DNA of 37,144 bases from Actinomycetota bacterium (GTDB taxonomy: Bacteria; Actinomycetota; Acidimicrobiia; Acidimicrobiales; Ilumatobacteraceae), in contig SXZT01000107.1 in the NCBI GenBank assembly GCA_005787785.1, positions 1-37,144 on the forward strand, written 5' to 3'. Positions 1-37,144 of the stretch are shown in pieces. The notes under the pieces are model-generated. The model had not been told where the DNA came from, ran no database searches, and saw only the letters and a list, made by a program, of their open reading frames with translations. Each line of letters opens with the position of its first letter. Position 1 is the first letter of the stretch. A program made the translations under genes and the position numbers.

Positions 1-606
1 GACTACCGCCTCGCACCCGAGCACCCCTTTCCCACTCCCCTCGTCGACTGCGTGAATGCCACACGTTGGGCACACCTGAATGCGGCGTCGCTCGGTTGCG
101 ACCCCAGCCGCATCGCAATCGGTGGTGACTCGGCGGGCGGCAACATTGCCGCGGCAATCGCAAACATGCAGGTCATTCCCGCCGCCTATCAATTGCTCCT
201 CTATCCGGTCACTGACTGCAACCTCGGCCATTCCAGCCATCAGGAAAACAAGGATGGCCCCTTTCTCACGCACGCAGGAATGAAATGGTTCGTTCACCAC
301 TACGTGTCCGACACGAACACATCCCTCGACGACCCACGCCTCTCACCGTTGTTCGATTCGGATACAAATCTTGCCGCGGCGCCGCCGACCTGCGTGATCA
401 CGGCCGAGTTCGACCCGCTGCGCGATGAGGGTGACGCCTATGCCGCCAAACTTGCGGCGCTCGGTGTGCCCGTCTCGCACATCCGCTTCTCGGGTCAGTT
501 TCACGGCTTCGTGTCACTCGCCGACTTCGTCGATGACGGCAAGGCTGCGATTTCGATGTCGGCGAGCTTGCTGCGTGCGGCCTTCAATCCGCCGCAACTG
601 AGTTAG
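1..606 (+). CDS. Alpha/beta hydrolase, HSL/esterase-like (5' truncated by window edge)
   Basis: Frame 1 is open from base 1 ([11 protein letters not shown]...) with a GDSAGGN nucleophile elbow and a later FHGF histidine motif, as in hormone-sensitive-lipase-type esterases. Confidence 0.9.
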
Positions 607-1289
607 CGACAGATCGCCCGCGCTCGCGCGAACACCGCGTCGATCATCGGCTCGGTGAGTTTTCCTGTGAACGTGTTCTGCTGGCTCGGGTGGAATGAAC
701 ACACGAGAGTCATGCCGCCGGCCCGCGCATCGACAGGCACCTCGACCCCATGCCCGAACTTTGGGCGCGGCTTCACACCAAAGAAGTCGGTTGCCGCCTG
801 GTAGGCGAAGTTTCCGAGACAAACGACGACGCGGATCTCGGTGAGCAGGGCGATTTCGCGATCGAGGAACGACCTGCACGCATCACGCTCGGCGGGCAGC
901 GGCGCATTCCCCGGCGGGGCGCACTTCACGGCCGCCGTCACCCATGCACCGCGCAGCTCGAGTCCGTCCCCGCGGTCTGTGGAAGTCGCCTGGTTGGCGA
1001 ATCCCGCCTTGTGCATGGCGCGGTAGAGCCAGTCCCCGCTGCGGTCGCCGGTGAACACCCGGCCCGTGCGATTGGCGCCGTGCGCCGCGGGGGCGAGACC
1101 AAGAACCAAGAGACGCGCCGTTGGGTCACCGAAACCCGACACGCCACGACCCCAATAATCGTCATCCCGGAAAGCGGCCCGCTTGTCGAACGCGACACGC
1201 TCGCGCCACTCGACCAGACGCGGACATGCCGTGCACTTGTGAACATCCGTGGTAAGACGCACAAGGGAATCCGTTTTTCGTGCGCCCAC
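603..1289 (-). CDS. Uracil-DNA glycosylase, family 5 (UdgB)-like, with Cys residues suggesting a 4Fe-4S cluster
   Basis: [16 protein letters not shown] motif, TACPRL Cys pair, VKCAPP...ACRSFL Cys pair, and [14 protein letters not shown]. The start is placed at GTG 1289 because TACTCT lies 6 nt upstream; the ORF-track start at 1466 would overlap the divergent gene. Confidence 0.85.
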
Positions 1290-1328
1290 GTGCACAGAGT
1301 AGGCGCGGAGCCAGTATTTTCGGAACCG

Positions 1329-1982
1329 ATGGCGCGTGCCGCGAAACCCAAACACCCCTCTGCCACGACGATTCTCCTCGTGAGGCACGGTCAAACTCCG
1401 ACAACCGGCCAATCTCTGCCGGGTCGTGCAAAGGGCCTGCACCTCAGCGACAAGGGCCGGGACCAAGCCGCCGAAGTCGCCGAGCGGCTCACGACATTCC
1501 CGAAGATCGATGCCATCTACTCATCCCCACTCGAACGCACCCGTGAGACCGCCGCGCCGTTGGCAAGGAAACTCCGTCAGCGCCTCGTCATCGAAAAGGG
1601 CCTCGTCGAATGCGACTTCGGCGACTGGACGGGAGCGAAACTCGCCGACCTCATGAAAAAGCCCGAATGGAGCACGGTCCAACGCGCACCCAGCACGTTC
1701 CGGTTCCCGAGTGGAGAGTCGTTCACCGAGATGCAGGTCCGCATCACCACGGCGCTTGATTCGATCAGGCTTCGTCATCCAGGTGGCGTCGTTGTTTGTT
1801 TCTCACACGCCGATCCGATCAAGGCCGCCCTCGCCCATGCAATGGGGACACACCTCGACTTGTTTCAGCGCATCGTCGTCAGCACCTGCTCGGTGAGCGC
1901 CCTCGCCTACGGAGCGGGTTCACCAATCGTCCTCACTGTCAACTCGACAGGTGGCCCACTCGCGGATCTACGACCCTCGTGA
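1329..1982 (+). CDS. Histidine phosphatase superfamily protein (MSMEG_4193-like phosphomutase)
   Basis: ILLVRHGQT motif, LSDKGRDQA, YSSPLERTRETA, and CFSHADPIKA second histidine. Internal ATG of the 750..1982 ORF. Confidence 0.9.
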   Translation: MARAAKPKHPSATTILLVRHGQTPTTGQSLPGRAKGLHLSDKGRDQAAEVAERLTTFPKIDAIYSSPLERTRETAAPLARKLRQRLVIEKGLVECDFGDWTGAKLADLMKKPEWSTVQRAPSTFRFPSGESFTEMQVRITTALDSIRLRHPGGVVVCFSHADPIKAALAHAMGTHLDLFQRIVVSTCSVSALAYGAGSPIVLTVNSTGGPLADLRPS

Positions 1983-2506
1983 CGGTGTACCGCGACTTCG
2001 ATACGCCGGACGCTTTCACCACGGCGGCGCTCGGCCGACCGGGACAGCGCGTCTTTCTCATCCAGGTCCGAGGCGAAGGTGAGGTCGTCACCCTGAAGTG
2101 CGAGAAACAGCAGGTTGCCGCGATCGCGCACTTCGTGCGCGAGTTGCTCGCCGACCTACCCGATGGTGACATGCCCCTGCCCGACGCGCTCGATCTGATA
2201 CCGCTCCACCACGGCACCGGGACGGGGGACGCTGCGTTTGACTTCGTGGTGGGACCGGTCGGTGTTGCCTACGACCGCGACCTCGACCGCGTCGTCGTAC
2301 AACTCGACGAAATGGTCCCCCTCGACGAGAACGGCGATCCTGACCCCAAAGTTGTCGCTGGGCGGGTGCGCGGTCTCATCACGCGCGGACAGGCGCTTGC
2401 CTTCTGCGACCATGCCGACGACGTCGTCGCCGCGGGTCGGCCGAACTGTCGTTGGTGCGGATTTCCGATCGACCCGGACGGACATCCGTGTCCGCGAATG
2501 AACTAG
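1979..2506 (+). CDS. DUF3090-family protein with C-terminal Cys-rich segment
   Basis: YRDFDTPDAFTTAALGRPGQRVFLIQVRGEGEVVTLKCEKQQVAA resembles DUF3090. The C-terminus NCRWCGFPIDPDGHPCPRMN is zinc-ribbon-like. GTG start overlaps the upstream TGA (GTGA). Confidence 0.85.
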   Translation: MTVYRDFDTPDAFTTAALGRPGQRVFLIQVRGEGEVVTLKCEKQQVAAIAHFVRELLADLPDGDMPLPDALDLIPLHHGTGTGDAAFDFVVGPVGVAYDRDLDRVVVQLDEMVPLDENGDPDPKVVAGRVRGLITRGQALAFCDHADDVVAAGRPNCRWCGFPIDPDGHPCPRMN

Positions 2507-3207
2507 TCGATCACGACGACCCGATACGCCTTCTCGCCGAAGGTGAGATCGAGGTCGTCGGTCGCATGCCATGGAGCAGCAACGCGACCTTTCTCGTGAA
2601 AGTCGCCGATGATTCGGGCAGCACACAAGCCATCTACAAACCGTTGCGCGGCGAGCGACCTCTCTGGGACTTCGAGCCGGGGCTGCATCGTCGGGAGGTG
2701 GCCGCATACGAATTGTCCGACTTCATGGGCTTCGACTTCGTCCCACCGACGATTCTGCGCGACGGCCCCATGGGAGAAGGGTCCTTCCAGTGGTTCATCG
2801 AGGCCGACCCGAACGTGCACTACTTCACCATGTTCGAAAGCCGGGACGAACTTCACGACCAGTTGAAGACCATGGCCGTGTTCGACATCGTGGCCAACAA
2901 CACGGACCGCAAGGGTGGACACGTGCTCGTCGACGCAAACGACCACGTGTGGGGTATCGACCACGGGGTCTGTTTCTCGGCTGATTTCAAATTGCGCACG
3001 GTGATTTGGGACTTTGCAACCGAGAGCCTCACGGTGCTGCAACGCGAAGCACTGACACGAATCGCCGACCAGCTTCCATTGCGCGTTGCAGCCCTCCTCA
3101 ACGACGAAGAAGTTGCCGCGATCGCCGAGCGCGCACGATGGCTACTCGATGCAGGTGTGCTGCCCTACGACCCGTCGGGTCGCAGGGTGCCCTGGCCGCT
3201 CGTCTGA
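2488..3207 (+). CDS. SCO1664-family protein, PI3K/HipA-like kinase fold
   Basis: IYKPLRGERPLWDF (putative ATP-binding Lys), VFDIVANNTDRKGGHVLV (catalytic loop-like) and WGIDHGVCF (metal-binding Asp-like). GTG start inside the preceding gene. Confidence 0.8.
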   Translation: MSANELVDHDDPIRLLAEGEIEVVGRMPWSSNATFLVKVADDSGSTQAIYKPLRGERPLWDFEPGLHRREVAAYELSDFMGFDFVPPTILRDGPMGEGSFQWFIEADPNVHYFTMFESRDELHDQLKTMAVFDIVANNTDRKGGHVLVDANDHVWGIDHGVCFSADFKLRTVIWDFATESLTVLQREALTRIADQLPLRVAALLNDEEVAAIAERARWLLDAGVLPYDPSGRRVPWPLV

Positions 3208-3226
3208 ACCGACATAACCTGCGTCC

Positions 3227-4207
3227 ATGCACAGCGACCTCGACGCACTCGTCGACCGAGCGGATCTCGACGAAATCGTCCGTCGCATCGACGACATGTG
3301 TTCCACTCGCGAGTGGGCATCCCTCGCATCCTTGCGCGACAAGGCCGCCGCGGCAGTCCGCACGGGTCGTCAGACCTGGCCATGCGCGACACTCGCCAAT
3401 TACCGCCTCGCTCTCCACGGCCCCGCCGACATCGCTGCCGCCTCGCTGCAGCATCCCACCAGCACCTTCAGCATCGGCCCCCTGACCGAGGTCATTGCCC
3501 AGCACCACACGTGGACGGAACTGGAAGCGCACATCGACAATGCTCCACTGCGCGGCTTCGTCGCCTACGAGCGGGCGCTGCGCGGCGAGTCCGTACCCGA
3601 AGATGCCACACTCCGCGCCGTCCTCGAAATTCCGATCAATCCCGCGGCATGGGAACCGAACTACGAGCCACCGGTCTACGACGACAACGGGGTGAGCGCG
3701 CCGACACCACAGTTGAACGTTGCACCAACGAACGGGATCGAGTGTGTTCCCGCATCGACCGACGATGATCCCGACATCGAGTCTGCGGTTCGCTCGGTGT
3801 TCGATGCCTGGACGACGCAATCGAACGGTCGCGTCTCTTTCACCGCCGTGTCGGGCGGTGTGGACTCGGCTCTCGGCGCACTCGGTCTTTCCCGTGCGCG
3901 TGTGTCACCACTCGAACCTTCCCAGGTGATGGCTCTTGTTGCGTGGGCCGGCGCATCAGGCGGTGCGTACGGACGCCGCCGCGGCGGTGCGCAGGGACGG
4001 TTCGGAGCATGGTGGTTTGCGACTGCGATGGCCGATGCTCTCGACGAATGGCCACTTCCCCAAGGCACACTGCGCACCGAGATGGAGGAACTGCAGTGGT
4101 TTGCCTGGTCCACGGACGAGCCCGTGCTCGGGTGGCAACTACAGATCGCCGCGTGGGATCCGTTCAACGACATGTCGTGGGCATTTTCCGCCCGCGACAT
4201 GTCGTGA
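3227..4207 (+). CDS. Uncharacterised protein with WAGASGGAYGRRRGGAQGRFGAWW block
   Basis: 326-aa ORF in the same direction as the preceding operon. TAACCT lies 6 nt before its ATG. No family assigned with confidence. Confidence 0.8.
   Translation: MHSDLDALVDRADLDEIVRRIDDMCSTREWASLASLRDKAAAAVRTGRQTWPCATLANYRLALHGPADIAAASLQHPTSTFSIGPLTEVIAQHHTWTELEAHIDNAPLRGFVAYERALRGESVPEDATLRAVLEIPINPAAWEPNYEPPVYDDNGVSAPTPQLNVAPTNGIECVPASTDDDPDIESAVRSVFDAWTTQSNGRVSFTAVSGGVDSALGALGLSRARVSPLEPSQVMALVAWAGASGGAYGRRRGGAQGRFGAWWFATAMADALDEWPLPQGTLRTEMEELQWFAWSTDEPVLGWQLQIAAWDPFNDMSWAFSARDMS
4167..4205. terminator. Perfect stem-loop between convergent genes, overlapping the stop codon (candidate bidirectional terminator or transcription barrier)
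   Basis: ACGACATGTCGTGGGC-attttcc-GCCCGCGACATGTCGT. 16-bp stem with one G:U and a 7-nt loop; no clear U-tract. Confidence 0.5.
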
Positions 4208-4217
4208 CGCGTTCTTG

Positions 4218-5183
4218 TCAGCGGCCTTTCAGGGCTTCGATCAGCTTCGGCAGAACCTTGTGCACGTCGCCGATGATGCCGAGGTCGGCGATGCCAAAGA
4301 TCGGCGCTTCCTTGTCCTTGTTCACGGCGATGATGTTCTTCGAGCCCTTCATGCCGACCATGTGCTGTGTTGCACCCGAGATGCCCGCTGCGATGTAGAC
4401 GCTCGGTTTGACGACCTTTCCGGTCTGCCCGACTTGGTACGAGTAAGGAACCCATCCTGCGTCAACGATCGCGCGCGATGCACCGGGTGCACCTTTCAGC
4501 AACTTGGCAAGTTCCTCGACCATCACGTACTTGTCGGACTCGCCGAGTCCACGACCTCCCGACACCACGATGTTGGCCTCGTCAAGCTTTGGACCGGTCG
4601 TCTCTTCGATGTGGACGGAGGTCACCTTTGCGACACCCGTGGCACCGAGGTCGGGCACGGCAACCGTCACGACTTCGGGCGCACCGCCACCCGAGGCTTC
4701 GGCAGCAAAGCTCTTGGGACGAAACGCAACGAGATACGGACCCTCACCGGTGAAGGTGGTGGTAACCAGCGTGTTGCCACCAAAGATCGGCGTGGTGGCA
4801 CTGACCACACCAGCATCGACGCTGACGTCGATGCTGTTGGTGAGGACTGTCTTGTCGAGTTTCACCGACAGGCGCGACATCACGTCACGGCCTTCGTAGT
4901 TCTGCGGGAAGAGCACGAGGTCGGGCTTGTCGCCACCGTCGATCACTGCCTTCATCGCCGACGCAACGGCGACACCTGGAAGCTTGCCCCCGAGGTTGCC
5001 CGTCGAATACACCTTTGTCGCGCCGTACTGGCCGAGCGCGCCGGCGACCGACGAGGCATCGTCACCGATGAAAACCGAGACGTTCGACGCGAGCGAGCGC
5101 GCCTTCGTGAGCAGTTCGAGGGTGGCCGATGTCGGCAACCCGTTTGCAACCTGCGCGAATACCCAAATGTTGTTCACAGACAT
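4218..5183 (-). CDS. etfA: Electron transfer flavoprotein alpha subunit
   Basis: 321 aa, MSVNNIWVFAQVANG... ; C-terminal FAD domain VVSGGRGLGESDKY, GASRAIVDAGWVPYSYQVGQTGKVVKPSVYIAAGISGATQHMVGMKGSKNIIAVNKD. Confidence 0.95.
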   Translation of the reverse strand: MSVNNIWVFAQVANGLPTSATLELLTKARSLASNVSVFIGDDASSVAGALGQYGATKVYSTGNLGGKLPGVAVASAMKAVIDGGDKPDLVLFPQNYEGRDVMSRLSVKLDKTVLTNSIDVSVDAGVVSATTPIFGGNTLVTTTFTGEGPYLVAFRPKSFAAEASGGGAPEVVTVAVPDLGATGVAKVTSVHIEETTGPKLDEANIVVSGGRGLGESDKYVMVEELAKLLKGAPGASRAIVDAGWVPYSYQVGQTGKVVKPSVYIAAGISGATQHMVGMKGSKNIIAVNKDKEAPIFGIADLGIIGDVHKVLPKLIEALKGR

Positions 5184-5192
5184 GTTTTGACC

Positions 5193-5969
5193 TCAGATCA
5201 CTTTCAGGTTTTCCAGGAACGCAACGATCTTGCCGAACGACTCACCGTCGTCCTCGATGATCTCGCCAGCCTGACGAGCCTCGGCCTGTGCGACGTTCGA
5301 AATCTTCTGGCCGGCACCGGCCCATCCGGCGGGCGAGACGCCAAGGTCGGCAGCGGTGACGGTGTCAACCGGCTTGCTCTTCGCCGCCATGATGCCCTTG
5401 AAGCTGGGGTAACGCGGCTCGACCACACCGGCCGTCACGCTGATGAGCGCGGGCAACGGACACTCGACCTCGTCGTAGCCGGACTCGGTTTGACGATCGA
5501 CTTTCAAGGTTCCGCCTTCGACGGCAACTTTCTTTGCGAAGGTCACCGACGGAAGACCGAGAACCTCTGCCATCTGCTCGGGAACCGTGCCGGTATATCC
5601 GTCGGACGACTCGGTGGCGGCGATCACGAGATCGGCACCGCCCAACTTCTTCACCGCGGCGGCGAGAACCTTTGCGGTGGTCAACGCATCACTGCCCTGC
5701 AGCGCCGGGTCAGAAACGAGCACGCCCTTGGCCGCGCCCATCGCGAGCGCGGTACGCATACCCGCGGTCTCACCGTTTGGTGCCATCGACACGAGGTTGA
5801 CTTCTCCTCCACCCGCGGCGGCAACGAGCTGCAACGCCATCTCGACGCCGTAGGCGTCGGAGTCGTCGAGGATGAGCTTGCCGTCACGCTTCAGGGTGTT
5901 CGTGGAGCCGTCGAGGGCGCCGGGCGTGGCGGGATCCGGAATCTGTTTCACACAGACGATCACGTTCAT
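5193..5969 (-). CDS. etfB: Electron transfer flavoprotein beta subunit
   Basis: MNVIVCVKQIPDP..., DAYGVEMALQL, and the QTESGYDEVECPLPALISVTAGVVEPRYPSFKGIMAAKSKP signature. Start moved to the internal ATG at 5969. Confidence 0.95.
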   Translation of the reverse strand: MNVIVCVKQIPDPATPGALDGSTNTLKRDGKLILDDSDAYGVEMALQLVAAAGGGEVNLVSMAPNGETAGMRTALAMGAAKGVLVSDPALQGSDALTTAKVLAAAVKKLGGADLVIAATESSDGYTGTVPEQMAEVLGLPSVTFAKKVAVEGGTLKVDRQTESGYDEVECPLPALISVTAGVVEPRYPSFKGIMAAKSKPVDTVTAADLGVSPAGWAGAGQKISNVAQAEARQAGEIIEDDGESFGKIVAFLENLKVI

Positions 5970-6041
5970 AAGAGCACCATTGTTACCGCTCGATCGGTCC
6001 ACTGCCCAACCGAGAAGGCCCGCTGGTAGCGTTTCGGGACC

Positions 6042-6953
6042 ATGAGACTTCTCCTGGTCGTCAACTCGTTTGCGTCATCCGTCACAGCGCGCAACACCGT
6101 CGTTGTCCACCAACAGCTCGCCCGTCGCCACGACGTCCAGGTCGTCGAAACGAACCGTCGCGGCCATGCAACCCGCTTTGCCCAAGATGCGGCCCGCCGC
6201 GGCCTCGACGCGGTCGTGGCTTTCGGCGGCGACGGCACCCTGAACGAGGTCGCGACCGGCGTGGCGGGCTCCGACACCGCGCTCGCCGTGCTGCCCGGTG
6301 GGTCGACCAACGTGTTCGCCCGCACCTTGGGCATGCCCAACGACCCGGCCGCCGCGGTCAAACAACTCTGCACCGCGCTCGACGACGAAACGATCCGACC
6401 GATCGGTCTGGGCAACTGCAACGGTCGCTACTTCTGCTTCCACACCGGTGTCGGCTATGACGCCGCCGTCGTGCGACTCGTCGAACGCCGCGCATCGCTG
6501 AAGCGCTATCTCGGACACCCGCTCTTCGTCGGTGCGGCGCTGCAGACGTGGGCGATCGGGTACGGCAGGAAGAACCCGCACTTCAACGTCCGCATCGGCG
6601 AGACGGCACCGATCGAGGGTTTCTTCACGATCGTGATGAACACCAACCCCTACACGTTTCTCGGCAAGAAGCCGCTCAACCTGTCCCCCCAGGCGAACCT
6701 CGATGCCGGTCTGTCCGTCGTGACTTTCACGTCGCTGTCGGCGACGGGACTTCTCGGGTCTCTCGGTCGCGCGCTCGTGCGCGGCGGTGTCCACGACAAC
6801 AAGCACCTCGTGGTGCGCGAGAACGTGCAGGCACTTTCCGTCGACTACGAGCGTCCATTCCCGTATCAACTCGACGGCGACTATCTGGGCGAAACGACGG
6901 AGTTGCGCTTCACGCACGTGCCCGAGGCCGTGCGCCTCGTCATACCCGCGTGA
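6042..6953 (+). CDS. Diacylglycerol kinase / YegS-like lipid kinase family protein
   Basis: FGGDGTLNEVATGVAGSDTALAVLPGGSTNVFARTLGMP (DAGK catalytic GGDGT motif) and YQLDGDYLGE near the C-terminus. Confidence 0.92.
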   Translation: MRLLLVVNSFASSVTARNTVVVHQQLARRHDVQVVETNRRGHATRFAQDAARRGLDAVVAFGGDGTLNEVATGVAGSDTALAVLPGGSTNVFARTLGMPNDPAAAVKQLCTALDDETIRPIGLGNCNGRYFCFHTGVGYDAAVVRLVERRASLKRYLGHPLFVGAALQTWAIGYGRKNPHFNVRIGETAPIEGFFTIVMNTNPYTFLGKKPLNLSPQANLDAGLSVVTFTSLSATGLLGSLGRALVRGGVHDNKHLVVRENVQALSVDYERPFPYQLDGDYLGETTELRFTHVPEAVRLVIPA

Positions 6954-6956
6954 ATC

Positions 6957-7730
6957 TCATCCCCGCCTCAACGCGGTGAGCGCAACGTCGGGCACGTTCG
7001 TGCAAATGCCGTCGACTCCGAACGCGTGTAGCTCTGACATCTTCGTGGGGTCGTCACACGTCCAGACGTTGACCATCAGGCCGCGGGTGTGCGCCTCGTC
7101 GATGAATCGTTTCGTAACGAGACCGAACCACGGATGCACGGCAACGTGCCCCGCGTCGCGCAACGATTTGAAGGCTTCCGACATGTCGTCGTCAGCAATG
7201 CCCGGCGTCAACCATGCGGTACCGATGTCCGGCGCGACCGATCGGAATCGGTCGATCGTTTCCCGACGGAATGACGAAACAAGAAAGCGCACGGCTTCAC
7301 CGCGGCGACCCAACGCATCCGCGACCATGACGGCGACGTCATCGGTGTGGTCGAAATCGGGCTCGTTCGGGTCGTTCTTGATTTCCACGTTGACCCACAT
7401 CCCGCGGCAGGCATCGAGCGCCGCGTCGAGCAACGGAACCTCCGCGGGAAGTTCCACGCGTGTGGTTCGCACAATCACGCGACCGTCCGCGAGATGAGGG
7501 TCATGATGCACGACGAGATGCCCATCGGCGGAGCGCCGCACGTCGAGTTCGACCGCATCAGCCCCCATGTCGGCGGCCCGGGAGAACGCCGCAAGGGTGT
7601 TTTCGCGCTCGGCTCGGGATGCCCCCCGGTGGGCCAAGACGGCACAACCCCGACCCGGCCCCACAGGGACGGCAGGAGTCGCCGCGGCGCCCGAAATTTC
7701 GCTCACAAATTTCACCGTAGCCCTTGTCAT
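6957..7730 (-). CDS. Glycerophosphodiester phosphodiesterase family protein
   Basis: LAHRGASRAERENTLAAFSRAADMGADAVELDVRRSADGHLVVHHDPHL (GDPD HRG/ENT/ELD motifs). Start placed at ATG 7730. Confidence 0.92.
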   Translation of the reverse strand: MTRATVKFVSEISGAAATPAVPVGPGRGCAVLAHRGASRAERENTLAAFSRAADMGADAVELDVRRSADGHLVVHHDPHLADGRVIVRTTRVELPAEVPLLDAALDACRGMWVNVEIKNDPNEPDFDHTDDVAVMVADALGRRGEAVRFLVSSFRRETIDRFRSVAPDIGTAWLTPGIADDDMSEAFKSLRDAGHVAVHPWFGLVTKRFIDEAHTRGLMVNVWTCDDPTKMSELHAFGVDGICTNVPDVALTALRRG

Positions 7731-7849
7731 TGGCCACCCGAGGGCGTAGTTTCTCCGACGCCGTGGCGGAGGAGTCTCTGGGCGTTCGCTTCCACGTCGT
7801 TTGTCTGTAACCGTTGGCGGCCCACCGCCCCGAACCCCCAGGAGATGAA

Positions 7850-8152
7850 GTGACCATCCTCGCTTCAAGTCTCGCCCTCGGCGGCGCCGACTACACGTGG
7901 CGTCAGCAGGCAGTGTGTCGAGATACCGACCCCGAATTGTTCTTCCCGGTCGGCTCCACTGGTCAGGCGCTTCTACAACTCAGCAAGGCGAAGGAAACCT
8001 GCAACCAGTGCACCGTGAAAATCGAGTGCCTGCAGTTCGCCATCGATACCAACCAAGATTCGGGTGTCTGGGGCGGAACCTCGGAAGAGGAACGCCGAAC
8101 ACTGCGCCGCCAGGTCGCGGCCCGCAACCGCGCCACTCAGAACGCCGGCTAG
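7850..8152 (+). CDS. WhiB-family Fe-S transcriptional regulator (WhiB1-like)
   Basis: AVCRDTDPELFFPVG...AKETCNQCTVKIECLQFAIDTNQDSGVWGGTSEEERR: four Cys plus the GVWGG turn. GTG start with SD-like AGGAG upstream. Confidence 0.95.
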   Translation: MTILASSLALGGADYTWRQQAVCRDTDPELFFPVGSTGQALLQLSKAKETCNQCTVKIECLQFAIDTNQDSGVWGGTSEEERRTLRRQVAARNRATQNAG

Positions 8153-8165
8153 CCCAACACGCCGG

Positions 8166-9707
8166 CTACGCCGAAAGCGGCACGCACAGCTCAATGACCG
8201 TGCCCGGCCCAGCGGTCGGATCCATTTTCCCGTCGCCGGCGCCTTCGGGGTCATGGTCATCGGGGGTGGCACGGCGCATCGTGATCGTTCCTCCGAGTTC
8301 GGTGGTCACGAGTGTGCGTACGATCGACAGTCCGAGCCCCGTCGCATTCGCAATGTCGAAATCCGCAGCAAGACCCGCACCGTTGTCGATGACGCGGACG
8401 CAGAGAACCACGTGATTGTCGACATCGGTCTCCTGTGACAGTTGCACAGCGACGCTCCCCTTGCCGGTGAGACCCTCCCGGAAACCATGGTCGACCGCGT
8501 TCTGCAGCAATTCGGTGAGCACCACCGACAGCGGCGTCGCGACCGTGGCCGGGACGCGACCGCCGTCACCGTGCACGACGAAACTGACGGGGCGGTCGGG
8601 TGACTGGAGGCTGTCCTCGACGAGACGCAAGAGCGGTCGGACGATCTCGATGAACGCGACATCGTCACCTGGCTCGCGCGAGAGGGTCTCGTGCACGAGG
8701 GCGATCGTACGGATGCGACGTACCGACTCATCGACGGCGGCCTTGGCCTCAGGAGAGTCGAGTCGCCGCACCTGCAGGCGCAGGAGCGAGGAAATCGTCT
8801 GCAGGTTGTTCTTCACACGGTGGTGAATCTCGCGGATCGTTGCGTCCTTCGAGAGAATCAATCTGTCGCGACGCCGCAGTTCCGACACGTCGCGCAACAG
8901 CAGCACCGCGCCCGTGACGTTCCGTGCCTCGCTGTCTTTTTTCTTTCCATCTTCGATAAGCGGCATGCAACGCGCCAGAAGAGTGACCTCTGCGGTTTGG
9001 TCGAACTCCTCCACGACCGGTTCGCCACGCTCGAATGCCTGCCGCACCGCGCTGTCGGTAAAGCCGAGCTCCGACAACGTCTGGCCGACGCTGTTCGAGC
9101 CGATTCCAACACGGTGCAGGGCCGAAACCGCGTTCGGCGACGCATAACGCACCCTCGCATCGTCGTCAATGACGAGAACGCCGTCGCCCACACGCGGCGA
9201 GATGCTGGAGTCAGCCACGCGACCGGGGAAAGGAAAGAGACCTCCACGAATCATTCCGGCGAAACGGCCGAAAATCTCGAGGTACGTGCGCTCGAGTTCG
9301 CCGGGTTGGCGGCCGGAACGCGTCGACCATTCGCGCGTGAGCACGGCGATCGGCCCGGTCCCGTGACGTACGGGGATGGCGAGCATCCGTGCCGCACCGT
9401 CGGTGCCGTCCACGGAGATCTCACCCTCCTCGATGTCGCCACTGCGGTACGACGACTCGATGATTCGATGCCGTTCGTCATCGACGGTCGACCCGACGAA
9501 GTCGGCGATGTAGAGGGTCTGGCCAGTGGCGGCGCGTACGTGTGCCGCGACCAACCACTCATCCGTCTTCGTCGGCAGGTACAAGAGCAGATCGGCGAAA
9601 CAAAAGTCGGCGAGCATGCCCCACTCTGAGATGAGGTTTTGCAGATGACTGACCTCCTCTTTGCCGAGATCGGTGTGCTGACGCGCGAAGTCGCCGAGGG
9701 TGGCCAT
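8166..9707 (-). CDS. pdtaS: Sensor histidine kinase, PdtaS-like (GAF/PAS, HisKA_2, HATPase)
   Basis: EIHHRVKNNLQTISSLLRLQVRR (HisKA_2 H-box), LTELLQNAVDHGF (N-box), VIDNGAGL. Convergent with whiB, as in the mycobacterial whiB1-pdtaS locus. Confidence 0.88.
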   Translation of the reverse strand: MATLGDFARQHTDLGKEEVSHLQNLISEWGMLADFCFADLLLYLPTKTDEWLVAAHVRAATGQTLYIADFVGSTVDDERHRIIESSYRSGDIEEGEISVDGTDGAARMLAIPVRHGTGPIAVLTREWSTRSGRQPGELERTYLEIFGRFAGMIRGGLFPFPGRVADSSISPRVGDGVLVIDDDARVRYASPNAVSALHRVGIGSNSVGQTLSELGFTDSAVRQAFERGEPVVEEFDQTAEVTLLARCMPLIEDGKKKDSEARNVTGAVLLLRDVSELRRRDRLILSKDATIREIHHRVKNNLQTISSLLRLQVRRLDSPEAKAAVDESVRRIRTIALVHETLSREPGDDVAFIEIVRPLLRLVEDSLQSPDRPVSFVVHGDGGRVPATVATPLSVVLTELLQNAVDHGFREGLTGKGSVAVQLSQETDVDNHVVLCVRVIDNGAGLAADFDIANATGLGLSIVRTLVTTELGGTITMRRATPDDHDPEGAGDGKMDPTAGPGTVIELCVPLSA

Positions 9708-9738
9708 GCAAGAAGTCTGCCCGAGACAGGCCCCCGAA

Positions 9739-10767
9739 CTAGGGCATCAGATTCCCGGCGAGCACGCGCACAGCAGCCACGTCGTTGACGGGTCGATGGG
9801 ACTCGGCAACGCGCATCACCGGACATCGGTGGCGCTCGGCGACCTCGCGGCACAGGGCATCTTCACGTTCGACGGTCACCAGGATCTCACCGACGGCGAC
9901 GGCCAGATCGCCGTCGTTCGCGACCCCCGCGAGGGTCTCTGCCTCGTGTTTCGTCGCGTCGTCGATCATGCGGTTGACGACCACACCCGACAAATGCAGG
10001 CCCCGACGCACCAGTTCGTCGGCAAGGAACCTTGCCTCGGCAGCAGGCGCGGGTTCGGCCGTGGTGACGACGAGGAATTGCGTCGACTCGTCGCGCAACA
10101 GCTCCTCGACGTCGCGTGCATGCGCGGTGAACGTCGGCTCCATCAGCCGGAAGAGGGCGAAGAATTCCGAGACATCGGAGAGAAAGCGGGACCCGAGCAC
10201 ACGGTCAGCAATGGCGAGGAAAGGCCGTGACGTCACGGCAACGAGACGATTCGAGGCGGGGAGCGTGAGCCAGCGCAGAAGCCGGCTGGCAAAGAATTCA
10301 CGCATCCGCTCAGCGGCGTCGATCACGCTGAGTGCGTTACGCGACGGAGGAGTATCGACGATGACAATGTCGTAGAGGCCTGAACGTGTCACCTCCCACA
10401 ACCGCTCGACTGCGATGTAGTCGTGGCTGTTCACGAATCGTCCCGTGATGTTGCGGTACAAAGCGTTCGACAACACGCGTTCTGCAACGGCCACGCTGGG
10501 AGCGACCCGGCGAATGAGAGCATCCCATCCGAGACGCGTGTCGAGCATCGACACCGAAAATGGTTCTCCACCCTCGTCGACGATGACCACTTCATTGCCC
10601 TCGGCGACGACACCCATCGACGAAGCAAGTCGACGCGCGGGGTCGATGGTGATCAAGAGAACTCGCGTGCCATCAACAGCGGCGTGACGGGCGGCCAACG
10701 CCGCGGCGAACGTGGACTTTCCCACTCCGCCGGCACCGGTGACGACGATGACACGTGTGGCGGTCAC
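9739..10767 (-). CDS. ArsA/Get3-like ATPase (BagA-like)
   Basis: VIVVTGAGGVGKSTFAAALAARHA Walker A, TIDPARRLASSMG switch, IVIVDTPPSRNALSVIDA. GTG start overlaps the upstream TGA. Confidence 0.88.
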   Translation of the reverse strand: MTATRVIVVTGAGGVGKSTFAAALAARHAAVDGTRVLLITIDPARRLASSMGVVAEGNEVVIVDEGGEPFSVSMLDTRLGWDALIRRVAPSVAVAERVLSNALYRNITGRFVNSHDYIAVERLWEVTRSGLYDIVIVDTPPSRNALSVIDAAERMREFFASRLLRWLTLPASNRLVAVTSRPFLAIADRVLGSRFLSDVSEFFALFRLMEPTFTAHARDVEELLRDESTQFLVVTTAEPAPAAEARFLADELVRRGLHLSGVVVNRMIDDATKHEAETLAGVANDGDLAVAVGEILVTVEREDALCREVAERHRCPVMRVAESHRPVNDVAAVRVLAGNLMP

Positions 10768-11597
10768 AGCGACTCGCCGAACTCGTCGTCGAGAAAACCC
10801 GCGACGGCGTTGACGACCTCCACTGAGTCGGTCGGTGCGGAGCGCGGCACGAGTACGACCTCGGCCGAAGCGAGATCCGCAAGACGACCAACCTGTGCCG
10901 TGGCAACACCGTGTCGTGCGGCAAGCGTTGCTGTGATGTGCGGTGCAGCCGACGCGGTGTCGCGGGGCGGTGAAGGCGGCATACGGTTGACGACGACGAG
11001 TGGCACGTCGACGTGTGACTCGGCACGAATCCGTCCCACAAGTTCGATTGTCTCGTCCACGGGGCTCTCTTCGGGTGTCGTGACGAGAATCACCGCAGTT
11101 GTATCGACGTCGGACAGCATCTCGATCATCCAGTCGGTTTGTTCGCGAAGCATGCCCACCTGGGTGAGCGAACGGATCGTGTGCGGTGTGGCGAGTTGAC
11201 TCGGGATGTGGCCCGAGCTTTCCGCATCGACAACGACGAGGTCATGGTGGCCGGCGCGCACTTCGTAGCAAACCTTGCCGATTGCCAGGATTTCCTTCAC
11301 CCCGGGCGCGGCATCCGCCACGAAATCGAGGGTCTGGGCGAGGACCCCGATCCGAGAGACGAGCGGTATCCGCACGTAGAGGCGGATGTATTCACGCAGT
11401 GCCTCTTCGGTGCTGTACACACAAGACGACAGGTTCGGATGCGACGGACAGACCAAATCCTTGCCGTCCATCGAAACGAGCAGGGTCTTCCTGCCCCGTC
11501 GGGCCGCCAGCAGTGCGATGGCCGCGGAAACGGTCGACTTTCCGACCCCTCCCTTGCCCGTGACGAACAGCAGACGGCGGTCGGAGATGCGGCGCAG
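10764..11597 (-). CDS. ArsA/Get3-like ATPase (BagB-like), probable non-canonical CTG start
   Basis: Frame is open from 11630. RRLLFVTGKGGVGKSTVSAAIALLAARRGRKTLLVSMDGKD lies upstream of the only ATG in the track (11471). CTG 11597 has GGAG 7 nt upstream. Confidence 0.75.
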   Translation of the reverse strand: MRRISDRRLLFVTGKGGVGKSTVSAAIALLAARRGRKTLLVSMDGKDLVCPSHPNLSSCVYSTEEALREYIRLYVRIPLVSRIGVLAQTLDFVADAAPGVKEILAIGKVCYEVRAGHHDLVVVDAESSGHIPSQLATPHTIRSLTQVGMLREQTDWMIEMLSDVDTTAVILVTTPEESPVDETIELVGRIRAESHVDVPLVVVNRMPPSPPRDTASAAPHITATLAARHGVATAQVGRLADLASAEVVLVPRSAPTDSVEVVNAVAGFLDDEFGESL

Positions 11598-11599
11598 TT

Positions 11600-11836
11600 C
11601 TAGTCTCCGAAGCCGATCTTGCGCGCACTGTCAGGCGAACCGAACTCGACGAACGCGATCTTCGAGCCCGGAAGCGCGACCTCGCGACCCTTCTTGTCGG
11701 TCAACCACAAGGTGTCTGCCGCGCCTGACATCGCAGCACTGACGGCCGCCTTCAGCTTGTCGCGCGTGGCGTCGTCATCGGCCACTTCGACGACGACCTC
11801 ACGGCCAACCTGGCTCATACCAATGCGGATTTCCAT
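11600..11836 (-). CDS. DUF3107-family small protein
   Basis: 78 aa, MEIRIGMSQVGREVVVEVADDDATRDKLKAAVSAAMSGAADTLWLTDKKGREVALPGSKIAFVEFGSPDSARKIGFG. Confidence 0.88.
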   Translation of the reverse strand: MEIRIGMSQVGREVVVEVADDDATRDKLKAAVSAAMSGAADTLWLTDKKGREVALPGSKIAFVEFGSPDSARKIGFGD

Positions 11837-11887
11837 GCCGTCACCCTATAAGACGGTGCCCAACGACGGGCAGTCGTGTCACGCCAA

Positions 11888-13033
11888 TCAGGAGATCTTC
11901 AGTTCGGCGTTGAAGATCTTCTTCGGGCGCAGTGTCGTTGCTATCTCGGCCGCGAGCGCATGGAACACGCGACCTGCCTCGCTGTCGGGGTCGACCGCGG
12001 CGATCGGACGACCATCATCTCCGCCTTCGCGCAACGTCGGCACCAAAGGAATGCGGGCCAGCAGCGGAACGTCGAGCTCGTTGGCGAGCTCCTCGCCACC
12101 ACCCGACCCGAAGATTTCGTAACGCTTGCCGTCGTCACCCGTAAACCACGACATGTTCTCGATGATTCCACGCACGGGAAGGTTGACCTTGGCCGCCATT
12201 GCCGCCGACAGACGGGCGACTTTCTGTGCCGCGGGCTGGGGTGTCGTGACGACGTACACCTCGCCGCGCGGAAGGTACTGGCTGAGGCTGAGAGCGATGT
12301 CGCCGGTGCCCGGCGGCATGTCGACGAGGAGAAAATCGGGGTCGTCCCAAAAGACGTCGGTGAGGAACTGTTCAAGCGCCTTGTGCAACATCGGGCCGCG
12401 CCAGATCACCGCCTGGCCATCGGGCACGAAGTAACCGATCGAGATGCATCGCACACCGAAAGACTCCGGCGGCACCAGCATTTGGTCGATGACGATTGGA
12501 TCACGGTCGGCACCGAGCATGCGGGGAATCGAATAGCCGTAGATGTCGGCGTCGACGATGCCGACCGAATGTCCGCGTGCGGCGAGCGCAACGGCAAGGT
12601 TCGTCGTCACGCTGCTCTTGCCGACACCCCCCTTGCCCGACGATATGAGCAGGGGCCGCGTCTTGGAGCCCGGTTGTGAGAATGGAATCATGCGTCCCTC
12701 GGCGTGACCGTGGGCCTGCGTGCTCCCCGCGGTCGATGCCGCGTCGCCTTGAAGCATGCGGCGTACGTTCTCCCGCTCGGCATCGTTCATCACACCGAAC
12801 TCGAGCTTCACCGACGACACGTCCGGGTGGGTCTTCAACGCGGTGCTGACCCGGTTCTGGATTTCGTTGCGCAACGGGCAACCGGCAACGGTGAGGACGA
12901 CGGTGAGAGAGACATCGCCCTTGCGGCCGATCACGACGTCCCGAACCATCCCCAGGTCGACGATCGAACGGTGCAATTCGGGGTCCTCAACGGGACGAAG
13001 CAGATCGATGACGGCGTCGGTTGAAAGTGCCAT
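11888..13033 (-). CDS. mrp: Mrp/ApbC-family P-loop ATPase, Fe-S cluster carrier
   Basis: N-terminal MIP18/DUF59-like domain (VEDPELHRSIVDLGMV), LLISSGKGGVGKSSVTTNLAVALA, VDADIYGYSIPRMLG, LVDMPPGTGDIALSLSQ, and MSWF. Start at ATG 13033, with AAGGA upstream. Confidence 0.95.
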   Translation of the reverse strand: MALSTDAVIDLLRPVEDPELHRSIVDLGMVRDVVIGRKGDVSLTVVLTVAGCPLRNEIQNRVSTALKTHPDVSSVKLEFGVMNDAERENVRRMLQGDAASTAGSTQAHGHAEGRMIPFSQPGSKTRPLLISSGKGGVGKSSVTTNLAVALAARGHSVGIVDADIYGYSIPRMLGADRDPIVIDQMLVPPESFGVRCISIGYFVPDGQAVIWRGPMLHKALEQFLTDVFWDDPDFLLVDMPPGTGDIALSLSQYLPRGEVYVVTTPQPAAQKVARLSAAMAAKVNLPVRGIIENMSWFTGDDGKRYEIFGSGGGEELANELDVPLLARIPLVPTLREGGDDGRPIAAVDPDSEAGRVFHALAAEIATTLRPKKIFNAELKIS

Positions 13034-13044
13034 GGTCGTCCTTG

Positions 13045-13114
13045 TTTCTTGGAAGCGGTTTCTTGGAAGCGGTTTCTTGGAAGCGGTTTCTTGGAAGCGG
13101 TTTCTTGGAAGCGG
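13045..13114. repeat. Perfect 14-bp tandem repeat, 5 copies (TTTCTTGGAAGCGG)
   Basis: Counted by hand: 13045-13058, 13059-13072, 13073-13086, 13087-13100, 13101-13114. Confidence 0.97.
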
Positions 13115-13123
13115 TCTGGGGAA

Positions 13124-13138
13124 AGGCAAGCATTGCCT
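13124..13138. promoter_or_regulatory. Inverted repeat AGGCAA-gca-TTGCCT in the mrp/regulator divergent spacer
   Basis: Perfect 6-3-6 dyad read in the sequence. Operator role is inference. Confidence 0.35.
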
Positions 13139-13148
13139 CTAATTTGCA

Positions 13149-13160
13149 CTATCGCGATAG
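13149..13160. promoter_or_regulatory. 12-bp palindrome CTATCGCGATAG immediately upstream of a -10-like TAGAAT
   Basis: Perfect palindrome next to the putative promoter of the SufR-like gene. Autoregulatory operator is inferred. Confidence 0.45.
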
Positions 13161-13161
13161 G

Positions 13162-13167
13162 TAGAAT
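13162..13167 (+). promoter_or_regulatory. -10-like TAGAAT, 6 nt from GTG 13174 (leaderless architecture)
   Basis: TAGAAT-acctcc-GTG. Confidence 0.5.
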
Positions 13168-13173
13168 ACCTCC

Positions 13174-13908
13174 GTGGCCGCTGAGATGAGCATGTCGTCG
13201 GGTGCATTCACCGCGACGGTGACCGCAATCACCTCCGCTTTCGGTGATCCCACGCGGCGCGCGGCCTACCTCTTCGTGCGCGAGAACTCGACGGGTGAAC
13301 ACAGCACCGGCGTCACCGCTTCGCAGGTCGCGGAGAAGTTCGATCTGCACCCGAACGTCGCCCGCCATCACCTCGACAAATTGGCCGCCGGGGGTTACGT
13401 CGAGGCGAGCATCGAAAAGCCCCACGGCGGTGGAGCCGGCCGGCCATCCAAGCACTACCGCTCGATCGGTCCGTCACCGCTCGAATCACAGGTGCGCAGC
13501 GATGATCTCGTCCTCAGTCTGCTCGGGAAGGCCCTCGAGAATCTGCCGCGCGACCGCGCCGAAGCGATGGCCGAGGAAGTCGGAGCACAGTACGGTCGTG
13601 CGCTTGCCGAAGGCCTCGTTGGCGACGATCTCGCATCGGGTCAACGCTCGTTGCGTACCGCGATGCAGGCGGTTGCCGATGCCCTCACGGCGCACGGTTT
13701 TGCCGCGCATGCCGACCAGCGCAACAACCAACTGCGCATCGTCAACAACCACTGTCCTTTCGGTGACGTCGCGATCGAACATCCCGTCATCTGTGCAGTC
13801 GATCGTGGAATGGTGAAAGGCATGCTCGGCGCGCTCTACGGCGACACGAGTCCCGAATTGCAGGCATCGCTCCCTCGGGGCGACACCTTCTGCGCGACGA
13901 CCGTTTAG
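13174..13908 (+). CDS. SufR/ArsR-like winged-helix regulator with C-terminal Cys residues (putative Fe-S sensor)
   Basis: HTH region AFGDPTRRAAYLFVRE...VTASQVAEKFDLHPNVARHHLDKLAAGGYVEA; GAGRPSKHYR; C-terminus HCPFGDVAIEHPVIC(A)VDRG...FCATTV with three Cys. Confidence 0.8.
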   Translation: MAAEMSMSSGAFTATVTAITSAFGDPTRRAAYLFVRENSTGEHSTGVTASQVAEKFDLHPNVARHHLDKLAAGGYVEASIEKPHGGGAGRPSKHYRSIGPSPLESQVRSDDLVLSLLGKALENLPRDRAEAMAEEVGAQYGRALAEGLVGDDLASGQRSLRTAMQAVADALTAHGFAAHADQRNNQLRIVNNHCPFGDVAIEHPVICAVDRGMVKGMLGALYGDTSPELQASLPRGDTFCATTV

Positions 13909-14516
13909 TCGCCCCAGAAGCGTTGTTCGCGAAACGGATCGCCGTACATGTGATAGCCGTTGCGCTCCCAGAATCCGGCCACATCACCGACACGCGCCTC
14001 GATGCCGCGCAGCCACTTGGGTGACTTCCAGAAGTACAGGTGCGGCACGAGAAGACGTACGGGTCCTCCATGGATCGGCTCGATGTCTTCACCGTCGTAT
14101 TCCCAGACGACCAGCGAGTCGTCGCGAAGGACGTCGGCGAGGGGCAGATTCGCGGTGTAGCCGTACTCGGCGTGGCCGACGAAGTGGGTTGCCGTCGGAC
14201 GCAGTCCGGCGCGTTCGAACAGGTCACGCACGCGCACACCACGCCACGTCGTGTCGAATTTCGACCACTTGGTGACGCAATGAATGTCGGTCGTGATCTC
14301 GACACTCGGCAGTGCCGTCAGTTCCTCGAACGTGAGACTGAAGTCGTTGTCGACTTCGCCGAAGATCCGCATGTTCCAGGCACCGGGCGCGTACTCGGGC
14401 ACGTCGCCGACGTGCAGAACCGGGAACCGATCCGTGAGGTACTGGCCGGGGGGCAAACGGGAGGGGTCGTAACCCGCCGCAACGACATCGTCGCGATTGC
14501 GTTCGAAGAAGCCCAT
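13905..14516 (-). CDS. Sulfite-oxidase-like molybdopterin-dependent oxidoreductase
   Basis: IHCVTKWSKFDTTWRGVRVRDL (Cys ligand region), HAEYGYTANLPLADV, GGPVRLLVPHLYFWKSPKWLRGIE. No N-terminal signal peptide or TAT motif seen. Confidence 0.9.
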   Translation of the reverse strand: MGFFERNRDDVVAAGYDPSRLPPGQYLTDRFPVLHVGDVPEYAPGAWNMRIFGEVDNDFSLTFEELTALPSVEITTDIHCVTKWSKFDTTWRGVRVRDLFERAGLRPTATHFVGHAEYGYTANLPLADVLRDDSLVVWEYDGEDIEPIHGGPVRLLVPHLYFWKSPKWLRGIEARVGDVAGFWERNGYHMYGDPFREQRFWGD

Positions 14517-14526
14517 CCGATGATTC

Positions 14527-15276
14527 TCACCCAGCGGCTTCGACTTCGGCAACTACTGCGTCGACGAAACCCTTCACCTGGGCCGGCGGATCGCCCGCCT
14601 GACACTTGGCCAGCTCCGACTTCGCGGTCGCGAGATCGTTCGCGAACCGGAAACTGACGATGCCGAGGAAACAATGGGCGTCGGGATACGAATCGTCGAG
14701 GAGGGTCGCGCGGCCGAGACCGAGAATCGCGGTCTGCACGGCCGCATCGCGCACCGACTGCTCGGCATCGCGCGCGGTCAACGCGAGCAGCCACGACCTG
14801 TACGTCAGCGCCTCGACGCTGTCGGGGTCGACCTTCAACACGTCGCTGTAGATGTTGATCGCGGTGATCGGATCGGTGAAGTTCATCTGTCGTGCCTGGG
14901 CGAGTTTGTTCGCGGTGCTGTCGGCGATGCCCCCCGATGCGGTTTCACCGGGCAGACGCTGGCCGCTTTGACGTGCGACGAAAACACCAAGACCCACCGC
15001 GCATACGACGACGAGAAAAACACCGGCCAGTCGCCGCGACACGCGGCGCTTTTCCGTCTCGGCAGACGTCGCGTCGGCTGGGACTCCGTCGCGTTGAAGG
15101 CGCCGGATGATCTCCGCGGCACGCGCGGTGTAGCTGCTGCGCAGGGCCGCGTAGTCGGCGTCGTCCACGTCACCCGCCGCGCGTTCACGCTCGAGATCAC
15201 GAAGCGATGCGAGCAAAAAATCACGTTGCTCTTCAAGATTGCGCCGCCCGACGTCGTCCATTGGCGTGCCCGTCAC
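14527..15276 (-). CDS. CcmI/CycH-like TPR protein, cytochrome c biogenesis
   Basis: Coiled N-terminus (RRNLEEQRDFLLASLRDLERERAAGDVDDADYAALRSSYTARAAEIIRRL), one TM segment, TPR-like INIYSDVLKVDPDSVEALTYRSWL. Located directly downstream of ccmH. Confidence 0.75.
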   Translation of the reverse strand: MTGTPMDDVGRRNLEEQRDFLLASLRDLERERAAGDVDDADYAALRSSYTARAAEIIRRLQRDGVPADATSAETEKRRVSRRLAGVFLVVVCAVGLGVFVARQSGQRLPGETASGGIADSTANKLAQARQMNFTDPITAINIYSDVLKVDPDSVEALTYRSWLLALTARDAEQSVRDAAVQTAILGLGRATLLDDSYPDAHCFLGIVSFRFANDLATAKSELAKCQAGDPPAQVKGFVDAVVAEVEAAG

Positions 15277-15755
15277 AACCCGTCCGTCGGATCGTCATGC
15301 TCGCGAAGTGCGGCCGCAACGATGTCGGCGTCGTTCGGCTCGGCACGAGCCTCGCCCTCTCGTTGCCACCTGCGGAACACCACCACGAGACCACCGAAAC
15401 CGCACACGAGCACAACGACGGGCAACACCCAGACGAGCGAGTCGACCCCTTCGGCCGGTGGCAACAACAGGCTTCCCGGGAAGCGCGACTCGATGTACGC
15501 AACGATCTCATCATTGGCTCGCTGACCCGCCGCCACCTGTCGGGCGATCTCGTTGCGAATCGACTCGGCAGCCGAGGCACGGCTGACGTAGATGCTCTCG
15601 CCGTTGCACGTGGGACACGCAAGGCGCTGGGAGATTGCATCGATGCGTTCTTCCTGTGTCGAAGGACCCGATGAACGCATGGCCCCGAATGCCAGCAGTG
15701 CGACCGTCAACAGGGCCATCGCCGCCCATGTCAACTTCCCCTTCGCCCCACTCAT
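15273..15755 (-). CDS. ccmH: CcmH-like thiol oxidoreductase subunit
   Basis: RLACPTCNGESIYVSRASAAESIRNEIARQVAAGQRANDEIVAYIESRFPGSLLLPP (LxCxxC..S motif) plus a C-terminal TM. Confidence 0.9.
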   Translation of the reverse strand: MSGAKGKLTWAAMALLTVALLAFGAMRSSGPSTQEERIDAISQRLACPTCNGESIYVSRASAAESIRNEIARQVAAGQRANDEIVAYIESRFPGSLLLPPAEGVDSLVWVLPVVVLVCGFGGLVVVFRRWQREGEARAEPNDADIVAAALREHDDPTDGL

Positions 15756-15762
15756 GACGTGC

Positions 15763-16326
15763 TCACGACCCAGGTCCGTTCAGCATCTCGCGCATCGCAG
15801 CGATGCGACCCGACAGGAACGAATCGGTGACCTCACCCGCCACTCGCATTCTCACGAAACCCGACGGATCGATCACCCACGTTTCGGGAACCTTCGCAAC
15901 GCCGAACGCAACCGCAATCGTGCCGTCGGGGTCGCGGATCTTGTCCCAGTCGCCACCCTTCTCGGCAAAGAATGCCGACACGGCCTCGTCGGTGTCGTCG
16001 TTGACAACGGTGAAGAGCTCCGCACCGTCGGCGATACCCGCCTGCTGTCCGGCGAACGCGACGAGTTCGGGATGTTCGTTGCGACACGGCACGCATGTCG
16101 AGTTGAAGAAGTTGAGCACGACCCACGAACCTTTGCGACGCGCAAGATCGAAGCCGCCCCCGCCGACGAGCGTCGATTGCACCGCAGGTGCAGGGTTGCC
16201 GATCAATGGCGACGCCACGTCGGCCTCACCCCGGGGCTTCGCAACGGCGAGCACGACGAAAAAAGCGACCAAAACGAATCCCACGACGGGTACGAGTCGT
16301 CGCGACAATCGCGGCGTCACGTTCAC
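15763..16326 (-). CDS. ccmG: CcmG/DsbE/TlpA-like membrane-anchored thioredoxin
   Basis: N-terminal TM, WVVLNFFNSTCVPCRNEHPEL (CxxC), VPETWVIDPSGFVRMRVAGEVT. GTG start overlaps the ccmF stop (GTGA). Confidence 0.9.
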   Translation of the reverse strand: MNVTPRLSRRLVPVVGFVLVAFFVVLAVAKPRGEADVASPLIGNPAPAVQSTLVGGGGFDLARRKGSWVVLNFFNSTCVPCRNEHPELVAFAGQQAGIADGAELFTVVNDDTDEAVSAFFAEKGGDWDKIRDPDGTIAVAFGVAKVPETWVIDPSGFVRMRVAGEVTDSFLSGRIAAMREMLNGPGS

Positions 16327-18317
16327 GGCGCGACCTCTTCTTCGACGGGTACGGGTGCCGACGTCGGATCGGTGGGTCGGCGACGGCGTCCGGGGAACGC
16401 TGCGAGAACTGTCCCGAGCGCCATCAGTCCCCCACCGACCCAGAGCCACATGATGAGCGGCTTCACGAACACCTTGATACGCGCCTCACCCGAGTCCTTC
16501 TTCACCGGCGGCTCGAGGGTGAGATAGATGTCGTACCGCCATGTCGTCTTCACCGACGGCGTGCCGATGTTCATGCCCATGTTGAGGAACTTCGTTATCG
16601 CAGGTGCGTATGCCTGCCCCCCGTCGACGGACACGAGGGCCTTCACTGCGCTGCTGCGGTCGTCTTTTTCCTCGCGGAAGCCGACGAGTTCGAAGGTGTG
16701 ACCGGCAAACGATGCGGGGACACCCTCCGACAACCGCAGTTCCTGCGACCGCGTGTAGGCGTTCGACGCCGACAGTGCAACCGCGATGAGAATGACGCCG
16801 AGGTGCACGATCATGCCGCCGTTCGCTCGACCGACGAAGCCGCGCCAACCCTGACGTCGTGTTGCGAGCACCACCTGACGCAGGGCGGCGCCCCCCGAGA
16901 ACCCGCCGAGGGTGAAAGCGAGCAACGGTGCAAGTCCGTCGGCGCCGGCGACCAGGCCCGCAACGAGAGCGGCGATACCGCACCATGCAGGCCAGAACAG
17001 TCGATCGCGGAGTAGTTCCGTCGAGGCCTTTCGCCAGGGCAGTACAGGGGCAATGCACATGAGCGCCAGCATCGCGATGCCGATCGGCATCGACAGACGG
17101 TTGAAGAACGGTTCGGCCACCGAGATCTGTCGGTCCTGCAGGGCCTCGATGATGAGTGGGAACACCGTGCCGAGCAGCACCACGAATGCGAATGCACTGA
17201 AGAGCACGTTGTTAGCGAGAAACGCACCCTCGCGCGACACGGGCGAGTCGATCGACCCCGGCGAACGCAACTGGTCGCCGCGCCAACCGATGAGGACGAG
17301 CGACACGAGAACGACGAGGCCGAAAAAGACGAGCAGGTAGGTGCCAATGTCGCTCTCGCTGAAGGCATGCACACTGTTCAGCACTCCCGAGCGAGTGAGG
17401 AACGTACCGAGAATCGTGAGGCTGAATGTCGCGAGCAACAAGGAGAGGTTCCACACGCGCAGCATTCCGCGACGCTCTTGTACCAGGACGGAGTGGATGT
17501 AGGCGGTTCCCGTCAGCCATGGCAGGAGGCTCGCATTCTCCACCGGGTCCCACGCCCAGACCCCCGACCAACCGAGCACTTCGTAACTCCACCATCCCCC
17601 GAGGATGATGCCCACGGTGAGGAAACCCCACGCAAAGAGCGTCCAACGTCGCGTCTCGATAAGCCACCCCTCGCCGACGCGACCGGTGACGAGGGCCGCG
17701 ATGGCGAACGCGAACGGCACGGTGAACCCGACGTACCCCAGGTACAGGATCGGCGGGTGGAACAAGACGAGTATGTGGTTCTGCAGCAACGGGTTCGGGC
17801 CCGGGCCGTCGGTGATTCCCGGTGCACCCTCCGCGAACGGGTTGGCCGGGCCGAAACTCAGGACGAAGAAGAACACCATCACGATGCAGATGACGGCAAT
17901 GGCCCACGAAATCAATTCATCGTCGAGGCGCCTGCGGTAACGCCACGCAACGACCGCTGCGGAGAGTGCGAGCGCGAAAATCCAGAGGAGAATCGATCCT
18001 TCGAGTGCACTCCACACCGCGGTGAAGTTGTAGAGAGCCGGAGTCGAGCGCGAACCGTGGTCCTGCACGTACTGCAGGGAGAAGTCACGGGTGATCATCG
18101 CCCACTCCATTGCGATGATCGCCCCAAGTGACGCGAAGAATGCAAGACCGACGAAGCGCGGGACCAACCGCGACGTGCGCGCCTCCTCGCCACGCGACGA
18201 TTCGCGCGCGGCCGTGATGGCGGCGACGGCACCAAATGCGGCGGCAACCACCCCGACAAGCAGGGCTCCGCGGCCGACGGGGCCGGCGACCCCGCTAGCC
18301 CACACGACTGCAGGCAT
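16323..18317 (-). CDS. ccmF: CcmF heme lyase
   Basis: 664 aa, polytopic, with WSALEGSILLWIF, GGWWSYEVLGWSGVWAWDPVENASLLPWLTGTAYIHS (WWD domain), TFLTRSGVLNSVHAF. Confidence 0.96.
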   Translation of the reverse strand: MPAVVWASGVAGPVGRGALLVGVVAAAFGAVAAITAARESSRGEEARTSRLVPRFVGLAFFASLGAIIAMEWAMITRDFSLQYVQDHGSRSTPALYNFTAVWSALEGSILLWIFALALSAAVVAWRYRRRLDDELISWAIAVICIVMVFFFVLSFGPANPFAEGAPGITDGPGPNPLLQNHILVLFHPPILYLGYVGFTVPFAFAIAALVTGRVGEGWLIETRRWTLFAWGFLTVGIILGGWWSYEVLGWSGVWAWDPVENASLLPWLTGTAYIHSVLVQERRGMLRVWNLSLLLATFSLTILGTFLTRSGVLNSVHAFSESDIGTYLLVFFGLVVLVSLVLIGWRGDQLRSPGSIDSPVSREGAFLANNVLFSAFAFVVLLGTVFPLIIEALQDRQISVAEPFFNRLSMPIGIAMLALMCIAPVLPWRKASTELLRDRLFWPAWCGIAALVAGLVAGADGLAPLLAFTLGGFSGGAALRQVVLATRRQGWRGFVGRANGGMIVHLGVILIAVALSASNAYTRSQELRLSEGVPASFAGHTFELVGFREEKDDRSSAVKALVSVDGGQAYAPAITKFLNMGMNIGTPSVKTTWRYDIYLTLEPPVKKDSGEARIKVFVKPLIMWLWVGGGLMALGTVLAAFPGRRRRPTDPTSAPVPVEEEVAP

Positions 18318-18789
18318 CGGTGGCTTCCTCGGCTTCGTCCATCCGATCCTCGTTCTTGGCGACGTAGGCGTTCGAGTGCTTCACCTCGATGCGATCGCTG
18401 AGAAAGACACCGTTGACGAGCCGTCCGTGCGCGACCACCGGAATGCACTCCTGGAACACTCCACCGGGATCGCCGTCGTAGCGGATGTCGAGATTCTTCG
18501 CATTGAACGACATCAGGAACGTCGTCGTGCCGGCGGCCTGTTTGATGCTGCCCTGATCGACGGTGCCCTGCACGCGCAGCCGTCGGTCTGCCTCGCAGCC
18601 GTCACGGACGCCGACTTCATCGACGTTGCAGTAGTAGTCGATCGCCGACGAGAGGAACTGCGTGACGACGACACCGCCGGCAACGATGACGGCGGCAAGA
18701 ATTCCCATCGAGACCCAGCGACGTCCGGCCGACCGCGATCGCACCGGCGGCGCCGCACCGATCCCGGGCTCACGGGGACTCAGGTCCAC
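18295..18789 (-). CDS. ccmE: CcmE heme chaperone
   Basis: N-terminal TM; LRVQGTVDQGSI; VVAHGRL..GVFLSDRIEVKHSNAYVAKNE (HxxxY heme-binding motif). GTG start at 18789. Confidence 0.88.
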   Translation of the reverse strand: MDLSPREPGIGAAPPVRSRSAGRRWVSMGILAAVIVAGGVVVTQFLSSAIDYYCNVDEVGVRDGCEADRRLRVQGTVDQGSIKQAAGTTTFLMSFNAKNLDIRYDGDPGGVFQECIPVVAHGRLVNGVFLSDRIEVKHSNAYVAKNEDRMDEAEEATDACSRVG

Positions 18790-18914
18790 GGCTTGTCGCT
18801 CTTCTCGACGAACGGATCGAGCCGCCGGGCCCGGCGCGCGTTGCGCCACGCGTACAACGCAATGGGTGCAAACGAGAGCACCCAGCTGATGACGATGAAG
18901 TCGGCGTGCTTCAC
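18780..18914 (-). CDS. ccmD: CcmD-like small membrane protein
   Basis: 44 aa with a single TM (HADFIVISWVLSFAPIALYAWRNARRARRL), positioned between ccmC and ccmE with overlapping stop/start codons. Hidden inside a long spurious ORF in the track. Confidence 0.75.
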   Translation of the reverse strand: MKHADFIVISWVLSFAPIALYAWRNARRARRLDPFVEKSDKPWT

Positions 18915-19663
18915 GACGGCACCTCTTCGGCCCGACGCGCTTCGAGCGCGGCATCGATGCCGCGCAGCTCGACGGCGTCGACAAGGGCGAGAACGCGATT
19001 GCGGTGCAGCACGAGCCAGGCGAAAATCGTGGTGAACACGGCGACCCCGAAGACGAGCGAGAAGAGCATCAACCCGTCCATCTTGACGTCGCCGTTCGGT
19101 CGCAGCACCGTCGCTTCCTGGTGCAGGGAGCGCCACAACAAGACGCTGAAGTGAACGAGTGGGATCTCGAGCACCGCGAACAGCGCGACGATCGCAGAGC
19201 GCTTGGCGCGCTGATGCTGCGTGCCGCCGAGTCCGCGCACCGCGAGGTACCCCACGTAGGTGACGAAGAGAAATGCCGTGGTGGTGAGTCGCGGGTCCCA
19301 CTGCCAATAAGTGCCCCACGAGAGGCGGCCCCAGAGACTGCCCGTCACGAGGGTCACGCCCATGAAAATCACACCGACTTCTGCCGACGCGCCGGCAAGG
19401 CGGTCGAGATTGAGGGAATGCTTCCTGCCCCACAGGTGACCCGCCGAGCACACCGCGGTGAAGACGAATGCGAGGTAGGCAACCCAAGCCGTGGGCACGT
19501 GCACGTACATGATGCGCACGCTGCTCCCCTGGTCGACATCCTCGGCGGTGAAGAACAATCCGAGCAACGCCAGAACGATCGACCCGAAAATGGCGATCAG
19601 CCCGAGATTGCGCGACGCAGCCGTGCGTGTCGGCGGGGGGACGCTCGTCGTTGTGTTTGACAT
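18911..19663 (-). CDS. ccmC: CcmC heme transporter subunit
   Basis: MYVHVPTAWVAYLAFV, GSLWGRLSWGTYWQWDPRLTTTAFLFVTYVGYLAVR (WWD-type domain). Start at ATG 19663. Confidence 0.94.
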   Translation of the reverse strand: MSNTTTSVPPPTRTAASRNLGLIAIFGSIVLALLGLFFTAEDVDQGSSVRIMYVHVPTAWVAYLAFVFTAVCSAGHLWGRKHSLNLDRLAGASAEVGVIFMGVTLVTGSLWGRLSWGTYWQWDPRLTTTAFLFVTYVGYLAVRGLGGTQHQRAKRSAIVALFAVLEIPLVHFSVLLWRSLHQEATVLRPNGDVKMDGLMLFSLVFGVAVFTTIFAWLVLHRNRVLALVDAVELRGIDAALEARRAEEVPS

Positions 19664-19674
19664 GTCGAAGTCGG

Positions 19675-20367
19675 CTACTCGTCGGTGAGGGGACCGAACC
19701 CCAGTGTTCCACCAAACAGGAAGATCGCGCCAAACACGGCCAGAAGACCGACCCACGGCCAGCCTTCCACCGTCCGCGCACCGTCGGACCCGAAGGCCGA
19801 TTCGGTCGCCCGCGTTGCGCCGATCAGAACGGGAGCAACGGCGGGCAACAACAACAGGGGCAAGAGAGTCTCGCGACCACGGCCGGCGACGCTGAGCCCG
19901 CCGTACACCGCCGCGAGCGCGGCGATGCCCACCGAACCGAGGACGCACGTTGTGACGAGTAGCACAGCACCGTGCAGGTCGACATTGACCCTGTACAAGA
20001 TCAGCGCAAGCATGGCGAGCACCGCCTCGAACACGACCAACTGCGCGACGAGCGCGGCGACTTTGCCGAGATACACGCCGTGAGACGGCACACCAGCGAG
20101 ACGCAGGGCATCGATGGCGGAATCAGCGGACTCGACCGCGAACGATCGCTGCACGACCACGAGCGAAGTGAACAAGGTCGCCATCCAGACCAGACCCGGG
20201 GCGACACGCTGGAGAATTCCGTCGTTGTCGAGTGCGAACGCAAAGAGCACCATCACGATCGCGGCGAACGGCAGCACCTGGTTCGTCATCACACGGCTGC
20301 GCCATTCGATGCGCAGATCCTTGGACGCAACGGCGCGGGCGACACCGACGACTCGCGAGGCACTCAT
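19675..20367 (-). CDS. ccmB: CcmB heme exporter permease
   Basis: KDLRIEWRSRVMTNQVLPFAAIVMVLFAFAL, six-TM profile, LLPLLLLPAVAPVLIGATRATE. Confidence 0.92.
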   Translation of the reverse strand: MSASRVVGVARAVASKDLRIEWRSRVMTNQVLPFAAIVMVLFAFALDNDGILQRVAPGLVWMATLFTSLVVVQRSFAVESADSAIDALRLAGVPSHGVYLGKVAALVAQLVVFEAVLAMLALILYRVNVDLHGAVLLVTTCVLGSVGIAALAAVYGGLSVAGRGRETLLPLLLLPAVAPVLIGATRATESAFGSDGARTVEGWPWVGLLAVFGAIFLFGGTLGFGPLTDE

Positions 20368-21023
20368 TTGCGACCACCCGATTCGATGATTCGTCCACCG
20401 ACGATTTCGATGCGACGCGTGGCCAGCGATGCGGAGCGCTCAAGTTCGTGGGACGCGACGACGACGGTTGCTCCGGCGCCAACCGCGTCGCGCAGCAGTG
20501 CGTCGATTTCGTCACGCCCGGCCGCGTCGAGGCCCGCATGCGGCTCGTCCAGCAACCACAACGTGGCCCTGCGCACCGCCAGGACCGCAAGTGCAGTGCG
20601 ACGCTTCTGGCCCGCGGAGAGACGCCCGACCTGGGTCGAGAGCAGACGTTCGTTCAGGCCCATTCGCTGCGCGGCCGACGTCACCTCAGGGCGGCTCGCG
20701 CCAACGACGTCACCCCAGAACGACAGGTTCTCGCCCGCGGTGAGGTCGAGGTACAAACCGTTCGCGTGCCCGAGAAACCCGACACTCGCGCGTACCGCTG
20801 CGCGGTCGCTACTCACGTCATGCCCCATCACGTGCGCCGTTCCGCGGGCCAAAGGCAGCAGCCCCGCACACAGGCGCAGCAAAGTCGTCTTGCCGGCGCC
20901 GTTCGCGCCCTGAACGACGACGAGTTCACCACGGCCGATCGTCAGCGTTGCTTCGGCGAGTGCCGGAAACGAGCCGAGGAGAACGACCGCGTCACGCACA
21001 TCGACGACGGATGTCTCCTTCAC
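20364..21023 (-). CDS. ccmA: CcmA heme exporter ATP-binding protein
   Basis: Walker A GANGAGKTTLLRLCAGLLP, signature LSAGQKRRTALA, Walker B LWLLDEPHAGLD. First gene of the ccm operon. Confidence 0.92.
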   Translation of the reverse strand: MKETSVVDVRDAVVLLGSFPALAEATLTIGRGELVVVQGANGAGKTTLLRLCAGLLPLARGTAHVMGHDVSSDRAAVRASVGFLGHANGLYLDLTAGENLSFWGDVVGASRPEVTSAAQRMGLNERLLSTQVGRLSAGQKRRTALAVLAVRRATLWLLDEPHAGLDAAGRDEIDALLRDAVGAGATVVVASHELERSASLATRRIEIVGGRIIESGGRK

Positions 21024-21030
21024 CCGTCAA

Positions 21031-21036
21031 ACGCTA
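21031..21036 (-). promoter_or_regulatory. -10-like TAGCGT, 7 nt from the ccmA GTG
   Basis: Minus strand reads TAGCGT-ttgacgg-GTG. Confidence 0.45.
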
Positions 21037-21061
21037 CAGACCCAACGGCGCAGGGACCCAC

Positions 21062-21067
21062 TAGCGT
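21062..21067 (+). promoter_or_regulatory. -10-like TAGCGT, 8 nt from the sortase ATG
   Basis: TAGCGT-cgtttgcc-ATG. Confidence 0.45.
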
Positions 21068-21075
21068 CGTTTGCC

Positions 21076-22083
21076 ATGAAGAACCGCGCGCGCAGACGTG
21101 TCGACGCGGTGCTCGGCCTCGTTGGTCGCACCTTCATCACGGCCGGTTTGCTGTTGCTCGGCCTCGTTGCCTACCAACTCTGGGGCACCGGCCTCGAACA
21201 GAGTCGCGCCCAGAATCGTCTGCGGGACGAATTCGAGACATTGATTGCGTCGTCGCCCACGACAACCGACACGGTCGTACCGGTCGAGGGCAACACGACA
21301 AATCGGATCGACTCCCCGCGTCGGCCGAACTCCGCGCTCGCGCTTCTCGAGATTCCGTCGGCAAGCGTCGCCGACATCGTCGTGAACGGAGCAACCGTCT
21401 CCGCGTTGCGCCACGGACCCGGCCACATCTCCGGAACCGCATTGCCGGGCGAACCCGGTAACAGCGCCATCGCGGGACACCGCACCACGTACGGAGCGCC
21501 GTTCGCCAATCTCAACGACGTGAACCTCGGCGACCAAGTGCACGTGACCACCGGCAAGGGGCGTTTCACCTACACGGTGAGCGACGTCAAGATCGTCGGA
21601 CCGAACCAAACCGACGTCCTTCGCCCACAAAAAGACCGCACGCTCCTCACTCTTATCACGTGCCATCCGCGCTGGAGCACCGCAAAGCGCCTGATCATCG
21701 TCGCCGAACTCTCTTCGTCCGAGACCATCGCAGCAACCACCCCGACATCGACGCGACCGGTCGAGTCGACCATCCCGGCGACGACCATCCCGCCCACTTC
21801 GGTTCCGGAGACATCGGCACCTGCGGTCGAATCCACGGAAGCGGTTCTCGAACTCGACGGATGGTTCTCCGACACGGGGGCGGTTCTCCCTGCGATACTT
21901 CTCGGTCTCGCGCTCGTGGTGATTGCGGTCGTGGCGCACTTCTTGCGGCGCGCGTTGCGGTCACGCGGTCGACGCGACAGGAACGCACGTCTGGTGTCGT
22001 GGGCGGCGACCGCCGTGCCGTTCCTCGTGGTGCTTTTCTCCTGGTACCACTTCGTCAACATGCTGCTGCCCGCCAGCACCTGA
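21076..22083 (+). CDS. Class E-like sortase with additional C-terminal transmembrane segments
   Basis: N-terminal TM, GNSAIAGHRTTYGAPFANLNDVNLGD (catalytic His), TLLTLITCHPRWSTAKRLIIVAEL (catalytic Cys and Arg), Thr/Pro-rich linker, then two hydrophobic segments. Confidence 0.92.
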   Translation: MKNRARRRVDAVLGLVGRTFITAGLLLLGLVAYQLWGTGLEQSRAQNRLRDEFETLIASSPTTTDTVVPVEGNTTNRIDSPRRPNSALALLEIPSASVADIVVNGATVSALRHGPGHISGTALPGEPGNSAIAGHRTTYGAPFANLNDVNLGDQVHVTTGKGRFTYTVSDVKIVGPNQTDVLRPQKDRTLLTLITCHPRWSTAKRLIIVAELSSSETIAATTPTSTRPVESTIPATTIPPTSVPETSAPAVESTEAVLELDGWFSDTGAVLPAILLGLALVVIAVVAHFLRRALRSRGRRDRNARLVSWAATAVPFLVVLFSWYHFVNMLLPAST

Positions 22084-22105
22084 GCCGGCGCCGACTGTCC
22101 GCAGT

Positions 22106-22882
22106 TCAGCGTCCGTTGAAACGCGGCGGTCGTTTCTCCAGGAACGCCCGCGGGCCCTCGAGTGCGTCCTCGCTGGCCCACGCTTGCGCCCGCAATTCAT
22201 CGAAGCGCTCGTCGACGACGATGCGCTCGGCGACTGCTTCGAGACCACGCTTGTGGGCCTGAATCGTGATCGGCGCGAGCGCGGCGAGGTCCTCCGCCCA
22301 CTCGAGTGCGTCGGCGAGACCACCAAGACGGTGTACGCCGCCTTGCGCGAACAACTGCTCGGCCGAATACACCCCGGTACCGAGCAACATGTGCCGCGCC
22401 ACCGCCCAACCGAACTCGTGACTCGCGCGTTCGATCGTCCATTGGTCGACCGCAAGGCCCAACTTCGCCGCCGGAATTCCGAAACGACTGGTGGCGCTCG
22501 CCATGCGAAGATCGCATGCGAGTGCGAGTTGCGTGCCCGCCCCCATGGCCGGTCCGTCGACTGCGGCAAGCGTGATGCACGGCAACGTCGTGAAACCACG
22601 CAATGCTGCGCCGAGCGCATTCGCAAAGTCATCGCCCTCGACACCCGTCAGGTCGGCACCCGCGCAGAACGCGGGTGGCTCGCCCGTCAACACGACCACC
22701 CGTGCCGCGCCCTCAACCGCGCGCTGGTGGGACACCATCGTTCTCAGCGTCTCCAAGTCGACGGCATTGCGTCTGTGTGGACGTCGAATCGTGATGACCG
22801 CTACGTGCGGGCCCTGCCAACCAAGGGTGATCGGACCACCACCCTCTCCACTGGGACCTTTTTCCCCATTCAGCCCTACCAT
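22106..22882 (-). CDS. Enoyl-CoA hydratase/isomerase family protein
   Basis: FCAGADLTGVEG, LAAVDGPAMGAGTQLALACDLRMAS. ATG at 22882 preferred over the TTG at 22885. Confidence 0.92.
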   Translation of the reverse strand: MVGLNGEKGPSGEGGGPITLGWQGPHVAVITIRRPHRRNAVDLETLRTMVSHQRAVEGAARVVVLTGEPPAFCAGADLTGVEGDDFANALGAALRGFTTLPCITLAAVDGPAMGAGTQLALACDLRMASATSRFGIPAAKLGLAVDQWTIERASHEFGWAVARHMLLGTGVYSAEQLFAQGGVHRLGGLADALEWAEDLAALAPITIQAHKRGLEAVAERIVVDERFDELRAQAWASEDALEGPRAFLEKRPPRFNGR

Positions 22883-22894
22883 CAATACGACTGT

Positions 22895-23188
22895 ATGACT
22901 TTCGGGAACCCCTCCCCCCCTTCGCCGGTGGACCCGGTCCGCGAGCGCCGCGCGCAGGTCGCCAAGTACACCCTTCTTGCCAACCGTGTCGGATACCTCC
23001 TTTATGCGGCGACGATCGCCTGCTTCGTCTTTGCCTTCGCCCTCGGCTTCAACTCGACGATGGTCGGCATCATGACCTTCGGTCTCGTCGCCGGGTCCAT
23101 TCTCCTCGCACCATCCATCGTGCTCGGCTATGCCGTGAAGGCAGCCGAACGTGAAGACCGTGAACGCGACCAGGCGGCCGGCAAATGA
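22895..23188 (+). CDS. Small two-TM membrane protein
   Basis: 97 aa, VGYLLYAATIACFVFAFALGF...VGIMTFGLVAGSILLAPSIVLGYAVKAAEREDRERD. Overlaps the TetR start (ATGA). Confidence 0.8.
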   Translation: MTFGNPSPPSPVDPVRERRAQVAKYTLLANRVGYLLYAATIACFVFAFALGFNSTMVGIMTFGLVAGSILLAPSIVLGYAVKAAEREDRERDQAAGK

Positions 23189-23784
23189 GCATGACCTCCG
23201 CCCGGCTCACCGCAAGCGAGCGGCGCGAGCAGCTCCTCGGTGTAGCGCTGAAGGTGTTCGCGCACAAAGGCTTCCACAACTCCTCGATGAACGACGTCGC
23301 CGATGCGGCCGGTGTCACCAAGCCGGTGCTGTACCAACACTTCGACTCGAAGCGCGCGTTGTTCGCCGCCGCACTCGAGGCAGTCGGCGAAAAGATGATC
23401 GATGCGATCCATGCCGCGACGCAGGGTGCGGCATCCGGCCGCGAGAAGACCACCGCGGGAATGGTGGCCTACTTCCAATGGGTGATGGACGACCCCGATG
23501 CGTTCATGCTGTTGTTCGGCAGTGGCACCCGCCGCGACGAAGAGTTCGCCGCCGTTTCCGCGCGCATCGAGAAAACCACCGCCGAAATGATCGCTCCGCT
23601 CATCGACGCCGACGTCGACGCCGAGCAGCAGCGCATCATTGCCCACGCCCTCATTGGCATGAGCGAAGGCGCGTCGCGTCACCTGATCCAACGCGGCACG
23701 AAGTTCGACCCGCGGGCAATCGGCGAGGAACTCGCGGCGCTCGCCTGGGCCGGCCTGCGATCCATCGGCCGCAAGCCTTCTTGA
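23185..23784 (+). CDS. TetR-family transcriptional regulator
   Basis: RREQLLGVALKVFAHKGFHNSSMNDVADAAGVTKPVLYQHFDSKRALFAAAL (TetR HTH). Confidence 0.95.
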   Translation: MSMTSARLTASERREQLLGVALKVFAHKGFHNSSMNDVADAAGVTKPVLYQHFDSKRALFAAALEAVGEKMIDAIHAATQGAASGREKTTAGMVAYFQWVMDDPDAFMLLFGSGTRRDEEFAAVSARIEKTTAEMIAPLIDADVDAEQQRIIAHALIGMSEGASRHLIQRGTKFDPRAIGEELAALAWAGLRSIGRKPS

Positions 23785-23785
23785 T

Positions 23786-23846
23786 TCACCGTTGCACGTA
23801 GCCGGCTCACCGTTGCACGTAGCCGGCTCACCGTTGCACGTAGCCG
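23786..23846. repeat. 21-bp tandem repeat TCACCGTTGCACGTAGCCGGC, 2 full copies plus 19 bp
   Basis: Copies at 23786-23806, 23807-23827 and 23828-23846 (the last is the lhr 3' end). Confidence 0.95.
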
Positions 23847-26800
23847 CGATACCCCTCAACGAAGCCGGCAGCACGTAGTTCTTCTGCCAGTTCGTTGCGC
23901 AACGCATACTCAGCTGGAGCTTGGCCGTTCACCTTGCGCACCTCGACCGACCGCACACGGCCGTCCTTGCCGAGCGCGGCGAGAGCAACGACGATGTTGC
24001 GCAACGTGAGTTGCGTCATTTGACCCAGGGGGACGAGATTGCCCGAACGTGTGTCGTACCACGCAAGTGCAACGCCCGCGTCGAGCACCACGACAGATGC
24101 GGCACTGCGGGCCGGACGCCCCGCGTTGTCGGGCCACGGGAGAACCGCACCGAAAGGCTGGGCCGGATCGGTGGATGCAAGAACGATCGGCGGCAAGGCT
24201 TCGTCGGGGTGCAATTCGACATCCACCGTGTCGCGGAAACCCCGCAGTCGGTCGACAGCACCGGGCAACGCGAACTGCGCGGCACCAAGACCATCGATGA
24301 AGTAGCCACGGCGCACATGGCCACGTTCCTCGAGCACCTTCAACACCCCGTACACACCCGCAAAACCACCCGTCACCGATTCGGCGAGCACCGCCTCGCG
24401 TGTCAAGACGCCGTGACGCTGCAGTAACTGCTGGGCGATGGCGTGCAGCTCGGCGGTTCCGACACGTTGGTCGGTGACGACGGGCGCTTCGAGAGCGCTC
24501 CAGCGTCCCGATCCGGCAGGTGGGCCAACCCTGGTCAAGCGCATCGAACGCGGTCGACTGGTGGGGCGCTGACTGCGACGGCCGGCGCCACTGCGCGCTC
24601 CACCGAGCAACGCGCGCAACGGTGCGAACGTGTCGTTCGTGATCTCGCCCGCCCACACCAGATCCCACAATGCACCGAGTCGTTCCGTGTCGGTTGCTCC
24701 GGGTGTCGCGGCGACGATGCCGTTCCAGAAACTCGCACCGCGCTGTTCGAGCACCGCGCGAATTGCATCGTGCAACGCGCCGGCGGGCGGTTCGGGCCGC
24801 TCGAGGGCCGGCAGCAGGTCGTCGACCTGGTCGGCGAAGAAAAGTCGCACGCGGCCGTCGTTCGAGCCGATCGCTCCGGCACCCAGCCAGACGACCTCGC
24901 CGCTGGCGAAGAGAGCGTCGAGGTCGGCCGCGCGGTAGCCGCGCACACGTTGGGGCAACACGTCGGATTCGAGTGTCGATGCCACGATCGCCGCGCCTTG
25001 CAGCATCTGAATGACGTCGACGAGCGCATCGGGCCCGCTGCGTTGGCCCGACAACCGACCCGACGACGCGGGATCCGAACCCGCAACGCCGTGCCATGCC
25101 GGCAAGAAGCGCGCGAACACCTCTTGCTCGACCGGCTCGACCTCGCGCCGCAGCGCGGCGAGCGAGCGTCGTCGGATCTGTCGCAACACCTCGACGTCGC
25201 ACCATTCGCGTTCGATTCCGTCGGGCCGGAACGCGCCGAGAACCACACGGCCTTCGGCGTCGAGTGCCCGCAGCACCCCGGTGATGCGGTCGGGGGCAAC
25301 ACCCAGCCGGCTCGCGACTGCGGCCACGAGGAATGGCGCGTGCGTACGCGCGAACCGCGCAACGATCGCCTCGAGTGGACGCACGACGGGCTCGGTGAAG
25401 TCGCGCGGCAGGCCCATCGGCAGGGCACATCCGAGTGCGTCGCGATAGAGAGCCGCGTCCTGGGCCGCAATGAATCGCTCTTCGCCGGCGATCGACACCG
25501 CGATGATGCGCCGCTCGCCGACGAGGCGTTCGATGGCTCCGTCGAGACCCGGCTCGCAACGCATCGACACTTCGAGACGCGACAGATCACCGACGCGCCG
25601 GAAGACGTCGTGCAACTCGTCGTCGTTGCGTGCACGGCGACCGTCAGCCAGGCACTGGGCCGACAATTCGACGTCGGCGATCGCACCGGCGTCGAGGAGT
25701 TCACGCAGTTCCTCGGTGCCGAGTAGTTCGTTCAGCAGGTCGCGGTCGAGTGACAATGCCGCCGCACGACGTTCGGCAAGCGGCGCATCACCCTCGTACA
25801 TGTACGACGCGATCCAGTTGAATAGGAGGCTCTGCGCGAACGGCGAGGCCTTCGGTGTGTCAACCACAACGACCTTGATGCGCCGCGAGCGAACCTGGGT
25901 GAGGATGTCACGCAGCCCTGGAACGTCGAAGACATCCTGGAGACATTCGCGGCTCGCCTCGAGCAGCATCGGGAACGAGGGGTACTTGCTGGCGACGGCC
26001 AACAGGTCGGCCGCACGTTGGCGCTGTTGCCACAACGGCGTGCGCTGGTCGGGGCGTCGGCGCGGCAACAACAGTGCACGACCGGCGCATTCGCGGAACC
26101 TGGCGGCGAACAGGGCCGTTTCGGGGAGCGCCGCAACGATCGCCTCTTCTATTCCTTCGGGGTCGAGCATCAAGTCGTCGAGCGGAATCGATTCGAGTGC
26201 CTCGGGAAGACGCAGCACGATGCCGTCGTCGGCGTACATCGTCTCGACGGGCATGTCGAGACGCTCGCGGAGATGCCGCTGAATCGCCATCGACCACGGC
26301 GCATGAACCGGCACGCCGAACGGTGAATGAATGCAGACGCGCCAGTCCCCGAGTTCGTCACGGAAGCGTTCGACAACGATGGTTGTGTCATCGGGCAGCG
26401 CACCGGTTGCCTCGGCCTGCTCACTGAAGTAGTTGACGATGTTTGCGGCGGCAAACGGGTCGAGGAAGTATTCGGTGGCAAGCACCCCGAGTGCACCGTC
26501 GACGGGCATCGCACGCACGCGGCGCTGGAACTCACCGACCGCCCGACCAAGCTCGACCGGGCGGCCGAGAAGGTCCCCGTGCCAGAAGGGCATCTTTGCC
26601 GGCTCGCCGGGTGCCGGGCTCACGATCACTTTCTGGAATGTGATGTCCTCGATGCGCCATGTCGAAGCGCCGAGCAGGAACGTCTCACCGGGCCGCGATT
26701 CGTAGACCATCTCCTCGTCGAGTTCGCCGACGCGGGTCCCGTCGGGAAGAAAGACACCGTAGAGACCGCGGTCGGGAATGGTGCCACCGTTCGTGACGGC

Positions 26801-28339
26801 GAGACGCTGCGCACCGTCACGCGCACGCAGGCCGTTGGTGACGCGGTCCCACACGATGCGCGGCCGCAGTTCGTTGAACTCGTTGCTCGGGTAACGACCG
26901 GCGAGCAGGTCGAGCACGTTGTGGAGGATCTCGTCGGACACCTCGGCAAAGTTCGCGCACCGTCGCACGACGACCGCCAGTTCGTCGACCGATGTCTCGC
27001 CGGAAATCGCGACGTGGGCAACGATCTGCTGGGCGAGCACATCGAGGGGATTGCGCAGGTAGCGCGTCGACTCGATGTCACCGTCGACCATGCGACGGGC
27101 GACCACCGCAGACTCGACGAGGTCGCCACGGTGTTTAGGAAACAACCGCCCCCGACTGGGCTCGCCCACGCTGTGGCCCGCGCGGCCGACGCGTTGCAGG
27201 CCCCGGCTGACCGCACCAGGAGACTCGACCTGAATGACGAGGTCGACGGCACCCATGTCGATACCCAACTCGAGACTCGATGTCGCGACGAGGCCACGCA
27301 GTTTCCCCCTCTTCAACTGGTCCTCGATGATGACGCGTTGTTCACGCGCGAGCGATCCGTGGTGTGCACGCACGAGATCATCGGCCAGTCCCTCGTTCGT
27401 GGCGAGTTCGTTCAAACTGGTGGCGAGACGCTCGGCCTGGCGGCGCGAATTGCAGAAGACGATCGTGCTGCGGTGGGCGAGGATCTGCCGGAGGATCTGC
27501 GGATAAAGACTGGGCCAGATGCTGGCGCGGCGCGGCGTCAAAGCAGCCGTCGCCGGACCACTGACCAGTTCGGGTTCGGTGTTGCGACGGCCGAGGTCAC
27601 CCATGTCCTCGACCGGCACGCACACCTCGAGCTCGAGCTCTTTGCGCACACCTGCATCGACGATCGCGACGGGGCGTGGCCGGCCGGCAGTGAATCCTCC
27701 GAGAAAGCGGGCAGTCTCTTCGAGCGGTCGCTGCGTCGCCGACAATCCGATGCGCTGCGGTTCACCGCGGGTGATCTCGCACAGTCGTTCGATGCTGAGC
27801 ATGAGATGCGCGCCGCGCTTCGTGCCCGCCAGCGCGTGGATTTCGTCGATGATGATGGTGTCGACATTGACGAGCGTCTTGCGCGCCTGCGACGTGAGCA
27901 TGAGATAGAGGCTCTCGGGCGTGGTGATGAGCAAATCGGGCGGCCGACGCAACATCGCCTGACGCTCGCGCGTGGGCGTGTCGCCCGTGCGCAAACCGAC
28001 CGCGATGTCGTTCAGTGTTTCCCCCCTGCGCTCGGCGGCAAGCGCGATACCGGCGAGAGGGGCGCGGAGGTTCTTTTCGACGTCGAATGCGAGCGCCCGC
28101 AACGGTGAGACATACAGCACACGCGTGCGCTCGCCGGGCGTCGGCGGAGATGATGAGACGAGTTCGTTGATTGACCACAGGAATGCGGCGAGCGTCTTGC
28201 CACTGCCGGTTGGTGCGCAGATCAAGGTGTGTTCACGCGCAGCGATGCGCGGCCAACCTGCCGCCTGGGGCGCCGTCGGTTGTGGAAACGACGATGCAAA
28301 CCACTCAGCGACTGCGGGACGAAAAGAGTCGAGCACCAT
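23828..28339 (-). CDS. lhr: Lhr-type large ATP-dependent helicase (DEAD/DEAH superfamily 2)
   Basis: 1503 aa; HTLICAPTGSGKTLAAFLW, IIIDEIHALAGTKRGAHL, LSATQRPLEE, VATSSLELGIDMGAVDLVIQVESPGAVSRGLQRVGRAGHS. Confidence 0.95.
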   Translation of the reverse strand: MVLDSFRPAVAEWFASSFPQPTAPQAAGWPRIAAREHTLICAPTGSGKTLAAFLWSINELVSSSPPTPGERTRVLYVSPLRALAFDVEKNLRAPLAGIALAAERRGETLNDIAVGLRTGDTPTRERQAMLRRPPDLLITTPESLYLMLTSQARKTLVNVDTIIIDEIHALAGTKRGAHLMLSIERLCEITRGEPQRIGLSATQRPLEETARFLGGFTAGRPRPVAIVDAGVRKELELEVCVPVEDMGDLGRRNTEPELVSGPATAALTPRRASIWPSLYPQILRQILAHRSTIVFCNSRRQAERLATSLNELATNEGLADDLVRAHHGSLAREQRVIIEDQLKRGKLRGLVATSSLELGIDMGAVDLVIQVESPGAVSRGLQRVGRAGHSVGEPSRGRLFPKHRGDLVESAVVARRMVDGDIESTRYLRNPLDVLAQQIVAHVAISGETSVDELAVVVRRCANFAEVSDEILHNVLDLLAGRYPSNEFNELRPRIVWDRVTNGLRARDGAQRLAVTNGGTIPDRGLYGVFLPDGTRVGELDEEMVYESRPGETFLLGASTWRIEDITFQKVIVSPAPGEPAKMPFWHGDLLGRPVELGRAVGEFQRRVRAMPVDGALGVLATEYFLDPFAAANIVNYFSEQAEATGALPDDTTIVVERFRDELGDWRVCIHSPFGVPVHAPWSMAIQRHLRERLDMPVETMYADDGIVLRLPEALESIPLDDLMLDPEGIEEAIVAALPETALFAARFRECAGRALLLPRRRPDQRTPLWQQRQRAADLLAVASKYPSFPMLLEASRECLQDVFDVPGLRDILTQVRSRRIKVVVVDTPKASPFAQSLLFNWIASYMYEGDAPLAERRAAALSLDRDLLNELLGTEELRELLDAGAIADVELSAQCLADGRRARNDDELHDVFRRVGDLSRLEVSMRCEPGLDGAIERLVGERRIIAVSIAGEERFIAAQDAALYRDALGCALPMGLPRDFTEPVVRPLEAIVARFARTHAPFLVAAVASRLGVAPDRITGVLRALDAEGRVVLGAFRPDGIEREWCDVEVLRQIRRRSLAALRREVEPVEQEVFARFLPAWHGVAGSDPASSGRLSGQRSGPDALVDVIQMLQGAAIVASTLESDVLPQRVRGYRAADLDALFASGEVVWLGAGAIGSNDGRVRLFFADQVDDLLPALERPEPPAGALHDAIRAVLEQRGASFWNGIVAATPGATDTERLGALWDLVWAGEITNDTFAPLRALLGGARSGAGRRSQRPTSRPRSMRLTRVGPPAGSGRWSALEAPVVTDQRVGTAELHAIAQQLLQRHGVLTREAVLAESVTGGFAGVYGVLKVLEERGHVRRGYFIDGLGAAQFALPGAVDRLRGFRDTVDVELHPDEALPPIVLASTDPAQPFGAVLPWPDNAGRPARSAASVVVLDAGVALAWYDTRSGNLVPLGQMTQLTLRNIVVALAALGKDGRVRSVEVRKVNGQAPAEYALRNELAEELRAAGFVEGYRGYVQR

Positions 28340-28403
28340 CCACGACGCTAATTGAGCGGTGCAACAAGACATCCACCGGGACCGGGACATTAGGCTCCCT
28401 TGC

Positions 28404-29072
28404 ATGCCGAACCCCGGAGAGCATCACCCCGCCTTCGAGGAATACTGCGAGTGCATCTACGAATTGCACGAGGACAACGTTCCGGTCATCCAGGCCCGCA
28501 TCGCCGAACGGCTGTCGGTCTCGCGGCCCTCGGTTTCGGAGATGGTGAAGCGCATGGAGGCCGAAGGCCTGTTGCGCACCGACGGTACGGCCATCAGCCT
28601 CACCGACGCGGGTCTCGAGCTTGCGGTCAGTGTCGTGCGCAAGCACCGCCTCGCCGAACGGTTCCTCACCGACATCCTCGGCCTGTCATGGGCGACTGCC
28701 CACCGCGAGGCGGGCAAGTGGGAACACGTCATGTCCGACGAGGTCGAAAACGCGATGGTGTCGGTGCTCGGCAACCCCACCACGTGCCCGCACGGCAATC
28801 CGATTCCCGGGTCCGGCTTCATCGCTGACGCCGCCTTTCCGCTCGCCGACGTGTCGACGGGCAGCAACTTCACCGTCGCACGTGTTCCCGAAACGCTCGA
28901 GTTCACCCCGGGGCTGCTCGACTTCCTCGAAACGTCGGCTCTTCTGCCCGGCAGCACGGGTACTGTCGATTCGACGAACAGTGACGGCAGTGTCGTGGTC
29001 CGCGTCGACGGCCGCAGCGTCACCATCGATTCGCACGCTTCCGCCCGTCTGCTCGTCGTCGCGGTGCGTTGA
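28404..29072 (+). CDS. DtxR-family metal-dependent transcriptional regulator
   Basis: YCECIYELHEDNVPVIQARIAERLSVSRPSVSEMVKRMEAEGLL; KHRLAERFLTDILGLSW..HREAGKWEHVMSDEVE; NPTTCPHGNPIPG. Confidence 0.95.
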   Translation: MPNPGEHHPAFEEYCECIYELHEDNVPVIQARIAERLSVSRPSVSEMVKRMEAEGLLRTDGTAISLTDAGLELAVSVVRKHRLAERFLTDILGLSWATAHREAGKWEHVMSDEVENAMVSVLGNPTTCPHGNPIPGSGFIADAAFPLADVSTGSNFTVARVPETLEFTPGLLDFLETSALLPGSTGTVDSTNSDGSVVVRVDGRSVTIDSHASARLLVVAVR

Positions 29073-29494
29073 TGCGCCGCCCCATCGTTGTCTGCGTCCT
29101 CACCACAGCGAGTGTGTCGCTGCTCGCAGGTTGCGCAACGACGATCGAAAGTGACTCCGCGACGGCCAGCACCACGCCAGCATCGACAACAACGACGATC
29201 CCCCGTGGAACCGTTGCGGAACTCTTCGGTGCAATTCTCGCTCTCGGTGGCGGTCTCGGCAATGACATCGCATCGGGCGAAATGCAGACTGCGCGCGCGA
29301 AGCTCGCCGACATCCGTGCGACATGGCAGGCGATCACTCCGCAGATTACCGACCTCGGCGAGGAAGTGAACGACGACCTGCAGCGGCTGGTGACGCTCTA
29401 CTCGACCGCCGTCGAACGAAAGCGGCCCGCCGATGCCGACAAGGCGACCAGGTTCCTCGATCTCGCGATCGAGCCGATCATCGCCGGCGGCTGA
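29072..29494 (+). CDS. Putative lipoprotein
   Basis: Signal peptide with lipobox LLAGC and a Thr/Ser-rich spacer. ATG overlaps the TGA of the DtxR gene by 1 nt. Confidence 0.75.
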   Translation: MRRPIVVCVLTTASVSLLAGCATTIESDSATASTTPASTTTTIPRGTVAELFGAILALGGGLGNDIASGEMQTARAKLADIRATWQAITPQITDLGEEVNDDLQRLVTLYSTAVERKRPADADKATRFLDLAIEPIIAGG

Positions 29495-29501
29495 CGACGT
29501 A

Positions 29502-31607
29502 TCAGCGCATGCAGGCCGGAAGTTCGCGGCCGTGCACGACAGTCAGGCGTTGCGTGGCGCGGGTGAGCGCGACATAGAGAGCGCGCAGTCCCATTGATTC
29601 GTCGTCGACGATGTCGGAGGGTTCGACGACGATGACACCGTCGAGTTCGAGTCCCTTCACGAGACTGACGGGCACGACGGTGACACCCGAATCAAGCGCG
29701 GTTGCGGCCGCGCGTCCGTGGTCGATTCCGGCATTCGACAAGCGCGCGGAGATCGCTCCCACCATTGCATCAGGGCACACAACGGCGACGTTGCCCCCGG
29801 GAAGACCCGCAACGAGATGCAAGGTCGCGTCGACGACCGCAGTTGCGACGTCGTCGGTGCGCACGAACACGGGTGACTCGCCACTCCCGCGTATCGAGCG
29901 CGGCGCGCGCAGACCGGGCGCAGCGGCCTCCATCACGCGATCGGCGAGTTGCATGATCAAACCCGGTATGCGGTAGCCGACCGACAGCCCGATGACGCGG
30001 GGCTCCTTGCGATCGGGCAGATGTGCGAGCACGTCCTCCCATGACTCGGGGGCCAACGCCCCGGTGGCCTGTGCAATGTCACCGACCACCGTCATCGAAC
30101 CGTTCAGCGACCGACGGGCAACCATCCGCAACTGCATCGGTGTGAAATCCTGCACCTCGTCGACGACGATGTGGCCGTACGTGCGGATTTCGTCGCTCTC
30201 GTCGGCCTTGCCCGCCTTCTTCGGCGGCGGCCCCAGCATTTCGAAGGCATCGTCGAGCACCGCCACGTCATGTTCACTGAACAGCGCCTCGCCGATGTCG
30301 CTGACGCGCGGACGGTACAGCGAGAGGTACTCGGCTTCGCTCAACCACCGCTCACCGGCAAGTCGCAACAACGCCTTCGACCCGTAGAGATCGTTCAGCA
30401 ATTGTGCGGGGCTGAGAACCGGCCACATCCGTTCGAGCGCGACCCGGTAGTCGGGATGCGAGCGCACGGCATCGCGCACTTCATTGATCGAAACGCCGGG
30501 CTCCCGCCACGAGGTTGCGAGCATGGAGAGCACTTCGTTCTCGACCCACTTTTGGGCGGGGTTGTGACGGCGGAATCTGCGTCGGGCACCCCGCACGATG
30601 TCGGCCGACATCTCTGCACTCATGCGTACGTAACCCGAACGGAAGGGCAGTCGCAGCTCTTCCTTCAGCGGCCGCTCGCGGTCGCTGATCGCCTTGGCCA
30701 CGACCTTGGCCACGCGGATGTCACCCTTCACCTGCGCAGCGGCCCACGAGTCGCGCACGCCGTAGGTGACGTCGGGAACCAGGTCGGCGAGCACGACCTG
30801 CACGACCCCCGCCTCACCGAGGCTGGGAAGAACACGCTCGATGTAACGCAGGAAAACGCGGTTGGGACCGATGACGAGAACGCCCTGATCCTCCAGCGGA
30901 AAACGGTACGTATAGAGAAGGTACGCGGCACGATGCAGGGCAACGACGGTCTTGCCCGTGCCGGGGCCGCCCTGGACGACCAACACACCGGGCTGGGGCG
31001 AACGAATGATCTCGTCCTGTTCGGACTGGATGGTCGCCACAATGTCGCCCAATTGGCCGGTTCGACCGCGCTCGAGCGCGGCAAGCAGCGTGCTGTAACC
31101 GCGCAGACCCGACGACGACTCGGCAAGACCTTCGTCATGACCGAGGCCGGTGTGACCCTCGCCGAAAAGTTCGTCTTCGATCCCGAGCAGTTGACGACCC
31201 TGCACCGCGAAATGGCGCCGACGCGCGAGCCCCATCGCTTCGCGGCCCGTCGCTCTGTAGAACGGCTCGGCGACCGGCGCACGCCAGTCGATGACGACAG
31301 GTTCACGCGCTTGGTCCGCGACCGCAAGTCGGCCGATGTGAAAACTCTCGACTTGCTCGGGGCTCTCTGAGTATCGATCGATCCGGCCGAAGACCAATGC
31401 GGCATCACCGAGGTCGAGCTGCGTCAGGCGGTTGACGAGCGCTTCATCGAACACATCGCGTTCGTAGCGCGCCTGGAATGTGCCGCCCAGACCGGGCTCC
31501 GACAAGTCGCGCAGTTTCCATGCATCGGCTCGGCTCTGCTCGAGGCACGCGTAGGCGTGGTCGATGAAGGCCTGCTCTTCAGGGATGTCAGGGTGCGTCG
31601 CGGTCAT
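29502..31607 (-). CDS. UvrD/HelD-like superfamily 1 helicase
   Basis: VVQGGPGTGKTVVALHRAAYLLYTYRF Walker A, HIVVDEVQDFTPMQLRMVARRS, ...GLRALYVALTRATQRLTVVHG. N-terminus (RYERDVFDEALV...GRIDR) typical of HelD. Confidence 0.93.
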   Translation of the reverse strand: MTATHPDIPEEQAFIDHAYACLEQSRADAWKLRDLSEPGLGGTFQARYERDVFDEALVNRLTQLDLGDAALVFGRIDRYSESPEQVESFHIGRLAVADQAREPVVIDWRAPVAEPFYRATGREAMGLARRRHFAVQGRQLLGIEDELFGEGHTGLGHDEGLAESSSGLRGYSTLLAALERGRTGQLGDIVATIQSEQDEIIRSPQPGVLVVQGGPGTGKTVVALHRAAYLLYTYRFPLEDQGVLVIGPNRVFLRYIERVLPSLGEAGVVQVVLADLVPDVTYGVRDSWAAAQVKGDIRVAKVVAKAISDRERPLKEELRLPFRSGYVRMSAEMSADIVRGARRRFRRHNPAQKWVENEVLSMLATSWREPGVSINEVRDAVRSHPDYRVALERMWPVLSPAQLLNDLYGSKALLRLAGERWLSEAEYLSLYRPRVSDIGEALFSEHDVAVLDDAFEMLGPPPKKAGKADESDEIRTYGHIVVDEVQDFTPMQLRMVARRSLNGSMTVVGDIAQATGALAPESWEDVLAHLPDRKEPRVIGLSVGYRIPGLIMQLADRVMEAAAPGLRAPRSIRGSGESPVFVRTDDVATAVVDATLHLVAGLPGGNVAVVCPDAMVGAISARLSNAGIDHGRAAATALDSGVTVVPVSLVKGLELDGVIVVEPSDIVDDESMGLRALYVALTRATQRLTVVHGRELPACMR

Positions 31608-31763
31608 GTCGTGAGCTGCATACGTCCGTTTTTGGGGCTTACGGAGCCTACCTACGCCGCGCGGGATTTGGGCCGTGCTGCGCACACATTCAGTTGTGAT
31701 CGTGTCATGCTCTCTCCGACGCGGTCCCAATAGGGGTGGGGCACGTACCGAAAGGACCGCATC

Positions 31764-32564
31764 ATGAAATTTGTCATTGCCACTCTCTTTGCGTTGGCGT
31801 CGCTCGCCGTCGCCGGGTCCGCCGAGGCGCAAACCGACATCGAGGTCGGCGGCAACGGCCGCACGCTGATCGTTGGGCTAAATGTGGGCGAGCCCGGTCA
31901 CCGTGAAACGAGCGCCTGTCGGTGGAACACGACAGTTGTCACCGATGGAGACGAAACACCACACCGCATGGTGCGTGACGGGGTCACCTATCGCTGGTTC
32001 GCGCGCATCTGCCCATCCACCACGACGGCGGGAGGCTTCGAGATGACGTACCACTGGGTGCCGGTGGTGTCTCAACAAACGATGGCAACCCAGGCATCGA
32101 CCCTTGCCATCGGTCTCATTCCCGTACCGATCGTCGGCACCTCGCCGCCCGCCCATCGCGGCATCGTCAAGGTTCCGATGTGGTGGTGGGTCTCACGGTC
32201 TTCGTGGCGGACGGTGAGTGTCAGCGTATGGCTGCCGACACCGACGGGACCCGTCACCGTGCGCGCCACGGCCAAACCGGTCCGGCTACTCGTCGACCCG
32301 GCCGACCCCACGGTGTTTGGCGGCGGCCGACGGACCTGCCGGGGGCCCGGCTTGGCGTGGAACGAGGCAATGGGTGACGACGCCCTCGGAACCTGCCAGC
32401 ACACCTACAACCACGCCGTCCGCGATGCCCGCGCCAGGGTCTCGATCGAATGGGCGATCTCATGGAAGTCAAACAGGGGCGGGGCGGGGCGCCTCCCAAA
32501 CCGGGAAACCACCCGCACGGTGCGCGTCGCAGTGGGTGAAATTCAGGCGCTGGTGAGCGACTGA
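31764..32564 (+). CDS. Secreted protein with signal peptide
   Basis: MKFVIATLFALASLAVAGSAEA-QT signal peptide; C-terminal TCRGPG...TCQHTYNHA...WAISWKS...TTRTVRVAVGEIQALV, reminiscent of a widespread actinobacterial secreted beta-rich domain. SD AAAGGA upstream. Confidence 0.75.
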   Translation: MKFVIATLFALASLAVAGSAEAQTDIEVGGNGRTLIVGLNVGEPGHRETSACRWNTTVVTDGDETPHRMVRDGVTYRWFARICPSTTTAGGFEMTYHWVPVVSQQTMATQASTLAIGLIPVPIVGTSPPAHRGIVKVPMWWWVSRSSWRTVSVSVWLPTPTGPVTVRATAKPVRLLVDPADPTVFGGGRRTCRGPGLAWNEAMGDDALGTCQHTYNHAVRDARARVSIEWAISWKSNRGGAGRLPNRETTRTVRVAVGEIQALVSD

Positions 32565-32653
32565 CAAAAGAAAAAAAGATGCGGGCACAGGTTCTCACCG
32601 TGGAACTGCCGTTATACGCTCAGAAGTCAAGTAATCGAGAAACGAGAAATGTG

Positions 32654-32854
32654 ATGGCAATTGGTACCGTGAAGTTCTTCAACGACGAGAAGGGCTACGG
32701 CTTCATCTCGCGCGACGACGGCGAAGACATCTTCGTCCACTTCTCCAACATCCAGGGAACCGGTCGGCGCACGCTCGTGTCGGGCCAGTCGGTCGAGTTC
32801 GATCTCGGCGAAGGTCGCAAGGGCGTCGAAGCCCACAACGTTCGTCCGCTCTAG
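32654..32854 (+). CDS. Cold-shock domain protein
   Basis: MAIGTVKFFNDEKGYGFISRDDGEDIFVHFSNIQ (RNP1/RNP2). Confidence 0.97.
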   Translation: MAIGTVKFFNDEKGYGFISRDDGEDIFVHFSNIQGTGRRTLVSGQSVEFDLGEGRKGVEAHNVRPL

Positions 32855-32897
32855 TCGGCAACGAAACCTTCGGCCGCGCCGACCGCGCGGTGTGCAT

Positions 32898-33245
32898 TCA
32901 TCTCGCGGGACGGTGCCACACAGCGGTGCTCGGTCGCGCGCTCAATTCGTGTGAATCGCCCTTGGCGACGCATGTCGCCGCGCAATCTGCGATCACTGTG
33001 TGATCGTCATGGTCATCGCGACACTCCCCTGCAGTGAGCGGCGGCCACACCAAGGTCACGACGCCGGTACGACCCACGTTGCTCGTGGTCTGCGAACCCA
33101 CGCGCACGACGAACGACTCGCCGGTCCATCGCGTGGCGACCGCCCGAATGTGCGGGCCGTCATCTGACGACGCAGTGACCACGTAGGCAAACGGTCGACG
33201 CGCAACTGCATCGGCAACTTGTGACGGGTCGATCCGCACACTCAC
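32898..33245 (-). CDS. Small PPOX-like (pyridoxamine 5'-phosphate oxidase fold) protein
   Basis: RPFAYVVTASSDDGPHIRAVATRWTGESFVVRVGSQTTSNVGRTGVVTLVWPP...STAVWHRPA. Confidence 0.65.
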   Translation of the reverse strand: MSVRIDPSQVADAVARRPFAYVVTASSDDGPHIRAVATRWTGESFVVRVGSQTTSNVGRTGVVTLVWPPLTAGECRDDHDDHTVIADCAATCVAKGDSHELSARPSTAVWHRPAR

Positions 33246-33251
33246 GTGTCG

Positions 33252-33257
33252 AAACTA
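33252..33257 (-). promoter_or_regulatory. -10-like TAGTTT, 6 nt from GTG 33245
   Basis: Minus strand reads TAGTTT-cgacac-GTG. Confidence 0.5.
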
Positions 33258-33278
33258 CCAGTCACTCCCCTGCCTGCC

Positions 33279-33284
33279 TACACT
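33279..33284 (+). promoter_or_regulatory. -10-like TACACT, 6 nt from GTG 33291
   Basis: TACACT-tgcggc-GTG. Confidence 0.5.
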
Positions 33285-33290
33285 TGCGGC

Positions 33291-33839
33291 GTGACAACCT
33301 CTCGCGATTCGATCATTCTCGAACGTCGCTTCGTCAACGCACTTGCAGCACTCGGTGACGAAAGTCTGGCTGCGGCAGCGCTCGCTCTCGACGACGACCT
33401 GCGCGACGTGCTCGCCCAGGTGGCCGGCCTCGGAGCGACCGCGTTCGATGATGGGACGACGCTCGCTGAACGCATTCGCGACGGGGCACATCGTCGTCGC
33501 TGTGCGGGCGATGTGTGCGTGGTTCTGTGCGAACCGTGCACCAGTCATAGCATCGAGGTGCTCGGGTCCGCATCCGACGACCCGACGCTCGACGACCTCA
33601 CGGCGATCCTTCCCGACGCGATCGAGAAATTCGGTCTCGATGTCGTCAAGCTGATGGCCATCCAGTACTCACTCTCGCTGCAGGGATTCAAGAAATTGAT
33701 CGCCACCGATGACCGGTTTGCTCTGCCGGTTTCACAGAGCCCCGCGACCCAACTGCGCATCGTCGACGAAGAGGCCCAGGCCGCCAAGCGCGCCGCGCGC
33801 AAGGAACGTCGCGCTGCCGAGAAGGCGAAAAAGCGCTAA
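33291..33839 (+). CDS. Uncharacterised protein, 182 aa, basic C-terminus
   Basis: Open frame with the leaderless-type start at GTG 33291. Ends AAKRAARKERRAAEKAKKR. Confidence 0.7.
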   Translation: MTTSRDSIILERRFVNALAALGDESLAAAALALDDDLRDVLAQVAGLGATAFDDGTTLAERIRDGAHRRRCAGDVCVVLCEPCTSHSIEVLGSASDDPTLDDLTAILPDAIEKFGLDVVKLMAIQYSLSLQGFKKLIATDDRFALPVSQSPATQLRIVDEEAQAAKRAARKERRAAEKAKKR

Positions 33840-33847
33840 ACGCGCTT
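33827..33847 (-). terminator. Candidate intrinsic terminator for the 33854..34273 gene
   Basis: Minus strand AAGCGC-gttta-GCGCTT followed by TTT (run of five T). Overlaps the 3' end of the convergent CDS. Confidence 0.5.
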
Positions 33848-33853
33848 CCTTCG

Positions 33854-34273
33854 TCAGTGACGACCGAGCACCCGGTCGGGAGAGAGGGCGATCACGACCC
33901 GCATCGCGGTCGCCGGGTCGAAGGCCGAGCCGTCGGCATGCCCGTGTTTGCGAACGACGGCATCACGCAGGGCGAAATCGGGGTCGTCCTCCACATCGAG
34001 CGCACCGCGCAATTCGACGTAGTGCGATGGGTTGTGCGGGTCGATCACGCTGAAGGAGCCACGTCCGGCGCGCAGCGCGTTCACGTGCTTTTGTCGCCGC
34101 GCATGGGTGCTGACGAGGATCTCTCCGTCCCGCCAGAGGAACCAAACGGGGGTCGCATTCGGGTCGCCCTGGGCGTCAATAATGCACAGGGTGCCTGTCG
34201 TGGGCTCGCTGAGAATGCGTTCTGCGTTCGCCGTCAACCGGAACTGTTTCGGCGACTTTGCGTTTTCGTTCAT
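33854..34273 (-). CDS. PPOX-class (possibly F420-dependent) oxidoreductase
   Basis: TGTLCIIDAQGDPNATPVWFLWRDGEILVSTHARRQKHVNALRAGRGSFSVIDPHNPSHYVELRGALDVEDD. Confidence 0.85.
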   Translation of the reverse strand: MNENAKSPKQFRLTANAERILSEPTTGTLCIIDAQGDPNATPVWFLWRDGEILVSTHARRQKHVNALRAGRGSFSVIDPHNPSHYVELRGALDVEDDPDFALRDAVVRKHGHADGSAFDPATAMRVVIALSPDRVLGRH

Positions 34274-34343
34274 GGGACAACCCCCTTTTTCAATCGCTCT
34301 TTTGTGTCACTACTATGACAAAGGAGGGACTGAACAAATCGTA

Positions 34344-34383
34344 AACCCCTCGCGGAAGCGTTCAGAGGGAAGGGGTTCGCGAG
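34344..34383 (+). promoter_or_regulatory. Potential SD-sequestering stem with a mutually exclusive alternative
   Basis: AACCCCT (34344-34350) pairs with AGGGGTT (34371-34377), which includes the likely SD. CTCGCG (34349-34354) can instead pair with CGCGAG (34378-34383). Confidence 0.35.
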
Positions 34384-35238
34384 ATGGCGAACAATGTGCG
34401 AGCGGCACCGCTGCAAACCGATTGGCCCGGCTCGAAAGAGGCCATGATCGACAAGCACGAGGCTGCGGCCCACGAGGCGAAGAAGCAGGGAGCCCAGGTC
34501 ATGTGCTTCCAGGAACTCTTCTACGGGCCGTACTTCTGCCAGGTGCAGGATGCCGAGTACTACGCGTACACCGAATACATCCCCGATGGCCCGACGACGC
34601 AGCGGTTCCAGAGCGTGGCGAAGGAACTGGGCATGGTCCTCGTGCTGCCGATGTACGAAGTCGTTCAGCCGGGCGTGTACTACAACACCGCCGCGGTGAT
34701 CGATGCCGACGGCACCTACCTCGGCAAGTACCGCAAGCAGCACATCCCTCAGGTCAAGGGCTTCTGGGAGAAGTTCTATTTCAAACCCGGTAACGGCGGC
34801 TACCCCGTGTTCGAAACCGCAGTCGGCAAGGTCGGCGTCTACATCTGTTACGACCGCCACTTTCCGGAAGGTTGGCGCGCACTCGGTGTGAACGGTGCCG
34901 AGATCGTGTTCAACCCGTCGGCAACACACCGTGGCCTCTCCGAATACCTGTGGCGCCTCGAGCAGCCCGCATCAGCCGTGGCGAACATGTACTACGTCGG
35001 GGCGATCAACCGCGTCGGCATCGAGCCTCTGGGTGAAAACGACTTCTACGGCCAGTCGTACTTCGTCGACCCCGAGGGAAAGTTCGTCGGTGAGGTCGGC
35101 GACCCGTACAAGCCCGAACTGATCGTGCGCGACCTCGACATGGACAAAATCAAGCAGGTGCGCGACCGCTGGGCGTTCTACCGCGACCGCCGTCCCGACG
35201 CCTACGGAGATCTGATCGAAAGCCGCCTCGGCGGCTGA
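34384..35238 (+). CDS. Nitrilase-superfamily amidohydrolase, probable N-carbamoyl-beta-alanine amidohydrolase (beta-ureidopropionase)
   Basis: Glu-Lys-Cys triad context: VMCFQELFYGPYF, KYRKQHIPQVKGFWEKFYF, VGVYICYDRHFPEGWRALG. Adjacent to dihydropyrimidinase. Confidence 0.9.
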   Translation: MANNVRAAPLQTDWPGSKEAMIDKHEAAAHEAKKQGAQVMCFQELFYGPYFCQVQDAEYYAYTEYIPDGPTTQRFQSVAKELGMVLVLPMYEVVQPGVYYNTAAVIDADGTYLGKYRKQHIPQVKGFWEKFYFKPGNGGYPVFETAVGKVGVYICYDRHFPEGWRALGVNGAEIVFNPSATHRGLSEYLWRLEQPASAVANMYYVGAINRVGIEPLGENDFYGQSYFVDPEGKFVGEVGDPYKPELIVRDLDMDKIKQVRDRWAFYRDRRPDAYGDLIESRLGG

Positions 35239-35253
35239 GAAACAGGGGGACAC

Positions 35254-36678
35254 ATGGCACGCACACTCATCATCAACGGAACAATCATCAGCCCCACCGG
35301 CCTCAGCGCCGGTGACGTGCTGGTCGACGGCGAAACGATCGCGGCGATCTTCCAACCGGGTCAGGTGGCAGCACTCGGCGTGACCGCCGACCGCACGATC
35401 GACGCCAGGGGCAAATACGTCATTCCCGGTGGAATCGACGTGCACACCCACATGGAACTGCCCTTCGGCGGCACCGAAGCCTCGGACACCTTCGAAACCG
35501 GCAGCAATGCAGCGGCATGGGGCGGTGTCACCACGATCGTCGACATGGCGCTGCAGCGCTACGGCGAGAACGTGCAGCAGGGCCTGGCCACCTGGCACCG
35601 CAAGGCGGAGGGCAACTGCTCGATCGACTATGCGTTCCACCAGATCATCGGCGGCATCGACGACCAGTCGTTGAAGGACATGACCTACCTCGTCGAGAAC
35701 GAAGGCGTCACATCGTTCAAGTTGTTCATGGCTTACCCGGGTGTCTTCTACAGCGACGACGGCCAGATCCTGAAGGCGATGCAGACCGCAAGCGAGAACG
35801 GCGCGATGATCATGATGCACGCCGAGAACGGCATCGCAATCGACGTGCTCGTCGCGCAGCACCTGGCGCGCCGCGAAACCGACCCGAAGTATCACTCGAT
35901 CAGCCGTCCGAGCCTGCTCGAAGGCGAGGCCACGCACCGCGCAATCGTTCTGTCGAAGGTCGCCGGCAACGTTCCGCTGTACATCGTGCACATGTCGGCG
36001 TCCGAAGCCCTCGACGAAGTGGCCCAAGCCCAGAACGAGGGCTTGAACGTCTTCGCCGAAACCTGTCCGCAGTACCTCTACATGACGCTCGAAGACCACC
36101 TGGCCCAGCCGGGTTTCGAGGGTGCGAAGTACGTCTGCAGCCCGCCGATTCGCTCGAAGCACGACCACCGGCACCACCACCAGGACCTGTGGAAGGGCCT
36201 GCGCATGAACGAACTCGCCATCGTGTCCACCGACCATTGCCCGTTCTGCATGAAGGACCAGAAGGAACTCGGCATGGGCGACTTCTCGAAGATCCCGAAC
36301 GGCATCGCCGGCGTCGAACACCGCATGGAGCTCATCTATCAGGGCGTCGTGTTGGGTGAGATCAGCCTCGAGCGTTGGGTCGAGACGTGCGCCACCACTC
36401 CGGCGCGCATGTTCGGCATGTACCCGAAGAAGGGCATCATCGCGCCGGGTTCCGACGCCGACATCGTCGTGTGGGACCCGAACGCACAGACGAAGATCGG
36501 CATCAACGACAAGCACCACATGAACACCGACCACAGCGCGTGGGAGGGAACGGTCATCGACGGAAAGGTCGACACCGTCATGTCACGCGGCATGATCGTG
36601 ATGGAAAACGACAAATTCACCGGCCGCAAGGGTCACGGCAGGTACGTGAAGCGTGGCCTCAGCCAGTACCTCCACTGA
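35254..36678 (+). CDS. hydA: Dihydropyrimidinase (D-hydantoinase)
   Basis: GKYVIPGGIDVHTHMELPFGGTEASDTFETGSNAAAWGGVTTIVD, SFKLFMAYPGVF, MMHAENG, STDHCPF, KKGIIAPGSDADIVVWDP. Confidence 0.95.
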   Translation: MARTLIINGTIISPTGLSAGDVLVDGETIAAIFQPGQVAALGVTADRTIDARGKYVIPGGIDVHTHMELPFGGTEASDTFETGSNAAAWGGVTTIVDMALQRYGENVQQGLATWHRKAEGNCSIDYAFHQIIGGIDDQSLKDMTYLVENEGVTSFKLFMAYPGVFYSDDGQILKAMQTASENGAMIMMHAENGIAIDVLVAQHLARRETDPKYHSISRPSLLEGEATHRAIVLSKVAGNVPLYIVHMSASEALDEVAQAQNEGLNVFAETCPQYLYMTLEDHLAQPGFEGAKYVCSPPIRSKHDHRHHHQDLWKGLRMNELAIVSTDHCPFCMKDQKELGMGDFSKIPNGIAGVEHRMELIYQGVVLGEISLERWVETCATTPARMFGMYPKKGIIAPGSDADIVVWDPNAQTKIGINDKHHMNTDHSAWEGTVIDGKVDTVMSRGMIVMENDKFTGRKGHGRYVKRGLSQYLH

Positions 36679-36694
36679 CAGAAAAGAGAACCAG

Positions 36695-37144
36695 ATGAAG
36701 CGCATTTCCCATTGGATCGACGGCAAGGTCGCCGCCGGCACGTCGGGCCGTTCCGGCAAGGTCTTCAACCCCGCCACCGGTGAGGTGCAGGCCGAGGTCG
36801 ACTTCGCCGACGTGTCGGAAATCGACAAAGCGGTGGCGACGGCAAAGGCGGCGTTGCCCGCATGGCGCGCCACCAACCTGTCGCGCCGCGCCGAGATCAT
36901 GTTCAACCTGCGTGAACTGATCGATGCCAACCGCAAGGAAATCGCATCTCTGCTCTCGCTCGAGCACGGCAAGGTCATCTCCGACGCCCTCGGTGAAGTT
37001 GCGCGTGGCCTCGAAAACATCGAGTTCGCGTGTGGCGTTCCGCACCTCATGAAGGGTTCGTACAGCGAACAGGCATCGTCGGGTGTCGACGTGTACAACA
37101 TCCGCCAACCCCTCGGTGTCGTCGCCGGCATCACTCCGTTCAAC
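36695..37144 (+). CDS. mmsA: CoA-acylating methylmalonate-semialdehyde dehydrogenase (3' truncated by window edge)
   Basis: MKRISHWIDGKVAAGTSGRSGKVFNPATGEVQAEV...RGLENIEFACGVPHLMKGSYSEQASSGVDVYNIRQPLGVVAGITPFN, typical MMSDH N-terminus. Runs off the end, so it is absent from the ORF track. Confidence 0.9.
   Translation, partial: MKRISHWIDGKVAAGTSGRSGKVFNPATGEVQAEVDFADVSEIDKAVATAKAALPAWRATNLSRRAEIMFNLRELIDANRKEIASLLSLEHGKVISDALGEVARGLENIEFACGVPHLMKGSYSEQASSGVDVYNIRQPLGVVAGITPFN

Follow-up and report, generated by a model that had tools for sequence, protein, structure and literature searches.

A kinase of the PI3/PI4-kinase-like type (KIN) is the constant component of a three-gene set that also encodes a histidine phosphatase (PHO) and a small protein of the DUF3090 family, and one copy of this set lies in the DNA stretch of 37,144 nucleotides analysed here (the window). 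The set is catalogued but uncharacterised and is widespread, including in Mycobacterium and Streptomyces; the copy in the window is an ordinary member of it. What is new here is KIN as the constant part, together with a two-gene PHO-KIN form (the duo) and a pattern of kinase loss and replacement that identifies the core gene and excludes DUF3090 as the sole substrate of the kinase. A literature search that covered few subscription journals turned up no published function for DUF3090, SCO1664, Rv2133c, Rv2134c or the TIGR accessions, and no paper on the duo, on the replacement pattern or on the histidine at the metal site of KIN. A system of three genes, one of them for a probable kinase, already figures in the TIGRFAM notes. 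The earlier note had taken the locus for a candidate undescribed system; it is not wholly undescribed, as all three families are in NCBIfam, the linkage of SCO1664 to mshC has been noted in print (PMC4255298), and the PHO homologue Rv2135c has been assayed (PMC3866925).

The three genes in the window are adjacent on one strand in the order PHO-DUF3090-KIN, the arrangement by which we define a trio (Table 1). PHO is a protein of 217 residues with an RHG motif (ATG at 1329, TGA at 1980-1982), DUF3090 one of 175 residues (GTG at 1979, TAG at 2504-2506), and KIN one of 239 residues, whose GTG at 2488 lies inside the DUF3090 coding sequence and whose TGA is at 3205-3207. The serial overlap of the three genes that had been claimed earlier can be read directly from the sequence, as 4 and 19 bases. 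Each protein scores above the cut-off of its NCBIfam family: PHO with 222.8 bits versus 203.85 (TIGR03848), DUF3090 with 127.9 versus 117.25 over its full length (TIGR03847), and KIN with 264 versus 172.4 over positions 1-253 of the 253 of the profile (TIGR03843). The source genome of the window encodes a single KIN, and PHO is its sole TIGR03848 match above the cut-off; the closest named relatives of the window copy are Ilumatobacteraceae. The mycobacterial genes Rv2135c-Rv2134c-Rv2133c are an example of these three families; with all three of its proteins above the family cut-offs and the same order and strand, the window trio does not differ in kind, and its copy does not lie beside mshC.

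Table 1. Features of the PHO-DUF3090-KIN locus, in positions of the window
Feature	Position	Strand	Basis
PHO, histidine phosphatase, MSMEG_4193/TIGR03848 family, Rv2135c homologue	1329..1982	+	profile
DUF3090 protein, TIGR03847/PF11290	1979..2506	+	profile
KIN, PI3/PI4-kinase-like, SCO1664/TIGR03843 family	2488..3207	+	profile, predicted fold
GTGA overlap of PHO stop and DUF3090 start, 4 bases	1979..1982	+	sequence reading
DUF3090/KIN overlap, 19 bases	2488..2506	+	sequence reading
Codons of the DUF3090 C-terminal CxxC-x8-HxC, likely zinc site	2447..2491	+	conservation; metal inferred
KIN K51, putative ATP-binding lysine (IYKP)	2638..2640	+	alignment of homologues
KIN catalytic loop N138-T-D140-R-K-G-G-H145	2899..2922	+	alignment of homologues
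KIN D158 (IDHG), DFG-type metal aspartate	2959..2961	+	alignment of homologues

Among 199 actinobacterial genomes sampled evenly across the phylum, 88 have KIN and 89 have DUF3090 (phi 0.99; a marginal KIN match of 18.9 bits in genome G173 was left out of the count), and the difference of one genome comes from a contig that ends right after DUF3090 and cuts off KIN (locus L085). The linkage of KIN and DUF3090 is not due to chance, and the recurrence of the three families together, stated in the earlier note, is borne out with conserved order. The order PHO-DUF3090-KIN on one strand holds in the 60 loci inspected, except in L085 and in L050, where genome G008 has a further copy made up of PHO and KIN without DUF3090; in L081, PHO is split, probably by a frameshift. 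Another 80 loci, eight of them from Chloroflexota, came from scanning a single genome per species; the 80 comprise 62 full trios, 14 PHO-KIN duos, two DUF3090-KIN pairs and two loci cut by contig ends. The trios among these Chloroflexota loci, on which the coverage of that phylum rests, show the same gene order as those of actinobacteria, and the median spacing between the domains is 15 and 24 bases. The two DUF3090-KIN pairs (L167 and L169) are from Thermoflexales, and the best PHO-like matches in their genomes reach about 118 bits, below the cut-off. The question raised earlier, whether DUF3090 always occurs with both the kinase and the phosphatase, has the answer yes for a KIN in the same genome, with the one contig-end exception, and no for PHO. 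Since PHO is missing from these two loci, the module can in some cases do without a dedicated phosphatase; and because duos occur without DUF3090 and the Thermoflexales loci without PHO, KIN is the constant component, which points to it as the core of the module. One of the control genomes, that of C. glutamicum, encodes KIN and lacks DUF3090; the one TIGR03848 match above the cut-off among the controls is probably its PHO. Four records titled Bifidobacterium breve or Rokuibacteriota (L093, L134, L144 and L148) carry Acidimicrobiia-like kinases, and are likely mislabelled or mixed bins.

KIN matches the Pfam family PI3_PI4_kinase (PF00454) with 40.5 bits, above the gathering cut-off of 27.1, and the best PDB match of its AlphaFold2 model (pLDDT 91.8) by Foldseek is PI4KIIalpha (E 1.5e-8, probability 1.0), both of which agree with the PI3K-like kinase proposed from the motifs IYKP, VANNTDRKGGH and WGIDHG, all present in KIN. 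K51, E70, D140, H145 and D158 show zero substitutions in 150 sequences, in which blanks are truncated rows (K51 is unsubstituted in 143 aligned homologues, D158 in 146). The loci L091-L170 were found by the pattern NN[AT]DRK[GAS][GS]H, which makes D140 to H145 conserved by construction there, and the profile-found set, unbiased at these positions, shows the same conservation. Loss of the catalytic Lys and Asp residues in most homologues, named in the earlier note as what would speak against its proposal, was looked for, and the catalytic residues of both KIN and PHO are intact throughout. With the type II PI 4-kinases (PI4KIIalpha/beta) KIN shares the predicted fold, the NTDR loop, which aligns with PI4K2B (the PI4KII loop there reads NTDRGNDN), the ID-G metal motif and, presumably, a similar KP...E motif after the ATP lysine. 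It differs from them in sequence (~17% identity) and at the metal site: the D-x4-N of the type II enzymes is absent, and the unsubstituted H145 stands at +5, where a metal-binding Asn is usual. As judged from the model and these residues, KIN would be an active ATP-dependent phosphotransferase with a fold like that of type II PI 4-kinases.

After PI4KIIalpha and beta, the Foldseek ranking of KIN continues with Fam20, CtkA and the lanthipeptide-synthetase kinases. That protein kinases such as Fam20C and CtkA share the PI4KII-like fold is a counterpoint to a small-molecule substrate, and raises the alternative that KIN is a protein kinase, PHO a protein phosphatase and DUF3090 an adaptor or substrate. 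We consider this rather unlikely: DUF3090 is excluded as the sole substrate where duos lack it; no gene for a protein target recurs next to the loci; and the substrates of branch-1 histidine phosphatases are mostly small molecules. Fam20 and CtkA/HipA-type kinases have a related atypical kinase fold, with weaker structural scores and a metal-site residue different from that of KIN.

PHO matches the Pfam family His_Phos_1 with 170 bits. The RHG phosphatase assignment made earlier agrees with the motif and the TIGR03848 score, and R19, H20, R70, E94 and H160 make up the full catalytic set of branch-1 histidine phosphatases; R19, H20, R70 and H160 show zero substitutions in about 146 homologues. 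RHG is replaced by RHA in 31 of 143 homologues. Rv2135c and the window PHO are placed in one family by gene order and the literature, and have the catalytic residues in common, with RHA in the former and RHG in the latter. It has been shown that Rv2135c, which is reported from membrane fractions, has weak acid phosphatase activity and is no phosphoglycerate mutase, acting slowly and with millimolar Km on pNPP, PEP, glycerol phosphate and fructose 6-phosphate (PMC3866925). This result, and the nearest solved relatives of PHO, phosphoserine phosphatase 1 and the phosphatase 1ebb/1h2e, make it improbable that PHO is a phosphomutase shifting a phosphate that KIN has placed, an activity suggested by the name 'putative phosphomutase' of its NCBIfam family.

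DUF3090 matches PF11290 with 125.3 bits, versus a cut-off of 27. Its AlphaFold2 model has a pLDDT of 90.0; Foldseek found no confident fold match to it in the PDB, and no solved structure was found by sequence. A PX-domain fold was not accepted, the Foldseek matches being weak (probability at most 0.35). In a viral library the model matches Bacillus phage proteins (W.Ph. Gp230 and BPS13) at a probability of 0.96-0.98 but with a low TM-score of ~0.35-0.4, and a search of viral contigs found no relatives of DUF3090. The cysteine-rich end described earlier reads C157-x2-C160-x8-H169-x-C171; the three cysteines are never substituted in 136 homologues and H169 is kept in about 91%, and the segment is likely a zinc site, as judged from conservation. 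The earlier idea of a metal-dependent partner agrees with these conserved putative ligands; DUF3090 is not an obligatory partner, as PHO-KIN pairs exist without it. The mutants sensitive to rifampicin in a BCG transposon screen include those of Rv2134c (PMC11329110), and mutants of MSMEG_4192, which from gene order would be the DUF3090 gene, were over-represented after dibucaine in a survival screen of M. smegmatis (PMC10127668).

The duos, which lack DUF3090, are found in Micrococcaceae and related groups, and in the genomes with duos only (Brachybacterium, Kocuria, Rothia, Propioniciclava and Citricoccus) DUF3090 is absent genome-wide. In all 15 duo loci, a pair of genes encoding an AAA (ChlI-like) and a VWA (ChlD-like) protein is divergent from the duo (e.g. 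L118:3723-7363), an adjacency that may reflect synteny of the receiving lineage. In a quick tree, for which no root was inferred, the duo kinases fall among Acidimicrobiia-type kinases, in a group that also includes one Propionibacteriaceae trio (SH-aLRT 97), and away from the native Arthrobacter kinases; the PHO-KIN pair thus looks transferred and functionally equivalent.

Replacement was followed in 121 genomes of Micrococcaceae, the family of G008, with KIN types assigned by score (337 bits or more for the native type, about 216-265 bits, one in two pieces, for the duo type) and neighbourhoods confirmed in the fetched loci only. The family was identified by G331 and G376, whose hit coordinates coincide with those of the Kocuria and Citricoccus genomes G281 and G288. 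DUF3090 is found in 65 of these genomes, native-type KIN in 58 and duo-type KIN in 33, and no genome (0/65) has DUF3090 without any KIN. The native KIN is lost in seven of the 65, all seven of which have a duo KIN, versus 11 of the 58 with an intact native KIN (Fisher p 4.6e-5, with kinship ignored; the seven losses are not independent events, three being in one genus). Fragments of the native KIN lie beside DUF3090 in L233, L234 and L236; in L221 PHO alone is lost, and DUF3090 stands alone in L219 and L220, which come from two further genomes of Arthrobacter. Eight of nine orphan DUF3090 genes are open, that of L234 having a stop, and their median dN/dS is 0.15, versus 0.14 for trio copies (0.05-0.13 among three relatives in one genus); they may be recent leftovers, most of the dN/dS predating the kinase loss. 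Decaying kinase copies in Micrococcaceae genomes that have another intact KIN were seen in six cases (L234, L233, L236, G359:C11, G310:C1 and G363:C4). In our reading of the pattern, a transferred PHO-KIN pair has taken the place of the native kinase and phosphatase, and DUF3090 has persisted in some lineages and disappeared from others; a PHO-KIN cassette is expected to be able to substitute for a native pair. The same data bear on a selfish or purely syntenic linkage of housekeeping neighbours without common function: flanking genes that vary from clade to clade would suit it, but the joint presence and absence across families, the acquisition of PHO and KIN as a pair and the loss of the native KIN only where a duo exists make it very improbable.

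On balance, we lean slightly towards a cycle in which KIN, as the core, and PHO act on a common substrate that is not DUF3090, the latter being accessory to KIN. The three proteins would form one translationally coupled module; the target that KIN phosphorylates in the cell would more probably be a small molecule or the head group of a lipid than a protein, and PHO would take this phosphate off. DUF3090, with its putative C-terminal zinc site, would contact KIN and be useful only with it, in docking, substrate delivery or regulation. Opposing action of kinase and phosphatase, already proposed in the earlier note, remains the best reading given the intact catalytic residues, and the single substrate that the note gave them is our supposition as well. 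Against the cycle it may be held that Rv2135c, the sole PHO assayed, is slow on generic phosphates.

The trio might instead serve mycothiol synthesis, with PHO as the missing GlcNAc-Ins-P phosphatase (MshA2), to which, as far as we know, no gene is firmly assigned, and KIN and DUF3090 acting on inositol intermediates. In 15 of the 16 genomes with MshC above the cut-off, no more than about 2 kb separate mshC from KIN, and the trio is present in 42 of the 43 genomes with MshC or an MshC-like score above 340 bits. The gene for inositol-1-phosphate synthase (INO1) is found in 86 of 89 trio genomes versus 56 of 110 without the trio, a co-occurrence that is suggestive but confounded by ancestry and is not taken as proof. 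Besides the published linkage to mshC, a phosphatase step of mycothiol synthesis has been named MshA2 (PMC4360819). The MshC neighbourhood, however, is linked to the trio in Actinomycetia, whereas the trio is more widespread and the linkage was not seen elsewhere; genomes with intermediate MshC-like scores have that gene away from the trio. Acidimicrobiia and other clades (G133, G016, G101 and others) encode MshC-like proteins whose scores, 340-446 bits, fall between those of true MshC and those of cysteinyl-tRNA synthetase; they are possibly divergent MshC. MshC as a general trio partner is too narrow, as 47 of the 89 trio genomes have no MshC-like match above 340 bits. In addition, the duo loci adjoin the AAA/VWA pair and not mshC, and Chloroflexota are, to our knowledge, not known to make mycothiol. 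Because MshC-like genes are found in only 42 of the 89, mycothiol is not the whole role, and a mycothiol-only role is unlikely; the alternative as a whole appears improbable to us, if a little less so than the phosphomutase.

An inositol-linked substrate is possible for the kinase-phosphatase cycle. In a more specific and quite tentative form, which we would not expect to hold, KIN would phosphorylate a membrane inositol head group, PHO would reverse this and DUF3090 would guide KIN, as a prokaryotic inositol-phosphate or phosphoinositide cycle. If this is true, PI4-kinase signalling would have a bacterial counterpart in Actinomycetota and Chloroflexota, carried in a portable two-gene cassette, and action of KIN on inositol lipids would be relevant to how PI-kinase signalling arose and to the biology of the mycobacterial envelope.

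Pfam searches of the immediate trio neighbours, made with a crude gene caller, found no common partner. A gene of the uracil-DNA glycosylase superfamily at 603-1258 (-) is divergent from PHO, and this is the commonest upstream neighbour of trios (16 of 84 loci scanned); directly downstream of KIN lies a DUF6183 gene at 3227-4207 (+), a family found in 8 of 82 downstream neighbours. Near the trio there are also a diacylglycerol-kinase-type gene at 6042-6950 (+) and a glycerophosphodiester phosphodiesterase gene at 6957-7868 (-). Further along, a WhiB gene at 7814-8149 is near two adjacent genes at 9742-11471 (-), the first of which (9742-10767) has, by eye, a Walker-type ATPase start resembling ArsA/Get3, and the region 34384-37144 (+) looks by eye like a pyrimidine-degradation cluster, with an amidohydrolase, a dihydropyrimidinase-like protein and an aldehyde dehydrogenase.
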